NCBI RefSeq assembly: GCF_007197575.1
Contig: NZ_CP041616.1
Coordinates: forward strand, 2,852,001 to 2,916,000
Reading direction: 5' to 3'
DNA length: 64,000 nt
Source: Ornithinimicrobium ciconiae
Lineage (GTDB): Bacteria; Actinomycetota; Actinomycetes; Actinomycetales; Dermatophilaceae
In this document: piece after piece, positions 1 through 64,000 of the stretch
How the letters are laid out: every line of letters starts with the position of its first letter
How positions within the stretch are numbered: the first letter of the stretch is position 1
Made by a program: the position numbers and the translations under genes
Notes under the pieces: generated by a model
Database searches by the model: none
Seen by the model: only the letters and a program-made list of their open reading frames with translations
What the model was told of the DNA's origin: nothing

Positions 1-96
1 GGAAGCACTGGAGTTGGTGTGCCCGCGGCTACCGCCGCAGGAGGTGCTCTACGGGGAATAGCGGTGACGGCGCTGCCCGACCGATACCGTGACTCC

Positions 97-1608
97 ATGA
101 GAGTTGACGCCGTCGTCATCGGAGCCGGCCACAACGGCCTGACCGCCGCCGCCTACCTGGCCAAGGCCGGCCGTTCAGTCCTGATCCTGGAGCGCTCCGA
201 GCACGCCGGCGGGGCCGCGCGCTCTGACCAAGTGTTTCCCGCCCACGATGCCCGCCTGTCGGCATACTCCTATCTGGTCAGCCTGCTGCCTGACCAGATC
301 ATCGACGAACTCGGCCTGGACCTGCAGTTGGTCCGCCGCCGGATCAGTTCCTACACACCGGTCGGCGACGGCGGCATTCTGGTCGACAACGGCGACGCGG
401 TCCGCACCGCACGCGACCTCGGGCCCGACGCGCAGGCCTGGGACGACTTCTACGGCATGACGGGCGAGCTCGCCCAGCGGCTCTTCCCCACGGTCACCGA
501 GCCGCTGCGGTCGCGGGACGACGTCCGCTCACTCGTGGGCGACGAGGCGTGGCGGGACATCTTCGAGCGGCCGCTGGGCGAGGCGATCGAGACCCGCTTC
601 ACGTCCGACATCGTGCGCGGCATCGTGCTCACCGATGGGCTGATCGGCACCTTCGGCCAGCCGGGCGACGCCGAGCGCCTGATCAACCGGTGCTTCCTCT
701 ATCACGTGATCGGCCGCGGCACCGGGGACTGGGATGTGCCGGTCGGCGGCATGGGTGCGGTCACCGACGGCCTGCTGCGCACTGCCCAGGAGTATGGCGC
801 GCAGCTGCGGACCTCCACCACCGTTACCTCGGTCTCCACGAACGGGCGCGAGGCGGTGGTCACCACTGCAGACGGGCTGGAGGTGCGCGCGGGACAGGTC
901 TTCGCCAACTGCGCTCCGAACGTGCTGGACCGACTGCTGGGTGAGACGCCGAGTCGGCCGGAGCCAGAGGGTGCCCAGCTCAAGATCAACATGCTGCTCT
1001 CCCGCCTGCCTGCTCTCAAGGACGAGCGCACGACGCCGGAGCAGGCCTTCGCCGGGACGTTGCACATCAACGAGGGCTACGACCAGATCGCGACCGCCTA
1101 TGCGCAGGCCGCGGCCGGGCAGATCCCGGACGTGCCGCCGTGCGAGGTCTACTGCCACAGCCTGTCCGACGACTCGATCCTCGGGCCCGACCTGGTCGCG
1201 TCCGGCGCTCACACTCTGACACTCTTCGGGTTGCACATGCCGGCCCGATTGTTCCGCGAGGACCCGGTCGGTGCCCGGGAGCGTGCCGCGGAGCTGACGA
1301 TGGCGTCGATCAACTCGGTCCTCGCTGAGCCGATCGAGGACTGTCTGCTCGCTCCTGACACGATCGAAGTGCGCAGCCCGCTCGACGTCGAGGCCTCGGT
1401 CGCGATGCCCGGAGGCCACATCTTCCACGGCGACCTGCAGTGGCCCTTCGCCGAGTCGGCGGACGACGTGGGCCGGTGGGGCACCGAGACCCGGCACGCC
1501 AACGTCTTCCTGTGCGGGGCCGGGGCGCGGCGCGGTGGCGGCGTCAGCGGGATCCCCGGCCGTGCCGCGGTGGCTGCCGCCCTGGGTGAGGACGAGCTCA
1601 GCCGCTGA
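97..1608 (+). CDS. FAD-dependent NAD(P)/FAD oxidoreductase, phytoene desaturase/PYROXD2-like
   Basis: 503-residue flavoenzyme of the amine oxidase/phytoene desaturase superfamily. The N terminus carries the dinucleotide-binding signature VIGAGHNGLTAA (GxGxxG) followed by LERSEHAGGAAR, the usual FAD contact. The C terminus has GAGARRGGGVSGIPGRAA, the second FAD-contact region of these proteins. Similarity is to the PYROXD2-like subgroup rather than to carotenoid crtI, and there are no carotenoid genes nearby, so the substrate is unknown. The ATG at 97 places the FAD motif at residue 5, as in the family; in-frame GTGs at 19 and 64 would add an unconserved extension. The family assignment is firm and the reaction is not. 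Confidence 0.85.
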   Translation: MRVDAVVIGAGHNGLTAAAYLAKAGRSVLILERSEHAGGAARSDQVFPAHDARLSAYSYLVSLLPDQIIDELGLDLQLVRRRISSYTPVGDGGILVDNGDAVRTARDLGPDAQAWDDFYGMTGELAQRLFPTVTEPLRSRDDVRSLVGDEAWRDIFERPLGEAIETRFTSDIVRGIVLTDGLIGTFGQPGDAERLINRCFLYHVIGRGTGDWDVPVGGMGAVTDGLLRTAQEYGAQLRTSTTVTSVSTNGREAVVTTADGLEVRAGQVFANCAPNVLDRLLGETPSRPEPEGAQLKINMLLSRLPALKDERTTPEQAFAGTLHINEGYDQIATAYAQAAAGQIPDVPPCEVYCHSLSDDSILGPDLVASGAHTLTLFGLHMPARLFREDPVGARERAAELTMASINSVLAEPIEDCLLAPDTIEVRSPLDVEASVAMPGGHIFHGDLQWPFAESADDVGRWGTETRHANVFLCGAGARRGGGVSGIPGRAAVAAALGEDELSR

Positions 1609-1685
1609 TCGCGCCGGCCTGTGGACAAGTTCTGAGCCAGTCCCCCGACCATGTGTCGCTGGACCACATGAAAGAGAGGGGCATC

Positions 1686-2249
1686 ATGGGACTTATGCCG
1701 ACGCTGCCGCGGAGCGGCCCACTGACCCTCGAGGACTTCGAGGCGATCCGTGACGTCGACGACGGGCACCGTTACGAACTCATCGACGGGACGCTCGTCG
1801 TGACACCGTCACCCGTGCCCGCACACCAGAACGCGGTGCAGGAGCTGTTCTTGCGACTGCACGACACAAAACCAGCTGACATACGGGTCTTCGTCGCGCC
1901 ACTGGACATCAGGTTTGCAGGCGACACGGTCCTACAGCCTGACGTGCTGGTGGTGCCCAGGTCCGCAGTTGGTGGGCGGCGCATCGAGGGCGACCCACTG
2001 CTGGCGGTCGAGGTGCTCTCTCCCAGCACCCGCACCTTCGATCTGGGCGCCAAACTGCTGCGTTATCAGCGGGCCGGCACACCGGCCTACTGGGTCATCG
2101 ATCCGGATGAGCCCTCGCTGCGCGTCTGGGAACTGCGCGACGACGTCTACGTCGAAGTTGCCCACGTCACCGGCGACGAGGTCGCGAGGCTCTCCCTGCC
2201 GTGGCCCATCGAGATCGCCCCCAGCCACCTGGTGGACGACCTGCGCTGA
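1686..2249 (+). CDS. Uma2-family (DUF820) putative restriction-like endonuclease
   Basis: 187-residue protein of the Uma2/DUF820 family, which has a PD-(D/E)XK nuclease fold. Visible family features are YELIDGTLVVTPSP near the N terminus, LQPDVLVV (metal-binding Asp), LLAVEVLSPSTR (the E-V core), and the Lys in GAKLLRYQRAGTPAYWVID. ATG 1686 has the purine-rich site AGAGAGGGG about 5 bases upstream. It stands alone, converging on ffh with 3 bp between the stops. Uma2 genes are common in multiple copies in Actinobacteria and Cyanobacteria. Their biological role is unsettled, and nothing here suggests a linked methylase. Confidence 0.88.
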   Translation: MGLMPTLPRSGPLTLEDFEAIRDVDDGHRYELIDGTLVVTPSPVPAHQNAVQELFLRLHDTKPADIRVFVAPLDIRFAGDTVLQPDVLVVPRSAVGGRRIEGDPLLAVEVLSPSTRTFDLGAKLLRYQRAGTPAYWVIDPDEPSLRVWELRDDVYVEVAHVTGDEVARLSLPWPIEIAPSHLVDDLR

Positions 2250-2252
2250 GCG

Positions 2253-3878
2253 CTACTGGTCCTTGAGGAACTTGTCGAACCCGGCAGGCAGTTTGAGGCT
2301 GGACAGGTCCTGCTCCGCGGCATCCTCGCCACCGCCCGGCAGACCGAAGGCGCTGCCCATGGCGTTGCCGCGCGACTCCTCCGCCTTCTGCGCGGCCAGC
2401 CGCTCCTGCTCGGCGCGCTTTGCGGGGTTGCCGCTCTTGCCCTTCTTGCTCTGCGGCCCCTTCGCCTTGCCCTTGGCCGCGCCGCCGCCCATGCCGGGCA
2501 TCCCCGGCATCCCGGGCATGCCGCCGCCCTTGCGCATCTGGCGCATCATCTTCTGCGCCTGACCGAACCGCTCGAGCAACTGGTTGACCTCGGACGGCGA
2601 GACACCCGAACCCTTGGCGATGCGGGCCCGCCGCGAGCCATTGATCTGCTTGGGGTGCATCCGCTCGAACGGGGTCATCGAGCGCACCATCGCCTCGACC
2701 CGGTCGAACTCCTTGTCGTCCAGCGAGTCCAGCTGGGCCCGCATCTGCTGCATGCCCGGCATCATGCCGAGCATCTGCTTCAGCGAGCCCATCTTCTTGA
2801 TGGCCTGCATCTGCTCGAGGAAGTCGACGAAGGTGAAGTCCTCCTCGGCCATGAACTTGCGCGCCATCTCGCGCTGCTGCGCCTGGTCAAAGGCCTTCTC
2901 GGCCTGCTCGATCAGGGTTAGCACGTCACCCATGTCGAGGATCCGCCCGGCCATCCGGTCGGGGTGGAAGATCTCGAAGTCCTTCACGCCCTCGCCGGTG
3001 GAGGCAAACAGGATCGGCTCGCCCGTCACCGTGGCCACCGACAGCGCCGCACCACCACGGGCGTCACCGTCCAGCTTGGTCAGCACCGTGCCGGTGATCC
3101 CGACGCCATCGGCGAAGGCCTTGGCGGTGTCCACCGCGGCCTGACCGATCATCGCGTCGATGACGAAGAGGACCTCGTCGGCGTGGGTCTCCATCCGGAT
3201 GTCGTGCGCCTGGCGCATCAGGTCCACGTCGACGGCCAGGCGGCCGGCGGTGTCGATGATGACCACGTCGTGGTTCTTGTCCCGGGCGTGCGCGACACCG
3301 TCGACCGCGACGTCGATCGGGTCGCCGAAGGAGCGGGTCCCCTCCCCCGACTCCAGGGCGGCATCGTGGCCGAACACGTTGCCACGCTCCGGTGCGAAGA
3401 CCGGCACCCCGGCACGCTCACCGACGACCTCGAGCTGGGTGACAGCGTTGGGTCGCTGCAGGTCGGCGGCGACCAGGAGCGGGGTGTGACCCTGCTCCTT
3501 GAGCCAGAAGCCGAGCTTGCCCGCCAGGGTCGTCTTGCCCGAGCCCTGCAGACCCGCGAGCATGATCACGGTCGGCGGGTTCTTGGCCAGGTTGAGGCGC
3601 CGCGTCTGACCGCCGAGGATGCTGACGAGCTCCTCGTTGACGATCTTGACGACCTGCTGCCCCGGGTTGAGGGCCTTGGACACCTCTGCCCCGAGCGCCC
3701 GGTCCCGCACCTGCCCGGTGAACTGCTTCACTACCGGCAGCGCGACATCGGCGTCGAGCAGCGCCATCCGGATGTCACGGACGGTCTTGTTGACGTCGGT
3801 CTCAGACAGGGCACCCTTGCGCTTGAGGTTGCGGAAGGTCTCTGTCAGACGGTCGGAGAGGCTGTTGAACACCCCCAC
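2253..3878 (-). CDS. ffh: Signal recognition particle protein Ffh (SRP54)
   Basis: 541-residue SRP GTPase that binds signal sequences emerging from the ribosome and docks with FtsY. Order: N four-helix domain, then the G domain with GLQGSGKTTLAGKL (about residues 105-118), DTAGRL and TKLDGDARGG, then the M domain (about residues 300-430) rich in Met. The C-terminal tail has a Gly/Met-Pro repeat (MPGMPGMPGMGGG) and a Lys-rich stretch, longer than in E. coli but usual in Actinobacteria. The receptor gene ftsY lies about 1.2 kb away on the same strand. No SRP RNA gene was recognised in the window. Confidence 0.98.
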   Translation of the reverse strand: MGVFNSLSDRLTETFRNLKRKGALSETDVNKTVRDIRMALLDADVALPVVKQFTGQVRDRALGAEVSKALNPGQQVVKIVNEELVSILGGQTRRLNLAKNPPTVIMLAGLQGSGKTTLAGKLGFWLKEQGHTPLLVAADLQRPNAVTQLEVVGERAGVPVFAPERGNVFGHDAALESGEGTRSFGDPIDVAVDGVAHARDKNHDVVIIDTAGRLAVDVDLMRQAHDIRMETHADEVLFVIDAMIGQAAVDTAKAFADGVGITGTVLTKLDGDARGGAALSVATVTGEPILFASTGEGVKDFEIFHPDRMAGRILDMGDVLTLIEQAEKAFDQAQQREMARKFMAEEDFTFVDFLEQMQAIKKMGSLKQMLGMMPGMQQMRAQLDSLDDKEFDRVEAMVRSMTPFERMHPKQINGSRRARIAKGSGVSPSEVNQLLERFGQAQKMMRQMRKGGGMPGMPGMPGMGGGAAKGKAKGPQSKKGKSGNPAKRAEQERLAAQKAEESRGNAMGSAFGLPGGGEDAAEQDLSSLKLPAGFDKFLKDQ

Positions 3879-4003
3879 AGGTTAGCTGTTGGCGCCAGTC
3901 AGACCGTCCTCGCCGTCTCGTCCCCGAGTCTGGGCACGGCTCATCGTCCGGTGAGACACCTATATCCGTCGCACCGGTGCGACAACCGTGCCCAGGGACC
4001 AAG

Positions 4004-4918
4004 ATGGTGTGTATGCCGATCCGTCGCCGACTGTCCGCCTCCCTCCGCCACCGGGTCGCCGGGCCCGACGCCGATCGCAGAGCCGCCGCGATCTGGCTGT
4101 CTCCCGGCGAGCGCCGTTTTGCCCCGACCGACCCGATCTGCCGGGTGCACAACCACGCCGCGATGTATGCCGGTGGGTTGCGGGCCCTGCTCCTCCAGTC
4201 ACTGCACCCGCTGGCCATGGCGGGCGTCGGCGAGCACTCCGGCTATCGGGGCGACCCGTGGGGACGGCTGCAACGCACCAGCGAGTTCATCGCGATGACC
4301 ACGTTCGGTCCGGTCGACGGGGCGCAGCGCATGGTCGACCACATCAACCGGGTGCACGACACCGTCTCGGGGACGGCACCGGACGGGCGTCCCTACGACG
4401 CCCGCGACCCACACCTGCTGAGCTGGGTCCACATCGGGGAGATCGACTCGTTCCTCACGTCCTACCAGCGCTACTCGCGCACGCCACTCACGCCGTCCGA
4501 CGCAGACACCTATGTGGCTCAGACTGGCTGGGCGGCCAGCGAGCTCGGCGTGACCGACCCGCCCCAGACGGTGGCCGACCTGCAGAGCCAGCTGGCGGCA
4601 TACCGTCCGGAGCTGCAGGTCACCGATGGCGCGCGGGACGCCGCGGCCTTTCTGTTGCGCGAACCACCGCTGCCGTGGGCAGCCCGTCCGGGCTACTGGA
4701 TGTTGACTGCCGGGGCGGTCTCGATGCTGCCGGACTATGCGCGGGACATGCTCGGCCTGCGTGTGGGCAAGCGGCTCGACCCGGTGGCCGAGCGGCTGCT
4801 GCTGCGACCAGCGGGTCGGGTCGGCACCGCCGCGGTCGGCTGGGCCCTGTCGGAGCCGAACGATCCGCGCAACTCGCCGGAGAGCTCCGCCGTCGCCAAT
4901 GAGGAAGCCAGCCCATGA
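4004..4918 (+). CDS. Oxygenase MpaB family protein (DUF2236)
   Basis: 304-residue DUF2236 protein, the family of rubber oxygenase Lcp and fungal MpaB, which are haem-dependent. The family core AAMYAGGLRALLLQSLHPLAMAG (residues roughly 43-65, with the conserved His) and the later HLLSWVHIGEIDSFL block are present. ATG 4004 is 6 bases after AGGGA; ATG 4013 is an alternative. There is no signal peptide, so it is probably cytoplasmic. It sits between ffh and ftsY, transcribed towards ftsY. Substrate unknown; haem ligation is inferred from the family. Confidence 0.85.
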   Translation: MVCMPIRRRLSASLRHRVAGPDADRRAAAIWLSPGERRFAPTDPICRVHNHAAMYAGGLRALLLQSLHPLAMAGVGEHSGYRGDPWGRLQRTSEFIAMTTFGPVDGAQRMVDHINRVHDTVSGTAPDGRPYDARDPHLLSWVHIGEIDSFLTSYQRYSRTPLTPSDADTYVAQTGWAASELGVTDPPQTVADLQSQLAAYRPELQVTDGARDAAAFLLREPPLPWAARPGYWMLTAGAVSMLPDYARDMLGLRVGKRLDPVAERLLLRPAGRVGTAAVGWALSEPNDPRNSPESSAVANEEASP

Positions 4919-4925
4919 TGTCGAG

Positions 4926-5061
4926 TCGGCTTCCGCGACCCGCCCCGGGCCCTGCGAACTCGTCTCCTCGCGGGCCTGTCAGCCGATAGACCCCCTGCAT
5001 CGGCTTCCGCGACCTGCTCCGGGCCTCGCAAGCTCGTGTCCTCGCAGGCCTGTCAGCCGAT
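4926..5061. repeat. Two direct copies of a 62-bp element, offset 74 bp, the second reaching into the ftsY 3' end
   Basis: Copy A is 4926-4987 and copy B is 5000-5061. Both start (A/T)CGGCTTCCGCGACC and end CAGGCCTGTCAGCCGAT or a close variant, with only a few mismatches. Each copy is bounded by TCGGCT and AGCCGA(T), so each can fold back on itself. Copy B contains the last codons and stop of ftsY. The pair lies between the convergent MpaB-family gene and ftsY and may act as a double terminator. Confidence 0.85.
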
Positions 5062-6252
5062 GATCGCGTCGACGAACGCTTCTGGGTCGAAGGGCGCAAG
5101 GTCGTCCGGCCCCTCGCCGAGGCCGACCAGCTTGACCGGGACGCCGAGACGGCGCTGCACGTTGACGACGATGCCGCCCTTGGCCGTGCCGTCCAGCTTG
5201 CTCAGCACGATGCCGGTGATGTTGACCGCCTCGCCGAAAACTTCGGCCTGCCGCATGCCGTTCTGACCGGTGGTGGCATCCAGGACGAGCAGCACCTCGT
5301 CGATCGGGCTCTGCTTCTCGATGACCCGCTTGACCTTGGACAGCTCGTCCATGAGGCCAGCCTTGTTGTGCAGCCGGCCGGCGGTGTCGACGATGACGAC
5401 GTCTGCTTCGTACTCCGTCGCGGACTTCACCGCGTCGAAGGCGACCGAGGCAGGGTCGGCCCCCTCGCGGTCTGAGCGCACCGTCGGCACCCCGACACGC
5501 TCGCCCCAGGTCTGCAGCTGGTCGGCCGCGGCGGCGCGGAAGGTGTCCGCAGCGCCGAGGACGACATCCTTGTCCTCGGCCACGAGCACGCGCGCGAGCT
5601 TGCCGACGGTAGTGGTCTTGCCGGTGCCGTTGACACCGACGACGAGGATCACCGCGGGACGGTCCCCGACCCGGCTGGCCGCCACACGACGGTCCATGCT
5701 CGGGTCGACCAGGGCCAGCAGCTCCTCGCGCAGCCAGCCCTTGACGACCTCCGGGTCGGTGGCACCGTCGACCTGCACCCGGGTGCGCAGCTTGCCCACC
5801 AGCTCGTCGGTGGCCTCCACGCCGAGGTCGGCCTGCAGCAGAGTGTCCTCGACGTCTTCCCAGGACTGCTCGTCCAGACCGCCGCTGGACAGCAGCGCCA
5901 GCAGGGCGTTGCCGATGGCGTTGTTGGAGCGCGCCAGCCGGGCACGCAGCCGAGCCAGGCGCCCACGTGCCGAGGCAGGCCGCTCCAGGGTGGGAGTGGT
6001 CGGCTCGGGCTCGACCTCGACGGCCACGCCCCCGCCGATGTCCTCGACCCCCTCACCTGGGGGTGGCTGCGGCCGGTCACCGTCCGGCTCGACCTCGACC
6101 GGCGTGGTCGGGGGTCGCTCGATGGTCGTGGTGTCGCTCTTGCCACCACGCTTGCCGCCCCCGCGCACCAGGCCGACGATCACCGCCAGCCCTGCCAGTG
6201 CGACAACGGTCGCTACGACCAGGATCTCCCACAGACTGTCCACGCCGGACAT
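5053..6252 (-). CDS. ftsY: Signal recognition particle receptor FtsY
   Basis: 399-residue SRP receptor GTPase. The N terminus has one hydrophobic segment (about residues 8-30, WEILVVATVVALAGLAVIVG), typical of actinobacterial FtsY, then a charged Pro/Glu-rich linker, the N domain (about residues 95-170) and the G domain with VNGTGKTTTVGKLA, DTAGRLHNK and LSKLDGTAKGG. ATG 6252 has GGAG about 9 bases upstream, whereas the in-frame GTG at 6258 has none. It docks Ffh-ribosome complexes at the membrane. It is encoded downstream of smc on the same strand, as in many Actinobacteria. Confidence 0.98.
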   Translation of the reverse strand: MSGVDSLWEILVVATVVALAGLAVIVGLVRGGGKRGGKSDTTTIERPPTTPVEVEPDGDRPQPPPGEGVEDIGGGVAVEVEPEPTTPTLERPASARGRLARLRARLARSNNAIGNALLALLSSGGLDEQSWEDVEDTLLQADLGVEATDELVGKLRTRVQVDGATDPEVVKGWLREELLALVDPSMDRRVAASRVGDRPAVILVVGVNGTGKTTTVGKLARVLVAEDKDVVLGAADTFRAAAADQLQTWGERVGVPTVRSDREGADPASVAFDAVKSATEYEADVVIVDTAGRLHNKAGLMDELSKVKRVIEKQSPIDEVLLVLDATTGQNGMRQAEVFGEAVNITGIVLSKLDGTAKGGIVVNVQRRLGVPVKLVGLGEGPDDLAPFDPEAFVDAIIG

Positions 6253-6319
6253 TGTCACAGACTCCGGTGACGGCGCCGACCGGCGGTGGCCCTCAGCGAC
6301 TGTCGCGCTAGACCACCAG

Positions 6320-6373
6320 TGCTGCTACCTGCGGACAGAGTGCACGTGCTGCTACTTGCGGACAGAGTGCACG
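6320..6373. repeat. 27-bp perfect-phase tandem duplication covering the end of a small membrane-protein gene
   Basis: Units 6320-6346 and 6347-6373 differ at one base. Read on the minus strand, the unit encodes (T)VHSVR(K/R) plus a stop codon, so the last codons and stop of the gene at 6352-6561 are repeated just after the first stop. A recent local duplication is the simplest explanation. Confidence 0.85.
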
Positions 6374-6561
6374 GTCTTGCGGGCCAGGCGCTCGCCACGT
6401 CCCCTGAGCTCCTGCTGGCGGCGTCGTGCGCTCGCCAGCATCTCCTCACCTTCGGGGGTGAACAGTTCACGACCGTCTCGTCGGGCCTCCACAGCCACGT
6501 ATCCGACGACGAGTCCCCCCAGTGCCACGCACACAAGCATGGCCAACACAATCGCGATCAT
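6352..6561 (-). CDS. Small single-span membrane protein of unknown function
   Basis: 69-residue protein with one N-terminal transmembrane segment (MIAIVLAMLVCVALGGLVVG) followed by a basic, Arg-rich cytoplasmic tail (RRDGRELFTPEGEEML, then RRRQQELRGRGERLARKT). It lies between ftsY and smc on the same strand. A longer in-frame start at 6621 would add an uncharacteristic extension. Its position, size and intact topology suggest a real gene; I do not recognise a family. Its 3' end is duplicated in tandem (6320-6373). Confidence 0.6.
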   Translation of the reverse strand: MIAIVLAMLVCVALGGLVVGYVAVEARRDGRELFTPEGEEMLASARRRQQELRGRGERLARKTVHSVRK

Positions 6562-6653
6562 GGTCACAATGCTGCAACGATTTTCAACGGCTGCAAAATC
6601 ACCGCGCCGTCGACGGAGCAACTGGTGTGACAGAAGTGACGACTCTCACGTCG

Positions 6654-9600
6654 TCAGGCGGTCTGGGGCTGCACGTCCCGGATCCGCTGGGAGATCACCG
6701 TGGTCACGCCGTCCCCCTTCATAGACACGCCATAGAGTGCATCGGCAACCTCCATGGTGCGTTTCTGGTGGGTGATGACGATCAGCTGGCTGGAGTCACG
6801 CAGTTCCTCAAAGAGGGTGATCAGCCGGCCCAGGTTGGTGTCGTCCAGGGCCGCCTCCACCTCGTCCATGATGTAGAACGGGCTCGGCCGCGCCTTGAAG
6901 ATCGACACCAACAGCGCGACGGCCGTCAGCGAGCGCTCACCACCGGACAGCAGCGAGAGCCGCTTGATCTTCTTGCCGGGCGGGCGGGCCTCGACCTCGA
7001 TGCCAGTCGTCAGCATGTCGTCGGGGTTGGTCAGCGTCAGCCGGCCCTCACCGCCGGGGAACAGGCGGGAGAAGACCCCGGCGAACTGCTCAGCGGTGTC
7101 CTCGAACGCCTCGGCGAAGACCCGCTCAACGCGCTCGTCGACGTCCTTGATGATGTCGAGCAGGTCCTCCTTGGAGCGGCGCAGGTCATCGACCTGCTCG
7201 GTGAGGAACTTGTGGCGCTCCTCCAGCGCCGCGAACTCCTCCAGCGCCAGCGGGTTGACCCTCCCGAGCGCGTTGAGCTTGCGCTCGGCGCTGCGCAACC
7301 GCTTGTCCTGCTCCTCGCGCACGAACGCCTTGGGCTCGGGCAGCGCGTCCGGGTCGTCATCAGGACCGGGGATCGCCGGGATCAGCTGGTGCGGTCCGAA
7401 CTCCTCGATGAGCGTCTCCGGGTCGATGCCCAGCTCCTCGACCGCCCGGGTCTGCAGTGCCTCGATGCGCAGTCTTTGCTCGGCGCGGGCCACCTCGTCA
7501 CGGTGCACCGAGTCGGTCAGGTCCCGCAGCTCGTCACCGAGGGTGGAGACCCGGCCCCGGGCCTCACCCAGGCGGGTCTCCCGCTCGGCGGCCTGGGCCC
7601 GTGCCTGGTCGCGCACCGTGGCGGCGTCACCCATCAGGGTGCGCACCTCCTCCAGCAGGTATGCCGACCCCTCGGCGACGGCGGTCGCCACCCGGGCGGC
7701 GTGGGCTCGCCGCTCGCGCCGGGCTGCGGCCCGTTCCCGGGCGGCAATCTCGGAGCGGGCAGCTGCCTCCAGCGACTCGGCCCTCCCCTGCAGGGCGCGG
7801 GCCCGCTCCTCCTGCGTGCGCAGGGAGAGGCGGACCTCGGTCTCCTTGGTGCGTGCTGCGGCGGCCACGGCGGCCAGCCGGTCCCGCTCCTGCGTGCTCG
7901 GCTCCTCCTCGCCGGGCTCGGCCTCGGCATCGGCGAGCCGCTGGATGAGACCCTCCAGGTCGGCCCGGCCGCTGTCCAGCGACTTCTCGGCCGTGGTGAT
8001 CGAGGCGGTGGTGCGCTCGTGCTCGGAGCGGGCTGCCCGCACCGCGGAGCCGAGCTGCCCCAGCTTCTCGGCGACGGCGGCCATCTTGGCGTCGGACTCG
8101 TTGAGGCGGTCCATCGCCTGCTCGGCGGCCGCGGCGTGCTGCTCCAGCTCCTGCCGGGCCCGGGACAGCGCGAACGTGGCCTTCTCCCCACGGGCCGCTG
8201 CGGCGGAGGCCTCCTGCTGCGCCTCGTCCAGGGCGCTCTGGATCTCCAGCAGGCTCGGCGCGGCCGAGCTGCCGCCGCGGACCCAGCCCGCGGCATACAC
8301 ATCTCCCTCGCGCGTGACCGCGGTGATTTCGTGACGGGAGACCAGATCAGCGGCTGCCGCGTCGTCCTCGACGACCGCGACGCGGTGCAGCAGCAACTCG
8401 ACTGCAGGGGCTGCGGCGTCGGTGACCGAGACGACCTCGCGCGCCCAGACCGCGCCGACGCCCAGGTCGGGCCAGCCGATGGTGTTGGGGGCGGGAGCGG
8501 TCTGCGACACGAGCAGGGCCGCCCGGCCCTGATCCGCGGACCGCAGGCTGGCGACCGCGTCGCGGGCGTGGTCGAGGGACTCCATGACCAGTCCGTCGCC
8601 GGCCCAGCCCAGCGCTGCGGCGATGGCGGCCTCATAGCCGTGGGTGACGGTCACCGCGCTGGTGACCGTGCCGACCACACCGCGACCATCGGCCGTGGCC
8701 AGCAGGGCAGCCGCACCGTCCTTGCGGCGCAGGCTGAGCTCCAGCGCCTCGCACCGAGCGGTCAGGCTGGCCCGCTGGGACTCGGCAGCGCGGACCTCGT
8801 CGGTGAGGCGCTCGACCTCCGCGGCCGCCGTGGTGCGGGCGGCCTCAGCAGTCTCATACTCCTGGTCCAGGCCCTCCTCACCCTCCTCGACGTCCAGGAC
8901 GCGTCCCTCGAGGGCGGCGAACTCCTGCTCGGCGGCAGTCGCCCGGGCGGCGATGGACTCCAGCGCGGCGCGGAGCCGGCCGATCTCGGCCTCCCCTGCC
9001 TCCTGCCGGCTGCGGGCCGCGGCCACCTTGCCGGAGAGCCGGGCCAGACCCTCCCGCCGGTCGGCGGCGGCCCGGGCCAGGCGGGTCAGACGCTGCTGCT
9101 CGTCGTGGTGGGCCGCCTCGGCGTCACGCCGGGCCTGCTCGGCGGCCTGGAGCGCCTCACCAATGCCGGCGACCTCCTCGGCCAGGGTCTGCTCCTGCTC
9201 TCGCAAGGCGACCGCCTGAGCGCGCAGCTTGTCGGGGTCGCGTCCCTCACCAGGGCCGCCGGACGCCTCCTCCTCGCTCTCGCTGGCCAGCAGCCGCACC
9301 CGCTCGCGGGCCAGGTCGGCGGTGGCTGACGTGCGCTCGACCAGCGCCGAGAGTGCATAGAACTGGTCCTGCGCGGCATTGAGTGCCGGGGCGGCCTCGG
9401 CGGCCTCGGCCTCCAGCTCGGTCACCGTCGACTGGGCTGCGGCGAGCGACTGTTGCATGGCGGCGCGCCGGTTGATCATCGCGGTCTCGTCGGCGAGCTC
9501 CTGCTCGAGGGTGCTGGTGAGCTGGACCAGGTCGTCGGCCAGGATCCGCAGGCGGGCATCACGCACGTCAGCCTGGATGCTGGCCGCCCGGCGCGCCGTC

Positions 9601-10229
9601 TCGGCCTGGCGGCCCAGGGGTCCAAGCTGCCGGCGGATCTCTGAGGTCAGATCGCCGAGCCGAGTGAGGTTGCCCTCCATCGTCTCCAGCTTGCGCAGCG
9701 CCTTCTCCTTGCGCTTGCGGTGCTTGAGGACTCCGGCGGCCTCCTCGATGAAACCGCGGCGCTCCTCGGGGGTTGCCCGCAGCACCGCGTCGAGCTGGCC
9801 CTGGCCGACGATGACGTGCATCTCGCGACCGATGCCGGAGTCGGACAGCAGCTCCTGGATGTCGAGCAGTCGGCAGGACGTGCCGTTGATGGCGTAGTCG
9901 GAGCCGCCGTTGCGGAACATGGTCCGCGAGATGGTCACCTCGGAGTAGTCGATCGGCAGCGCACCGTCGGTGTTGTCGATCGTCATCGTCACCTCGGCAC
10001 GGCCCAGCGGGGCCCGACCGGACGTGCCGGCAAAGATGACGTCCTCCATCTTGCCGCCGCGCAGAGACTTGGCTCCCTGCTCCCCCATCACCCAGGCCAG
10101 GGCGTCGACGACGTTGGACTTGCCGGAGCCGTTGGGACCGACGATGCAGGTGATGCCCGGCTCCAGCCGCAGCTTGGTCGCCGAGGCGAACGACTTGAAC
10201 CCCTTGAGGGTCAGGCTCTTGACATACAC
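6654..10229 (-). CDS. smc: Chromosome segregation protein SMC
   Basis: 1191-residue SMC ATPase that compacts and segregates the nucleoid with ScpA/ScpB (not in this window). N-terminal head with Walker A GPNGSGKSNVVDALAWVMGE (about residues 32-51), long coiled coils, a hinge around residues 500-640 with the Gly-rich GVVGTVTSAVTV segment, the second coiled coil, and the C-terminal signature LSGGERSLTAVALLV with Walker B FYIMDEVEAALDD. The GTG at 10229 (reads VYVKSLTLKGFKSFA, close to the usual SMC start) is preferred over a GTG/ATG 23 codons upstream. AcyP, mutM and rnc lie upstream. Confidence 0.98.
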   Translation of the reverse strand: MYVKSLTLKGFKSFASATKLRLEPGITCIVGPNGSGKSNVVDALAWVMGEQGAKSLRGGKMEDVIFAGTSGRAPLGRAEVTMTIDNTDGALPIDYSEVTISRTMFRNGGSDYAINGTSCRLLDIQELLSDSGIGREMHVIVGQGQLDAVLRATPEERRGFIEEAAGVLKHRKRKEKALRKLETMEGNLTRLGDLTSEIRRQLGPLGRQAETARRAASIQADVRDARLRILADDLVQLTSTLEQELADETAMINRRAAMQQSLAAAQSTVTELEAEAAEAAPALNAAQDQFYALSALVERTSATADLARERVRLLASESEEEASGGPGEGRDPDKLRAQAVALREQEQTLAEEVAGIGEALQAAEQARRDAEAAHHDEQQRLTRLARAAADRREGLARLSGKVAAARSRQEAGEAEIGRLRAALESIAARATAAEQEFAALEGRVLDVEEGEEGLDQEYETAEAARTTAAAEVERLTDEVRAAESQRASLTARCEALELSLRRKDGAAALLATADGRGVVGTVTSAVTVTHGYEAAIAAALGWAGDGLVMESLDHARDAVASLRSADQGRAALLVSQTAPAPNTIGWPDLGVGAVWAREVVSVTDAAAPAVELLLHRVAVVEDDAAAADLVSRHEITAVTREGDVYAAGWVRGGSSAAPSLLEIQSALDEAQQEASAAAARGEKATFALSRARQELEQHAAAAEQAMDRLNESDAKMAAVAEKLGQLGSAVRAARSEHERTTASITTAEKSLDSGRADLEGLIQRLADAEAEPGEEEPSTQERDRLAAVAAAARTKETEVRLSLRTQEERARALQGRAESLEAAARSEIAARERAAARRERRAHAARVATAVAEGSAYLLEEVRTLMGDAATVRDQARAQAAERETRLGEARGRVSTLGDELRDLTDSVHRDEVARAEQRLRIEALQTRAVEELGIDPETLIEEFGPHQLIPAIPGPDDDPDALPEPKAFVREEQDKRLRSAERKLNALGRVNPLALEEFAALEERHKFLTEQVDDLRRSKEDLLDIIKDVDERVERVFAEAFEDTAEQFAGVFSRLFPGGEGRLTLTNPDDMLTTGIEVEARPPGKKIKRLSLLSGGERSLTAVALLVSIFKARPSPFYIMDEVEAALDDTNLGRLITLFEELRDSSQLIVITHQKRTMEVADALYGVSMKGDGVTTVISQRIRDVQPQTA

Positions 10230-10394
10230 GTGTTGGGGCAGCTCCTGGTGCGACGACTTCCGGTCACTGTACCGGCGGGGCGCCCCGATCCCCCGCACCT
10301 TGAGAGGAACGCTTCAGGGGAATACTCGGCGAGGCGCCTCGGTGGCTGCACGCGTGCAAGTGGATGCATCCTTGACGGAGTTGTCGCGGTGATC

Positions 10395-10676
10395 TCAGCG
10401 CTCGCGGAAACCGGTCAGGTCGGCCGCGGGGTCGCGCCACTGCACGGTGATTCCTGAGACGTGCCCGGGCCGGCTGCGCAGCGAGGTCTCCTCCCCGAGC
10501 AGCTTGATGAGCGCCTGGACTGACTCCTTGTCTCCCTGGGCATTGACCTCCACGCGCCCGTCCGGCAGGTTGCGGGCGTGCCCCACCAGGCCGAGCTCCA
10601 GCGCACGAGATCGCATCCACCAACGGAACCCCACGCCCTGCACCCGGCCCCGCACGAAGATCAGTGCCCGCACCAT
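10395..10676 (-). CDS. acyP: Acylphosphatase
   Basis: 93-residue acylphosphatase that hydrolyses acyl phosphates. The signature GRVQGVGFRWW (Arg of the phosphate-binding loop at residue 18) and the catalytic Asn in NLPDGRVEV (residue 36) are both present, and the length is standard. It lies between mutM and smc on the same strand, an arrangement seen in many Actinobacteria. The longer gap to smc (about 165 bp) may hold the smc promoter, but I see no clear hexamers there. Confidence 0.95.
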   Translation of the reverse strand: MVRALIFVRGRVQGVGFRWWMRSRALELGLVGHARNLPDGRVEVNAQGDKESVQALIKLLGEETSLRSRPGHVSGITVQWRDPAADLTGFRER

Positions 10677-10703
10677 GGCGCAAGTGTAGGGAGGTGGCCC
10701 ACG

Positions 10704-11678
10704 TCAGCTCGCGCGAGCCACCCGGGGCCGGGGTTGGCAGCGCGGGCAGTAGTGCGAGGACCGGTTCATGAACGACTCTCGCCGGATCGGGGTGCCACAC
10801 CGGTCACACGGCTCACCCTCGCGGCCGTAGGCGTGCAGCGACCGGTCGAAGTAGCCGCTGGCCCCGTTGACGTTGACATAGAGCGCGTCGAAGCTCGTGC
10901 CGCCCTGGCCCAGCGCCTCGCGCATCACCGCGGCGGCGTGGTCCAGCACCCGGGCGATCGTCGGCTTGGTGAGGACGGACGTGTCCCGCAGCGGGTTGAC
11001 GTGGGCGCGCCAGAGCGCCTCGTCGGCATAGATATTGCCGATGCCGCTGACCCGCCCCTGGTCCAGCAGCGCGCGCTTGATAGCCGTATGCCGACCCTTG
11101 AGTTCCCGCACCACGGCCCGTTGGTCGTAGACCGGCTCGAGCGGGTCTGGCGCGATGTGCCCCACGGGGAGTGGCACGCCATGGAGGTGATGGGTCGAGG
11201 CGTGCGGAGTCGGGGGGTGGTGGGTCGGGGCGTGGGGAGTCGGGGGGTGGAGGGTCTGCGTCAGGTGACTGCCGGCATACGGATCCGGGATCAGCTCGGT
11301 CAGCGCGAGGCCGCCGAAAGTGCGCTGGTCGACGAACCGGAGCTGGGGGCCGCCGTCGGCGAAGTCGAAGGACGCGTGCAGGTGCTTCTCGCGCGGCGCG
11401 TCGGAGGCCTCGACCAGCAGCTGGCCGCTCATCCCGAGGTGGACAACGAGGGCGTGCGGGTCGTCGCCGGGGGCCTGCACGACGAGCCAGAGGTACTTGC
11501 CACGCCGGTCGGCGGCCAGGACGTCGACACCGGCGAGCCGGGCGGCCAGGTCGGCGGGTCCGGCGTCGTGCCGGCGAGCCACCCGGGTCCCGGTGATCGT
11601 GGCGGCCTCGATGCGGCGGCCGACGACATGGTCGGCCAGTCCGCGGCGGACGACCTCAACCTCCGGCAGTTCCGGCAC
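10704..11678 (-). CDS. mutM: Formamidopyrimidine-DNA glycosylase (Fpg/MutM)
   Basis: 324-residue bifunctional DNA glycosylase/AP lyase that removes 8-oxoguanine and ring-opened purines. [13 protein letters not shown] gives the N-terminal Pro nucleophile and Glu. The C-terminal zinc finger reads [13 protein letters not shown]...HYCPRC. The start is GTG, 6 bp after the rnc stop. The protein is about 35-40 residues longer than usual because of a His/Pro/Thr-rich low-complexity insert near residues 140-165 made by a 30-bp tandem repeat (see repeat entry). The insert keeps frame, so the enzyme is probably functional. Confidence 0.96.
11191..11250. repeat. Two 30-bp tandem units inside mutM
   Basis: Units 11191-11220 and 11221-11250 (TGGGTCG(A/G)GGCGTG(C/G)GGAG, then TCGGGGGGTGG) differ at two bases. 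On the minus strand each encodes ten residues of a His/Pro/Thr motif (HPPTPHA(P/S)TH), giving the insert in MutM. The length is a multiple of three, so the reading frame survives. Confidence 0.9.
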
Positions 11679-11684
11679 GGCGGG

Positions 11685-12542
11685 TCAGGCGGAGGGCGCG
11701 GTGTCGGAGTCCGGCTCGGTGCTCGCGCCAGCCCCGTCGGCGCCGACCGCGGCCTGCTCAACCTCGGCGTCCTCGACGGCGGTGGCGCGCTCGGTCAGCA
11801 CCTTCCACGCGGCCTCGGCGGCCTTCTGCTCGGCGGCCTTCTTGCTGCGGCCCACGCCGGTGCCAAGGACCTCGCCCTCGACAACTGCGGTCGCGGTGAA
11901 GACCTTGTCGTGGTCCGGGCCCTCCTCGACGATCTGGTAGTTCGGGCTCACCGGCGCCTCGGCGGAGGCGAGCTCCTGCAGGCTGGTCTTCCAGTCCAGG
12001 GCCGCGCCCAGGTTGGCGGTGTGCGCCATCAACGGGTCGAGCAGGTGGTGGACGAAGGCGTCAGCCGCCTTCAGCCCCACGGAGACATAGACGCAGCCGA
12101 TGACCGCCTCGGTGGTGTCGGCCAGGATGGAGGCCTTGTCCCGCCCGCCGGTGGCCTCTTCCCCCCTGCCGAGCAGGATGTAGTCACCCAGTCCCATGGT
12201 CCGAGCCACGTCGGCCAGGGCGCGGGAGTTGACGACCGCAGCCCGCAGCTTGGCGAGCTGCCCCTCAGGGAGGTCGGGATTGCGGCGGAAAAGAGTGTCG
12301 GTGACGACCAGGCCCAGCACCGAGTCCCCCAGGAACTCCAGACGCTCGTTGTGCGGCAGGTTGCCGTTCTCGTAGGCGTAGGACCGGTGGGTCACGGCAC
12401 GGCGAAGCAGCGCCTCGTCGCAGACGTGCCCGACCACCCCGGTGAGGTAGTCAGACAGGCCTGCGAGGGGACGCTGCTCGCCGTGGACAGGCTCGGGTGG
12501 TGCGGGACTGGTGCCCGCCGCGGAGCCGGTGCTCGACGTCAT
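11685..12542 (-). CDS. rnc: Ribonuclease III
   Basis: 285-residue dsRNA endonuclease for rRNA and mRNA processing. The RNase III signature [16 protein letters not shown] (metal-binding Glu/Asp) lies in the N-terminal half, with a second acidic site at [15 protein letters not shown]-terminal dsRNA-binding domain follows ([10 protein letters not shown] to [16 protein letters not shown]) and then an acidic, Ala-rich tail of about 35 residues. The start at 12542 ([10 protein letters not shown]) leaves a short disordered N terminus and follows rpmF by 13 bp. The yceD-rpmF-rnc-mutM order is the usual actinobacterial operon. Confidence 0.97.
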
Positions 12543-12555
12543 ACCGACAGGAGAC

Positions 12556-12750
12556 TCAGCCCTGGTGCTCGGTGCGCTCGGCGGCCTCGTAGTGGCGACC
12601 CGCGTAGGTGCCACAGGACGGGCACGCCATGTGAGGCTGCTTGAACTCCTTGCACTGGGGGCAGGTGCTCACCGCAACCGGTGACGCCTTCCAGTTGGCA
12701 CGGCGGGAACGGGTGTTGGAGCGGGACATCTTCCGCTTCGGGACAGCCAC
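12556..12750 (-). CDS. rpmF: 50S ribosomal protein L32, zinc-binding form
   Basis: 64-residue L32 beginning [20 protein letters not shown] from a GTG start at 12750. Two Cys pairs (CPQC and CPSC, 12 residues apart) form the zinc ribbon, so this is the C+ form. The ribosome-binding site GAGGAA lies within the end of yceD, whose stop is 1 bp before the GTG, so the two are translationally linked. It binds 23S rRNA in the large subunit. Confidence 0.97.
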
Positions 12751-12751
12751 G

Positions 12752-13336
12752 TCAGTTCCTCTTCTTCTCGTCGTCGGTGCCCGGCTGGGCGAGGTCGGCC
12801 AGTGCCGACCACCGTGGATCAATCACGTCATGGTGGTGGTCCGGGTCGTCCTCCAGGCGCGCCCCGCACTCGGGGCACAGTCCCGGACAGTCGTCCCGGC
12901 ACACCGGTTGGAACGGCAGGGCGGTCACCACTGCGTCCCGAACCAGTTCCTCGAGGTCCATCAGGTCGTCCTCGAGTTCATGCACATCGTCCTGCTCGTC
13001 CTGCTCGGGCGCCACCTGGTGGTGATGCGCCGCACGCTCGCGATAGACGAACAGCTCCTGGAAGGTGACATCGACCGGCAGGTCAAGGTCGTCCAGGCAC
13101 CGCACGCACACCCCGGTCGCTGAGGCTCTGACCGATCCGGTGGCCAGGACACCCTCCATCACGGACTCCATCCGCAGATCAAGGTCGACCGGGTCCCCGG
13201 GCTTGATCGCGATGACGTCCGTGCCGATCTGGTCCGGAGCCGTCACGACCCGTGAGGTCTCCTTCATAGCGCCCGCCCGGCGGACGAGCTCCCGGGTGTC
13301 AAATACCCAGGGGCTCGCGGCGTCCTGCGTTGCCAT
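12752..13336 (-). CDS. yceD: YceD/DUF177 family protein (23S rRNA accumulation)
   Basis: 194-residue DUF177 protein; E. coli YceD promotes 23S rRNA accumulation, and the gene precedes rpmF in most bacteria, as here. Features: VFDTRELVRRAG at the N terminus, a VCVRCLDDLDLPV Cys pair mid-protein and a C-terminal CRDDCPGLCPECG motif, which together look like a metal-binding ribbon. ATG 13336 is preferred over a start 20 codons upstream with an unconserved extension. It is the first gene of a minus-strand run continuing through rpmF, rnc, mutM and acyP. Confidence 0.93.
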   Translation of the reverse strand: MATQDAASPWVFDTRELVRRAGAMKETSRVVTAPDQIGTDVIAIKPGDPVDLDLRMESVMEGVLATGSVRASATGVCVRCLDDLDLPVDVTFQELFVYRERAAHHHQVAPEQDEQDDVHELEDDLMDLEELVRDAVVTALPFQPVCRDDCPGLCPECGARLEDDPDHHHDVIDPRWSALADLAQPGTDDEKKRN

Positions 13337-13469
13337 GTCGTCCCTCGCGTGTCGTGTGGATCGGCCTGGACCCCACAGGGACACAGACCGACACACTAGG
13401 TTAGCCGAGCGGTCGGGCGCCCAACAAATCAGCGGGCCAGACCAACATGTCAGCCAGCCAGAACCACCG

Positions 13470-13597
13470 ACTCCTCAGCCGCGCGCACTCCTCAGCCACG
13501 CCCGCATTCCTCGGCCACGCGCACTCCTCGGCCGCTCGCACTCCTCGGCCGTGCCCGCATTCCTCAGCCGCGCCCGCACTCCTCGGCCACGCCCGCT
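13470..13597. repeat. Degenerate tandem array (about 7 units of 16-19 bp) upstream of coaD
   Basis: CTCCTC(A/G)GCC or TTCCTC(A/G)GCC recurs starting near 13471, 13489, 13508, 13525, 13541, 13559 and 13578, separated by GC-rich CGC(G/C)C(G/A)CA-type linkers. It fills most of the 283-bp gap between the divergent yceD and coaD and ends about 10 bp before the likely coaD -10 element. It is not CRISPR-like: the units abut without unique spacers. Confidence 0.8.
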
Positions 13598-13607
13598 GGA
13601 GGGCCGA

Positions 13608-13620
13608 TAGGTTGGCACTA
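13608..13620 (+). promoter_or_regulatory. Probable -10 element TAGGTT for leaderless coaD
   Basis: TAGGTT at 13608-13613 fits the actinobacterial TAnnnT -10. With the usual spacing the transcript would begin at 13620, the A of the coaD ATG. No ribosome-binding site precedes the ATG. No clear -35 is visible. Confidence 0.5.
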
Positions 13621-14096
13621 TGAGTCGCTGCCTCTGCCCCGGGTCCTACGACCCGGTCACCAACGGCCACCTGGACATCATCGTGCGCGCTGCCGCACTC
13701 TACGACGAGGTTGTCGTGGGGGTGCTCCACAATCCCTCCAAGTCAGGCCGCTTCCCGGTGGAGCAACGGATCGAGTTCATCCGCCAGGCGCTGCCCGACG
13801 ACCTGTCGGTGCGGGTCGAGGCCTTCGGCGGGCGGTTGCTGGTCGACATCGCCCAGGACCTCGGGGCCACCGCGATCGTCAAGGGACTGCGCGGGGGCAC
13901 CGACTTCGCCTACGAACTGCCGATGGCGCTGATGAACCGTCACCTGACCGGCGTGGAGACCGTCTTCCTCCCCGGGGATCCCGCGTTGGAGCACGTGTCC
14001 AGCTCCCTGGTCACAGAGGTGGCGACATATGGCGGGGACGTCACCGGACTGGTCCCTGACCACGTGCGCGACGCGCTGGTCGCCCGGCGCGGCTGA
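13620..14096 (+). CDS. coaD: Phosphopantetheine adenylyltransferase
   Basis: 158-residue enzyme of coenzyme A synthesis that adenylates 4'-phosphopantetheine to dephospho-CoA. The nucleotidyltransferase motif is GSYDPVTNGHLDII (TNGH in place of the HxGH consensus start), followed by KGLRGGTDFAYELPMALMNR and the C-terminal SSSLVTEVATYGGDV, all standard. The ATG probably coincides with the transcription start (leaderless). It converges on rsmD, the two separated by a strong hairpin. Confidence 0.97.
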   Translation: MSRCLCPGSYDPVTNGHLDIIVRAAALYDEVVVGVLHNPSKSGRFPVEQRIEFIRQALPDDLSVRVEAFGGRLLVDIAQDLGATAIVKGLRGGTDFAYELPMALMNRHLTGVETVFLPGDPALEHVSSSLVTEVATYGGDVTGLVPDHVRDALVARRG

Positions 14097-14130
14097 CGGC
14101 TGCACCCACGATTTCCGGCATACCTCTCAC

Positions 14131-14178
14131 GATTGGGGTGCAGGACCGGTCACCCGTGACCGGTCCTGCACCCCAATC
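14131..14178. terminator. Perfect 23-bp hairpin between convergent coaD and rsmD
   Basis: The left arm is 14131-14153 (GATTGGGGTGCAGGACCGG, then TCAC) and the right arm is 14156-14178, its exact complement, with a 2-nt centre. There is no T-run on either side. Placed between two converging genes, it fits a bidirectional terminator. It could equally be a protein-binding palindrome. Confidence 0.7.
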
Positions 14179-14268
14179 ACAGCCGACCGTGAGCGCTCAG
14201 GGGGACGGGTTTCGGCAGGAGCGGCCCCATCCCGGCGAAGGCAGGCGACATGCCGCTGCCTCCGGGCG

Positions 14269-14895
14269 TTAGCTGCCTGTGCTCGCCGGGCTGGCGTCGG
14301 GGGCGGGGTCGCTCTCGTCGGGGTCGCCGCTGGGCTCAGCCAGGTGGATCGCGGTCTCCCCGTAGGTCCGTGACCTGATGGCGGAGAGGCCCTCGGGCCA
14401 GGTCGGCTCGGGCGAGCGCGCCGAGCGCTCCACGACGACGAGCGCGTCGCGACTGAGCCAGTCCTGGGCGACGAGCAGCCCGAGGGTGTGCGCCAGGTTC
14501 TCCTCACCAAGCGGATAGGGCGGATCGAGCAGCACCAGGTCGAAAGCCTCTCCGCCGGGGCCGCGTTCGAGCACGCGATCAACCTTCTCGGCGCGGACCC
14601 GCGCCCCGCGCAGCCCGAGCTCGGACACGTTGTTCTCGATCAGCCGGGCGGTCCTGCGGTCCGCCTCCACCAGGAGGACGGACTCGCCCCCTCTGCTCAC
14701 TGCCTCCAGACCGAGGGCGCCGGACCCGGCATACAGGTCGAGCACCCGTGCCCCGGTGAGGTCGAAGAGCGACTCGATGCGGGAGAAGATCGCTTCTCGC
14801 ACCCGGTCGGTGGTGGGCCGGGTGTCCGCTCCGCGGGGGGTGGCCAGGGTCCGGCCGCCGAACTCTCCGGCGATGATGCGGGTCACCTCAGCCAC
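14269..14895 (-). CDS. rsmD: 16S rRNA (guanine(966)-N2)-methyltransferase
   Basis: 208-residue SAM-dependent methyltransferase. RIIAGEFGGRTLATPRG at the N terminus and TRPTTDRVREAIFSRI are RsmD signatures. The SAM loop is VLDLYAGSGALGLEA and the catalytic motif is LLDPPYPLGEE (DPPY). The C-terminal 20 residues are acidic and variable. It overlaps the end of recG by 8 bp, so the two are co-transcribed. The usual downstream partner coaD is on the opposite strand here. Confidence 0.95.
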   Translation of the reverse strand: MAEVTRIIAGEFGGRTLATPRGADTRPTTDRVREAIFSRIESLFDLTGARVLDLYAGSGALGLEAVSRGGESVLLVEADRRTARLIENNVSELGLRGARVRAEKVDRVLERGPGGEAFDLVLLDPPYPLGEENLAHTLGLLVAQDWLSRDALVVVERSARSPEPTWPEGLSAIRSRTYGETAIHLAEPSGDPDESDPAPDASPASTGS

Positions 14896-17140
14896 GCTCC
14901 AGGAAGGCAGCGCGCTCGGCGTCGAGGCGGTCCAGCTCGTCGCGCAGCGCCGGGTGGTCCTGCAGGTCCGGATCGTCGCCGACGACCTGCCAGGCGTCCT
15001 CGTGGGCCTTGACGATCAGGTCCTCGTCCCGGCTCAGCCGCAGCATCCGCAGACTGCTGCGCGAGCCGGACTGGCTGGCCCCCAGCACGTCGCCCTCGCG
15101 GCGCTGCGCCAGGTCGAGTCGGGCCAGCTCGAAACCGTCGGTCGTGGAGGCGACCGCCTCCAATCGCTCCAGCGCCTGTGACTCGCCGTCCTGGCACATC
15201 AGCAGGCACAGGCCCGGTTTGGTGCCGCGCCCGATCCGGCCGCGCAGCTGGTGCAGCTGGGAGATGCCGAACCGGTCCGCGTCAACCACCACCATCTGGG
15301 TCGCGTTGGGCACATCGACGCCCACCTCGATGACGGTCGTGGCCACGAGCACATCGATCTCGGCCCTGCCAAAGGAGCGCATGATCGCGTCCTTCTCCTC
15401 CGGCTGGAGCCGACCGTGCAGTATGCCGATCCGCAGCTTGCTCGTCACCTCCAGCTCGCGCAGAGCCCGGGCGACCTGGAAGACCCCGTGCAGCTCGACC
15501 TTGCCGGAGGCCTCCTCGTCCACGACGGCCCCGCCCGACAGCAGGTCGTCAGAGCCGGGCTCGTCCCGGTCCTCGGGGGTGATCGGCCCACCGGGCCCGG
15601 TCGTGGTGCCGTCGGGGAGGTCCGGGTCGTCCTGCTGACCGATCCGGGGACACACGACATAGACCTGGCCGCCCTTGGCGACCTCCTCGGCGACGCGCTC
15701 CCAGGTGCGCTGCACCCAGGTCGGCTGGTTGCCGCGGACCACGTGGGTAGTGATCGGCTGCCGGCCGCGGGGCAGCTCGGTCAGCGTGGAGGTCTGCATA
15801 TCCCCGAAGACGGTCATCGCGACCGTGCGTGGGATCGGGGTGGCGGTCATGACCAGCGTGTGCGGCGAGGCGCCCTCCACCTTGGCCCGCAACGCGTCGC
15901 GCTGCTCGACCCCGAAGCGGTGCTGCTCGTCCACGACGACCAGTCCGAGATCGGCGAACTGCACGTGCTCCTGGATCAGGGCGTGCGTGCCGATGACGAT
16001 GCCGGCCTCACCGCTGGCGGCCAGCAGCAGGTTGGCCCTGCGGTCGGCGGCGGACTGGCTGCCGGTCAGCAGGGCGACACGGGTGCCGTCGGTGGCACCG
16101 CCCAGCATCCCGGTCTCGGCCAGGGGCCCGAGCATCGCCGACATGGAGCGGTGGTGCTGGAGGGCGAGCACCTCGGTGGGGGCCAGCACCGCGGCCTGTG
16201 CTCCGGCGTCGATGGCGGTGAGGATGGCCAGCAATGCCACCACGGTCTTGCCCGAGCCGACCTCACCCTGCAGCAGACGGTGCATCGGCACGGTGCTGTC
16301 CAGGTCGGACACGATGTCGGCCAGCACGCTCTCCTGTCCGTCGGTGAGCGCAAAGGGCAGACGCTGCCGGAACTGGTCGGCCAGCCCACCCGGCACGGGA
16401 CCGCGTGGCACTGCGGGGACGGCGTCGGAGGAGTGCCGCATCCGCGCGAGGGCCGCCTGCAGGACGAACGCCTCCTGGAACTTCATCCGCCACCGCGCAC
16501 GGACGTGCTCCTGGGTGCTGCGCGGCTGGTGCAGCATCGTGTAGGCGTTGCTCAGGGGCGGGAGACCGTGCTTGGCACGCACCTGGACAGGAATCGGGTC
16601 GGGGACGTCATCCACCGCATGCAGCACCAGGTCGACCGCCGCCGCGACCCTCATCGAGGTCATCTTGGGGATCTGGCTGTAGACCGGGATCGGACCCTCG
16701 CCGAAGGTGCTGCTCGCCTCGGCCCCGGCGCGCAGCGCCTCATACTCCGGGTGGGCCAGCTGGCGGCGGCCGCCGTAGGTGCTGACCGTGCCGCTGACGA
16801 GCACCCGGCGTCCCGGCACCAGGGCGCTCTCGTGCCCGTAGGCGGAGAAGAACGTGAGCTCGAGAAGGTTGCCGGAGCCGTCCTCGATCGTGGCGATCAG
16901 CATGCTGCCGCGGCGCTGGCGCATCCGCCGCGTCACGGCGGACTTCACGTCCGCGAGAATCACGACATACTCCCCGTCGTGCAGGGCGGAGAAGTCGCTC
17001 GGGCGGGTCGGGTCGAGATAGGTGCGCGGCCAGAAATCCAGGAGGTCGCGCACCGTGACCAGGTCACGCTTGGCCAGCGGCGCAGCGGTCTTGCCCACCA
17101 GGGAACGCAGCTTGACGTCCAGTGTGGGGAGCTCGGCCAT
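14888..17140 (-). CDS. recG: ATP-dependent DNA helicase RecG
   Basis: 750-residue branch-migrating helicase that remodels stalled forks and Holliday junctions. Order: N-terminal wedge/OB domain (about residues 1-190), helicase core with GEVGSGKTVVALLA (Walker A), VVDEQHRFG (DEQH box), MTATPIPRT, and C-terminal QLHQLRGRIGRG. A Gly/Asp/Pro-rich insert of about 45 residues (around GPGGPITPEDRDEPGSDD) between motifs III and IV is common in actinobacterial RecG. ATG 17140 shares its A with the stop of the DAK2 gene (TGATG), giving translational coupling. Confidence 0.97.
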   Translation of the reverse strand: MAELPTLDVKLRSLVGKTAAPLAKRDLVTVRDLLDFWPRTYLDPTRPSDFSALHDGEYVVILADVKSAVTRRMRQRRGSMLIATIEDGSGNLLELTFFSAYGHESALVPGRRVLVSGTVSTYGGRRQLAHPEYEALRAGAEASSTFGEGPIPVYSQIPKMTSMRVAAAVDLVLHAVDDVPDPIPVQVRAKHGLPPLSNAYTMLHQPRSTQEHVRARWRMKFQEAFVLQAALARMRHSSDAVPAVPRGPVPGGLADQFRQRLPFALTDGQESVLADIVSDLDSTVPMHRLLQGEVGSGKTVVALLAILTAIDAGAQAAVLAPTEVLALQHHRSMSAMLGPLAETGMLGGATDGTRVALLTGSQSAADRRANLLLAASGEAGIVIGTHALIQEHVQFADLGLVVVDEQHRFGVEQRDALRAKVEGASPHTLVMTATPIPRTVAMTVFGDMQTSTLTELPRGRQPITTHVVRGNQPTWVQRTWERVAEEVAKGGQVYVVCPRIGQQDDPDLPDGTTTGPGGPITPEDRDEPGSDDLLSGGAVVDEEASGKVELHGVFQVARALRELEVTSKLRIGILHGRLQPEEKDAIMRSFGRAEIDVLVATTVIEVGVDVPNATQMVVVDADRFGISQLHQLRGRIGRGTKPGLCLLMCQDGESQALERLEAVASTTDGFELARLDLAQRREGDVLGASQSGSRSSLRMLRLSRDEDLIVKAHEDAWQVVGDDPDLQDHPALRDELDRLDAERAAFLERG

Positions 17141-18894
17141 CACTCGGCGCCCAGCAACCAGGGGTAGGCAGGCTGTCCGCCGTCGAGCCAGAGCACCTCG
17201 ACACCGGGGTGGGCCGCCTCGATCGCCCCCACCACCTGGTCCATGCTGGTGCGTGCTGCCTCGTCGGCCCCTGCTCCCCGCACGACGGTCAGCAGCTCGG
17301 TCTGGTCGGTGACCAGCCGGGCCAGGAGTCTGGTCGCGGCCTTGGTGGCGTCGTCGTCGATCACCACGATCTGACCGTCCAGCAACCCGAGGGCCTGGCC
17401 CGCGCGACAGGGGCCGGCCCCGGTCTGGGCGTCCCGGGAGGCCACCGTCAGCTCCGCGTGGACGGTCGCGCCTGCGGCCTCACTCATCGTCGTGAGTGTC
17501 TCTGGCAGCGTCGCCCCAGGGTCGAAGACGGCCAGCGCCGCGAGGCCCTGGACGGCGGCCCGGCTGGGCACCACCTCCACGGTCAGGCCCTCCTCTCGGG
17601 CGGCGGCGGCTGCGGCCTGCGCCGACATCAGGACGTCGCCGTCGTTGGGCAGCACCACCACGCTGTGCGCCGGGACCGCCCAGATCGCGTTGAGCAGTTG
17701 ACCGGTCGAGGCGCGGGCCCCGGCGGCGGAGCGCACAACAGTCGCCCCAGCCTGCTCGAACAGCTCCAGGAGACCCTCCCCGCCAGCGCAGGCGACGACC
17801 CCGACGCTGGCCCGCGGCCGTGCGTCAGCGGTGGGTGCGCTCGCGTCCGCCCGCACCAGCTCCTCGATGCGCACCTGGTCGATCTGACCGGCCATCGTGC
17901 CGGCCTCCACCGCGACCTGGGGGTCGTCGAGGTGCACGTGCACGCGCCAGTCCTGCGGTCCGCCGACCACCAGGACCGAGTGGCCCACCTGCTCCAGGTG
18001 TGCCCGCAGATGTCCCACCCGGTCCTCGTCGGACTGGGACAGCAGATACATCACCTCGTAGGCGCCTTCGCCGTCACCATCGCCTGCGCAGCCCGCCGGA
18101 GGCAGCACGGCGCCCTCGCGGAACCAGGGGCTGTCGCTGGCGTCCGAGCCGGCATGATCGTCGGTGAGCACCCGGTGGAGCGCTTCGAGAACGATCACCA
18201 GGCCAGCGCCTCCCGCGTCGACGACGCCGGCCCGGCGCAGGGCAGGCAGTTGGGACTGGGTGTGCTCGAGGGCCGACCGGGCGGCCGCCAGCGCTGCGGC
18301 GCTCACCCCGGCAGGATTGGCTCCGGCCGCGGCCGCCTCGCGGGCCGCGCTGGCCGCCGCCCGGGACACCGACAGGATCGTGCCCTCAACGGGAGAGGAG
18401 ACGCCGGCCCAGGCGAGGTGGTCCGCACGGGTGAACGCCTCAGCCAGCAGCTGCGCCCCAACCTCACCGATGACACCACCGGGTCCGGCGTCGGCGTCCG
18501 CGCCACCGGCCTCTGCGTCGCCGCCCTCTGTATCACCGGCCTCTCCAGCGTCACCGGCCTTCGCGGCAGCCTCGTGCAGACCTCGCGCCAGTTGGCTGAG
18601 GATCACGCCCGAGTTGCCCCGTGCGGAGAGCAGCATGCCGCGCGCGAGCAGTGCCAGACCCTGGACCAGGCTGATCTCACCGCCGTGGGTCGCGTGGTGT
18701 CCCCGCAGCACGTCGAGGGCCCCGTCGAACGTGAGGAACATGTTGGTCCCCGTGTCGCCGTCCGGGACCGGGAAGACATTGAGCGCGTCGATCTGGGTGC
18801 GGGCCTCAGCCAGGCCTACGCGTGAGGCGAGCGCCCACCGGCGGGCTGCCGCCAGGTTCAGAGGCACCTCGACCGGACTGCGGGGCGAACTCAC
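17140..18894 (-). CDS. DAK2 domain-containing protein (FakA/YloV-like)
   Basis: 584-residue protein with an N-terminal DAK2 kinase domain: NVFPVPDGDTGTNMFLT (Mg/nucleotide-binding Asp), SARGNSGVILSQLARG, and DAGGAGLVIVLEALH. The C-terminal half has the DhaK-like/DegV-like YloV region. Relatives include FakA, which phosphorylates fatty acids bound to FakB. No FakB (DegV) gene is nearby. A Gly/Ala/Asp/Glu-rich loop at about residues 115-140 is low complexity. The start is GTG. It is upstream of and coupled to recG, the usual actinobacterial arrangement. Confidence 0.9.
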   Translation of the reverse strand: MSSPRSPVEVPLNLAAARRWALASRVGLAEARTQIDALNVFPVPDGDTGTNMFLTFDGALDVLRGHHATHGGEISLVQGLALLARGMLLSARGNSGVILSQLARGLHEAAAKAGDAGEAGDTEGGDAEAGGADADAGPGGVIGEVGAQLLAEAFTRADHLAWAGVSSPVEGTILSVSRAAASAAREAAAAGANPAGVSAAALAAARSALEHTQSQLPALRRAGVVDAGGAGLVIVLEALHRVLTDDHAGSDASDSPWFREGAVLPPAGCAGDGDGEGAYEVMYLLSQSDEDRVGHLRAHLEQVGHSVLVVGGPQDWRVHVHLDDPQVAVEAGTMAGQIDQVRIEELVRADASAPTADARPRASVGVVACAGGEGLLELFEQAGATVVRSAAGARASTGQLLNAIWAVPAHSVVVLPNDGDVLMSAQAAAAAAREEGLTVEVVPSRAAVQGLAALAVFDPGATLPETLTTMSEAAGATVHAELTVASRDAQTGAGPCRAGQALGLLDGQIVVIDDDATKAATRLLARLVTDQTELLTVVRGAGADEAARTSMDQVVGAIEAAHPGVEVLWLDGGQPAYPWLLGAE

Positions 18895-19161
18895 CTGGCT
18901 CTGGTCCTCTCGGGTGCTGACTCCTGCGGGCTGGGGAGGCCCTCATCACGGCTACCAGCAGGTTATCGTCAGCCCCCGACATCGGCGCGCACCTGTCCAC
19001 ATCTGCGTGCCGCCACACTCACCTCGGTGAGCGGTCTAGTCCACCCACGTGCTGCCCTGCTCCCGGGGCCACACGCCGCCTCGGTGAGCTGCCCGGCACA
19101 CCGACGTGCCGGCATACCGGGCCTCGTGATCGTGGCTGCAGGACAGGGTGAGACGCCCGTT
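18895..19161. other. Intergenic region between divergent DAK2 and rpmB genes
   Basis: The full gap to rpmB is 392 bp. Apart from the rpmB promoter at its right end, I see no gene, RNA or repeat in it. It must also hold the DAK2-recG-rsmD promoter, which I cannot place with confidence. Confidence 0.5.
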
Positions 19162-19191
19162 TTGGCGGGGTGGGCTGACGTCGGCTATTCT
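19162..19191 (+). promoter_or_regulatory. Likely rpmB promoter
   Basis: TTGGCG (19162-19167), an 18-bp spacer, then TATTCT (19186-19191). Transcription would start near 19198, giving a leader of about 89 nt before the GTG of rpmB. Confidence 0.45.
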
Positions 19192-19286
19192 TGACCGGTT
19201 CCCCGATGACGTGTGTGGTTTGCCTCTGCGCTGCCACAGATGATTGGGGCACTCGCCCGATACATCATTCGACCTCAGGAGACACC

Positions 19287-19484
19287 GTGGCTGCCACTTG
19301 CGACGTCTGCGGCAAGGGACCGAGCTTCGGTCACAGCATCTCGCACTCCCACCGCCGCACCAAGCGCCGTTGGAACCCGAACATCCAGCGCGTCCGGGCC
19401 CTCGTCGGCCCCAAGGGCGTGACCCCCAAGCGCGTCAACGTGTGCACCTCCTGCCTCAAGGCTGGCAAGATCACCACTCGCTGA
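19287..19484 (+). CDS. rpmB: 50S ribosomal protein L28, zinc-binding form
   Basis: 65-residue L28 starting [20 protein letters not shown] from GTG 19287, with AGGAG at 19277-19281. Cys pairs CDVC (residues 5-8) and CTSC near the C terminus make this the zinc-binding C+ paralogue. In zinc-limited Actinobacteria such forms are replaced by C- copies under Zur control; no C- copy is in this window. It has a clear terminator and is followed by a repeat array. Confidence 0.97.
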
Positions 19485-19507
19485 CTCCTCGCGGCCAGCG
19501 GCCGCAC

Positions 19508-19548
19508 ATGACAAGCCGGACTCCTCCGTGGAGGCCGGCTTTTGTCAT
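19508..19548 (+). terminator. Rho-independent terminator of rpmB
   Basis: AAGCCGG...CCGGCTTTT with a partly paired interior, 24 bp after the rpmB stop. The hairpin is flanked by ATGACAA and TTGTCAT, which extend the pairing. The run of four T residues supports intrinsic termination on the plus strand. Confidence 0.85.
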
Positions 19549-19610
19549 GCCTGCACTGGGCTGGTGGGGTCGGCCGCGCCGAACCTCCCCCAGCAGGTGG
19601 TGAGGGCGTA

Positions 19611-19700
19611 CGAAACCTCTCGCAAGATGGGTGATGCGCCGACGAGACCTCTCTCAAAATGGGTGATGCGCCGACGAAACCTCTCGCAAAATGGGTCAGC
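19611..19700. repeat. 32-bp-period tandem repeats between rpmB and thiL
   Basis: CGA(A/G)ACCTCTC begins at 19611, 19643 and 19675, exactly 32 bp apart. Each is followed by (G/T)CAA(G/A)ATGGGTGATGCGCCGA in the complete units. A diverged reverse-complement pair of the same family, with the same 32-bp period, is at 47551-47612. Both sites lie between convergent gene ends. Confidence 0.9.
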
Positions 19701-20730
19701 CCCCGAAGTGGTCCCAGCCGCCGCCGGTGGTGCGCTCTCCGCGCCACCACACCCCTGGTCCCGCGGTCCCTGCCTCTGCGGTGTGCCCGACGACGGTCCA
19801 GCCTGGCGGCACCGTCCCGACGGGGAAGGTCGCCAGAAGTGAGTGCTCCTCGCCGCCGGTGAGGACGCAGTCCAGGGCGGGCGCACTGCCCAGCTCGGAG
19901 ACGAACTCCTCTGCCAGGGCCCCGATCGCCGCCTCATCAAGGTCGATCCGCACGGTGCTGGCGGTGGCGATGCGGCCACCGTCACGCACCAGGCCGTCGG
20001 AGACGTCCAGCATGGCGGTGGCCCCGGCTGCCGCAGCTGCCGGGCCCTGACTCAGGTCGGGGTCCGGGCGGCGGTGGTAGGCCACCCAGCCTGCAGCCGG
20101 TCCCGCACCCGGTCCCGCACCCAGCCCCGTATGCCGGCCCGACGGCGACCCATCGGTCCCACTGCGCCGCAGGACCTCCAGCCCTGCAGCCGACCGACCC
20201 AGTGAGCCGGACACGGCGACCTCCTGGCCCGGCTCGGCACCAGAGCGCAGCACCGCCCGGCCCCCCGGCACCTCCCCCAGCGCAGTGACGGACACCGCCA
20301 CGGCGCCGTCGGAGGAGGAGAGGTCTCCACCGATCACCGGCACCCCCGTGGCCGCCGAGATCTCCGCGATGCCGGCCGTCAGGTCACGGGCCCACCGGGC
20401 AGGTAGTGCGCCGGGCGCGATCAGGGTGACGAGCAGACCGGTGCCCACCCCACCCATCGCCGCCAGGTCGGCAAGGTTCTGCATGACGACCTTGACCCCC
20501 ACGTCGTGGGCCGAGGACCACTCGTCGAGCCAGTCCCGCCCGCGCACCATCGCGTCGGTGGTCGCGAGGACCGGGCCGGAGACGGCCAGCAGGGCCGTGT
20601 CGTCGCCGGGTCCGACCAGCACCGAGTCCGTGGTGGTCAGCGTCGCAAAGATGTCCTTGAGGACCCCTGCCTCACCCAGCTCCCCCAGGGTCTGCGACCC
20701 CCCGGCCCCCGACTCTTCGGAACCCGACAT
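19696..20730 (-). CDS. thiL: Thiamine-monophosphate kinase
   Basis: 344-residue kinase making thiamine diphosphate from thiamine monophosphate. VGPGDDTALLAV and ATTDAMVRGRDWL give the metal/ATP-binding aspartates; NLADLAAMGGV and VIGGDLSSSDG are family motifs. ATG 20730 follows AGGAGG with a 6-base gap, so a start 31 codons upstream is rejected. The C terminus reaches into the last unit of the 32-bp repeat array. It is divergent from the Lrp-like gene. Confidence 0.95.
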   Translation of the reverse strand: MSGSEESGAGGSQTLGELGEAGVLKDIFATLTTTDSVLVGPGDDTALLAVSGPVLATTDAMVRGRDWLDEWSSAHDVGVKVVMQNLADLAAMGGVGTGLLVTLIAPGALPARWARDLTAGIAEISAATGVPVIGGDLSSSDGAVAVSVTALGEVPGGRAVLRSGAEPGQEVAVSGSLGRSAAGLEVLRRSGTDGSPSGRHTGLGAGPGAGPAAGWVAYHRRPDPDLSQGPAAAAAGATAMLDVSDGLVRDGGRIATASTVRIDLDEAAIGALAEEFVSELGSAPALDCVLTGGEEHSLLATFPVGTVPPGWTVVGHTAEAGTAGPGVWWRGERTTGGGWDHFGG

Positions 20731-20821
20731 GCCAGACCTCCTCCCGCATCGCGTCCCTGCACGGTAGCGTCTGGGCCACGACGGGCCGCGCAGCGGCCCA
20801 CACCAGCGCGCAGGAGGCGAC

Positions 20822-21055
20822 ATGGTCCAGGCCTACATCCTCATTCAGACCGAGGTCGGCAAGTCCGGCGTCGTCTCCAGGACGGTTGCCGACCTGGAGG
20901 GCGTCGTCACGTCCGAGGACGTGACCGGCCCCTACGACGTCATCGCCCGGGTCGCGGCGGCCAGCGTGGATGAGCTTGGGCGTCAGGTGATCTCACGCAT
21001 CCAGGAGGTGCCGCACATCACCCGGACCACGACCTGCACGGTGGTCCACCTCTGA
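20822..21055 (+). CDS. Stand-alone Lrp/AsnC ligand-binding (RAM) domain protein
   Basis: 77-residue protein consisting only of the Lrp/AsnC effector-binding domain (YILIQTEVGKSGVVSRTVADLEGV, GPYDVIARVAAASVDELGRQVISRIQ, HITRTTTCTVVHL). It lacks the DNA-binding helix-turn-helix. Such proteins may bind amino acids and modulate full-length Lrp regulators. The AGGAGG site sits 5 bases before ATG 20822. The neighbours thiL, DUF3515 and ddl are the usual actinobacterial ones. Confidence 0.93.
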   Translation: MVQAYILIQTEVGKSGVVSRTVADLEGVVTSEDVTGPYDVIARVAAASVDELGRQVISRIQEVPHITRTTTCTVVHL

Positions 21056-21171
21056 CCGCCGCACCCACGCGCAATCTGCGGCGCGGCACCCACGACGGAG
21101 CACCGCCGCGTCCGGACAGGGACTGTCGCCCCCGCCGCCAGCCACGGAGGCGACAGTTAGGCCTCCTCACG

Positions 21172-21585
21172 GTGTGCGCCGTGACCTTGGCTGCCTGCAC
21201 GTCGGCGGTGAAGGTGGCCCCGTTCGACGGGGCCGAGACGCCCGAGTGCCACGCGGTGGCCCAGCGCTGGCCGGTCCAGGTCGGCTCCGCGAGTCCACGG
21301 GAGACCGCGGTCGACTCGGTGACCGTCGCTGCCTGGGGAGACCCGGCCATCATCGCCCGGTGCGGTGCCGTGCCCCCCGGCCCCACGGAGGAGGCCTGCC
21401 TGGACATCGAGGGCGTGGACTGGATCGTCTCGGAACTGAACGACGGGGTCGTCTTCACGACCTATGGACGCAGCCCGGCCATCGAGGTGCTGGTGCCCGA
21501 CGTCTATGAGACGCCGCCCCTGCTGCTCCCGGCCTTCGGGCCGGCCGCAGAGGTCATCGAGCAGGGGCCCAACCGCTGCTCGTGA
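21172..21585 (+). CDS. DUF3515 family lipoprotein; true start uncertain
   Basis: 137 residues from GTG 21172 as shown: VCAVTLAAC then TSAVKVAPFDGAETPEC, with two later conserved Cys. The family is a membrane lipoprotein of unknown role next to ddl. From 21172 the lipobox Cys is residue 9, too short a signal. The in-frame codons upstream (about 21122-21171) encode RPRRQPRRRQLGLLTV, the missing charged n-region and start of the h-region, but contain no ATG, GTG or TTG. So either a rare start (CTG 21076 is in frame) or a start-codon mutation or sequence error is involved. GGAGG at 21146-21150 lies within this stretch. Confidence 0.75.
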   Translation: MCAVTLAACTSAVKVAPFDGAETPECHAVAQRWPVQVGSASPRETAVDSVTVAAWGDPAIIARCGAVPPGPTEEACLDIEGVDWIVSELNDGVVFTTYGRSPAIEVLVPDVYETPPLLLPAFGPAAEVIEQGPNRCS

Positions 21586-21652
21586 GGAGGCAGCCCCTCA
21601 GCAGGCAGCCCCTTGAGCCAGGCCGCTCAGAGCAGGCCTGGCAACGCAGGCG

Positions 21653-22789
21653 TCAGCGCAGACCGGTGCGTCGCTCGAGCGCCAGGGTGATCAGCTCGTC
21701 GATCAGCTCGGGATAGCTGATGCCGCTGGCCGCCCAGACCTGCGGATACATCGAGAAGGGGGTGAACCCGGGCATCGTGTTGATCTCGTTGACCAGCACG
21801 TCTCCCTCCTCCGTGAGGAAGCAGTCGACCCGGGAGAGGCCCTCGCACCCGGCGGCCTCGAAGGCCGTGGCGGCGATGCGCTGGATCTGCGCGGCCACCT
21901 CGGCCGAGACCTCTGCCGGACTGGAGATCTCCACGTGTGCCTCATCGAGATACTTGGCCTCAAAGTCATAGAAGGCGTGCCCTCCGCCAACCACGATCTC
22001 ACCGACCTCACTGACCCGTGGCGGTTCGGCGCCGTGACCGCCGAGGACCCCGACCTCCAGCTCCCGTCCGACGATGCCCGCCTCGACGATCACCTTGGGG
22101 TCGTGCTCGCGGGCCGCCTCGATCGCGGCCTCGAGGTGGGCCGGTTCCGCCACCTTGGTGATCCCCACGGAGGAGCCGGCCCGGGCCGGCTTGACGAAGA
22201 CCGGGAAGGTCAGCGCGTTGGCCGCGTCCAGGGCGGCGGCCCGATCGCGGCGCCACTGCAGGTCGGTGATGACCGTGTAGGGGCCGACGGGCAGGGCCGC
22301 GTCGGCAAAGAGCACCTTCATGATGTGCTTGTCCATCATGGCCGCGGAGGCGAGCACGCCACAGCCGACATAGCGGATGTCCGCCAGCTCGAGCAGACCC
22401 TGGATGGTGCCGTCCTCGCCGAAGGGCCCGTGCAGCAGCGGAAAGACTACGTCCACCTCGCCGAGCGCCCGGGGGATCTGTCCCGGCTCCGAGACCGTCA
22501 CCGTGTTGCTGCTGTTGCCCAGGGGCAGGACCACCGTGGAGTCGCTGTCCGGGACCTCGGGAAGCCGCCCCGCGGTGATCTCCAGCTGCGCCGGGTCGTC
22601 GGCCACCTGCACCCACCGGCCACCCTTGGTGATGCCAATGGGCACCACGTCATAACGCTCCCGGTCGATGGCACGCAGCACGCTCGCCGCAGTGGCGCAC
22701 GAGATGGCGTGCTCCGAGGAGCGGCCTCCAAAGACCAGGGCGACCCTGGTGCGCGCGGATTCGGGCCGGGGTGCGGGCTGCTGTTCCAT
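21653..22789 (-). CDS. ddl: D-alanine--D-alanine ligase
   Basis: 378-residue ATP-grasp ligase forming the D-Ala-D-Ala end of peptidoglycan precursors. VALVFGGRSSEHAISCATAASVL at the N terminus, VFPLLHGPFGEDGTIQGLLE (HGxxGEDG), VFVKPARAGSSVGITKV and the C-terminal RVDCFLTEEGDVLVNEINTMPGFTPFSMYP are all present. ATG 22789 is preferred to upstream starts lacking homology. It is transcribed in the same direction as gpsA and plsC upstream, so a plsC-gpsA-ddl unit is likely. Confidence 0.97.
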   Translation of the reverse strand: MEQQPAPRPESARTRVALVFGGRSSEHAISCATAASVLRAIDRERYDVVPIGITKGGRWVQVADDPAQLEITAGRLPEVPDSDSTVVLPLGNSSNTVTVSEPGQIPRALGEVDVVFPLLHGPFGEDGTIQGLLELADIRYVGCGVLASAAMMDKHIMKVLFADAALPVGPYTVITDLQWRRDRAAALDAANALTFPVFVKPARAGSSVGITKVAEPAHLEAAIEAAREHDPKVIVEAGIVGRELEVGVLGGHGAEPPRVSEVGEIVVGGGHAFYDFEAKYLDEAHVEISSPAEVSAEVAAQIQRIAATAFEAAGCEGLSRVDCFLTEEGDVLVNEINTMPGFTPFSMYPQVWAASGISYPELIDELITLALERRTGLR

Positions 22790-22836
22790 CGCCGCCGAGC
22801 CTAGTCGCTGCGGGCCCTCCGGCCCGTCACCGGCGC

Positions 22837-23838
22837 TCAGTGTCGTTCGTGCTTGTGCGGCCGGTTCATCAGCTGGTCGCCGAGCTGGCGCACGTCCATC
22901 GCGTGCTCCACCACGGCCGTGACACCGGTGCAGATCGGCATGTCGACCCCGTTGCGGGCGGCCAGGTCCAGGATCGAGCGGCACGACTTCACACCCTCGG
23001 CCGTCTGGCTGGTGATCGCCACGACCTCCTCGACCGACATCCCCTTGCCGAGGTTGACCCCGAAGGAGTGGTTGCGCGACAACGGCGACATGCAGGTGGC
23101 GATCAGGTCACCGACACCGGCCAGGCCCATGAGCGTCGCCGGGTCCGCCCCCAGCGCCGCCCCCAGTCGGGCGGTCTCGGCCAGCCCCCGGGTGATGATC
23201 GTGGACTTGGTGTTGTCGCCATAGCCCAGCCCCTCCGCCATACCGACGGCCAGCGCGATGACGTTCTTGACCGCGCCCCCGAGCTCGGCACCGACCACGT
23301 CGGTCTGGGTGTAGGGCCGGAAGTAGGGCGCGGCGCAGGCCTGCGCGACCTGCTCGGCGGTGCTGATGTCGCTGCACGCGACCACCGACGCCGCAGGCTG
23401 CTTGGCGGCGATCTCGCGGGACAGGTTGGGTCCGGAGACCACCACCACCTGGTCGGTCGGGATCCCGGCGGCCTCGTGGATCACCTCACTCATCCGCTGA
23501 CCGGTGCCCAGCTCGATCCCCTTCATCAGGGACACGACCGGCACCCCGGCGGGCAGGTGGTGCCCCCAGGAGTCCAGGTTGGTGCGCAGCGTCTGCGACG
23601 GGATCGCCAAGATGACCAGCTCGGCCCCCCGTGCAGCCTCGGCCGGGTCGTCAGTGGCGCTGACCGTGTCCGGCAGCACCAGCTCGGGCAGATAGCCGGC
23701 GTTGACGTGGTCGGCGTTGATCGCCTCGGCCACCTCACGCCGTCGGGCGTGCAGCACCACCTCGCAGCCGGCGTCCGCGAGGATCGCGGCGAAGGCCGTG
23801 CCCCAGGAGCCGCTGCCGAAGACCGCTGCGCGCGTCAT
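22837..23838 (-). CDS. gpsA: Glycerol-3-phosphate dehydrogenase [NAD(P)+]
   Basis: 333-residue enzyme making sn-glycerol 3-phosphate for phospholipids. VFGSGSWGTAFAAILADAG is the dinucleotide site; VSGPNLSREIAAKQPAA, GGAVKNVIALAVGMAEGLGYGDN (catalytic Lys) and GLAGVGDLIATCMSPLSRN are diagnostic. It overlaps plsC by 4 bp (ATGA), so acyl acceptor synthesis and acylation genes are translationally coupled. Confidence 0.97.
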   Translation of the reverse strand: MTRAAVFGSGSWGTAFAAILADAGCEVVLHARRREVAEAINADHVNAGYLPELVLPDTVSATDDPAEAARGAELVILAIPSQTLRTNLDSWGHHLPAGVPVVSLMKGIELGTGQRMSEVIHEAAGIPTDQVVVVSGPNLSREIAAKQPAASVVACSDISTAEQVAQACAAPYFRPYTQTDVVGAELGGAVKNVIALAVGMAEGLGYGDNTKSTIITRGLAETARLGAALGADPATLMGLAGVGDLIATCMSPLSRNHSFGVNLGKGMSVEEVVAITSQTAEGVKSCRSILDLAARNGVDMPICTGVTAVVEHAMDVRQLGDQLMNRPHKHERH

Positions 23839-24596
23839 TTCGCAGACCTCCTCTTGCGATTCCTGCTCTCCTTCTTGCCGTCCCAGACGAAGGGTGTCGC
23901 GGGTGGCTCCTCACCACGGATCTGCGCCAGCTGCTGGGTCAGCTGCGCCATGATTCGCTCGGTGGCCTCGGTGGCGGCGGCCGAGTCCTCCCGACCCATC
24001 AAGTCCGACAGGTCTACCGCCGGTCCGGCCTTGACGTGCATCACGTGCCGTGAGAAAAGCCCCGTGGGGCGGCGCGCATAGGGCGCGAGGAGGTTCTGCA
24101 CGCCCCACTGCGCGATGGGTATGACGGGTGCGCCCGTCATCAGGGCCAGCCGGCCGACCCCGCTCTTGGCCCGCATCGGCCACAGGTCGGGGTCCCGGGT
24201 CAAGGTGCCTTCGGGCATGATCACCACGGCGTCACCGTCGGTCACGGCCGCGGCCGCATCCCGCAGCGCATCGGACGCCTGCCGCGTGCCCCGATAGACC
24301 GGCACCTGGCCCAGATTGCGCAGCGCCATCCCGAGCCCCTTGATGTCGAACAGCGTCGACTTGGCCAGGAAACGCGGCGCCCAGCCGTGGTTGACGAGGT
24401 AGTGCGCCACCATGAACGGGTCGATCTCGGAGAGGTGGTTGCCGGCGACGATGAACCCGCCGGACTCCGGGAGGTGCTCTCCCCCGCTCCACTCCTGTCG
24501 GGTGATCCGGGCCAGCACCGGCCGGAGGGTGGTGATGACCCCCCGGTAGGCGAGCGGGATCTGCGTGCGAAGCGGCTGTGGTTCCACGAAGGTCAT
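23835..24596 (-). CDS. plsC: 1-acyl-sn-glycerol-3-phosphate acyltransferase-like protein
   Basis: 253-residue PlsC-type acyltransferase. The HX4D motif is GNHLSEIDPFM and the acceptor motif is MPEGTLTRD; FLAKSTLFDIKGLGMALRNLGQVPVYRG lies between them. The C terminus is basic (KKESRNRKRRSAK), fitting membrane association. ATG 24596 has GGTAGGTGA upstream. It is divergent from cofC and coupled to gpsA, consistent with phosphatidic acid synthesis. Confidence 0.92.
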   Translation of the reverse strand: MTFVEPQPLRTQIPLAYRGVITTLRPVLARITRQEWSGGEHLPESGGFIVAGNHLSEIDPFMVAHYLVNHGWAPRFLAKSTLFDIKGLGMALRNLGQVPVYRGTRQASDALRDAAAAVTDGDAVVIMPEGTLTRDPDLWPMRAKSGVGRLALMTGAPVIPIAQWGVQNLLAPYARRPTGLFSRHVMHVKAGPAVDLSDLMGREDSAAATEATERIMAQLTQQLAQIRGEEPPATPFVWDGKKESRNRKRRSAK

Positions 24597-24651
24597 CTTG
24601 TCACCTACCGGGGTCGGTGGGGCAGACCTGGCCACCCGGCATACTGGTTAG

Positions 24652-25299
24652 GTGACTGAGTCCGTGCACTGGCGTCTCGTCCTGCCGGTCAAGGAGGCCC
24701 AGCGGGCCAAGACCAGGCTGCACGCTCCCCCGCCGCTCTCCCGGCCCGACCTGGCCAGGGCGATCGCCCTGGACACCCTGCACGCCGTATGCCGCGCGCT
24801 CCCCCCGGGCGACGTGCTCACCATCACCTCCGACCCGGTGGTCGGGCCGGCGACTGCAGCCCTGGGGGCGCGGGTCGTGCCAGACCCTGGGGCCGGACTC
24901 AACGCAGCCGTGAGCGCCGGTATCGCCGCCGCACGTGCGCTGGACGAGCAGGCCGGCGTGGCGGTCCTGCTGGGTGACCTGCCGGCGCTGCGCCCGCAGG
25001 ACCTGCTCGAGGCACTGCACGAGTGTGCCGCTCATCCCCGGGCCCTCGTGCCCGACCACGACGGCACGGGCACGGTGCTGCTGACGGCCCGGCCCGGGGT
25101 GACTGTGGAGCCGAGCTTCGGACCGGGCTCGGCGGCACGACACGGTGAGTTCGCCACCGTGCTGACGCCGGATCTGCCCCGGCTGCGGCAGGACGTGGAC
25201 GACCTGGCCGCGCTGCAGGCCGCGGTGGCGCTGGGCGTGGGGACGCACACGACGCAGATCCTGGGCGCTGCCCGCGATCAGCGGACGGCTGCGAACTAG
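24652..25299 (+). CDS. cofC: 2-phospho-L-lactate (phosphoenolpyruvate) guanylyltransferase
   Basis: 215-residue CofC/FbiD-type nucleotidyltransferase of coenzyme F420 synthesis. RLVLPVKEAQRAKTRL gives the nucleotide-binding Lys/Arg, VVPDPGAGLNAAVSAGI and VAVLLGDLPALRP are standard, and VPDHDGTGTVLL follows. In Actinobacteria the substrate is thought to be phosphoenolpyruvate. The start is GTG 24652, with no strong ribosome-binding site. Other F420 genes are not in the window. Confidence 0.93.
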   Translation: MTESVHWRLVLPVKEAQRAKTRLHAPPPLSRPDLARAIALDTLHAVCRALPPGDVLTITSDPVVGPATAALGARVVPDPGAGLNAAVSAGIAAARALDEQAGVAVLLGDLPALRPQDLLEALHECAAHPRALVPDHDGTGTVLLTARPGVTVEPSFGPGSAARHGEFATVLTPDLPRLRQDVDDLAALQAAVALGVGTHTTQILGAARDQRTAAN

Positions 25300-25309
25300 G
25301 CTGGCGTCA
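25297..25309 (+). promoter_or_regulatory. Probable -10 element TAGGCT for a leaderless transcript
   Basis: TAGGCT at 25297-25302 begins in the cofC stop codon (TAG). Its predicted transcription start is 25309, the A of the next ATG. The downstream gene has no ribosome-binding site. Confidence 0.5.
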
Positions 25310-25539
25310 TGCAGGCGACGGTGCACACCTTTGACCCGGTCACCACGGCCGGCAGTCTGATCCTCGACACCGGCAAGGTGGTGCCGTTCGCGGCAGAAGC
25401 CTTCGAGGCGAGCGGCCTGCGGCACCTGCGGGTCGGCCAACGGCTGAGCATCGAGATCTCCGGCGACCCTGAGGCGGTGGGCACGGAGGTGACCCGGTTG
25501 TGGATCGTGGGGATCGGCGCCACCGAGATCATTCGGTGA
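25309..25539 (+). CDS. Small cold-shock-domain-like protein
   Basis: 76-residue protein (starts MQATVHTFDPVTTAGSLILD) resembling an actinobacterial family with a cold-shock/OB-like fold: FDPVTTAGSLILDTGKVVPF, then LRVGQRLSIEI. The RNP1/RNP2 aromatic residues of true CspA proteins are largely absent, so nucleic-acid binding is uncertain. It lies 9 bp after cofC and is probably transcribed from its own leaderless promoter. Confidence 0.7.
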   Translation: MQATVHTFDPVTTAGSLILDTGKVVPFAAEAFEASGLRHLRVGQRLSIEISGDPEAVGTEVTRLWIVGIGATEIIR

Positions 25540-25556
25540 CCCCGTCCGCGCCCAAG

Positions 25557-25584
25557 TTGCGCGAATCTGCCTCTCCCGTAGTGT
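25557..25584 (+). promoter_or_regulatory. Likely promoter of the HU gene
   Basis: TTGCGC (25557-25562), a 16-bp spacer, then TAGTGT (25579-25584). Transcription would start near 25591, giving a leader of about 32 nt with GGAG before the GTG at 25623. Confidence 0.55.
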
Positions 25585-25622
25585 GAATCAGGTCCTCTTC
25601 CCGCGACGGAAACGGAGCACCA

Positions 25623-26258
25623 GTGAACAAGGCAGACCTGATTGAAGCACTGACTCCCACACTGGGAAGTCGCCGAGATGCCACCCTCGCCGTCGACGCG
25701 CTCGTCGACGTGGTCCTGCGTGAGGTCGCTGCCGGGGGAAGTGTCGGAATCACCGGTTTCGGCACCTTCGAGCGCACCGAACGGGCACCTCGCACCGGGC
25801 GCAATCCGCGCACCGGACAGATCGTGCCGATCGCCGGCACCCGAAGTCCACGCTTCCGTCCGGGCACCTACTTCAAGAAGGTTGTCACCGACCCGTCCGA
25901 CCTCCCAGAGGATGGGCTGGCTGGCGGTCGCGCCGCTGCGGGCACCGGCAGTACCTCACCGGAGGGCGCCTCAGCCGCTCCCCGCGGCCGACGCGCGTCA
26001 CCGGCGAAGGGCGCGGCCCGCCTCGTAGCAGCCGAGGATGTGGCGGCCATCGAGTCGCAACTGAAGGACTCAGCCAAGAAGACCCTCAAGAGGGCGCGGC
26101 AGGACGACGCCGAGACAGGGTCGGGCAAGGCCAAGTCCGGCAAGAGCAAGGCCAAGTCCGACGCAACCAAGTCCGGCTCAACCAAGTCCGGCAAGGACAA
26201 GAGCGCGAAAGATAAGAGCGCGAAGGACAAGAGCGGCAAGAAGACCAAGAAGAAGTAG
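25623..26258 (+). CDS. hup: HU-family nucleoid protein with long basic tail
   Basis: 211 residues from GTG 25623. The first ~90 form an HU domain: NKADLIEALTPTLGSRRDA, then GFGTFERTERAPRTGRNPRTGQ (DNA-binding arm), ending TYFKK. The remaining 120 are low complexity, finishing in Lys/Ser/Ala repeats (KSGK, KDKSAKDKSAKDKSG, KKTKKK), as in mycobacterial HupB/Hlp. The tail resembles histone H1 and is thought to compact DNA and be modified on Lys. It ends at a 36-bp perfect palindrome. Confidence 0.96.
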   Translation: MNKADLIEALTPTLGSRRDATLAVDALVDVVLREVAAGGSVGITGFGTFERTERAPRTGRNPRTGQIVPIAGTRSPRFRPGTYFKKVVTDPSDLPEDGLAGGRAAAGTGSTSPEGASAAPRGRRASPAKGAARLVAAEDVAAIESQLKDSAKKTLKRARQDDAETGSGKAKSGKSKAKSDATKSGSTKSGKDKSAKDKSAKDKSGKKTKKK

Positions 26259-26270
26259 GACCGGAAACAG

Positions 26271-26306
26271 AAGCGGCCCCTCACCTGATCAGGTGAGGGG
26301 CCGCTT
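26271..26306. terminator. 36-bp perfect palindrome after hup
   Basis: AAGCGGCCCCTCACCTGA and its exact reverse complement meet at 26288/26289; the loop would be formed from the central GATC. It lies 13 bp past the hup stop and just past the 3' end of tRNA-Glu on the other strand, so it probably terminates both converging transcripts. It lacks a clear T-run. Confidence 0.75.
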
Positions 26307-26314
26307 CCCATGGG

Positions 26315-26387
26315 TAGCCCCGACGGGATTCGAACCCGCGCTACCGCCTTGAGAGGGCGGCGTGCTAGGCCGCTACACAACGGGGCC
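26315..26387 (-). tRNA. tRNA-Glu (anticodon CUC)
   Basis: 73-nt cloverleaf. The acceptor GGCCCCG pairs with CGGGGCU (one G-U), the D arm is GUGUAGCGGCCUAGCAC, the anticodon arm is CCGCC-CUCUCAA-GGCGG with anticodon CUC, the T arm is GCGGG-UUCGAAU-CCCGU, and the discriminator is A. CCA is not encoded. It is in the same orientation as tRNA-Gln and gltX. Confidence 0.96.
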
Positions 26388-26485
26388 CTAGCAGGTGCTG
26401 ACAGGCGAGCCTGACAGCGGGTGGAAGCCTACCGCACAGCGGATGCTCTTCCGAAATGACCTCTGCCGCAAGGGCATTGATCAAG

Positions 26486-26557
26486 CTGGGGTACCAGGAC
26501 TCGAACCTAGAATGACGGTACCAGAAACCGTAGTGTTGCCAATTACACCATACCCCA
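26486..26557 (-). tRNA. tRNA-Gln (anticodon CUG)
   Basis: 72-nt cloverleaf. The acceptor UGGGGUA pairs with UACCCCA, the D arm is GUGUAAUUGGCAACAC, the anticodon arm is ACGGU-UUCUGGU-ACCGU with anticodon CUG, the T loop is UUCGAGU, and the discriminator is G. It begins with the U1-A72 pair typical of tRNA-Gln. Actinobacteria charge it with Glu through GluRS, then amidate by GatCAB. Confidence 0.96.
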
Positions 26558-26615
26558 AGGGGGTATCACCGTGCCTGCTGCCCGAAGGCTTCACGCATCG
26601 GTGAACCGAGGAGTG

Positions 26616-26644
26616 ATACTACCGGCCGCCCGCGCCACTCCCAA
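26616..26644 (-). promoter_or_regulatory. Promoter of the tRNA-Gln/tRNA-Glu unit
   Basis: On the minus strand TTGGGA (26644-26639), a 17-bp spacer, then TAGTAT (26621-26616). The predicted start near 26609 leaves about 52 nt before the mature tRNA-Gln 5' end. Confidence 0.6.
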
Positions 26645-26734
26645 ATCGCCCTGTCTCCCCGGCGCAGATCAGGTGCGTCACGACGACTCCTTCGCAGGTG
26701 GGTCAGTGGCCCTGTGACGCTGTGACGGCCCCGC

Positions 26735-28357
26735 TCAGCCCGAGGCGCTCGCCAGTTCGTCCCGCAGGCGGGTCAGCCGCGCCAGCGTCGAGGCCTTGCC
26801 CAGGACCTCCATCGACTCAAACAGCGGAGGTGAGATCCGCTGGCCGGACACGGCGGTGCGCAGCGGACCGAACGCAAACTTGGGCTTGATGCCCAGCCCC
26901 TCGACGAGCGCCGCGCGCAGCGCCTGCTCGATCCGCTCGGTGGCCCACTCGGGCTGGGCGCCGAGCGTGTCCGGAATGGCACCGTCGATCGGCTCCAGGG
27001 CCGCGATCGCAGCATCCAAAACAGCTCCGGCATCGTCCTTGAGCTGAGCACGGGCGTCGTCAGCGATCGGCAGCTCGGCGTCCGAGACATAGAACGGGGC
27101 AACCAGCGCGGCAGCGTCGGTGAGGGTCACGATGCGGGTCTGCACCAGCTCGGCGAGCGCCTTCAGTCGGCCCAGCTCGGGCAGCGTCGGTTGGTCCGAG
27201 AGCACCCCCGCTGTCTGCAGGTAGGGCAGCAGTCGGCTGGCCAGATCGCCGACCTCGAGCTGACGGATGTAGTGGCCGTTGAGGGAGTTGAGCTTGTCCA
27301 GGTTGAAGATCGGACCCACCGTGTTGACCTTGTCCCAGTCGAAGCCGGCACTGAACTCCTCAAACGTGAAGAGCTCCCGCTCGGTGCCGTCCTCCTCGAT
27401 GATCGGGGGGTAGCCCAGCAGTGCCAGGAAGTTCAGCAGCGCCTCGGGCAGGTAGCCCTGCTCCTTGAACCACGTCAGCCGGGCCCATGGGCTCTTGCGC
27501 TTGGAGATCTTGGCCTTCTTCTCGTCGCGCAGCAGCGGCATGTGTGCGTAGTGCGGGACCGGCAGGCCCAGCCACCGATAGAGCAGGACGTGCTTGGGCG
27601 TGCTGGAGATCCACTCCTCGCCGCGCACCACGTGGGTGATGCCCATCTCGTGGTCGTCGACCACCACCGCGAGGTGGTATGTCGGGAAGCCGTCGGCCTT
27701 GACAATCACCTGGTCGTCCGGCCGGGGCGCGGAGACCTCGCCGCGCACCAGGTCGGTGAAGGTCAGCGGGGCATCGTCCGGGATGAACATCCGCACCACC
27801 GGCGTCTCGCTGAATCCGGGCAGCCCGGCCCGCTCCTCGCGGGTCTTGCCGTGACAGAGCCGGTCATAGCCGGTCGGCTGCTTAAGCTTCTGCTGCTTCT
27901 CGCGCATCCCGGCCAGCCGCTCCCCCGAGCACCAGCACAGGTAGGCGTGGCCCTGCTCGAGCAACCGGTCGGCATACGGTCGGTAGGTCTCGAGGCGCTC
28001 GGACTGGCGGTATGGCGCGCACGGTCCGCCCTTGTCCGGCCCCTCGTCCCAGGCCAGGCCGAGCCAGGAGAGCGTGTCATAGATCTGCTGCTCGCTATCG
28101 GCCTGGAAGCGGGCCCGGTCGGTGTCCTCGATGCGCAGGATGAACCGGCCACCCTGCTGACGGGCGAAGGCCAGGTCGAACATCGACATGTAGGCCGTGC
28201 CGACGTGCGGGTCTCCGGTCGGGGACGGTGCGACACGAAGCCGCACGGCGCCGGGCAGCGTGCCGTCCGGCGCGGCCTGCTCTGGTGCTCCCTGGGCGTC
28301 GTCCTGACGCGCGTCGATGAAGGTGCCGGTGCTGGGGTTGGGTGCCTGCTCAGTCAT
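26735..28357 (-). CDS. gltX: Glutamyl-tRNA synthetase (probably non-discriminating)
   Basis: 540-residue class I synthetase. The HIGH-like motif is APSPTGDPHVGT (about residues 43-54) and the KMSKS-like motif is KISKRKSPW; FILRIEDTDRARF and GLAWDEGPDKGG are GluRS-specific. It lies upstream of tRNA-Gln(CUG) and tRNA-Glu(CUC) on the same strand. Because Actinobacteria generally lack GlnRS, this enzyme is expected to load both tRNAs with Glu. The N-terminal ~35 residues are an unconserved Gln/Ala/Pro-rich lead. Confidence 0.97.
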   Translation of the reverse strand: MTEQAPNPSTGTFIDARQDDAQGAPEQAAPDGTLPGAVRLRVAPSPTGDPHVGTAYMSMFDLAFARQQGGRFILRIEDTDRARFQADSEQQIYDTLSWLGLAWDEGPDKGGPCAPYRQSERLETYRPYADRLLEQGHAYLCWCSGERLAGMREKQQKLKQPTGYDRLCHGKTREERAGLPGFSETPVVRMFIPDDAPLTFTDLVRGEVSAPRPDDQVIVKADGFPTYHLAVVVDDHEMGITHVVRGEEWISSTPKHVLLYRWLGLPVPHYAHMPLLRDEKKAKISKRKSPWARLTWFKEQGYLPEALLNFLALLGYPPIIEEDGTERELFTFEEFSAGFDWDKVNTVGPIFNLDKLNSLNGHYIRQLEVGDLASRLLPYLQTAGVLSDQPTLPELGRLKALAELVQTRIVTLTDAAALVAPFYVSDAELPIADDARAQLKDDAGAVLDAAIAALEPIDGAIPDTLGAQPEWATERIEQALRAALVEGLGIKPKFAFGPLRTAVSGQRISPPLFESMEVLGKASTLARLTRLRDELASASG

Positions 28358-28571
28358 GGTGGGCCGAGCCTATCTCTCCCCCAGCCTGGGACTCGTCCCG
28401 ATCCACGGTGTGGAGCTGGAGTTCGGGGATCCCGTCAAAGTCCGCGGGGTTGCAGGTGAAGAGCGGCAGCTCGTGTGCAATGGCGGTGGCTGCGATGAGC
28501 GCGTCGTAGGCTCGGGCCGCAGCTGTGCGCCCGGCGTGGCGCAGCGAAGCCGCAACCTCCACGGGACTCAC
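28350..28571 (-). pseudogene. VapC-like PIN-domain toxin remnant (N-terminal half missing)
   Basis: 73-codon frame that ends like a VapC toxin: GRTAAARAYDALIAATAIAHELPLFTCNPADFDGIPELQLHTVD, with the conserved D-A-L-I-A-A and the acidic NPADFDG. The first ~60 residues of a PIN domain, including the first catalytic Asp (the usual DTS motif), are absent. The GTG at 28571 overlaps the antitoxin stop (GTGA), the usual toxin-antitoxin junction, so an internal deletion is likely. Its stop lies inside the gltX start region. Confidence 0.75.
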
Positions 28572-28728
28572 CGTGCCGGGTCGAGGATGGCATCGAGGTC
28601 AGCACGCAGTGCAGCGGCCTCCACCCGCGGGAGGCTGCGACGTCGGGCTATCAGTTCCCGCACGCTGACGGGACGGCGCTGCGATTGCGCAGATCTCTGA
28701 CCGGAATCACGTCCACGACGCGAGCGTC
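28568..28728 (-). pseudogene. Phd-like antitoxin remnant, frameshifted
   Basis: On the minus strand one frame reads VVDVIPVRDLRNRSA (a typical Phd N-terminal motif), and a frame shifted at the AGCGCCGTCCCG stretch continues RRPVSVRELIARRR and ends ADLDAILDPAR plus a stop at 28568. The centre of an antitoxin (about 20-25 residues) appears deleted, which also broke the frame. No intact antitoxin start was found; the left limit is approximate. Confidence 0.6.
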
Positions 28729-28802
28729 GTCACCGGTGATACAGAGGCTGCCTGTCCACAGGTTGACGTTGAGGACCACATGCCAGCCGTGCCGTGCCCG
28801 GG

Positions 28803-29414
28803 TCAGCCCAGCATCGCGCCCGTCAACGACTCCTGCACCCAGGTGAGGAAGTCGTAGTAGGCCATCTGCTGCATGGCGCCCGGATCCATCTCCCCTTCGC
28901 CCTGCAGCGCCAGGGCAAACTCCTCGTGCAGCCGCTCGGAGTCCTCCTCGCTGCGCATCCCCAGCCGCTCCCCCAGGATCAGACGTATGTCGGTGAGCGC
29001 CATCGTCATCGCCCTCGCCTGGTCGGGGTCCAGGGCGAGCTTCACGGGCTCGTCGGGCTCGTGGTCTCCCTCGGCGGGCAGCGCCTCGCTCAACGCCACC
29101 ATGGCGGTCGCCAGGTTGGCGGCCTTGCGGGACCGGAGCGTGTGCTCGGTGAGTCGCCGGAACTCCGCGGCCTGCCCGGCATCGGTGCGGTGGGCCGGCG
29201 GCAACAGTCGCCGCAGGGCCGGGTCACTGGGCTCCTCCGGGTCCGCCGTGCCGCCAAGACCGGCGACCAGATCCAGGAACGGGTCGCCGGTGTCCTCCCG
29301 CTCGGGGGCGACGAAGTCGTGGGTCAGACGCATCAGGTGCAGCACGACGGCGACCTCGCCGGTCTCCCAGGTCGCGGTGAACCGTCCCTTGCGGGAGCGG
29401 AACATGGTCGCCAT
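28803..29414 (-). CDS. DUF2017 domain protein
   Basis: 203-residue actinobacterial protein of unknown function (RFTATWETGEVAVVLHLMRLTHDFV, then DPALRRLLPPAHRTD and a helical C terminus ending YYDFLTWVQESLTG). It is always found beside clpS; here its start overlaps the clpS stop by 1 bp. The conserved pairing suggests a role in Clp-mediated proteolysis, but this is inference from context. Confidence 0.9.
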   Translation of the reverse strand: MATMFRSRKGRFTATWETGEVAVVLHLMRLTHDFVAPEREDTGDPFLDLVAGLGGTADPEEPSDPALRRLLPPAHRTDAGQAAEFRRLTEHTLRSRKAANLATAMVALSEALPAEGDHEPDEPVKLALDPDQARAMTMALTDIRLILGERLGMRSEEDSERLHEEFALALQGEGEMDPGAMQQMAYYDFLTWVQESLTGAMLG

Positions 29415-29734
29415 CAGTCGTCCTTCTGGAAGGTCGCCCAGAGTCCGTAGCCGTGCATCGCCTCGGTGTCGGCCTCCATCTTTTCCCGGCTGCCGTGCGA
29501 GACGGCCGAGCGTCCCTCCTCGTGGACCTGCATCATCAGTCGTTCGGCCTTGGCCTTGGGATAGCCGAAGTGTGTCTGGAAGACCCAGGACACATAGGAC
29601 ATGAGGTTGACCGGGTCGTTCCAGACGATGGTGACCCAGGGCTTGTCGACGTCGGGTCGGTCCAGGACCGCGACCTGACCGGCCTCCTGCGGTCCGGGGC
29701 TGTCGGGTCCGGGCGGCTGGGTGGAGGAGGTCAT
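29414..29734 (-). CDS. clpS: ATP-dependent Clp protease adaptor ClpS
   Basis: 106-residue N-end rule adaptor that delivers N-degron substrates to ClpC/ClpP. The core WVTIVWNDPVNLMSYVSWVFQTHFGY (the conserved N-D-x-V-N) and MQVHEEGRSAVSHGSREKMEADTEAMHGYGLWAT are intact. Start 29734 (MTSSTQPPG) is chosen over one 5 codons upstream. The N-terminal ~30 residues are Pro-rich and flexible. It is coupled to the DUF2017 gene. Confidence 0.97.
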   Translation of the reverse strand: MTSSTQPPGPDSPGPQEAGQVAVLDRPDVDKPWVTIVWNDPVNLMSYVSWVFQTHFGYPKAKAERLMMQVHEEGRSAVSHGSREKMEADTEAMHGYGLWATFQKDD

Positions 29735-29759
29735 GAACACGGCGTCCACTCTACGGTCC

Positions 29760-30491
29760 TCATCCCGCCAGGCTGCGCACCAGCAGGGTCAGTGCCGAGG
29801 CAGCACAGACCAGCAACATGATGTTGCGGATCCGCAGGGGTGAAACGTGTCGACCGACCCGACCGGAGAGCCAGAGCCCGGCCAGCAGGAAGGGCACCAA
29901 GAGCGCGGCCAGCCAGACCTGGCGGGCCTCCAGCTGACCGCTGACACCGAGTCCGATCAGGCTGAACACCGCCCCCAGGACGAAATAGACCGCGAGCGTG
30001 CTGCGGATCTGCACCGGGGACCGGTGCTGATAGAGGATCGCGATGGGTGGGCCGCCGATCGAGGTGGCGGTGGAGGTGACTCCCGAGATGATGCCCGCCC
30101 CGACCAGCGTGGTGGGGGTGATCGGCACGGTCACCGTGTGCCGGGTGACCAGGACCGCTGCCAGCACCATCACGCCGACCGCCACGGACAGCTGCCGGAC
30201 GGTGAACAGAGAGACCAGCCAGACACCGAGCACGGTCCCGGGGATGCGGGCGGGCAGGGCCCACGCCAGCCCGCGCCAGTCGATCTCCTGGCGGTTGCGG
30301 GCCAGCTGCAGCAGGGGCAGCAGCGCCGCCGTGCACAGCAGCAGCCCCGGCATGAGCTCGGGGGCGACCAGGGTCGCGATCGGAGCGCCGACCAGCCCCA
30401 GGCCGAGGCCGACCAGGCCCTGCACCATCGTCCCCACGAGCAGGGCGAGCGCAATGACCGCCAACGCCCACAGTGGAACCCCGAGAATCAC
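29760..30491 (-). CDS. TauE/SafE-family sulfite/anion exporter
   Basis: 243-residue polytopic membrane protein with about 7-8 hydrophobic segments and the two TauE/SafE half-repeats: VGLGLGLVGAPIATLVAPELMPG near the N terminus and GIISGVTSTATSIGGPPIAILYQ in the second half. Substrates in the family include sulfite, sulfoacetate and other organic anions; the one here is unknown. It starts with GTG and is divergent from pncB across 36 bp. Confidence 0.9.
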   Translation of the reverse strand: MILGVPLWALAVIALALLVGTMVQGLVGLGLGLVGAPIATLVAPELMPGLLLCTAALLPLLQLARNRQEIDWRGLAWALPARIPGTVLGVWLVSLFTVRQLSVAVGVMVLAAVLVTRHTVTVPITPTTLVGAGIISGVTSTATSIGGPPIAILYQHRSPVQIRSTLAVYFVLGAVFSLIGLGVSGQLEARQVWLAALLVPFLLAGLWLSGRVGRHVSPLRIRNIMLLVCAASALTLLVRSLAG

Positions 30492-30527
30492 CGGCCCACC
30501 CTACGGCCCTCAATTACAGTGTGGCCC

Positions 30528-31850
30528 GTGACCAACCGCACCTCGCTCTTCACCGACCACTACGAACTGACCATGCTGCAGGCCGCCCTGGCCGGCGGTC
30601 ACGCCGACCGACGGTGCGTCTTCGAGGCCTTCACCCGGCGCCTGCCCGAGGGACGACGCTATGGGGTGGTCGCCGGGACCGGACGGTTTCTGGATGCGTT
30701 GGCAGACTTCACCTTCGGCCCCGAGGAGATCGATTTCCTGCGAGAGACCAAGGTCGTCAACGAGCAGACCCTGCAGTGGCTCACGGACTATCGGTTCAGC
30801 GGAGACATCTGGGGTTATGCGGAGGGTGAGTGCTACTTCCCCGGATCGCCCCTGCTCATCGTGGAGTCGACCTTCGCCGAGGGCGTCATCCTCGAGACCC
30901 TGCTCCTGTCGATCCTCAACCACGACTCGGCGGTCGCCGCCGCAGCCTCCCGGATGACGGCAACGGCCGGTGACCGGCCCTGCATCGAGATGGGCTCGCG
31001 GCGCACCCACGAGGAGTCGGCAGTGGCCGCCGCGCGGGCGGCATACATCGCGGGGTTCGGCTCCACCTCCAACCTGGAGGCGGGCCGCCGCCACGGGATC
31101 CCCACCAGAGGCACCGCGGCACACTCCTTCACCCTGCTGCACGACTCCGAGCGCGAGGCCTTTGCGGCTCAGCTGCAGAGTCTGGGTCTGGACACCACGC
31201 TGCTGGTCGACACCTATGACGTCACCGCTGCGGTCGAGCTCGCCGTCGAGCTGGCCGGTCCCGGGCTCGGCGGGGTGCGCCTGGACTCCGGTGACCTCGT
31301 CTCCCAGGCCCATGAGGTGCGTGCCCAGCTCGACGGGCTGGGGGCGCGGGACACACGCATCGTGGTCACCTCCGACCTGGACGAGTTCGCGATCGCGGCG
31401 CTGCAGGCGGCGCCCGTGGATGCCTATGGCGTGGGGACCCGGGTGGTCACCGGGTCCGGCGCTCCGGCGGCCGGCATGGTCTACAAGCTGGTCTCCCGTG
31501 AGGGAGCCGACGGGAAGTTCGAGGGGGTCGCCAAGGCGAGCAAGGACAAGGCCTCGGTCGGCGGGCGCAAGCACGCCCTGCGTCGGCGCAACTCCATGGG
31601 CGTTGCCCACGAGGAGCGCATCGGCATCGACATCACCCCCACGGACGACGGCGACGACCGCGACCTGCTCGTCCAGCTGGTCAGCGACGGCGAGGTGCAG
31701 GTGCCGACCGACGCGCACACCGCTCGTGAGCACCACACCGCCTCCCGTGCAGAGCTGCCGACCAAGGGCCTGCGCCTCTCGCAGGGTGAGCCGGCGATCC
31801 GCACGGTCTATGAGGACGAGGCCAGCCGCACCGAGGTCGAGGGGGACTAG
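30528..31850 (+). CDS. pncB: Nicotinate phosphoribosyltransferase
   Basis: 440-residue enzyme joining nicotinate and PRPP in NAD salvage. The N terminus TSLFTDHYELTMLQAALAGG is highly diagnostic; FEAFTRRLPEGRRYGVVAG, FGSTSNLEAGRRHGIPTRGTAAHSF and GVRLDSGDL follow. GTG 30528 is preferred because the longer in-frame extension is antisense to the exporter gene. TACAGT at 30515-30520 may be its -10, leaving almost no leader. pncA follows 118 bp downstream on the same strand. Confidence 0.96.
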   Translation: MTNRTSLFTDHYELTMLQAALAGGHADRRCVFEAFTRRLPEGRRYGVVAGTGRFLDALADFTFGPEEIDFLRETKVVNEQTLQWLTDYRFSGDIWGYAEGECYFPGSPLLIVESTFAEGVILETLLLSILNHDSAVAAAASRMTATAGDRPCIEMGSRRTHEESAVAAARAAYIAGFGSTSNLEAGRRHGIPTRGTAAHSFTLLHDSEREAFAAQLQSLGLDTTLLVDTYDVTAAVELAVELAGPGLGGVRLDSGDLVSQAHEVRAQLDGLGARDTRIVVTSDLDEFAIAALQAAPVDAYGVGTRVVTGSGAPAAGMVYKLVSREGADGKFEGVAKASKDKASVGGRKHALRRRNSMGVAHEERIGIDITPTDDGDDRDLLVQLVSDGEVQVPTDAHTAREHHTASRAELPTKGLRLSQGEPAIRTVYEDEASRTEVEGD

Positions 31851-31956
31851 GTCAGACCGCGGCTGGCGGCGTCGACGGCCCAGCCTGCTCCGACACTCCG
31901 TCACGGGCGCCGGTGTGACACAAGCACCACGTGCCGGACGCCCAGGACCACCGCGT

Positions 31957-31969
31957 TACCGTGGGCGCA
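31957..31969 (+). promoter_or_regulatory. Probable -10 element TACCGT for leaderless pncA
   Basis: TACCGT at 31957-31962 predicts a transcription start at 31969, the A of the pncA ATG. There is no ribosome-binding site before the gene. Confidence 0.45.
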
Positions 31970-32550
31970 TGACCCGGGCACTGATCATCGTTGACGTCCA
32001 ACTCGACTTCTGCGAGGGCGGCTCATTGGCCGTCGAGGGAGGCTCCGCCGTGGCTGCCGGCGTGACGGCTCACGTGGCCGCCCACGGCGGAGAGTATGCC
32101 GCGATCGTCGCGACCGCGGACTGGCACATCGATCCGGGGGACCACTGGTCGGACGAGCCGGACTTCGTGGACAGCTGGCCCGTGCACTGTGAGGCGGAGA
32201 CCGCCGGTGCCGAGTTCCGGCCCGAGCTGGCCGGCGCCCTCGACCACGTTCAGGCGGTCTTCCGCAAGGGGCAGTATGCCGCCGCCTACTCCGGCTTCGA
32301 GGGCAGCACCGAGGTCGACGGCTCGCCGGTCGGTCTGGCCGACTGGCTGCGCCAACGGGACGTCACCGGGGTCGACGTCGTCGGCATCGCCACCGACCAC
32401 TGCGTGCGGGCCACGGCCCTCGACGCGGTCGCCAATGGCCTGGAAGCCACGGTGCTGCTGGACCTGACCGCTGGTGTCGCACCGGAGTCCACCGAGGCTG
32501 CCGTCGAGGCGATGCGCGCCTCGGGTGTGACGCTGCGTCAGAGCACGTGA
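31969..32550 (+). CDS. pncA: Nicotinamidase
   Basis: 193-residue isochorismatase-fold hydrolase converting nicotinamide to nicotinate, the substrate of the adjacent pncB. LIIVDVQLDFCEGGSL contains the first catalytic Asp; the metal site is TADWHIDPGDHW (D, H, H). The second catalytic region FRKGQYAAAYSGFEG contains the Lys, and the nucleophile Cys is in IATDHCVRATALDA. It is the activator of pyrazinamide in mycobacteria. The two-gene salvage unit is complete here. Confidence 0.96.
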   Translation: MTRALIIVDVQLDFCEGGSLAVEGGSAVAAGVTAHVAAHGGEYAAIVATADWHIDPGDHWSDEPDFVDSWPVHCEAETAGAEFRPELAGALDHVQAVFRKGQYAAAYSGFEGSTEVDGSPVGLADWLRQRDVTGVDVVGIATDHCVRATALDAVANGLEATVLLDLTAGVAPESTEAAVEAMRASGVTLRQST

Positions 32551-32565
32551 GCCAGCAGGCCAGCC

Positions 32566-32655
32566 TCAGCTCTCGCGCTTGAAGAGCGCGTAGAACGCGT
32601 AGAGCACGACCACCAGGATCACGACGAAGATGGCGGAGTCGATGAGGGTCTGCAT
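32566..32655 (-). CDS. 29-residue single-span membrane peptide
   Basis: Short frame with ATG 32655 preceded by AGGAAC, encoding MQTLIDSAIFVVILVVVLY and ending ALFKRES: one hydrophobic helix of about 18 residues flanked by an acidic N side and a positively charged C side. It lies 59 bp after the RDD-family gene on the same strand, so it is probably co-transcribed. Small size limits certainty, but the start signal, topology and charge pattern are those of a real small membrane protein. Confidence 0.55.
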   Translation of the reverse strand: MQTLIDSAIFVVILVVVLYAFYALFKRES

Positions 32656-32714
32656 GATGTTCCTGTGCTAGATCGGGATGTGGGGTCCTGCGGAAATCGC
32701 AGCGTCACTGCTGG

Positions 32715-33665
32715 TCAGCGGCGCTTCTTGACGACGTTGGTCTTGGCGACCTTGTCGTTGAGCGACTGCTTGTTCTTGTCCCACAGCGGCCAGAGACCGT
32801 TGAGGAGGCCGAACAGGCCGGAGATGAACGAGAGCGACGCAAAGCCCGACAGCAGGTTGGGACCGAACCAGACCAGCGCCCGGATGACGGACGTCGCCCA
32901 GGACAACGGACCATCCTGGTCCCGCAGTCGCACCCGCAGTCCGGTGGCCATCTTGCCCACGGTCGCCCCAAACTGCTTCAGCATCAGCGCCTCGTAGACG
33001 ATGCCCAGCACTGCGGTCATGAGGCCATACATCAGCAGGTCGCTGGCGAGGCCTGAGGGCACGGTGAGGGAGTCGCCCGGGTCCATCACCCAGTCCATGT
33101 AGTCGCCGAAGAAGTCCGGCATGATCACCATGGCGAGCAGCGTCGACACGACGCCGATCAGGATGCCGTCGAGGATGCGGGCCAGGAAGCGCATGCCCCA
33201 GCTGGCGATGGGCTGTCCGTCCGGGGTGACCGGACCGGTCTCCAGGCCGGTGTAGCCTCCGCCGGGCATCGGCTGACCCCAGCCGCCCTGCTGCTGACCA
33301 TAGGGGTTGGCCTGCTGACCCGGCTGCCCGTACTGCGGCGCCTGTCCGTACTGCCCCTGCGGTCCGCCTGGCTGCTGCCCCGGCGCGCCGTACTGACCCC
33401 CCTGCCCATGACCCTGCTGTCCGTAGCCCGGCTGGCCCTGGCTAGCGTCCCCCTGCTGGCCCTGGCCGGCGTCCCCCTGCTGGCCGGCATACTGCCCCGG
33501 CTGTCCGTAACCCTGGCCCGCTGCCCCTGCGGCCCCCGCGCCTGCCTGGTCCAGACCAGGCTTCTGCTTGGGGCTGGTGTGCTCGGTCCACGTCACGCCG
33601 TCCCAGTAGCGCAGGCTGTCGCCGTCCTGCGGGTCGTCGTACCACCCTGCCTCACGTGTATTCAT
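32715..33665 (-). CDS. RDD-family membrane protein with DUF2510 and Gly/Gln-rich linker
   Basis: 316 residues. The N terminus (GWYDDPQDGDSLRYWDGVTWTEH) is a DUF2510 motif. Residues about 40-145 are Gly/Gln/Tyr-rich imperfect repeats (GQQGDAGQGQQGDASQGQPG-like). The C-terminal ~150 residues form an RDD domain with 3-4 membrane spans (GMRFLARILDGILIGV; GATVGKMATGLRVRLRDQDGP). ATG 33665, 8 bases after GGGAGG, is preferred to ATG 33671. The linker may be disordered or prone to phase separation. Function unknown. Confidence 0.85.
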   Translation of the reverse strand: MNTREAGWYDDPQDGDSLRYWDGVTWTEHTSPKQKPGLDQAGAGAAGAAGQGYGQPGQYAGQQGDAGQGQQGDASQGQPGYGQQGHGQGGQYGAPGQQPGGPQGQYGQAPQYGQPGQQANPYGQQQGGWGQPMPGGGYTGLETGPVTPDGQPIASWGMRFLARILDGILIGVVSTLLAMVIMPDFFGDYMDWVMDPGDSLTVPSGLASDLLMYGLMTAVLGIVYEALMLKQFGATVGKMATGLRVRLRDQDGPLSWATSVIRALVWFGPNLLSGFASLSFISGLFGLLNGLWPLWDKNKQSLNDKVAKTNVVKKRR

Positions 33666-33769
33666 GCCCATAGCCTCCCACGGCTGGGGCCGTGTCCCGA
33701 ACAACCACGCTGCCCCGCGCGGGTGTTGCGTAGCCCACGTCGTCAGCCGCCGGGTTGGCCTGCGGGCAG

Positions 33770-35521
33770 TCAGCGCCGCCCGACGAACCACCGCCGGATC
33801 GTCTCGATCCGCGTGGTGACCTGCTCGCTGCTGGCGGTGGCCAGCTCGGGGCCTCCGCAGGACCTGCGCAGCTCAGCGTGGACGATGGCGTGCGGCTGGC
33901 CCTTCTTCTGCGCGTAGGCCGAGACGAGCTTGTTGAGCTCCTTGCGGTGCTCGGCCAGCGCCCGGTGTGCCGAGACCTGCTCGGCCGCCTTGCGTCCCCC
34001 ACCGTTGCGGACCTGCTTGCGCTGACGGTCCCGCAGGACGTCGGCCACCTGGTCCGGCTCGAGCAGGCCGGGCAGTCCGAGATAGTCCTCCTCCTCCTGA
34101 CTGCCTGGCAGCGCGCCGAGGCCGAACTGCTCGGCGTCGAAGAGCACGTGGTCGAACAGGGCGTCGGACTCCAGCGCCTCGAAGGAGGCCTGCTCGGAGT
34201 CCAGGGCCTGCTCGGTCGCGTTCGCCTCTGCGACCAGGCTCTCCTCCGGAGTCCAGTCCAGACCGTCCTCGTCGGTGCGCTTCTTGTTGAGGGCGTGGTC
34301 GCGCTGGACCTCCATGGAGGCCGCGTGCCGCAGGATCAGCTCGACGCTGGGCAGGAAGACAGAGGCCGTCTCGCCACGGCGGCGGGCACGGACGAAACGC
34401 CCGATGGCCTGGGCGAAGTAGAGCGGCGTCGAGGTCGAGGTGGCGTAGACACCGACGCACAGGCGCGGCACGTCCACGCCCTCGGAGACCATCCGCACGG
34501 CGACCATCCACCGCGAGTCGCCCTCGGCGAACTTCTCGATGCGGGCGGAGGCTCCCGCGTCGTCGGAGAGCACCACGGTGGGCTTCTCACCGGTGAGCTC
34601 GGCCAGCTGCTTGGCGTAGGTCCGTGCGGACCGCTGGTCGCTGGCGATCACCAGCCCGCCGGCGTCCGGGACTCCGCGCCGGACCTCCGCCAGACGCTTG
34701 TCCGCGGCAGACAGGACCGTGGGGATCCACTCACCGGAGGGGTCCAGTGCCGTGCGCCAGGCCTGCTTGGACAGGTCCTTGGTCAGCTGCTCCCCCAGCT
34801 GGGCCGAGATCTCGTCACCGGCCTTGGTGCGCCACCGCATGCTCCCGCCGTAGGCCAGGAAGAGGACCGGCCGGACGACCCCGTCGCGGAGCGCCTCGGC
34901 GTAGCCGTAGGTGTAGTCCGACTCGGAGCGCAGGATGCCCTCGGTGTCCATGCCGTAGCGCACGAACGGGATGGCTGCCGTGTCGGACCGGAACGGGGTG
35001 CCGGTCAGCGACAGCCGACGGGTGGCCGGCTCGAAGGCCTCCCGGATGGCCTCCCCCCAGCTGAGGGCGTCCCCACCGTGGTGGATCTCGTCGAGGATGA
35101 CGAGGGTCCTGGCTGCCTCGGTGCGGGCCCGGTGCAGCAGCGGCTTGCTGGCCACGCCGGCATACGTCACGGCAACGCCACGGAAGTCTCCCCCGTGGCG
35201 TCCCTGGATGTTGGCAAAGCGGGGATCGATGCTGATGCCCACCTTGGCCGCGGCCTCGGCCCACTGGGTCTTGAGGTGCTCCGTGGGTGCCACGACCGTG
35301 ACCCGCTCGATGATCCCGGCGTCGATGAGCTCGGTCGCCACCTTCAGCGCGAAGGTCGTCTTGCCGGCACCGGGCGTCGCGACCGCGAGGAAGTCACGCG
35401 GCCCGTCTGCGAGGTACTGGTCAAGGGCCGCCTGCTGCCAGGCGCGCAGTTTGCCGGCGGTCCCCCACGCAGCGCGTTCGGGATAGGCGGGGGGAAGGTG
35501 AGAAGCAGCTGAGGTGGACAT
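33770..35521 (-). CDS. DEAD/DEAH-box superfamily II helicase
   Basis: 583-residue helicase. Walker A is ATPGAGKTTFALKVATEL (about residues 48-65), the DEAH-type box is VILDEIHHGGDA, motif III is LTGTPFRSD, motif V is MVSEGVDVPRLCVGVYAT, and motif VI is QAIGRFVRARRRGE. The C-terminal ~180 residues are charged and helical with no recognised domain. It resembles the conserved actinobacterial 'DNA/RNA helicase of superfamily II' group, sometimes compared with XPB. It is not next to recognisable restriction or defence genes. Confidence 0.88.
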   Translation of the reverse strand: MSTSAASHLPPAYPERAAWGTAGKLRAWQQAALDQYLADGPRDFLAVATPGAGKTTFALKVATELIDAGIIERVTVVAPTEHLKTQWAEAAAKVGISIDPRFANIQGRHGGDFRGVAVTYAGVASKPLLHRARTEAARTLVILDEIHHGGDALSWGEAIREAFEPATRRLSLTGTPFRSDTAAIPFVRYGMDTEGILRSESDYTYGYAEALRDGVVRPVLFLAYGGSMRWRTKAGDEISAQLGEQLTKDLSKQAWRTALDPSGEWIPTVLSAADKRLAEVRRGVPDAGGLVIASDQRSARTYAKQLAELTGEKPTVVLSDDAGASARIEKFAEGDSRWMVAVRMVSEGVDVPRLCVGVYATSTSTPLYFAQAIGRFVRARRRGETASVFLPSVELILRHAASMEVQRDHALNKKRTDEDGLDWTPEESLVAEANATEQALDSEQASFEALESDALFDHVLFDAEQFGLGALPGSQEEEDYLGLPGLLEPDQVADVLRDRQRKQVRNGGGRKAAEQVSAHRALAEHRKELNKLVSAYAQKKGQPHAIVHAELRRSCGGPELATASSEQVTTRIETIRRWFVGRR

Positions 35522-35595
35522 CGCGGATCAGGATACGAGTTGCCGGGGACAGTTCAGGACCGGCCCGACAAAGGTGCTGGTCGGCTGCGTGCCGC

Positions 35596-35904
35596 CTACT
35601 CCCCGCCGTCCTGCGGCGCCCGCAAACCCTCGTAGATCTCCTTGCAGGCCGGGCACACCGGGAACTTCTTGGGGTCTCGTCCCGGGACCCAGACCTTGCC
35701 GCAGAGAGCGATCACAGGCTCGCCGGAGAGGGCGCTCTCCATGATCTTCTCCTTGCGCACATAGTGCGAGAAGCGCTCATGGTCACCGGGCTCGCTGAGC
35801 CGGGGGTCGGTGCTGGTGTCCTCCCGCTCGAGCACCGCGGTCTGCGTGGACGGCGCACTCGGGGCCTCCGGGGCATCCAGTGGCTGGGACATCTTCAGTG
35901 GCAT
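35596..35904 (-). CDS. DUF3039 family protein
   Basis: 102-residue actinobacterial protein: HERFSHYVRKEKIMESALSGEPVIALCGKVW, then GRDPKKFPVCPACKEIYEGL. It has three Cys (ALCGK and CPAC), likely a zinc site. ATG 35904 has GAGG 6 bases upstream; ATG 35922 and ATG 35892 are alternatives. It lies upstream of the helicase on the same strand (74-bp gap), and this neighbour pair is common in Actinobacteria. Role unknown. Confidence 0.85.
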   Translation of the reverse strand: MPLKMSQPLDAPEAPSAPSTQTAVLEREDTSTDPRLSEPGDHERFSHYVRKEKIMESALSGEPVIALCGKVWVPGRDPKKFPVCPACKEIYEGLRAPQDGGE

Positions 35905-35978
35905 CGTCGACCTCACAGACATACACCGAGTCTACTGGGCACCCTGCGAGCGAGCCCGTGCCCTCCGGTGCGTCGTCC

Positions 35979-36572
35979 TCAGTTCTGCTCGGGGTCGCTG
36001 GTGTAGTTGGCGACCAACGACAGCGAACTGCGCTGGCGGACCAGCACCTCGCGCCAGAAGTCCGCGGTCTCGTGGAAGGGGTCGCGCGGCTCGCGCTCGA
36101 CGACATACCAGGCGCCCTGGACCAGCTCTGCCTCGAGCTGTCCGGCGCCCCATCCGGCGTAGCCCACAAAGATCCGCAGCCCGGCGAGCTCGGGGACCAC
36201 CACCGGCGGTGGGACGTCGAGGTCGACGAGAGCCAGCCCGCCGAAGAGCATCGAGATGCCCAGCGTCTCGGCCTGCACCGCCTCCCCTCCCGGCACGCTG
36301 ACCAGGCCCATCGCGGAGTCCATCTGGACCGGACCGCCCTGGAAGAGGACCCCTGGTGCGGTCACGTGCGGTTGCCAGTCCGGCAGCACCGCAGCGACCT
36401 CGGCACTCATCGGCTTGTTGAGGGTGACGCCGGTGGCCCCGTCCTCGTCGTGGTGCAGGATCAGCACCACCGAGCGCTCGAAGAACTCGCCGGTCATCGG
36501 GGTCGCCACGAGCAGGTGGCCGGTCAGCGAGCCGGCGTCCTCTGCGGGGGTCCCCTGCTCACCCGCGCTCAC
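35979..36572 (-). CDS. YqgE/AlgH family protein
   Basis: 197-residue DUF179 protein: LTGHLLVATPMTGEFFERSVVLILHHDEDGATGVTLNKP is the full N-terminal signature, and VLFQGGPVQMDSAM and FVGYAGWGAGQLEAELVQGAWYVV follow. The fold is known; the biochemical role is not, although AlgH affects alginate and virulence in Pseudomonas. The start is GTG 36572. It overlaps the VanZ gene by 4 bp, so they are co-translated. Confidence 0.93.
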   Translation of the reverse strand: MSAGEQGTPAEDAGSLTGHLLVATPMTGEFFERSVVLILHHDEDGATGVTLNKPMSAEVAAVLPDWQPHVTAPGVLFQGGPVQMDSAMGLVSVPGGEAVQAETLGISMLFGGLALVDLDVPPPVVVPELAGLRIFVGYAGWGAGQLEAELVQGAWYVVEREPRDPFHETADFWREVLVRQRSSLSLVANYTSDPEQN

Positions 36573-36964
36573 CGCCGGCTCCCGGCCGCGGCCGGGACCG
36601 CGGCGTCGGCGGGTCGGACCGCTGCCGGGCGACGCGCCCGGAGCACGAGCACCAGGGCCACCGCCAGCCCGATCCCCACCACGTCAGCGACCAGGTCCCA
36701 GACGTCGGCGGTGCGCGTGGTGGTGAGCAGGCCCTGCAGCGGCTCGCTGACGACGGCATGCAGGAGTATGCCGAGCACCACCAGCCGGGCGCCGAGCAGG
36801 AACGCCAGGGTCGTGGGCACCCCGAACAGGAGGGCGTGCGCCACCTTGTCCTGGCCCTGGAAGTAGGGCTCCCCCGCCCCCGGCGTCAGCAGATAGAGCC
36901 CCCAGACCTGAGCCGCCAGCAGGGTGAGCAGCAGGAGCCACCCGAGCCCCCGGCATACGGTCAT
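36569..36964 (-). CDS. VanZ-like family membrane protein
   Basis: 131-residue protein with four hydrophobic segments. The family core FQGQDKVAHALLFG and RTADVWDLVADVVGIGLAVALV (D, D, G) is present. VanZ lends teicoplanin resistance in enterococci, but most relatives are of unknown function. ATG 36964 places the first helix (LGWLLLLTLLAAQVWGLYLL) at residue 7. The upstream malic enzyme gene ends 29 bp before it. The C terminus is Arg/Ala/Pro-rich. Confidence 0.85.
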   Translation of the reverse strand: MTVCRGLGWLLLLTLLAAQVWGLYLLTPGAGEPYFQGQDKVAHALLFGVPTTLAFLLGARLVVLGILLHAVVSEPLQGLLTTTRTADVWDLVADVVGIGLAVALVLVLRARRPAAVRPADAAVPAAAGSRR

Positions 36965-36992
36965 CACCGCAGCCGGAGGTGCCCACGCAGCG

Positions 36993-38417
36993 TCAGGAGG
37001 TGGCGTCGACACGCTCTCGGGCGACCTTCTCCACGGCCTGGGCCACGGCCTTACTGACCTTGGGGTTGAACACGCTGGGGATGATGTAGGTCGGGTTGCG
37101 CTCGTCGGCTCCCACCACGTCGGAGAGGGCGATCGCGGCTGCCAGTAGCATCTCGTCGGTGATGTGGTCGCTCTGGGCATCCATCAGCCCGCGGAAGACG
37201 CCGGGGAAGACCAGGACGTTGTTGATCTGGTTGGCGAAGTCGCTGCGCCCGGTGGCCACGACCGTGGCGTGCTCGGCGGCATCGGCGGGATCCACCTCGG
37301 GTGTCGGGTTGGCCATCGCGAAGACGATGGCGTCCGGTCCCATCGTGGCGATGTCGTCGCCGGTGAGGATCCCGCCGGCGGAGACGCCGATGAAGACGTC
37401 CGCACCGACCAGGGCCTCGGTGAGCAATCCACGCAGGCCGCCCTTGTTGGTCTGCGACGCGATCCAGGCCATGTTGGCGTTGTCTCCGCGGGCGATGTCG
37501 GCGCGCTCGGAGTGCAGCACCCCGTGGACGTCGGACACGATGACGTCCGTCGCACCGGCCATGAGCAGCAACCGCAGGATGGCCGAGCCGGCAGCACCGG
37601 CACCGGACAGGACGATCTTGACGTCGGGGAGCTCCTTGTCGACCACCCGCAGCGCGTTGCGCAGGGCCGCCAGGACGACGATGGCGGTGCCGTGCTGGTC
37701 GTCGTGGAAGACCGGGATGTCGAGTTCCTCGCGCAGGCGGCGCTCGATGTAGAAGCAGCGGGGCGCGGAGATGTCCTCCAGGTTGATCCCCGCAAAGCCC
37801 GGGGCGATCGCCTTGACGATGCGCACGATCTCGTCGGCGTCCTTGGTGTCCAGCACGATCGGGAAGGCGTCCACGTCGGCGAACCGCTTGAACAGGGCGG
37901 CCTTGCCCTCCATGACGGGCAAGGCGGCCAGCGGACCGATGTCTCCCATGCCCAGGACCGCGGTGCCGTCGGTGACCACGGCGACGGTGTTGCGCTTGAT
38001 GGTCAGGCGGCGCGCGTCCTCGGGGTTGTCGACGATGGCCTGGCAGACGCGGGCCACGCCGGGGGTGTAGATCATGGACAGGTCGTCACGGTTGCGGATC
38101 GGCTGCTTGGACTCGACGCTGAGCTTGCCGCCCAGGTGCATGAGGAAGGTGCGGTCGCTGACCTTGCCGATCTCGACGCCGGGGACCTTGCGCATCGCCT
38201 CAACGATCTGCGTCGCGTGCGCCTCACCCCAGGTGGCGATGGTGATGTCGGTGCGCAGCCGCTCCGCGCCGGACTCGGCGATGTCGACCGCGGTGACCAT
38301 GCCACCTTCCTTCTCCACTGCGGAGCTGAGCTCACCCACAGCCGTCGCCCGGGCGGGCAGTTCGAGACGGACGGTGATCGAGTTGGAGATGGACGGCGAG
38401 AATCCCATGACGGCCAT
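36993..38417 (-). CDS. NAD(P)-dependent malic enzyme with N-terminal ACT-like domain
   Basis: 474 residues. The first ~85 residues (SITVRLELPARATAVGELSSAVEKEGG...) look like an ACT regulatory domain. The malic domain has IYTPGVARVCQAI, TDGTAVLGMGDIGPLAALPVMEGKA, NLEDISAPRCF and HDDQHGTAIVVLAAL (catalytic Lys/Asp). The NAD domain has IVLSGAGAAGSAILRLL. It decarboxylates malate to pyruvate. ATG 38417 has GGAAC upstream. It is divergent from thioredoxin across 95 bp. The cofactor preference is not certain from sequence. Confidence 0.94.
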   Translation of the reverse strand: MAVMGFSPSISNSITVRLELPARATAVGELSSAVEKEGGMVTAVDIAESGAERLRTDITIATWGEAHATQIVEAMRKVPGVEIGKVSDRTFLMHLGGKLSVESKQPIRNRDDLSMIYTPGVARVCQAIVDNPEDARRLTIKRNTVAVVTDGTAVLGMGDIGPLAALPVMEGKAALFKRFADVDAFPIVLDTKDADEIVRIVKAIAPGFAGINLEDISAPRCFYIERRLREELDIPVFHDDQHGTAIVVLAALRNALRVVDKELPDVKIVLSGAGAAGSAILRLLLMAGATDVIVSDVHGVLHSERADIARGDNANMAWIASQTNKGGLRGLLTEALVGADVFIGVSAGGILTGDDIATMGPDAIVFAMANPTPEVDPADAAEHATVVATGRSDFANQINNVLVFPGVFRGLMDAQSDHITDEMLLAAAIALSDVVGADERNPTYIIPSVFNPKVSKAVAQAVEKVARERVDATS

Positions 38418-38512
38418 TGTTCCGTATGACGGGACCTCCGCGCCCGAGGCCACGGGCGTGTGACCAAGATCGCGGTTGGGAATCCTTGCCCGCCGAGCCT
38501 TGTTACCCCGCC

Positions 38513-38902
38513 ATGAGCACTACCGAACTGACCCGTGAAAACCTGGACCAGACCCTCGCCGACAACGAGATCGTGCTGATCGACTGGTGGGCCGAGTGGT
38601 GCGGACCGTGCCGCGCGTTCGCCCCGGTCTATGAGCAGGTCTCGAAGAAGCACGAGGACGTCGTGTTCGGCAAGATCGACACCGAGGCACAGCAGGAGCT
38701 GGCCGCTGGCGCCCAGATCACCTCGATCCCGACGGTGATGGCGTTCCGGGACGGCATCCTGCTCTTTGCCCAGCCAGGCGTGCTGCCCGCCGCCGGCCTG
38801 GAGAGCCTGATCGGCCAGCTCAAGGAGCTCGACATGGATGAGGTGCGCGCCAAGCTGGCGACGGCCGAGTCGGAGATGGCTGACGACCCCGCTCAGGGCT
38901 GA
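38513..38902 (+). CDS. Thioredoxin with C-terminal extension
   Basis: 129-residue thioredoxin fold. The active site is IDWWAEWCGPCRAFAPVYE with the canonical WCGPC, cis-Pro in ITSIPTVMAFRDG, and then LESLIGQLKELDMDEVRAKLATAESE, a helical extension beyond the usual ~107 residues. There is no signal peptide, so it is cytoplasmic. ATG 38513 starts the conserved region. No thioredoxin reductase is nearby. Confidence 0.93.
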   Translation: MSTTELTRENLDQTLADNEIVLIDWWAEWCGPCRAFAPVYEQVSKKHEDVVFGKIDTEAQQELAAGAQITSIPTVMAFRDGILLFAQPGVLPAAGLESLIGQLKELDMDEVRAKLATAESEMADDPAQG

Positions 38903-38918
38903 GCCTGGGCTGTTTGGC

Positions 38919-38960
38919 TTGACTCAGGTCAAGGACTGTCGGCCGGCGCATCCCTAGGCT
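38919..38960 (+). promoter_or_regulatory. FNR/DNR-type box with class II spacing
   Basis: TTGAC-TCAG-GTCAA at 38919-38932 is a perfect 5-4-5 inverted repeat, the pattern bound by FNR/DNR/NnrR-type CRP-family regulators. A -10 element TAGGCT lies at 38955-38960; its predicted start (38967) puts the box centre at -41.5, the class II activator position. The downstream gene has AAGGAG and ATG 38996. Confidence 0.7.
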
Positions 38961-38995
38961 GGGAGGACCACCCAGCCAACAAGGAGTGTCCCCTG

Positions 38996-39253
38996 ATGAC
39001 TGACCTGTCGACCGCGCTAGAGCTCGCCCCTGTCGTCGAGCGCGTTCATGGCGACAACCACCCCGAGCTCACGCGCGTGCGAGAGCTGACCGAGCAGATC
39101 TCACAGTCAGCCGTTGCCACCGAGACCACGCAGCTGTTCCGTGAGTTGCGCACGATCACGCAGGACTACGCCGTCCCCAGCGATGGCTGCGAGGCCTTCA
39201 CCTCGGTCTACGACTCCTTGCGGGCGGCCGACGCGAGCCACGCCAAGGCATGA
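38996..39253 (+). CDS. Small hemerythrin/RIC-related protein of unknown function
   Basis: 85 residues: VVERVHGDNHPELTRVRELTEQ, then FRELRTITQDYAVPSDGCEAF and TSVYDSLRAADASHAKA. It resembles parts of RIC/YtfE/ScdA iron-sulfur repair proteins (VHGDxHPEL and DYxPPxxACxxxxAxYxxLxxL). The full four-helix His/Glu di-iron ligand set is lacking; only two N-terminal His and one C-terminal His remain. It could be a degenerate or shortened hemerythrin, or a distinct small family. The upstream FNR-type box and downstream cupin suggest oxygen or NO control. Confidence 0.6.
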   Translation: MTDLSTALELAPVVERVHGDNHPELTRVRELTEQISQSAVATETTQLFRELRTITQDYAVPSDGCEAFTSVYDSLRAADASHAKA

Positions 39254-39263
39254 GGGGCACTCG

Positions 39264-39545
39264 ATGAGGAAGACCGTCTCCCTGGCAGAAGGCGCGGTGC
39301 TCGTCACGAAGCGGATGGAAGGCACCGAGGGGAGCGTGTTCCCGCCGCACACGGCCTCGCGTGAATCGGTCCTGGTCGTGATGGAGGGGACCTGCACCAT
39401 CACGTTCGCGGACGCGGTGCACGAACTTCGCGCCGGCGACACGTTCGTGGTCCCGGCGGACGAGGTCCACCACGTTGCGGGCGTCCCAGACTTCGCCGCT
39501 GTCCACGTTATGCCCAAGGACATCCGCTTCAACTTCATCGTGTGA
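39264..39545 (+). CDS. Cupin domain-containing protein
   Basis: 93-residue single-domain cupin: FPPHTASRESVLVVMEGTCTITFADAVHELRAGDTFVVPADEVHHVAGVPDFAAVHVM. The two cupin motifs (PHxxxxE-type and H near DEVHH) give plausible metal ligands. It starts 10 bp after the hemerythrin-related gene, so they form an operon under the FNR-type box. No enzymatic activity can be assigned. Confidence 0.85.
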   Translation: MRKTVSLAEGAVLVTKRMEGTEGSVFPPHTASRESVLVVMEGTCTITFADAVHELRAGDTFVVPADEVHHVAGVPDFAAVHVMPKDIRFNFIV

Positions 39546-39823
39546 GACCATCGTGTGAGACCCACGACGGGGCATCGAGTTCCTGGCTTGCCGGCTAGCC
39601 CAACACGAAAGCCCCTCGGATCGGCGCGGCAGCCCGCTGGTCCCTCTGGGTCCGTCTAGTAAGGCGTGCCTGCCCGCCGTGCCGATCAGGTTCGGGTCAT
39701 CGAAAACGGCGGAGATGTTGTGGCAGACTCGCACTATCGGGTGCTCCTGTTATCTGGTCGATCGGAACTGTCGCAAGTCCCATCGTCCCAGGTCACAGGG
39801 GCATTCGTGCGTTACGACTCGGC
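39546..39823. other. Gene-free gap between cupin gene and integrase remnant
   Basis: 278 bp with no convincing coding region, RNA or attachment site. No copy of the ssrA 3' end is found here, so the left boundary of any integrated element cannot be placed. The base composition is slightly less GC-rich than its surroundings. Confidence 0.5.
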
Positions 39824-40964
39824 TTAGTCACCAATCACATCGGCGGATCGAGGCTGAGCGGTCGCGTGCTGGTACCGCAGCGCCACCGTGACATCGGTAT
39901 GCCCGCCACGGTGCAATAGCTCGGCCAGTGTGGCACCTTGCTCCGCATACTTGCTGAGCCCCGTGTGCCGCAGGTTGTGGAAGTGGAGTCCTGGCCGGCC
40001 AGCATCATCCCTCGCGGCCCTCCAAGCTTTGTCCAGGGCGGTCTGGGAGACCCGGGCTCCGCGGGCGCCTACGAGGACCGGCGCGGTGCGCTCACACGGC
40101 GTGTAGGTCTCGAGGTGTTGCCTCAGCGTGGGCAGCAGCGCGGCAGGAACGGCGACGCTCCTGACGCTGTCCGCCTTCGGCGGTGTGAGCGCGTTGGCTT
40201 TAACGTTCCACTGTCGCCGAATATGGAGGATCGCCCGATCGGGGTCCTCCAGGTGCTCCAAGTCCCGGCGTTGCAGCCCTAGAACCTCCCCGATCCGAAG
40301 CGCGCACCACGCGGCGAGTGGGACGGCGATCCGCAGGTGCTCGGGCATCGCCTCGGTGAGCGCCTTGATTTCCACCGGTGTCGCCACGTCCCCGTGCTCG
40401 TCCTCCGGTCGGACTCGGCGGTGCTTGGCGGCCTGCGGGAAGTCGAAGGCCTGCAGGCCCCCGATCTTGGCCTTGACGGCGGCGTTGATCATTGACCGGA
40501 GGACGATGACGACGTTCGGCGCGACACCATTGACGCGGGCATCCGGGTGTCGTTTCGATGGTCGGCGGGTGAGGGTGGCAAGGTGGTCGGCCACCCGCTC
40601 GGTGGTTAGTTCAGCCATCCGGATGTGTCCTAGTTCGTCGAGCACGTGGTTCTTGAGCACCGAACGGTACGAGACCACCGTTGCCTGGGAACGGGTCGGG
40701 TTGGCCTCCAGCGCGGCCAGCCAAGTGTCGGACCATTCCTTGAGCGTCACTGACTGGGCTTCTGCCCTAGCAACCTCGGCCTTCGGCCGGCGGGACGAAC
40801 CGGCCTCGCGCGGCCTCCCCGCGAGCAATGTCCATGGCGGCGCGGGCGTCTGTCAGGGTGTCGAACATGCCGAGAGCGTGGGTGCGGCCCTCATGGTCGA
40901 TCCTGACCCGGTAGCGATCACGGTACCGAGTGATGCCTCTCGGCAACTTACCGGGTGCGGCCAT
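39824..40964 (-). pseudogene. Tyrosine-type phage integrase, frameshifted
   Basis: The N-terminal part starts at ATG 40964 (MAAPGKLPRGITRYRDRYRV; an AP2-like arm-binding domain, ending RGRFVPPAEGRG). The remainder lies in another frame: TLKEWSDTWLAALEANPTRS (core-binding) and the catalytic domain with ALRIGEVLGLQ (Arg), HNLRHTG (HxxR), GGHTDVTVALRYQHA (His and Tyr). A single 1-nt shift in the CCGCCGGCCGAAGGCC stretch (about 40775-40800) separates them; the first frame stops at 40767. Catalytic residues survive, but a full-length protein would need frameshifting. It lies just downstream of the ssrA 3' end, a common integration site. Confidence 0.85.
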
Positions 40965-41102
40965 GCGTCCTCCACGTGTGCCACTGTTGTTGCAAGGCCC
41001 GTCCAGCCCTGTCATCCAGGTCCAGCATGCCCCGTGACAGCAGTGTGACAGAAATTCTGGCGTCACATGTGTAGACATGTCCAGTCGTGTCCTCGGCGCA
41101 AA

Positions 41103-41138
41103 AACCCCGGACCTGCTTGTTTGCGCAGGTCCGGGGTT
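41103..41138 (-). terminator. Rho-independent terminator of ssrA
   Basis: A 14-bp perfect stem, AACCCCGGACCTGC (41103-41116) with its complement at 41125-41138 and an 8-nt loop. Read on the minus strand the stem is followed by TTTTT. It lies 38 nt past the tmRNA 3' end. Confidence 0.85.
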
Positions 41139-41176
41139 CTTTGTGCCCGAATTGTGTGACGTGCCCACCGCAAAGG

Positions 41177-41539
41177 TGGAGGTGGCGGGAATCGAACCCG
41201 CGTCCGCTGCCGGAAGACCAGGACTTCTCCGGGTGCAGTGCGCTATGGAGTTTCTCGGCCCCAGGGCTCGCGCGCACACGTTCCCTGACAGGCCCAGTTG
41301 AGTAAGAGTCCCACGTGATCCCCCAACATGATCACGCAGCAAGTTTCCTAGCTGATGCCAGACACTGAGGCGGAAACTAACTCAGGCTGACAGACTTCGG
41401 GCTCGCTCAGGCGGCGAGGGCGAAGTCGGTGCGCTTGGAATCGGCACCTATTAGTTTGCAAGGGACATTAACGAGTTGACCTTGCGTTCTCGACCCGCTT
41501 CTCCTGGAGTCGCGTACAACGTCGAAACCGATCACCCCC
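41177..41539 (-). ncRNA. ssrA: tmRNA
   Basis: 363-nt transfer-messenger RNA that rescues stalled ribosomes with SmpB. The 5' end is GGGGGUGAUCGGUUUCGACG and the 3' end is GGGUUCGAUUCCCGCCACCUCC plus A; GGGGGUG pairs with CACCUCC (one G-U) as the 7-bp acceptor stem and the T loop UUCGAUU is intact. CCA is not encoded. The tag frame is at 41445-41407 and encodes ADSKRTDFALAA and stop TGA. The gene lies 1.2 kb from smpB. An integrase remnant borders its 3' end. Confidence 0.96.
41407..41445 (-). other. tmRNA proteolysis-tag reading frame
   Basis: Resume codon GCC (41445-41443) followed by codons for ADSKRTDFALAA and TGA. The ALAA ending is the usual degron for ClpXP-type proteases. Confidence 0.92.
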
Positions 41540-41718
41540 ATGGAGCGGGGGCACGTCACACTGTGCAGTTATCAAGTCTCCGGCAGCGGCGAACCGAGCC
41601 GGAGGGTGCAGCCTACCCGTCCAACGTCGCTCCGGTCCACCGCATTCCCCACCCCCTCGGCCCGCCGCCCTCCCGCGCGTTCCGGACGCCGGCGGGCCCT
41701 GAGGTAAAGTCCCCCGGC

Positions 41719-42201
41719 GTGACCTCCACCAACCAGCTCATGACCCTCCGTATGCTCTCCGGCGCCTTCATCGGCGGCATCGCGATCCTCACGGCGCTCA
41801 TGGTCGTGATCGCCCCGGACATGGTCGTGCCTGAGCCGTGGGTGATCGCGGTCCTGCTCGGACTCGTGGCCGCGGGCGCCGTGCTGTCCCTGGTGCTCGT
41901 GGGGACCCTGCCCGCGGCGCCCCAGGGCGCCACCCTGACCGAGCTGCTTTCCAAGGTGCAGGCGGTGCACATCATGCGCCTGGCCGTGACGGAGGCCCCG
42001 GCCATCATCGCCATCGTGCTGATGTTCCTCGCCGAGGAGCCCTCATGGGTCACCGTCGCGATCGCCGCCGTGCCGACCATCGTGGTCATGCTCGCGCTGG
42101 TGTTCCCGCACGAGGGCGTCCTGCGCCGCTACGAGAAGGCCCTGGACGCCGGCGGTGCGCGCACCCAGTTCACCGACAAGCTGCTGGGCCGCGTCGCCTG
42201 A
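41719..42201 (+). CDS. Hypothetical four-span membrane protein
   Basis: 160 residues from GTG 41719 with four hydrophobic segments: LSGAFIGGIAILTALMVVIA, WVIAVLLGLVAAGAVLSLVL, APAIIAIVLMFLA, and VTVAIAAVPTIVVMLALVF. The C terminus is cytoplasmic and charged. TAAAGT at 41705-41710 is a possible -10 that would leave almost no leader. A longer upstream in-frame start overlaps tmRNA and is unlikely. Function unknown; it is followed by a strong bidirectional hairpin. Confidence 0.8.
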   Translation: MTSTNQLMTLRMLSGAFIGGIAILTALMVVIAPDMVVPEPWVIAVLLGLVAAGAVLSLVLVGTLPAAPQGATLTELLSKVQAVHIMRLAVTEAPAIIAIVLMFLAEEPSWVTVAIAAVPTIVVMLALVFPHEGVLRRYEKALDAGGARTQFTDKLLGRVA

Positions 42202-42224
42202 CAGTCCACCTGACCTGACAGAGG

Positions 42225-42271
42225 CGTATGCCGAGGGGCCGGGTCGCGCAGACCCGGCCCCTCGGCATACG
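42225..42271. terminator. 21-bp stem hairpin between convergent genes
   Basis: CGTATGCCGAGGGGCCGGG, then TC (42225-42245), is exactly complementary to 42251-42271, with the 5-nt loop GCGCA. It separates the membrane-protein gene (plus) from the CBS gene (minus) and so probably terminates both. Confidence 0.8.
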
Positions 42272-42285
42272 GCGGGGTGGGCCTC

Positions 42286-42705
42286 CTAGTTGCGGCCGTA
42301 GACCATCGTCACGAAGTGGTTGATCTTGTCCTCGGACACGTGGCGGGCCAGGTCCGACTCGCTGATCATGCCGACCACCTCACCGTTCTCCACGACGGGC
42401 ATGCGCTTGACCTGCTGGGTGCCCATCAGGTCCACGATGGTGTCGACGGGCTCGTCCAGGCCGATCGTGGACACGATGCCCTGAGCGAGCTCGCCCGCCG
42501 GTGTGGCTGACAGGTCGCGGCCCTCGGCGCAGGCCCGCACGACGATGTCGCGATCGGTGATGATGCCACTGAGGCCTCCCTCGGCGGACTGCACGGGCAG
42601 GCACCCCACCCCCAGGTCACGCATCATGGTCGCCGCCTCAATCAGCGACTGGTCCTCACGGACGGTCTTGATCCCGGTGTTCATGATCTCGCGGGCTGTG
42701 CTCAT
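42286..42705 (-). CDS. CBS domain-pair protein
   Basis: 139 residues with two CBS domains: AREIMNTGIKTVREDQSLIEAATMMRDLGVGCLPV and GIVSTIGLDEPVDTIVDLMGTQQVKRMPVVENGEVVGMISESDL. Stand-alone CBS pairs bind adenosine nucleotides (AMP, ATP, SAM) and can act as sensors. It is separate from smpB by 84 bp on the same strand. Partner unknown. Confidence 0.93.
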   Translation of the reverse strand: MSTAREIMNTGIKTVREDQSLIEAATMMRDLGVGCLPVQSAEGGLSGIITDRDIVVRACAEGRDLSATPAGELAQGIVSTIGLDEPVDTIVDLMGTQQVKRMPVVENGEVVGMISESDLARHVSEDKINHFVTMVYGRN

Positions 42706-42789
42706 CTGAACTCCCTGCTGGTGCGGATGGTGCTTCGTTCCCCACCACCGTGCACGCCAGCGCCGCGACCGGCAACCGCGGAGCGCGGA

Positions 42790-43266
42790 TCAGCCGTGCT
42801 GACGCAGGTGCGCGGACAGGGCCTTCTGCACCTCGCGGGCGTCCTGCTTCTCGCGCAGGGTCTGCCGCTTGTCGTGCTCCTTCTTGCCCTTGGCCAGCGC
42901 GATCTCGACCTTGACCCGCCCGTCCTTGAAGTAGAGCGCGAGCGGGACGATCGTGTGCCCGGACTGGTTGGCCTTGGCGACCAACTTGTCGAGCTCGTGC
43001 CGGTGCAGGAGCAGCTTGCGACGACGCCGGGCGGTGTGGTTGGTCCAGTTGCCCTGCGTGTACTCCGGGATGTGCACGCCCTCGAGCCACAGCTCCCCGT
43101 TGTAGTCGGTGGCGTAGCCGTCCACCAGGGAGGCCCGCCCCATGCGCAGCGACTTGACCTCCGTGCCGGTCAGCACGAGGCCGGCCTCGAGCGTGTCCTC
43201 GATCAGGAAGTCGTGCCGAGCCTTCTTGTTGCTCGCGATGAGCTTGCGCCCACTCTCCTTGGCCAT
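42790..43266 (-). CDS. smpB: SsrA-binding protein SmpB
   Basis: 158-residue partner of tm[37 protein letters not shown] is the family signature; [11 protein letters not shown] and the basic tail [23 protein letters not shown] that enters the decoding centre are intact. It is downstream of the ftsE-ftsX-hydrolase genes, an arrangement found in many Gram-positives, and near ssrA. Confidence 0.97.
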
Positions 43267-43368
43267 GCTCGTGCCACCTCCTGCCGATGTATGTCGAGTG
43301 GCCGGGTTCTCCGGCGACCTCCCAGGATACCGGGTCGGCAGCCTGCGACCGAGCCGTTATCGTCTCGC

Positions 43369-44937
43369 TCAGAGCCAGGTGCGCGGATTGACCGGCGTCC
43401 CGTTCTCCCGCGTCTCGAAGTGCAGGTGGCAGCCCGTGGAGGTGCCGGTCGTGCCGACATAGCCCAGGACGTCACCACGAGAGACCGACCCGGAGGTGCG
43501 AGCAAAGCTCTCCAGGTGCAGATAGCGCGTGGTCAGGTTGACCCCGTTGAGGACCCCGTGGTCGACGGTGATGATGTTGCCCCCGCCGCCGCTGTAGGTC
43601 GCCCCGATGATGGTCCCTGCAGCCGGTGCCCGCACAGCGGTGCCGCAGGCTGCGCCATAGTCGAGTCCGGCGTGCAGGCGCGGATAGCCCAGCACCGGGT
43701 GCATCCGCCAGCCGAACTCGCTGGTGGTGGGTGCGTTGACCGGATGGCTGAGCACCCCGCTCGACGGCGGAGCCGGCGCGGGCGGCGGCTCGGGGGCCGG
43801 CGGCGGTGCTGGAGTTGGGGCCGGTGCGGGGGCCGGGGCAGGCGCTGGGGCCGGTGCGGGTGGGGCGGGTGTGCTGCGGCGGGACCGGTCGGCGGCCTGA
43901 CGCTCGCGCTCGCGCTCCTCTGCGGCCTCCCTGCGGGCCTCCTGCGCCGCAGCCTCCTTGCGCGCCTGCTCCGCGGCCGCCTCCTGACGGGCACGCTCCT
44001 CGGCGATCCGCTTCTGCCGCGCCTCCTCGGCCAACCGCTCTTCCTCGGCCTTCTCGTCCTGCTTCAGCCCGTACTTCTCCTCCGCGAGGGCGGTCAGGTC
44101 CTGCTCCAGTGCATCTGCCTCGGCCTGCTCCTGCGCGAGGTGCTCCTCCAGCTTGGCGATCTCACCCTGGAGTGCTTCCTTCTCCTGCGCCTGCTGCGCC
44201 TCGAGAGCCTCCAGGTCGGCCTTCAGCTGCTCGGCGGACTCGCGTGCCTCGTCCTTGCGGATCGTGGTGGCCTCCGCCTCGGCGAGCAGGAGGGCGATGT
44301 CACGCCGGACCCCTGCCAGACGGTCCTGCTCCGCGGTCTCCTCGGCGATCTGGCTGCCCAGACGCTCGATAGTGCTGTCCTGCACGCGCATCACGGTCCG
44401 TGCCATCGACATCTCCTCGATGGCGTTGCTCTCCCCCACCAGGACCTCGAGCGTGAGCGTGATGGTGCCCAACCCACCGCTCTTGTAGGACTCCCGGGCG
44501 ATGGAGCCGACGGCGCTCCGGGTCTCCGCCTGCGCGGCGGCGTTGTCCGCCAGGCTGGACTCGATCTTCGCCTCGTTGGCGTAGGCGACCTCCAACTCGC
44601 CGGCGACTCGCTCCTCCTCAGCCTGTGCCTCGACGAGTTCGTCCTCGGCGATCGCCAGGTCGATCCTGGCCTGGTCCACCTTTGCCGTGGTCTCTCTCAG
44701 CGCCTTGTCCGCAGCCTGAAGCTCGGCGGAGGTGTCCTCCAGGTCGTGGGCCAGCTCCTCCTGCCGCTCCTGCGAGGCGGCCTGGTCGGCCTGGCGCTGC
44801 TGCTCCTGCCGCTCGACCTCCCGGATCCGGTCCCGGATGTCGTCCAGCCCGGCGACGGCCGGGGTGGCGGCCAGCATGCCCGCCATCGTCAGGGCCACCA
44901 CCACGCTCCAGCGATGGCGTCGTGTCGTGTTCGTCAT
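43369..44937 (-). CDS. FtsEX-associated M23 peptidoglycan hydrolase
   Basis: 522 residues. Signal peptide (WSVVVALTMAGMLAATPAVA), then a long coiled coil (about residues 30-340, repeated EQQRQAD, EEAE and ARQEA motifs), then an Ala/Pro linker (APAPAPAPAPAPAPTPAPPP-like), and a C-terminal LytM domain with HAGLDY (metal His/Asp) and HLHFE. This matches EnvC/PcsB/CwlO-type proteins held at the divisome and activated by FtsEX. The gene lies directly downstream of ftsX (14-bp gap). Its start, ATG 44937, gives a proper signal sequence. Confidence 0.92.
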   Translation of the reverse strand: MTNTTRRHRWSVVVALTMAGMLAATPAVAGLDDIRDRIREVERQEQQRQADQAASQERQEELAHDLEDTSAELQAADKALRETTAKVDQARIDLAIAEDELVEAQAEEERVAGELEVAYANEAKIESSLADNAAAQAETRSAVGSIARESYKSGGLGTITLTLEVLVGESNAIEEMSMARTVMRVQDSTIERLGSQIAEETAEQDRLAGVRRDIALLLAEAEATTIRKDEARESAEQLKADLEALEAQQAQEKEALQGEIAKLEEHLAQEQAEADALEQDLTALAEEKYGLKQDEKAEEERLAEEARQKRIAEERARQEAAAEQARKEAAAQEARREAAEERERERQAADRSRRSTPAPPAPAPAPAPAPAPAPTPAPPPAPEPPPAPAPPSSGVLSHPVNAPTTSEFGWRMHPVLGYPRLHAGLDYGAACGTAVRAPAAGTIIGATYSGGGGNIITVDHGVLNGVNLTTRYLHLESFARTSGSVSRGDVLGYVGTTGTSTGCHLHFETRENGTPVNPRTWL

Positions 44938-44951
44938 GTCGGGACCGCCTC

Positions 44952-45871
44952 TCAGACACGCACGTGTCGTCGTAGTGCCAACCAGGATGTGATGACCGCC
45001 AGCAGCACGGCGCCGCCGACCAGTATGGGGGTGATGGTCCACAGGTCGGCGGGGCCGATCAGTCCGATCATGCCGGTCTGTCCCGCCAGCAGGTCGGACA
45101 GGAAACCGCTGATGCCGTACTCCACCATCGACCACAGCAGCCCGATCGCCAGCACGGCCCCCAGGAGCGTGGCCAGCACGGTCTCGACGAGGAAGGGCAC
45201 CTGGATGGTGAAGGCGGAGGCTCCGACGAGCCGCATAATGTTGGTCTCGCGACGTCGGCTCCAGGCCGTGAGCCGGATCGTGGTGCTGATCAGCAGGACC
45301 GCGCAGGCCACCATGGCGGCCGCCAGCCCGACTGCCGAGAGACTGATGGCGTTGAGGAAGGTGAAGAGCTTGTCGACCACCTCGCGCTGGTCCTCCACGC
45401 TCTCCACTCCCGGCGCACCGTCAAAGGCGCTGGCCACGACCTCATACTTCGTCGGATCGGCAAGCCGCACCCGGAAGCTCTCGGGGATGGCCTCCTGCGG
45501 GATCGAGTCGAGGACCGGAGAGTTGCGGAACTGCTCGCGGAAGCGCTCGTAGGCCTCCTCGTTCGACTCGTACCAGTACTCCTCGACCAGCCCGTCGAGG
45601 CGGTCGAGGTCGTCGCGCAACTGGTCCCGCTGGGCGTCGGTGACCGCTCCGCCGGCGCAGGAGGCCACGTCGTCGGCATCCGGGGTGCACAGGAAGATCG
45701 AGACCTGGACCCGGTCGTACCAGTAGCCCTTGAGGGTGTCGACCTGGCGCTGCGCCAGCAGGCCGCTGCCCAGGAAGAACAGGGAGACCATCGTGACCAG
45801 GACGACCGCCACGAACATCGAGGTGTTGCGACGCAGCCCGTTCCAGACCTCGCCCAGCAGGAAACCCATCC

Positions 45872-45875
<4 letters not shown>
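44952..45875 (-). CDS. ftsX: Cell division protein FtsX
   Basis: 307-residue permease-like subunit with four predicted membrane spans (residues about 20-45, 185-210, 235-260, 280-300) and a large extracellular loop (about 45-180) that would bind the hydrolase. VLVTMVSLFFLGSGLLAQRQ and RLTAWSRRRETNIMRLVGAS are typical. It overlaps ftsE by 4 bp. With ftsE and the M23 gene it forms a division/wall-cutting unit. Confidence 0.96.
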
Positions 45876-46573
<698 letters not shown>

Positions 46574-46669
46574 CGGGTGGCACCGCTGCCTTCGTCGTGC
46601 GGGACCGGCCGGTCTCGGGCTGTCCGGCAGGCCTCCGGGCGACACGGGGTTGCCGCCGGTGCTTGCCAC

Positions 46670-46701
46670 GTTACGGGTGTTACTGGTGTGATTGTGGTAA
46701 T
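46670..46701. promoter_or_regulatory. MtrA-like direct-repeat array between ftsE and ldt
   Basis: GTTAC at 46670, GTTAC at 46679, GTGAT at 46688 and GTAAT at 46697, each exactly 9 bp apart. The first pair (GTTACGGGTGTTAC) matches the GTNAC-N4-GTNAC form bound by the actinobacterial response regulator MtrA, which controls cell-wall hydrolases and division genes. The array lies between two divergent wall-remodelling genes. Confidence 0.6.
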
Positions 46702-46823
46702 TCGACAGTCCGGGCGTGGTGCGATTCGCCACACCTGGGGACTTTTCCAGGATCGCGTGCAACTCCTGGGGTGGTCCAGTGCGTCTGCGAAGAGGCAGAG
46801 TGATCTCGGGGAAAGGGAACATC

Positions 46824-47546
46824 GTGAGGCGACCAGCAGACAGCCCACCGGGGGCGGCGACGCGTCGCACCCTCCTGCGCGGGGGCGCCGCCGCAGCGCT
46901 CGGAGGTGCGCTGACCGTGCTGGCCAGCAGTCCTGGCCAGGCGGCCTGGCCGACCTTCACGCTCGGTTCCTCCGGCGAGCACGTCTCTGCCCTGCAGCGT
47001 CTGCTGGGCGAGCGCGGCTACTGGTGCGGGACTCCCGACGGGCACTTCGGCGGGCTGACTCAGCAGGCCGTCTACGCCCTCCAGAAGTCCGGTGGCCTGA
47101 CCCCCGACGCGGTCGTGGGTCGGCAGACTCTCAAGGCGCTCTCGGCGTGGGTCCAGCCGGCCGTGCTCGACGACGGGCCCGGGACGCGGGTGGTGGTCCA
47201 GCTGGAGCGGCAGGTCCTGACCGTGCTGCGCGACGGGGTGCTGCAGCTGACCCTCAACACCTCCACCGGCAACGGCGAGCCCTACGACTGGTACGGACGC
47301 ACCTACAACGCCAACACCCGCCCCGGCGACTTCGAGGTCTTCCAGACCTACTCCCCCGGCTGGCAGACCGGACCGCTGGGCCGGCTCTACCGTCCGCAGT
47401 ACTTCAACGGCGGCATCGCCGTGCACGGCTCGGAGTTCATCCCGCCCTATCCGGACTCCCACGGCTGCTGCCGCGTCTCGGTGGCCGCGATGGACATGCT
47501 CTGGGAGGGCACCATGGACATGGGCACTCCAGTCCGCGTCGTCTGA
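46824..47546 (+). CDS. Tat-exported YkuD L,D-transpeptidase with peptidoglycan-binding domain
   Basis: 240 residues from GTG 46824 (GAAAGGGAAC upstream). A twin-arginine signal (RRTLLRGGAAAALGGALTVLASS) is followed by a PG_binding_1 domain (LGSSGEHVSALQRLLGERGYW) and a YkuD domain with IAVHGSEF and the catalytic SHGCCRV. YkuD enzymes make 3-3 crosslinks in peptidoglycan. The Cys-Cys in SHGCCRV (usually SHGCIR or similar) is slightly unusual. The gene is divergent from ftsE. Confidence 0.92.
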   Translation: MRRPADSPPGAATRRTLLRGGAAAALGGALTVLASSPGQAAWPTFTLGSSGEHVSALQRLLGERGYWCGTPDGHFGGLTQQAVYALQKSGGLTPDAVVGRQTLKALSAWVQPAVLDDGPGTRVVVQLERQVLTVLRDGVLQLTLNTSTGNGEPYDWYGRTYNANTRPGDFEVFQTYSPGWQTGPLGRLYRPQYFNGGIAVHGSEFIPPYPDSHGCCRVSVAAMDMLWEGTMDMGTPVRVV

Positions 47547-47550
47547 CCTA

Positions 47551-47612
47551 TTTTTGGAGAGGTTTCGTCGGCGGATTCACCATTTTTAGAGGGGTTTCGT
47601 AGGCGTCCTCAC
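47551..47612. repeat. Reverse-orientation copy pair of the 32-bp repeat family
   Basis: GGTTTCGT occurs at 47561 and 47593, exactly 32 bp apart, inside TTTTTGGAGAGGTTTCGTCG- and TTTTTAGAGGGGTTTCGTAG-like units. The reverse complement (ACGAAACC(T/C)CTC) matches the array at 19611-19700. It lies between the convergent L,D-transpeptidase and prfB genes, 4 bp past the former's stop, and its T-runs could help terminate transcription. Confidence 0.85.
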
Positions 47613-47622
47613 CCGTGCCTGC

Positions 47623-48741
47623 TCAGGCGTTCGAGGCCTCGCGCTGCTGATTGCGCCTCCACCGGATGCCGGCCTCGATAAAGGCGTCGATCTCACCGTC
47701 GAGGACGGCAGACGTCGACCCGACCTCGTATTCCGTGCGCAGATCCTTGACCATCTGGTAAGGGTGCAGCACATAGGAGCGCATCTGCTCGCCCCAGCTG
47801 GCCTTGATGTCCCCGGCCAGTTCCTTCTTGGCAGCGTCCTCCTCCTGCTTCTTCAGCAGCAGGAGGCGCGACTGCAGCACCCGCAGCGCGGCGGCCCGGT
47901 TCTGGATCTGGCTCTTCTCGTTCTGCATCGATACGACCGTGCCGGTCGGCAGGTGCGTCATCCGCACCGCGGAGTCGGTCGTGTTGACCGACTGCCCACC
48001 CGGTCCGGAGGAGCGGAACACGTCGACCTTGAGGTCGTGCTCCGGGATCTCGATCGTGTCCGTGGACTCGATCAGCGGGATCACCTCGACGGCGGCGAAG
48101 CTCGTCTGGCGCCGCCCCTGGTTGTCGAACGGGCTGATCCGCACCAGCCGGTGGGTCCCCGCCTCGACGGCCAGCGTGCCGAAGGCATAGGGCGCCTTGA
48201 TCTCGAAGGTGGCCGACTTCAGACCCGCCTCCTCGGCGTAGGAGGTGTCCAGCACCGTGGTCGCATAACCGTGCCGCTCGGCCCAGCGCAGATACATCCG
48301 CATGAGCATCTCGGCGAAGTCGGCGGCATCCACCCCGCCCGCACCGGCCCGGATGGTCACGACCGCGTCGCGCTCGTCATACTCACCGCTGAGCAGGGTG
48401 CGAACCTCCAGCTCGCTGACGGCCTTCTTGACCCTGGCCAGCTCCGCCTCCGCCTCGACCATGGTCTCGGCGTCCGCCTCCTCCTGGCCCAGCTCCACGA
48501 GCGCCTGGAGGTCATCGACCCGAGTCTCCATGGAGGTCACCCGGTCGTGCTCTGCCTTGACCCGGGAGAGCTGGCTGGTCACCTGCTGGGCACGCTCGAC
48601 GTCGTCCCACAGGTCCGGGGCTGACACCTGGGTCTCGAGGTCGGTGATCTGCTGCTCGAGCCGATCCAGGTCACTGACATCCCGGACCGACTTCACGGTC
48701 GTCCGAAGTGCCTTGATCTCGCTGTCGAAGTCCACTGCCAC
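47623..48741 (-). CDS. prfB: Peptide chain release factor 2
   Basis: 372-residue class I release factor for UGA/UAA. The stop-recognition motif SPF ([11 protein letters not shown]) and the catalytic GGQ ([17 protein letters not shown]) are present. The gene is one continuous frame: the programmed +1 frameshift with an internal UGA seen in many bacteria is absent, as is usual in Actinobacteria. The start is GTG 48741 or a second GTG 6 bases later; no clear ribosome-binding site. Confidence 0.97.
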
Positions 48742-48781
48742 AAGGAGACAGCCTACGCGACGGAGCGTTGACCCCGTGAGG

Positions 48782-50239
48782 TCAGGCGAACTGGACCCTC
48801 CGGATCCGCGCTGCCGGGACCTTTGACATCAGCCACTCGACGGCCTGCTGGGCCGACCAGCCCTCGACATAGGTGCGGATCAGCTCGCTCGCGCCGACCA
48901 GGTCCTGGCCGAGGGTGACCAGGCGGGCCTCGACGTAGCCGTCCTTGCGCTCCTGGCCCAGGCCGATGTTGGCCATCAGTCCGTTGCACAGGCACTTGCG
49001 CCCCTCGGTGGCCTCCTGCTCGCCACCCTTCTTCAGATACATGTGCACGGGCTCGGCGGGGCAGCGGTAGCCGACCTCGCCGTCCTCGCGCTCGTAGGGC
49101 GTGCGCAGGTAGGACAGGTCGCACAGCCGGGGACGTGCCTGGTAGGTCTCTTCCTCGCTGGCGGTGTCGGTGAGGCTGGCGACCTTGAACGGGAAGCCGG
49201 TGGGGCTGGCCAGCGGGTCATTCTTGACCTCGAGCTTGCCTTCGCGCAGGTCCGCCAGCATCGATTCGCGGGTGGCGTTGGTGATGCCGCTGTCGAGGGA
49301 GAGGGCAAACAGGGTGCCGACCTGCACCCCTGCCGCGCCGAGCGCGAGCGCCTCTTCGACCTTCTCGGGTGTGCCATAGGCACCGGCCAGCCAGAAGGGC
49401 AGGCCCAGCTCGACCATCTTGGCCAGGTTGGCGTCATCACGCGGACCGTAGATCGGCTCACCGCGCTCGTCGAGCTGCATCTTGCCCCGCGGCGGGGCGC
49501 TGTGCCCGCCGGCGACCGGACCCTCTACGACAAAACCGTCCGGCCGGATCTCGGGATCGCGATAGAGGTAGTTGGCCAGAGCGTCTACGGAGACGATCGC
49601 CAGGAAGTCGGGGCGTTTCATCGTGGGGAGGGAGTCGCCGAGCAGGTCGGCGGGGTCGACCTCGATGTAGCGGGTGATCTTGCCGCCCAGGACGTCGGCC
49701 GAGATCCGCCCGGGTCGGCCAGCCGAGATGTCGCGCAGCAGACGCGGGATCTCCCGGGGGATGCCGGCGCCCATCAGGACGTAGTCCACTCCGGCCAGGA
49801 CGGCGCCGAGGAGGGCGGTCGGCGTGGCCATCTGGACCTTCTCCAGGCAGTTGATGCCGACCGCACCGTCATGTCCCTCCTTGGCCAGCCACACCTCGGC
49901 GAAGTTGCCGACCACCGCGAGCTCCTGGCCGGCGCGGGCCGTCGTGAGGGTGAGTTTGGGGATGGGCTTGTAGGGCGTGCCAGGCTTGCGCCCACCGGAG
50001 ATGAAGTACTTGTCCATGACCCGGGCGGCCATGTCGGCGTCGGGGAAGGCAGCCATCGCGCGTCGCATGTGCCCGCCGGGGTCACCGTCTTGGAGGCGGC
50101 GCGAGAGCACGGCGTCCATGGCCGTGCCGGACACGACGCCCACCTGGCCGGCCATGGCGACCTCACGGGCGAGTTGCCAGGAGGAGACGGCGACGCCCAT
50201 GCCTCCCTGGATGACGACGGGTAGTGCAGTGGGAGCCAC
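48782..50239 (-). CDS. Nitronate monooxygenase-like FMN enzyme (NMO/2-nitropropane dioxygenase family)
   Basis: 485 residues. [82 protein letters not shown] and [30 protein letters not shown] form the FMN barrel. A C-terminal region of about 110 residues carries a [13 protein letters not shown] segment with Cys residues. GTG 50239 with GAGGAGG 5 bases away is the best start. The family includes nitronate oxidases and FabK-type enoyl reductases, so the reaction is uncertain. A TetR-type operator lies upstream. Confidence 0.88.
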
Positions 50240-50287
50240 GGGGGCCTCCTCAAGGTCTGGGGTGCTCGGCCAAGCGGACATACGAGT

Positions 50288-50324
50288 CCGTAGGTTTCGC
50301 TTGCGTAACCTACGGTAGCGTAGG
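50288..50324. promoter_or_regulatory. TetR-type operator-like repeats upstream of the NMO-like gene
   Basis: CCGTAGGTT (50288-50296) is repeated inverted as AACCTACGG (50307-50315), and CCTACG-GTAG-CGTAGG (50309-50324) is a second overlapping inverted repeat. Such ACCTACGGTA-type palindromes in actinobacterial promoters are often TetR-family operators. They sit 49-85 bp from the GTG of the NMO-like gene. No regulator gene is adjacent. Confidence 0.55.
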
Positions 50325-50349
50325 GACGCCAGATCTCGCCAGCCGTGAC

Positions 50350-51330
50350 TCAACCGCGGCGTTCGCGGCACACGGCCAGCACGGCCCGCTCCACGGCATA
50401 CTCCGGGTCTCTGGCGACGGCCGTCCCCGTGCGCAGACCACCCTTGATGTCCACGTCCGCGGCGGCCACCGCCTCGATGGCCCGACCCAGCCGTATGCCG
50501 TCCCAGCCCTGCGCGGTGCGGCGTGCCTGGTCGACCTGCCACGGGGCCATCCCCAGGTCGCGGGCCAGGTTCGCCGAGCTCGCTCGTCCCGCGCTGGCGA
50601 CCTTGCCGACCTGCCGCAGCTGCATCGCCAGGACGGCCACGATCGGCACCGGGTCGAGGCCGCCAGCGAGAGCGTGGCGCAGCAGCCGCAGCGCCTCGGC
50701 TGTGTCACCGCGCAGCGCGGCATCTGCCACCTTGAAGCCGGTCGTCTCGACCTTGTCACCGTAGTAGGTCTCGACGTCCTCGGCGCGCACCCGTCCCGTG
50801 GTGTCCCGGACGAGCTGGGCGCAGGCGGTCGCCAGCTCGGCGACATCCTTGCCGACCGCCTGCACGAGCGCGGTGATCGCCGGCTCCTCGATCTGCCTCC
50901 TGGCTGCCCGGAACTCCTGCTGCACGAACGAGGTCTTGTCCCGGTCCGACTTGACGGCGGGAGCGGTGATCACCCGGCCATTCTTCTTGAGCAGGTCCAG
51001 GACCCGCTTGCCGCGGTTGCCGCTCTTGTGCCGCACGATCAGGGTGACTCCGTCGGGCGGGTCCTGCGCCAGCGCGTGAGCATCCTCGACCAACGAGTCG
51101 TCGGCCTCCTCGAAGCCGTCGACCACGATGGCTGTCCACCCGCCGAACAGCGAGGGGCTCGCGTGGACACCGAGCGCGCCCGGCTCGTAGCCCTGTGCCG
51201 AGATCTTCACGAAGTCGACCTCAGGGTCGTGCGCCCGCAGCGCGGTCAGGACGGAGTCCACCGCACGCTCGGCAAGGATCTGCTCCGGCCCGGACACCAG
51301 CACCAGGTCGGGGACGTCGGACTCGCTCAC
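50350..51330 (-). CDS. holA: DNA polymerase III subunit delta
   Basis: 326-residue clamp-loader subunit. DLVLVSGPEQILAERAVDSVL is the N-terminal Walker-like region of the family; LARDLGMAPWQVDQARRTAQGW near the C terminus is the typical lid/collar region. It opens the beta clamp during loading. The start is GTG 51330. It is on the same strand as the DinG-like helicase but separated from it by 55 bp. Confidence 0.93.
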   Translation of the reverse strand: MSESDVPDLVLVSGPEQILAERAVDSVLTALRAHDPEVDFVKISAQGYEPGALGVHASPSLFGGWTAIVVDGFEEADDSLVEDAHALAQDPPDGVTLIVRHKSGNRGKRVLDLLKKNGRVITAPAVKSDRDKTSFVQQEFRAARRQIEEPAITALVQAVGKDVAELATACAQLVRDTTGRVRAEDVETYYGDKVETTGFKVADAALRGDTAEALRLLRHALAGGLDPVPIVAVLAMQLRQVGKVASAGRASSANLARDLGMAPWQVDQARRTAQGWDGIRLGRAIEAVAAADVDIKGGLRTGTAVARDPEYAVERAVLAVCRERRG

Positions 51331-51385
51331 CGGCTACGCCTCTCTGTGCCCGCGGTGGTCGGGCGCACCAGCCGGGTCAGTCTCG

Positions 51386-53680
51386 TCACAGCTCCAGCAT
51401 CCCATCAGCCTGCAGCTCCAGGCCGAGCTGGTTGAGTCGGGCGGTGATCGCATCGGGTGGCAGCTGCAGGTGGTCGGCGAGCTCGGTCAGGTCGATGCCC
51501 GCCTCGACGCCGTCGCGCAGCTCCTCATCCTGCTCCTGTGTCCACGCGTGCCCACCGGTCACCGCGGTGCGGGCGCTGCGCGCGACCGGTGGCGGATCTG
51601 CGACGGGAGCGAGGGAGGATTCGGTCGTCCCAGATAGACCACCCGCGCAGGCCGAGGCTGATGCTGTCGAAGCCAGTGATGCTGATCCCTTGGACGACGC
51701 CCCAGTCCCCCGCGCCACCGGCTCGGCGACGGGCAGCGGGTCGGGCGCGGTCTCGTCCAGACGGCGCAGCGCGTCGAGCACCATCTGCCGGTTGGTGGTC
51801 GGCCAGAACGGCGGGAGCGACTTCTGGAGGAACCCGGCATAGCGCGCGGACATCATCCGGGAGTCGAGGAAGGCCACCACTCCCCTGTCCTGACCGCGGC
51901 GCACCAAGCGGCCAGCACCTTGGGCGAGTTTCAGCGCGGCGTGGGTGGCACTGACCTGCATGAACCCGTTGCCGCCCATGCGGGCGATCGCCTCGGAACG
52001 GGCCGACGCCAGCGGGTCGTCGGGACGCGGGAACGGGATGCGATCGATGATCACCAACTGGCAGGCAGACCCAGGCACGTCCACGCCCTGCCACAGCGAC
52101 ATCGTGCCGAACAGACAGGTGGAGGCATCTGCCGCGAACTGGCGGACCAGGGTCGGCGTCTGGTCATCGCCCTGGCACAGGACCGTGATGCCGGCGTCCT
52201 TGAGCCGGGTGCGCATCTCCTCGGTCGCGGCTTCGGCGGCCCGGCGAGAGCTGAACAGTCCGAGCGTCCGACCCCCGGCGGCCCGCACCAGGGCCTCGAT
52301 CTCATCGAAGGTCTGGTCGGAGGTGCCGTCCCGGCCCGGCGGCGGCAGGTTCTTGGCGACATAGGCGATGGCCTGCTGCTTGTAGTCGAATGGACTCCCC
52401 ACATCCAGGCCGTTCCACGCTGGCCCGCCACGGCCCGTGAGGCCGAGGGTCCCGGCGACGGAGTCAAAGGTGCCGCCCAGCTCCAGGGTCGCCGAGGTGA
52501 GCACGACGGTGCGCTCGCTGAACAGCTTGTCGCGCAGCAGCATCGCCACGCTCATCGGGGCGACCCGCAGCACCGCACCACGCATCCGGTCCTGACTGAT
52601 CCACGCGACGTCGAGCTCGCGCTCCTCGAGCACACGCTCGGCCGTGTCAAAGACATCCTCAACCGCGGCTCGAGCCACCTGTCGGGCCCCGTCAGCTGCT
52701 TCCTTGTCCTTGGGCTTGAGCTCGGACTGCAGCCCCCGGGCGGCGTCGCGCACGGACCCCAGAGCCAGCACCAGCCGATCGGGCAGGCCGGTCAGTCGCC
52801 CCTCGGGCAGCTCGTCGAGCACGGTCTGCATGGCCGTGGCGGCCTCGGTCAGGTCGGCAGTCTCCCCCATCCGTGCGGCCCGCTTGGCTGCTGCCGCGAC
52901 CGTGCTGGAGGTGAGCTCGTCGGTGATGGTGGAGGTCACCCGGTCGGTGAGCTCGTGGGCCTCGTCGATGATCAGCAGGTCGTGGTCGGGCAGCATCTGC
53001 CGTCCCTCGAACGCGTCGATCGCCATGAACGAGTGGTTGGTGACGATGACGTCCACCTGCTGGGCCGCGGCCCGGGAGATCTCGACGAAGCACTCCCCGA
53101 CCTGCGGGCAGGACTGGCCAAGGCACTCCCGCGCGGAGACTGACACCTGACGCCAGGCGCGGTTGGTCACCCCGGGCACGAGCTCGTCGCGGTCACCGGA
53201 CTCGGTGAGGTCGGCCCACTCCCGCAGGCGCAGCACCTCCTCCCCGAGGCGGCTGCGCTCCTTGTCCACTGCGCCCATCGACACCAGCGCACCCTCGTCG
53301 TCGTCGGGGAAGCCGCCGTCGAGCTTGTGCTGGCACAGATAGTTGGAGCGTCCCTTGACGAGCGCGAAGGTCGGACGCCGTCCCACCACCGGCTGGAGAG
53401 CCTCGGCGATGCGTGGCAGGTCCCGGTCGATGATCTGAGCCTGCAGCGCCAGTGTGGCCGTGGCCACGACGACGGGCTTGCCCGTAGCCATGCCGTGCGC
53501 GATCGCCGGGACGAGGTAGGCCAGCGACTTGCCGGTGCCGGTGCCCGCCTGCACGAGCAGATGCTCCTCGTGCTCCACAGCATCGCGCACCGCGCGGGCC
53601 ATCTGCACCTGCCCAGAACGTTCGGTGCCGCCGACCCCTTGGACCGCCGCGTGCAGGAGGGCGTCGAGGTCGGCAGGCAT
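51386..53680 (-). CDS. DinG/XPD-type ATP-dependent DNA helicase
   Basis: 764 residues. Walker A is VQAGTGTGKSLAYLVP; four Cys (CQHK, CLGQSCPQVGEC) fit the 4Fe-4S cluster of XPD/DinG helicases; the DEAH box is IIDEAHEL; and motif VI is QGAGRLVRRGQDRG. The C terminus has a Ser/Ala-rich low-complexity linker and a final helical segment (WTQEQDEELRDGVEAGIDLTELADHL) that resembles a small HTH-like domain. It is likely involved in repair of R-loops or damaged DNA. Confidence 0.92.
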   Translation of the reverse strand: MPADLDALLHAAVQGVGGTERSGQVQMARAVRDAVEHEEHLLVQAGTGTGKSLAYLVPAIAHGMATGKPVVVATATLALQAQIIDRDLPRIAEALQPVVGRRPTFALVKGRSNYLCQHKLDGGFPDDDEGALVSMGAVDKERSRLGEEVLRLREWADLTESGDRDELVPGVTNRAWRQVSVSARECLGQSCPQVGECFVEISRAAAQQVDVIVTNHSFMAIDAFEGRQMLPDHDLLIIDEAHELTDRVTSTITDELTSSTVAAAAKRAARMGETADLTEAATAMQTVLDELPEGRLTGLPDRLVLALGSVRDAARGLQSELKPKDKEAADGARQVARAAVEDVFDTAERVLEERELDVAWISQDRMRGAVLRVAPMSVAMLLRDKLFSERTVVLTSATLELGGTFDSVAGTLGLTGRGGPAWNGLDVGSPFDYKQQAIAYVAKNLPPPGRDGTSDQTFDEIEALVRAAGGRTLGLFSSRRAAEAATEEMRTRLKDAGITVLCQGDDQTPTLVRQFAADASTCLFGTMSLWQGVDVPGSACQLVIIDRIPFPRPDDPLASARSEAIARMGGNGFMQVSATHAALKLAQGAGRLVRRGQDRGVVAFLDSRMMSARYAGFLQKSLPPFWPTTNRQMVLDALRRLDETAPDPLPVAEPVARGTGASSKGSASLASTASASACAGGLSGTTESSLAPVADPPPVARSARTAVTGGHAWTQEQDEELRDGVEAGIDLTELADHLQLPPDAITARLNQLGLELQADGMLEL

Positions 53681-53807
53681 GGCCCAAGAGTATGTCGCGG
53701 GGCCGACACCGCGGGTGCCCACCGGGGTGCCCTGTGGACGAGCGGGTCTGCCGCGGCCGCGTGTGGACACTTTGTCGACCCGCAACTGGCCGGGATCTGT
53801 GCCTGGC

Positions 53808-53821
53808 TAGGGTCAGGCTCA
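53808..53821 (+). promoter_or_regulatory. Probable -10 element TAGGGT for a near-leaderless transcript
   Basis: TAGGGT at 53808-53813 predicts a start at about 53820, adjacent to the ATG at 53821. No ribosome-binding site precedes the gene. Confidence 0.4.
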
Positions 53822-54177
53822 TGAGCGAACACCACCACGGGCAAGAGGTTCTCGACGGCATCATCCCCCTGGGCCGTGAGCTGCGCCGGGCGATCCCGGA
53901 GGTCTACAAAAGTTATGGCGCCCTGCACGCGGCAGCGCTGGGTCCCGGTGCGCTGGACACCAAGACCAAGGAGCTCATCGCGCTGGGCATCTCGGTGACC
54001 AGCCGGTGTGACGGCTGCATCGCCAACCACGCCAAGGCAGCAGCCAAGGCGGGCGCTACGCGTGAAGAAGCTGCCGAAGCGATCGGTGTTGCCATCATGA
54101 TGAGCGGCGGACCAGGCACTGTCTACGGACCCCGCGCCTACGACGCCTTCTGCGAGTTCGCCGACAAGCAGGGCTGA
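53821..54177 (+). CDS. AhpD-like carboxymuconolactone decarboxylase-family protein
   Basis: 118 residues. The redox centre is TSRCDGCIANHAKAA (CxxC with downstream His), as in AhpD-type peroxiredoxin partners. TKELIALGISV and VAIMMSGGPG are family features. It probably acts as a small thiol oxidoreductase or hydroperoxide reductase. An N-terminal HHH run is likely incidental. It is divergent from the DinG-like gene across 140 bp. Confidence 0.9.
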   Translation: MSEHHHGQEVLDGIIPLGRELRRAIPEVYKSYGALHAAALGPGALDTKTKELIALGISVTSRCDGCIANHAKAAAKAGATREEAAEAIGVAIMMSGGPGTVYGPRAYDAFCEFADKQG

Positions 54178-54225
54178 GCCGCTCGGCCGTGACATCACGA
54201 CTCCGCCCATGAGAGCTGTGGTTGC

Positions 54226-54297
54226 GACATGTGCACCGTAAGACCACTTGTTCACGGGATATAACGCCTGCACAAGTCCGCTCGCGGTGCACATGTC
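54226..54297. other. Large symmetric hairpin: 13-bp outer and 6-bp inner stems
   Basis: Outer arms GACATGTGCACCG (54226-54238) and CGGTGCACATGTC (54285-54297) are exact complements. Inner arms ACTTGT (54246-54251) and ACAAGT (54272-54277) are also exact. The internal loops are 7 nt on each side and the apical loop is 20 nt. It lies between the AhpD-like gene and a lipoprotein gene on the same strand. Confidence 0.8.
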
Positions 54298-54376
54298 TGG
54301 GCTTGCGGTGGTCCGCGAGCACTCGCCCTGTGGACAACTTCTGCGGCAGCCTGGCCATGCGTGTTCCGCTGGGCAC

Positions 54377-55861
54377 ATGCGCCACTCACGCCTGCTCCTA
54401 GCCCTGCCGATTACGCTCGCCCTCGCGGCCTGCCAGGGCCAGACCGTCGACGCCCCGGAGACGAGCGCCACCACCGACAACTCGCCACGGCCAGCTGAGC
54501 CCCAGCCCAGCACCCAGACCACCGCCGCGCCAGAGCAGGAGCTGGCCCGTGTCCGGTGGCACACCGACGACGTCGTGCCAGCCTCCGCTCCGGTGCTGGT
54601 CGGCGACGCTCTCGTGCTCTACAGCGTGGATGACGACCACCTGATGCTCACGGGTGTGGATCCGCAGGACGGTGCGGTGCTCTGGTCCAGTCATGCGAGC
54701 GCATCGTTGCGTCCGCGCGGACAGGCACTGAGAGTCAAGGAGGTGGGAGGCCTGGTGGCTCACCTCGAGCCGTCAGATTCCGGCCCGGCCAACGCGGCTG
54801 TCGCCTTTGCGGTCCTGCGCGACCCAGTGACCGGGCACGAAGTGCTCAGGTCCAGCGATGCGCTGAGCCACGCGGACCTGCCGTCCGCCTGTCCGCACGA
54901 CGGCGCTGTGGCGTGCCTGACGGTTCCTGTCAACGGGGACTGGAGTCAGCAGGCGCTGATGTCGGACGGACGGCTCGAGACACCTCCAGAGACCGCCGCT
55001 GGCGTGCCCGGCTGGACGGCGATCGGAACGCTCGGACTCAGCCGGCTTGCCGGCGACAACACCCAGGTGGGCCGCATCGTCGACGGTGAACCGACCTGGC
55101 AGATCGACACGACCCAGACCTACGGTGCTGGTCAGTCCACCGCCACCAGCTGGTTGTTCGACAGTTTCGGCGACGACTCTGTCCTGGTCGGCTCGATCGG
55201 GCTCGGCCTCGAACCGCCGGCTGACGGCGAGGCCTGGGACCTGACAGAGCACCTGACTCTCGGCCTGGACGCCACGACCGGGGAGGTGCTGTGGCGGGCA
55301 CCGGCCACCTCAAACTTCTGCGACACCGACATCACCGGCAACGATGACGACCCGCTCCTGGCCTGCCTCTGGCACAACGGACAAGGCGTGGCCCACGATC
55401 GGGCTCTCACCTACGAAGACATCGACATCGACCTCGTCCGGCTCGACCCACTGACCGGTGAACGGCTCTGGCAGGTGGCTCTCGGAGCGACCACTTCTGC
55501 GGACGGGGAGCCCTCGCGACCCGAGCCGTGGCTGGTGAGTCCCAGCGAGATCGCGGTGACATCCTCCGACGGCCTGCTGATCATCGACGTCGAGACGGGG
55601 GCCGATCGCCCCGCGACCGCCTCGGACCGTCACTGGGTGGAGGACTCTGACCTGGTCGACCTCCAGACGCCAGGCAGCGCCGTCGATCAGGTCCTGCTCA
55701 CCGGCCGATATCGGGTGCTCGACGGCACCGGCGAGCCTGCCCCGGACGTGCCGTGGCCGCTGCCCGGCACGATCGGCATCGACCTCGCGGACAGCGCGGG
55801 CGTGGTCGTGGCGGAGCCGGATGGACTGACGGCCTATGCCGATCCAGGGTCAGACCGATGA
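54377..55861 (+). CDS. PQQ-like beta-propeller lipoprotein
   Basis: 494 residues. Signal peptide with lipobox (LLALPITLALAAC), then a Thr/Pro/Ser-rich linker, then repeated propeller motifs such as VDPQDGAVLWSS, LDATTGEVLWRAP and LDPLTGERLWQV (outer-strand Trp repeats). Such proteins scaffold or bind ligands at the outer membrane face; no catalytic site is visible. It is followed by RelBE with only a short gap. Its base composition is slightly lower in GC than its neighbours'. Confidence 0.8.
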   Translation: MRHSRLLLALPITLALAACQGQTVDAPETSATTDNSPRPAEPQPSTQTTAAPEQELARVRWHTDDVVPASAPVLVGDALVLYSVDDDHLMLTGVDPQDGAVLWSSHASASLRPRGQALRVKEVGGLVAHLEPSDSGPANAAVAFAVLRDPVTGHEVLRSSDALSHADLPSACPHDGAVACLTVPVNGDWSQQALMSDGRLETPPETAAGVPGWTAIGTLGLSRLAGDNTQVGRIVDGEPTWQIDTTQTYGAGQSTATSWLFDSFGDDSVLVGSIGLGLEPPADGEAWDLTEHLTLGLDATTGEVLWRAPATSNFCDTDITGNDDDPLLACLWHNGQGVAHDRALTYEDIDIDLVRLDPLTGERLWQVALGATTSADGEPSRPEPWLVSPSEIAVTSSDGLLIIDVETGADRPATASDRHWVEDSDLVDLQTPGSAVDQVLLTGRYRVLDGTGEPAPDVPWPLPGTIGIDLADSAGVVVAEPDGLTAYADPGSDR

Positions 55862-55892
55862 GTCCGGGCGCCGAGGCGCTCTGGCAGGTGCC

Positions 55893-55906
55893 CTATAGTT
55901 ATATAG
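55893..55906 (+). promoter_or_regulatory. Operator/-10 region of relBE
   Basis: CTATA-GTTA-TATAG (55893-55906) is a perfect inverted repeat that also contains -10-like TATAGT and TATATA. It lies 24 bp before the antitoxin ATG, a usual site for autoregulation by the toxin-antitoxin complex. Confidence 0.6.
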
Positions 55907-55929
55907 AAGCACGAGATGGAGGTGCCACG

Positions 55930-56163
55930 ATGGCGACGAAGCAGCTCAACACCAGTGTTGACTCATCGCTCTACGAGCGACTCGACCGCCTGGCGACCCG
56001 AACCGGTCGGTCTCGGTCCCATTACGCGGCCGAGTTCATCGAGCGCGGGCTGAACGACCTGGAGGACCACTACCTGCTCAAGGACTCCCTGCAGGAGTTC
56101 TACGCCACCGACGAGGAGTCGATCGCGCACGAGGATGTGGACTGGGACGCTCTCGGTCGATGA
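55930..56163 (+). CDS. RelB/CopG-type ribbon-helix-helix antitoxin
   Basis: 77 residues: KQLNTSVDSSLYERLDRLATRTGRSRSHYAAEFIERGLNDLEDHYL is an RHH DNA-binding domain, followed by an acidic C terminus (DEESIAHEDVDWDALGR) that would wrap the toxin. It overlaps relE by 4 bp (ATGA). The GAGATGGAGG region is the ribosome-binding site. It has all features of a complete antitoxin. Confidence 0.92.
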   Translation: MATKQLNTSVDSSLYERLDRLATRTGRSRSHYAAEFIERGLNDLEDHYLLKDSLQEFYATDEESIAHEDVDWDALGR

Positions 56164-56417
56164 GCTACCAGGTCGGCTACACACCGAAGGCGCTCAAGGA
56201 GATCGGAAGGCTCGACCGGGCGCAGGTGAAGCGGATCCGGCGGTTCTTCGAGGAGACCCTCGACCTGGAGAACCCCCGATCTCGCGGCAAACCTCTCAAT
56301 GGCCCGGCCGAGTGGCGATACCGGATCGGAGACTATCGGCTCCTGTGCCTCATCGAGGACCACGTTCTCATCGTCCTCGTGGTGAGGGTGGCGCACCGGC
56401 GCGAGGTGTATCGCTGA
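56160..56417 (+). CDS. RelE/ParE-superfamily toxin
   Basis: 85 residues: YQVGYTPKALKEIGRLDRAQVKRIRRFFEETL, then PLNGPAEWRYRIGDYRLLCLIEDHVLIVLVVRVAHRREVYR. The basic surface (Arg, His) and the final RREVY are typical of RelE mRNA interferases. It overlaps the antitoxin by 4 bp, so they form an intact toxin-antitoxin pair, in contrast to the decayed Phd/VapC module at 28.4 kb. Confidence 0.93.
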   Translation: MSYQVGYTPKALKEIGRLDRAQVKRIRRFFEETLDLENPRSRGKPLNGPAEWRYRIGDYRLLCLIEDHVLIVLVVRVAHRREVYR

Positions 56418-56444
56418 CTCAGAAGGATGTCGCGACCACTCCCC

Positions 56445-59096
56445 TCAGCGGTTCGTGATCCCGTCCGGCGCACAGATGTAGTGGGCAACCATGGCCGTCC
56501 AGCCCGTCTGGTGCGAGGCGCCGAGGCCGGTGCCGTTGTCGCCGTTGAAGTATTCGCTGAACGTCGGGTGCACGTCCCACAGCGGTCCGCTCGGGTGATG
56601 GATCGGCGTGCTCGGCCGCCTCCCATCCGGTCCGGGGCGGAACAACGAGACCAGCCGCTGCTCGATCTCGGTCGCGACGTCGGTCAACGACAGCCGGTTG
56701 TCGGAGCCGGTCGGGAACTCGACCCGCATGTCGATCCCGGCTCCGCGGCCATAGATCCGCACGGCATCCGTGAGCATGGCATTGACCGGGAACCAGATCG
56801 GGCCTCGCCAGTTGGAGTTGCCGCCGAACATGCCGGACCGGGACTCCGCAGGCTCATAGCGCAGGCCGAGCTCATCGTTGCCGATCCGGACCGTCAGGCC
56901 CTCCCGGTGCGCAGCGGACAGCGAGCGGATGCCGTGCGGCGCCAGGAACTCGCCCTCATCGAGCAGGTAACCGACCAACGAGCCAAGCTGCTCCTGGCTG
57001 AGCATTGACAGCGTGCGGACCGAGTAGCCGTGGAAGTTCGTGTGCAGCAACGCATCCTGCAACTCAGGACGCCGCTCGGTCCATCCGCGCAGGAAGTCGG
57101 TCAGGTCCGGGAGCTCCTGGGCCACCCAGTTGGGCAGGATGGACACCCCGGTCAGGGGCAGCAGCCCGACCATCGAGCGGACCGGCATACGGTGTGCCGT
57201 GCCGTCGCTCTCGACGAGCACGTCCTGGAAGAAGCGCATCTCCGGGTCCCACAGCGAGGTGTGGTCGGCGCCGATGTCCTCCATCGTCTCCGCGATGGCC
57301 AGGAAGTGCACCAGGAACTTGGTGGCGACCTCGTCCCATGCCGGGTCCTCACGGGCCAGCTCCACCGCCATCCGCAGCATCCGCAGGCAGAACATCCCCA
57401 TCCACGCGGTCGCGTCGGCCTGCTCCAGGCGCCCACCGCCGGGCAGTTCGTCGGAGCGGTCGAACAGCCCGACGTTGTCCATCCCGAGGAAGCCGCCCTC
57501 AAAGACATTGGACCCGTCAGCGTCCTTGCGATTGACCCACCATGGGAAGTTGAGCAGCATCTTGAGCACGATCCGCTGCAGGAAGTCGCGGTCCTGGTTG
57601 CCGTCGATGCTGTAGACCTGCCACGCCGCCCACGGGTGCACCGGCGGGTTGACGTCGGAGAAGTTCCACTCATAGGCCGGCAGCTGCCCGTTGGGGTGCA
57701 TCGCCCACTCGCGGCACATCAGCAGCAACTGGAACTTGGCGAAGGCCGGATCGACGTGCGCCAGCGGCACGGTGTGGAAGGCCAGGTCCCAGGTCGCAAA
57801 CCAGGGATACTCCCACTCGTCGGGCATCGAGATGACCTCGGCGAGGTTGACGTGCTGCCAGTGCACATTGCGGCCGGTATGCCGGTCCGCTCGCTGCGGA
57901 GGTGGCGGCGGCTGGCCCGGGTCGCCGGCGAGCCACCGGGGCACGTCATACAGATAGAGCTGCTTGCCCCACTGGAGACCGGCGAAGGCGCGGCGCGCGA
58001 TGTGCCGGTCGTCGTCACTGGTGCCCTCGGGGAGCACCCCGGCATAGAACTCGTCGGCCTCGTCGCGACGCGTCGCAAGGACCTCGTCGTTGGGCTGGAC
58101 CTCCTGCTCCGGCTGGGCGGTGAGCCGCAGGCGCACGGTCACGCTCTGCCCCGGGCCGACCTGGTCGAACTGCCACCAGAGAGCCGCCTTGGTGCCGGTC
58201 TGCTCCGGATTGCCGGCGTCCTCGCCGTGGACGATCGCCCGCTCGACGACATCCTTCGGGTATGCCGTGTGCCCGGCCGGGACGGCGTCCTCACCGTAGA
58301 GCGCCGCGTGGTTGGTCTCGTTGTCGCAGAACAGAACCCGGGGTCCGCCCTCCGCTGACAACCGGACCTGGCCCAGCTCGTGGTGGCGAGCCAGCAGGGT
58401 CACCTGCCCCTCGGCATACTCCCCCTGGCTGTCCAGGACGATCTCAGGACGCCGGTCGTCGAGGCCCCACGACCAGGTGTTGCGGAACCACAACTGCGGC
58501 ACGAGGTGCAGCGGCGCGGGGTCCGGCCCGTGATTGGTCGCGGTGACCTCCATGACGATGTCCGTGGGTGAGGCCTTGGCGTGGGTCACGACGACGTCGA
58601 AGAACCGATCCTCCTGCAGCACACCGGCGTCGGACAGCTCGAACTCGTCGTCGTCATAGCCTCGGGCGGCATTGCCGTCGATCAGCTCCTGGTAGGGGAA
58701 GGCGGCCTGGGGGTAGCGGTAGAGCCACTGGGCATAGCTGTGGGTCGGCGTGCCGTCGAGGGCCCACCAGTACTCCTTGGCGTCCTCGCCGTGGTTGCCC
58801 TGCGGGTTGGTCAGCCCGAACAGCCGCTCCTTGAGCCGGTCGTCGCGCCCGTTCCACAGCGCCAGCCCCAGGTTGAGGAAGCCGTCGATGTCGCAGAGGC
58901 CGGCCAGGCCGTCCTCACCCCAGCGATAGGCCCGCTGGTGCGCGTGGGCGAACGGGAAGTGGTCCCAGGCGTTGCCGTCGGCGGAGTAGTCCTCGCGGAC
59001 CGTGCCCCACTGCCGGGCGGAGACGTAGGGACCCCACTGGCGCCAGGGCGCGCGCGGGTCGTCGGACTCGTCGATGCGTTGCTGCTCGGCGTTCAC
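56445..59096 (-). CDS. GH63-like glucosidase/mannosylglycerate hydrolase-family protein
   Basis: 883 residues, a GH63/MGH1-like (alpha/alpha)6 barrel enzyme. The N terminus WRQWGPYVSARQWGTVREDYSADGNAWDHFPF and the C-terminal GNSNWRGPIWFPVN and FSEYFNGDNGTGLGASHQTGWTA blocks are characteristic. Bacterial relatives hydrolyse mannosylglycerate, glucosylglycerate or small alpha-glucosides. GTG 59096 matches the family start; an ATG 17 codons upstream is possible. There is no signal peptide, so it is cytoplasmic. It lies convergent to RelE. Confidence 0.88.
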   Translation of the reverse strand: MNAEQQRIDESDDPRAPWRQWGPYVSARQWGTVREDYSADGNAWDHFPFAHAHQRAYRWGEDGLAGLCDIDGFLNLGLALWNGRDDRLKERLFGLTNPQGNHGEDAKEYWWALDGTPTHSYAQWLYRYPQAAFPYQELIDGNAARGYDDDEFELSDAGVLQEDRFFDVVVTHAKASPTDIVMEVTATNHGPDPAPLHLVPQLWFRNTWSWGLDDRRPEIVLDSQGEYAEGQVTLLARHHELGQVRLSAEGGPRVLFCDNETNHAALYGEDAVPAGHTAYPKDVVERAIVHGEDAGNPEQTGTKAALWWQFDQVGPGQSVTVRLRLTAQPEQEVQPNDEVLATRRDEADEFYAGVLPEGTSDDDRHIARRAFAGLQWGKQLYLYDVPRWLAGDPGQPPPPPQRADRHTGRNVHWQHVNLAEVISMPDEWEYPWFATWDLAFHTVPLAHVDPAFAKFQLLLMCREWAMHPNGQLPAYEWNFSDVNPPVHPWAAWQVYSIDGNQDRDFLQRIVLKMLLNFPWWVNRKDADGSNVFEGGFLGMDNVGLFDRSDELPGGGRLEQADATAWMGMFCLRMLRMAVELAREDPAWDEVATKFLVHFLAIAETMEDIGADHTSLWDPEMRFFQDVLVESDGTAHRMPVRSMVGLLPLTGVSILPNWVAQELPDLTDFLRGWTERRPELQDALLHTNFHGYSVRTLSMLSQEQLGSLVGYLLDEGEFLAPHGIRSLSAAHREGLTVRIGNDELGLRYEPAESRSGMFGGNSNWRGPIWFPVNAMLTDAVRIYGRGAGIDMRVEFPTGSDNRLSLTDVATEIEQRLVSLFRPGPDGRRPSTPIHHPSGPLWDVHPTFSEYFNGDNGTGLGASHQTGWTAMVAHYICAPDGITNR

Positions 59097-59236
59097 GTCC
59101 CGAGCCTGCCACAACTCTTGGGGAGGTCCGGTCCGCCCGTCGGGCATCCTGAGGGAGGTTGGAACGGTCAGCGAGCACCCTGTGGGACATTCGGGCCGAC
59201 CCCCTAGTAGTGGCGCACGCCCTCCCCCAGTTCCCC

Positions 59237-60256
59237 TCAGGCGGTGCGCTGCTGCGGCGGTGACAGGTGCGGGTGGTGCACCTCCGTGACATCGGGGTGG
59301 GCCCGGACCCGGCTCTTGAGCAGGTTCTCCCCATAGACACCCAGGATCGGGTTGCTCTCATCGAGCGTGACGCCAGGTGCCTGCGCGGCCAGCTCCTCGG
59401 GCAACGTGAGCTTCGGGAAGGTCGCATCGAGCGCGGGGTTGTGGAAGTAGGGCACCGAGATGCGGTCCGTCCCCGGCTCCGGTGCTAGGACACGGTGGTT
59501 GGTGGCCTTGAGATAGCCGTCGGTGGCCCACTCGAGCATCTCGCCGATGTTGACGATGAAGGCTCCCTCGATCGGCGGAGCGTCCAGCGGCTCCCCGTGT
59601 CGCTCGACCTGCAGGCCGGCCTTGCCTGGCTCGACATAGAGGAGGGTCAGCACCCCGGGATCGTTGTGCCACCCGACACCCTGCGTGGTGCCGCCCTCGA
59701 CCCGGCCCGGATAGCGCACCACCTTGGTCAGGGTCGCCGGGGTGTCACCGAAGGTCGCGTCGAAGACGTCGCGGGGCTGCTCTAGGGACTCGGCCCACTC
59801 GGCCAGCAGGCGGGTCGCCACCCCAGACAGGCTCGCGTTCCAGGTCTCGACAACCTCCCGCACGCGCGGGAGCGCCGTCGGCCACAGGTTCGGCCCCTGC
59901 AGCGCCCAGTAGTCCGGGACCGCCGGGCCGCTCGGGACGGCGGCACGCTCGGGACCGATGTCGATCTGCTCACGCCAGTCGACCTTGCCCTGGGTGCGCT
60001 CCCCGCCGACGCGGGTGTAGCCGCGGTAGTGCGGGCTGGTCACGTTCTCGATCTCCAACTTGTCGGCCTCGGGGAGGGCGAAGAACTCTCGGGCGACGCT
60101 GATGATGTCGCCGGTCAGGGACGGGTCGATGCCGTGTCCGACGAGGTAGAAGAAGCCGTAGTCGTGGGTGGCCTCGCGCAACTGCTCCCGGAACTGGGCG
60201 GCAGTGGCGGGGTCGTCGGCAAGAGAGAGGTCGAGGACGGGCAGGTGGTCGGTCAT
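59237..60256 (-). CDS. Isopenicillin N synthase-like 2-oxoglutarate/Fe(II) oxygenase
   Basis: 339 residues. The iron triad is His-x-Asp in GWHNDPGVL and His in ATNHRVL; the 2-oxoglutarate-binding Arg is in DRISVPYFHNP (RxS). The N-terminal DIOX_N motif is FREQLREATHDYGFFYLVGHG. These enzymes hydroxylate or desaturate small molecules; no biosynthetic cluster is adjacent. ATG 60256 has GAAGGAAA upstream. The substrate is unknown. Confidence 0.9.
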   Translation of the reverse strand: MTDHLPVLDLSLADDPATAAQFREQLREATHDYGFFYLVGHGIDPSLTGDIISVAREFFALPEADKLEIENVTSPHYRGYTRVGGERTQGKVDWREQIDIGPERAAVPSGPAVPDYWALQGPNLWPTALPRVREVVETWNASLSGVATRLLAEWAESLEQPRDVFDATFGDTPATLTKVVRYPGRVEGGTTQGVGWHNDPGVLTLLYVEPGKAGLQVERHGEPLDAPPIEGAFIVNIGEMLEWATDGYLKATNHRVLAPEPGTDRISVPYFHNPALDATFPKLTLPEELAAQAPGVTLDESNPILGVYGENLLKSRVRAHPDVTEVHHPHLSPPQQRTA

Positions 60257-60658
60257 GGGTCAGTTTCCTTCGAGGGATGCCAGAGGGGCTGGGTGCAGGT
60301 ATGCCGGGTGCCTGGGCTGACACACGCGTGCAGTACCGCAGGGGGCGAGCAGGCGCGCTGTCGCAGTCAGGGACGACGCAGGACAGGCTGGGCGGTCGTC
60401 AGCGACGACAGAGAGCGCTGGCGGTGGAACCGAGGTCCACGTGGAGGCGGCGCACGAGCGGCGCGGAGTCCTCGTTAGCAAACATGGTCTTATCGTAAGC
60501 ATCATGTCGAGTTAGGCAGAACGCGGGGTCGTCCACGCCCCGAGACGTGACCTCGGGTGCGCGTGGTGGGGAGCGGTTTGCGTGGGAAGCGTGCTCGCTC
60601 GTTCGTGGCGTTTCGGCAGGTCAGGGCATTGTCAGTGGTGGGTGGTTAGATCATCTGT
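60257..60658. other. 402-bp intergenic region between oxygenase and DUF222 genes
   Basis: No convincing gene, tRNA or strong hairpin. Reading frames are open on both strands but have poor starts and unnatural composition. It should contain divergent promoters; a possible -10 (TAGATC, 60647-60652) is exactly 12 bp before the DUF222 ATG. Confidence 0.5.
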
Positions 60659-62179
60659 ATGAAGTCATCGGGAGTCGACACCACGGCCGGGCAGGACCTG
60701 GCCGGTGTCGACCTGCCCGGTGTCGACCTGCCCGGTAGCGACCTGCCCGGTAGCGACCTGCCCGGTAGTGACCTGCCCGGGGCTGAGGGCGAGGTGGTGG
60801 CGGGGTTCGGGGCGTGGGAGGCGGCGGTGCGCACCGACCTCGGTGAGGCTGGTGACCCGGAGAGTGCGCAGTTCTGGGCGTTGGTCGCCCAGATCGACCA
60901 GGCCGAAGCCGAAGCCGATGCCGGCGCTGATGGCGGCTTGGTGGGTGGGGGTCGGTGGGTGGACCCGGCCCAGGAACTGATGGTTGGGTTGGCCGGGGCC
61001 GGTGCCAACCTCGCCCGAGCCTCCGCGGTGGACGCTGAGGACCTGGTGCGGGTCTTCGAGCCCGGGATCGTCTCCGCCCTGGAAACGGTCGGGCGGGTCC
61101 GGGCACAGGTCGAGGGCCTGGGGTTCGCCCTGGCCGTGGAGGCCTCCACCCGAGGGCTACCCACCCAGGTCGGGTTGACGTTGGGCGAGTGGCTGCGGGT
61201 GCGCTGCCCGTGGATCTCGCGCCAGGAAGGCGCACAGATCGCCGACATCGTCCGGGCCGGGAAAACACCCTGGGGCACCCAGCTGGGCGCTGACGTCGCA
61301 GCCGGGATCACCCCGGTGCGGCGGGCGTGGCGGGTGGCCAAGACCATGTTCCGCCTCGCCGGATGCCTCCAGGTCGACCAACAGATCGACTACGCCCAGA
61401 TCGCCACCAGCGCCGCAGCCAACCCCGACATCACCGACCCCGAGCTGGAACTGGTCTGCAAGAAACTGCTGATCGACCTGCTCGACAAAAAACCACGCGA
61501 AGACGCCAAACGGTTCGCACACGAACTGCGGTGCGTCTCCCGCCGCCCGCTAGCCACCGGACTGACCCGCTTGACCATCGACGCCCCCGACGCCGACGCC
61601 GCCCTGCTCGAAGGAGTCCTCAACGGACCCCTCGCCGCCCCCGCCCCCGCCCAGGACGGCACCCCCGACCAACGGTCCTGGGGACAACGGGCCTACGACG
61701 CCCTGATCATGGTCATCAACCGCGGCATGTCCAACCCCGGTTCCCCACCCTCCAGTGGGCGGGCCTCGGTGATGATCACCATCAAGGCCGACCCGACCAC
61801 CGGCAAACCCGTCGGTGCCGGCGTCACCGCCCTGGGACAGATCCTCGACCCCGAACAAGTCGGACGCTTCGCCTGCACCGGAGACGTCACCCCCATCGCC
61901 CTCGGCGACTATGGCGAACCCCTCTCCCTGGGCCGCACCGTGCGGCTAGCGACCCCGGGACAGTTCAAAGCCCTCCTCGTACGCGACGGCGGGTGCACCT
62001 TCGCCGGATGCACCGTGCCCGGCACCTACTGCGACGCCCACCACCTAGCCTGGTGGTCCCGCGAAGGCGGCACCGACATCCTCAACCTCGTCCTACTCTG
62101 CCCACGACACCACACCCTCGTCCACGACAAAGACCTCACCGCCACCATCCGAGGATCCAACGTCACCTGGCACCTCTAA
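60659..62179 (+). CDS. DUF222/HNH endonuclease-domain protein (13E12 family)
   Basis: 506 residues. The N terminus carries five or six tandem pentads (DLAGV, DLPGV, DLPGS x3, DLPGA), then the DUF222 helical region, and a C-terminal HNH motif with CTFAGCTVPGTYCDAHHLAWWSREGGTDILNLVLLCPRHHTLVH (Cys4 zinc plus H-N-H). This family is multicopy in actinobacterial genomes and has been linked with REP13E12 repeats in mycobacteria. It has no methylase partner. It is followed by a short GC hairpin. Confidence 0.92.
   Translation: MKSSGVDTTAGQDLAGVDLPGVDLPGSDLPGSDLPGSDLPGAEGEVVAGFGAWEAAVRTDLGEAGDPESAQFWALVAQIDQAEAEADAGADGGLVGGGRWVDPAQELMVGLAGAGANLARASAVDAEDLVRVFEPGIVSALETVGRVRAQVEGLGFALAVEASTRGLPTQVGLTLGEWLRVRCPWISRQEGAQIADIVRAGKTPWGTQLGADVAAGITPVRRAWRVAKTMFRLAGCLQVDQQIDYAQIATSAAANPDITDPELELVCKKLLIDLLDKKPREDAKRFAHELRCVSRRPLATGLTRLTIDAPDADAALLEGVLNGPLAAPAPAQDGTPDQRSWGQRAYDALIMVINRGMSNPGSPPSSGRASVMITIKADPTTGKPVGAGVTALGQILDPEQVGRFACTGDVTPIALGDYGEPLSLGRTVRLATPGQFKALLVRDGGCTFAGCTVPGTYCDAHHLAWWSREGGTDILNLVLLCPRHHTLVHDKDLTATIRGSNVTWHL
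60693..60782. repeat. 15-bp tandem repeats in the 5' end of the DUF222 gene
   Basis: Six near-identical 15-bp units (CTGCCCGGTGTCGAC, CTGCCCGGTAGCGAC or close variants) from about 60700 to 60780. Each encodes one Asp-Leu-Pro-Gly-x pentad. Variation by whole units would lengthen or shorten the N terminus without changing frame. Confidence 0.85.
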
Positions 62180-62194
62180 CCACCACGCCCCACA

Positions 62195-62214
62195 GCCCGG
62201 CCCACCAGCCGGGC
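62195..62214 (+). terminator. Short GC hairpin after the DUF222 gene
   Basis: GCCCGGC (62195-62201), loop CCACCA, GCCGGGC (62208-62214). It lies 16 bp past the stop. No T-run. Confidence 0.5.
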
Positions 62215-62426
62215 CACAAACACGCGCCCAGGGCCGCCATTGGCAGGCAGACCCTGGCCGCACCCCCGACACCACCATGGCCGACCCGGCCACGGCGCCT
62301 TCTGCAGCGCTCACTCCATGGACGGAAACATGCGCTTCCTCGCCGCGTGGGGAACCCCGACCGACCCCAGGGCGTCGCACCAGCGACGGGTCGCCACGAG
62401 GGCGCCCGAGGACGGGGACAGCGACG

Positions 62427-62849
62427 ATGGGCAATCTGTTAGCGCTCCTGGTGGCGGCGCTCCTGGCGACGCTGGGCTTCACCAGTTGCACGGGGACCAC
62501 CCCGCCGTTGGACCCTGACCCGCCCCTGGATCCTGGCCCTGCGGCATACCAGGTCGGCAGCACCCTCGCGCAGTGGGACGAGGGCACCTTCCCCGAGGTC
62601 GTCGACAACCCGGAGATTCCCCTTGGCCACCGACTCATCACCACCGAGACCGAGCGGGATGCACTGTTGGACAGTGACCCCGGACTCCCCGACCTGTCCG
62701 AGGTCGCTGCGGTCGATCTGGAGCTCAGCGTCCTGGTTGTCGGCGGTTACCACTCCTGCCAGGAGCAGGGCGCGGTCTACACCAACAATGCGGTGGTCTG
62801 GTTCGACGCCGTCGTGCCTGCCTCGGACGAACACATCGACTGTGCCTGA
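62427..62849 (+). CDS. Lipoprotein of unknown function, probably truncated by an in-frame TGA
   Basis: 140 residues. Signal peptide LLALLVAALLATLGFTSC (lipobox) and a domain with SCQEQGAVYTNNAVVWFDAVVP. After the TGA at 62847-62849 the same frame stays open for 27 more codons (SPFTAQIIEVPREVFQDEPAL...) to a TGA at 62931-62933. This continuation looks coding, so the first stop probably replaces a sense codon such as TGG. The ancestral gene likely ran 62427-62933. The start ATG is preceded by GACGGGGACA. Confidence 0.65.
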   Translation: MGNLLALLVAALLATLGFTSCTGTTPPLDPDPPLDPGPAAYQVGSTLAQWDEGTFPEVVDNPEIPLGHRLITTETERDALLDSDPGLPDLSEVAAVDLELSVLVVGGYHSCQEQGAVYTNNAVVWFDAVVPASDEHIDCA

Positions 62850-62945
62850 TCGCCGTTCACCGCGCAGATCATCGAGGTCCCCCGCGAGGTCTTCCAGGAC
62901 GAGCCCGCCCTGGTGACCCCGCCCTGGGACTGAGTCGGGACACGG

Positions 62946-64000
62946 TCACACGGCGTAGGAGCCAAGTGCGCCGTGCAGGTCCTGGGCCACCTTGGCGGTG
63001 ACGCGGGTCCCCTCGGCTGTGTGCTCCTCGGTGAGCACGTCACCCTCGGCGTGCAGCCGGCTGACCAGGTCGCCGCGGTCGTAGGGCACCAGCACGTCAA
63101 CCTCGATCTCGGGTCGTGGCAGCGCCGCCTCGACCATGGCGATCAGCGCCTCCATCCCCTGCCCGGTGCGCGCCGAGACAATGGCGACGTCGGGATAGGC
63201 CCGCTGCAGCCGGTCCAGCACGTCGGGGTCGGCCACGTCGGCCTTGTTGACCGCAATGATCTCGCGGATGTCACCGGCGTCGACGTCGGCGAGCACCTCG
63301 TGCACCGCCACGATCTGACCCTCGGGGTCGGGGTGGGCACCGTCGACCACGTGCAGCAGCAGGTCGGCGTCGGCGGCCTCCTCCAGCGTGGAGCGGAAGG
63401 CCTCGACCAGCTGGTGCGGCAGCGAGCGCACGAACCCGACCGTGTCGGTGAGCGTGTAGGTCCGCCCGTCGGAGCTCTCTGCCCGGCGGACCGTGGTGTC
63501 CAGCGTCGCGAACAGCTGGTCCTGCACCAGGACACCGGCGCCGGTCAGCCTGTTGAGCAAGGAGGACTTGCCAGCGTTGGTGTAGCCGACGATCGCGACC
63601 GAGGGCACCTGGTTGACCTTGCGGGAGGCCCGCTTGGTGTCGCGCTTGGTCTTCATCCCCTTGATGTCGCGCCGGAGTTTGGCGATCCGCTGGTTGATCC
63701 GTCGACGGTCCAGCTCGATCTTGGTCTCACCCGGTCCGCGCGAGCCGATGCCCTCACCGCCGGCGACCCGCCCACCTGCCTGGCGGGACATCGACTCACC
63801 CCAGCCGCGCAGGCGCGGCAGGAGGTACTGCAGTTGCGCCAACTCGACCTGCGCCCGGCCCTCCCGGGACTTGGCGTGCTGGGCGAAGATGTCCAGGATC
63901 AGCGCGGTGCGGTCGATCACCTTGACCTTGACGACGTCCTCCAGGGCGCGGCGCTGAGAAGGACCCAGCTCGCCGTCGATGATGACGGTGTCCGCGCCCT
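62946..64000 (-). CDS. hflX: GTPase HflX, partial (N-terminal part lies beyond window)
   Basis: The frame runs off the right end; about 351 codons are visible, including [21 protein letters not shown] near the edge. The visible part has the HflX helical region ([31 protein letters not shown]), then the G domain: [20 protein letters not shown] (G1), [18 protein letters not shown] (G3) and VNKAD (G4). It is a ribosome-associated GTPase that splits stalled ribosomes in heat stress. The C terminus ([23 protein letters not shown]) is standard. Confidence 0.95.

Follow-up and report, generated by a model that had tools for sequence, protein, structure and literature searches.

What does a short relative of the RIC/YtfE iron-sulfur repair proteins do beside a small cupin, behind an FNR-type promoter box? 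The window (the whole 64-kb stretch of DNA analyzed) contains such a pair, and the short protein, here called mini-RIC (ORF1), together with its cupin and FNR-type switch looks like part of a stress and metal-handling gene set, not a stray fragment. The pair is probably one of two operons in a small FNR/FLP-type regulon for redox or metal stress. The earlier note on this DNA had proposed an NO- or oxygen-responsive unit; its observation is confirmed, and its interpretation is partly supported.

The arrangement of features in the window suggests a class II promoter followed by two genes. A terminator-like hairpin is found 3' of the upstream thioredoxin gene (38891-38910, plus strand; one found, 0.3 expected), and based on the predicted function of this hairpin the mini-RIC and cupin genes look like a separate transcription unit. 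The box, TTGACTCAGGTCAA (38919-38932, no strand assigned), is an exact TTGAC-N4-GTCAA and the only one in the window, where the mean of 100 shuffles was 0.01. The -10-like hexamer TAGGCT, a weak example of TAnnnT, lies on the plus strand at 38955-38960, 36 nt from the box measured start to start. If the transcript starts near 38967, as predicted, the box centre at 38925.5 would be at -41.5, which is the class II layout; an FNR class II test promoter carries the name FF-41.5 in the accessible text of PMC4505428. A ribosome-site-like AAGGAG (38981-38986, plus strand) precedes mini-RIC (85 amino acids, 38996-39253, plus strand), and the single-domain cupin (93 amino acids, 39264-39545, plus strand) begins 10 nt after it. 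The perfect box, its spacing and the two-gene unit of a short RIC/YtfE relative and a small cupin had all been described in the earlier note, and all three hold.

The motif by itself is weak evidence when counted over the genome. The pattern TTGAYNNNRGTCAA has three forward and two reverse matches at three places in the 4.09-Mb genome of the window, and the reversed control pattern has one forward and two reverse matches. The significance of the box thus comes from the conserved spacing of 36 nt to the hexamer (+36) and not from the motif count alone. One of the three places is the mini-RIC and cupin pair, and another is the 3' end of a nitrilase-like gene. At the third place the box, with TACCTT at +36, precedes a gene for an HMA-domain protein and one for a P1B-type ATPase with a CPG motif (G000:C1, about 435.8-438.1 kb).

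As judged from the sequences of relatives, the promoter layout is kept at single-base precision across phyla. Within the genus, genome G009 has the box TTGACGCAGGTCAA before mini-RIC with TAACCT at +36, and its HMA gene has a box with TACCTT at +36. A perfect box is found near the start of the HMA-ATPase genes in all 16 of the same-genus genomes that have the ATPase, which adds support, and TAnnnT is present at +36 in 13 of them (including G009, G001, and G019), while its absence in the remaining three takes some support away. Those three, G012, G018, and G023, have the most divergent ATPases (49-53% identical), with the CPG motif present. Beyond the genus, 50 short-RIC loci from Lactobacillales, Clostridia, Spirochaetes, and others were searched, and in 43 of them a strict box lies no more than 150 nt away from one of the cassette genes (regulator, HMA, mini-RIC, and ATPase), while seven have none. 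L204, which has no mini-RIC, and L222, which is the same place as L010, were left out of the box count, and identical promoters were counted once. The earlier note had staked its reading on conservation of the box and its spacing in relatives, and as far as sequence tells both are conserved: TAnnnT is at +36 in 62 of the 63 distinct cassette-gene boxes and in 14 of the 93 other boxes from the same loci, the 63 being related by descent and not independent, and the 93 perhaps including some members of the regulon. On actinobacterial plasmids, the HMA boxes of Microbacterium and Cellulomonas sp. C5510 have one mismatch and that of G036 has two, all with TAnnnT at +36. No box was found before HMA in the Chelativorans and Halorubrum pieces.

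What is widely conserved, on the evidence of gene neighborhoods, is the proximity of mini-RIC to the genes for an HMA protein, a P1B ATPase, and a Crp/Fnr regulator. The neighborhoods comprised 38 Lactobacillales regions of up to 12 kb and 12 contig loci with flanks of up to 3 kb; regions were analyzed for 39 of the 62 Lactobacillales genomes with mini-RIC. Among these 50 loci the cassette-type ATPase is found in 33, the HMA protein in 33, and the regulator in 22. At least one of the three is present in 37 loci and none in 13, whose flanks are 3 to 6 kb and in some cases end at contig ends. A short protein of several phyla is now linked to a metal ATPase cassette associated with Crp/Fnr regulators. 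A literature search on the cassette, the short RIC, and FLP, with most subscription papers outside its coverage, found no earlier description of the cassette; the accessible main text of PMC6985202 contains neither "Crp" nor "ZntA".

Plasmids carry the cassette with further partners, often without mini-RIC. A Tetragenococcus plasmid has Dps, a Crp/Fnr regulator, HMA, short RIC, and ATPase, with boxes followed by TAnnnT at +36 before Dps, the regulator, HMA-RIC, and the ATPase. Listeria plasmid pLMR479a (L276) has a cupin, FetAB, Dps, regulator, HMA, and ATPase; a six-frame scan found no short RIC in it. Its boxes with the +36 hexamer are before Dps, the regulator, HMA, and the ATPase, and no strict box was found near cupin-FetAB. 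An E. faecium plasmid has Dps, regulator, HMA, and ATPase with three boxes and the +36 hexamer. The ATPase gene is followed by a cupin gene on the plasmids of Cellulomonas sp. C5510 and Microbacterium sp. No. 7. The six-frame scan of plasmid pieces found short RIC in L224 and L225 only, and the ATPase occurs without mini-RIC in the pieces from Listeria, E. faecium, Microbacterium, Cellulomonas, Corynebacterium, Chelativorans, and Halorubrum.

The window's genome encodes one candidate for the regulator. The earlier note had proposed looking for a CRP/FNR-family regulator elsewhere in the genome, and two proteins score above the HTH_Crp_2 cut-off, one GlxR-like and one FNR-like. The FNR-like protein (G000:C1:810991-811686) has the helix TTPESLSR and is 53% identical to the regulator adjoining HMA-ATPase on the Microbacterium plasmid. 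Control of the pair by GlxR/CRP was rejected on the helix of the second protein, RETVNK; the usual GlxR/CRP site differs from this box. Cellulomonas sp. C5510, Corynebacterium marinum, and G036 have a regulator of another Crp/Fnr subtype next to their ATPase (26-32% identity). No good box was found at the regulator gene itself in the window's genome. A gene that we take to be fdhD-like precedes the regulator gene (L099:3914-5690), and this neighbor hints at a connection with molybdenum enzymes.

The cysteines of the candidate regulator resemble those of FLP and not those of FNR. FNR, an Fe-S oxygen sensor, has an N-terminal cysteine cluster plus a central cysteine, and FLP-type regulators have one N-terminal and one central cysteine. 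The candidate has one of each at conserved places and lacks the FNR cluster. Across 26 aligned regulators, one of which repeats another, the central cysteine and an E[ST][ILV]SR helix are present in all, and the N-terminal cysteine, and with it the FLP-type pair, in 25 (L204 lacks it). These two conserved cysteines make a response to oxygen or redox state plausible. The set resembles the class II promoters of FNR, HcpR, and DNR in its TTGAY-N4-RTCAA box, with a predicted centre at about -41.5, and in the E..SR recognition helix of the candidate. It differs from them in the missing cysteine cluster and in the boxed genes: in place of denitrification genes or hcp, these encode an HMA protein, a P1B ATPase, mini-RIC, and a cupin. 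The flp operons of L. lactis and FLP of Lactobacillus casei also combine a two-cysteine Crp/Fnr regulator with a metal and oxidative-stress theme, and the present set is like them in both respects.

The occurrence of the regulator and the ATPase in the genus is consistent with this pairing. Of the 31 same-genus genomes, 16 have the ATPase (E 1e-150 or better), and precisely these 16 also encode a regulator at least 51% identical to the candidate. The Fisher value is 3e-9, uncorrected for kinship, and the 51% line was set after the gap to GlxR-like matches at 29-33% had been seen. The two genes are within a few kb of each other in G012, G018, and G019. RIC-type genes are found in seven of the 16 genomes, two short and five full-length, and in none of the other 15 at E 1e-3 (p 0.004, or 0.023 if the marginal match in G029 is counted).

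In the mechanism proposed here, redox, oxygen, or metal stress would alter the cysteines of the regulator at G000:C1:810991-811686. The protein would bind the box at -41.5 and activate, in class II fashion, both the mini-RIC and cupin operon and the operon of HMA and the CPG-motif ATPase. The HMA protein and the ATPase would move a transition metal. Mini-RIC would serve through its loop end as an accessory metal-binding, carrier, or docking factor, and the cupin might be a second accessory. The regulon may then be the local edition of the cassette of regulator, HMA, mini-RIC, and ATPase in Firmicutes, Spirochaetes, and plasmids, which on some plasmids also has Dps, FetAB, or a cupin nearby.

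The box and the RIC kinship also fit a different unit, in which a DNR/NnrR/HcpR-type regulator responds to nitrosative stress by inducing a RIC-like repair protein. The box is identical to the HcpR consensus TTGACnnnnGTCAA, and hemerythrin-like genes are frequent in predicted HcpR regulons (both from the accessible text of PMC1274295). In addition, two full-length RIC genes of the genus (loci L235 and L236) are boxed, with TAACGT at +37 in G005 and at +36 in G027. The identity with the HcpR consensus makes NO sensing possible, but the gene content gives no call for it. Mini-RIC has no di-iron ligand motifs, the full-length RIC genes of G018, G023, and G024 are without a box, and the cassette partners are metal genes. 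A regulon for NO or denitrification was rejected for the window's genome, since neither hcp, nor, nor a denitrification gene is found at the three places of the strict pattern. The NO response suggested in the earlier note is therefore unsupported, and a canonical NO-responsive unit is unlikely.

The metal genes could instead mean that the regulator cysteines bind copper, zinc, or another metal directly and that the regulon serves plain metal resistance. The HMA protein is closest to CopZ-type models (below their cut-offs), the ATPase is above the cut-offs of TIGR01525 and TIGR01512, and other plasmid neighbors of the cassette are merA, CopB, CueP, and ZIP. However, the regulators are of the Crp/Fnr type, which is not a classical metalloregulator family, and have an FNR-like recognition helix. 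Iron or redox is also suggested, by the Dps and FetAB neighbors and by the last ATPase helix with its HE. That last helix has an HE..S motif, shared by the cassette ATPases and followed by N, and it resembles P1B-4 ATPases, for which the accessible text of PMC10800456 gives SPC ... HEGGT(X)5N. At the other motif they part: the partner ATPases have CPG (31 of 33) in place of SPC. Direct metal sensing with plain resistance is less likely, and a redox or metal-stress regulon is preferred.

In its structural model, mini-RIC corresponds to the distal half of a RIC helix bundle whose iron-binding half is missing. ORF1 matches no Pfam family even at E 10, and its score against the RIC model TIGR03652 (40 bits) is below the cut-off of 204.7. 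In an alignment of three short forms with six full-length RICs, the residues kept are V14, V17, H18, G19, D20, N21, H22, P23, E24, P61, D63, C65, and L75. All four motifs that presumably supply the di-iron ligands (HH, H..EE, H, and H..EN) are absent from the short forms, which begin after the N-terminal CC-containing domain and lack it. The loop HGDNHPE (residues 18-24, codons at 39047-39067, plus strand) is invariant in alignments A2 and A3, and the mini-RIC of G009 has HGAHHPE. In the second loop, PSDGCE (residues 61-66, codons at 39176-39193, plus strand), P61, D63, C65, and E66 are invariant in A2. Mini-RIC is thus like RIC/YtfE/ScdA in ancestry, in the HGxxHPE and PxDxC loops, and in the distal-half helix bundle, and it differs in length (85-100 amino acids for the short form, about 220 for RIC) as well as in the missing domain and ligands. 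The earlier note had called it a short hemerythrin relative; the RIC/YtfE kinship stands, and with the ligand motifs gone the name hemerythrin is true by ancestry only. In one record a family member is named "iron-sulfur cluster repair di-iron protein, ric", and this name conflicts with the lack of ligands.

The AlphaFold2 model contains a RIC-type helix bundle (pLDDT 92.7, pTM 0.82) with helices at 5-18, 24-37, 41-54, and 66-84. Structurally it is closest to S. aureus ScdA/RIC and E. coli YtfE, with 85 of 85 residues superposing at 1.4-1.7 A on ScdA 89-211 or YtfE 86-204 (Foldseek E 0.017-0.65). Designed bundles are close behind in Z, so the RIC assignment rests on the shared loops. By the topology of the model, both loops (between helices 1-2 and 3-4) should be at one end of the bundle. 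Mini-RIC may, as a tentative possibility, be a small metal-handling or docking protein in which the HGDNHPE and PxDxC loops are the binding site for a metal, or for a partner such as the HMA protein or the ATPase, and no di-iron site is involved. If so, the distal end of full-length RIC would be a second, unrecognized functional site that mini-RIC has isolated. Because the short form has the conserved RIC loop end without the iron centre, the purpose of that end becomes directly testable.

Short RIC is common in some distant groups and rare in the group of the window. A scan of genome contigs found 72 relatives, of which 12 (L007-L018, one with an in-frame stop) make up a distinct short type, about 100 amino acids long, from Clostridia, Vagococcus, Atopostipes, and Spirochaetes. 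Another 14 relatives with frames examined are full-length RIC, and full-length frames were found in 64 of the 68 loci tried. The short-form profile also finds matches in Lactobacillales, in 62 of 295 genomes, and all of the frames listed are 174 amino acids or shorter. In the class of the window, mini-RIC was found in one of 394 genomes drawn, the window's own (G009 was outside the draw). Within the genus it was found in two of 31 genomes, with one further marginal match in G029, and 14 of the 16 genomes with both regulator and ATPase lack it. The earlier note had raised the possibility of a conserved two-gene system, and at two of 31 genomes the pair with the cupin is too rare for that. The results go beyond that first reading in another direction: a half RIC without a di-iron site belongs to a regulon-like set kept across phyla.

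The sequences favor a single origin of the short forms and transfer into this genus. A first tree drew on 31 of the 50 short and 26 of the 64 full forms, with 97 columns that included some beside deletions. A second tree used the 57 columns common to short and full forms, with three long-branch mini-RICs also dropped, and in it one branch, with support of 100/99, has every one of the 28 short forms on the same side; for this reason one origin is favored. The grouping, and the fact that the sequences nearest to the window's mini-RIC are other mini-RICs, make it improbable that the latter is a separate shortening of an actinobacterial RIC that converged on the Firmicutes form. In favor of such an origin, it shares DGC with the boxed full-length RICs of G005 and G027, and the AU test does not reject trees that join it to full RICs of the genus (p-AU 0.17 and 0.23).

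A functionless, decaying remnant of a full-length RIC gene is hardly credible as a description of ORF1. Loss of the N-terminal domain and of all the di-iron ligand motifs would be expected of such a remnant, and in-frame stops do occur in Vagococcus L010 and in a few second copies in Lactobacillales. However, the reading is already contradicted by the numerous short-form matches in Lactobacillales with their uniformly short listed frames, by short forms in Clostridia and Spirochaetes, by the invariant loops, the conserved promoter, and the confident fold. Both genes of the pair look to be under purifying selection from their codons: dN is 0.24 and dS 0.61 for mini-RIC compared with G009, and 0.13 and 0.75 for the cupin, each from one pair only. 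The stop in Vagococcus elongatus (L010:2992-3252) is a TAA between the conserved halves and may reflect a pseudogene or a sequencing error.

The genomic surroundings of the pair differ, with a thioredoxin gene and an integrase gene in the window and other neighbors in G009. The tyrosine integrase gene (39824-40828, minus strand) adjoins the 3' end of the tmRNA gene (41175-41539, minus strand), where integration typically occurs. A repeat search of 30000-42000 and a comparison of the tmRNA gene's final 60 nt with the window both gave no att-like repeat, so carriage of the pair on an integrase element is unproven. The pair as an integration remnant was set aside on the same grounds, the integrase being adjacent but without an att-like repeat.

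The cupin scores 37.1 bits against Cupin_2, above the Pfam cut-off of 27.2, and no close relative was found in 196 other genomes of the class (the best is 34% identical). The plasmid cupins are 26-33% identical to it over 33-43 residues, a similarity too weak for them to be accepted as orthologs. With so weak a resemblance and no close relative in the class, a cupin near the cassettes may recur by coincidence.

Some plasmid cassettes contain another small protein. Proteins of 105 amino acids without a Pfam family are encoded at L228:3963-4280 in Corynebacterium marinum and L224:3314-3631 in Tetragenococcus. They have no match to the mini-RIC profile and were rejected as mini-RICs. The two are alike by eye, both lie inside Crp/Fnr-HMA-ATPase cassettes, and L228:3963-4280 has a box with TAnnnT at +36.
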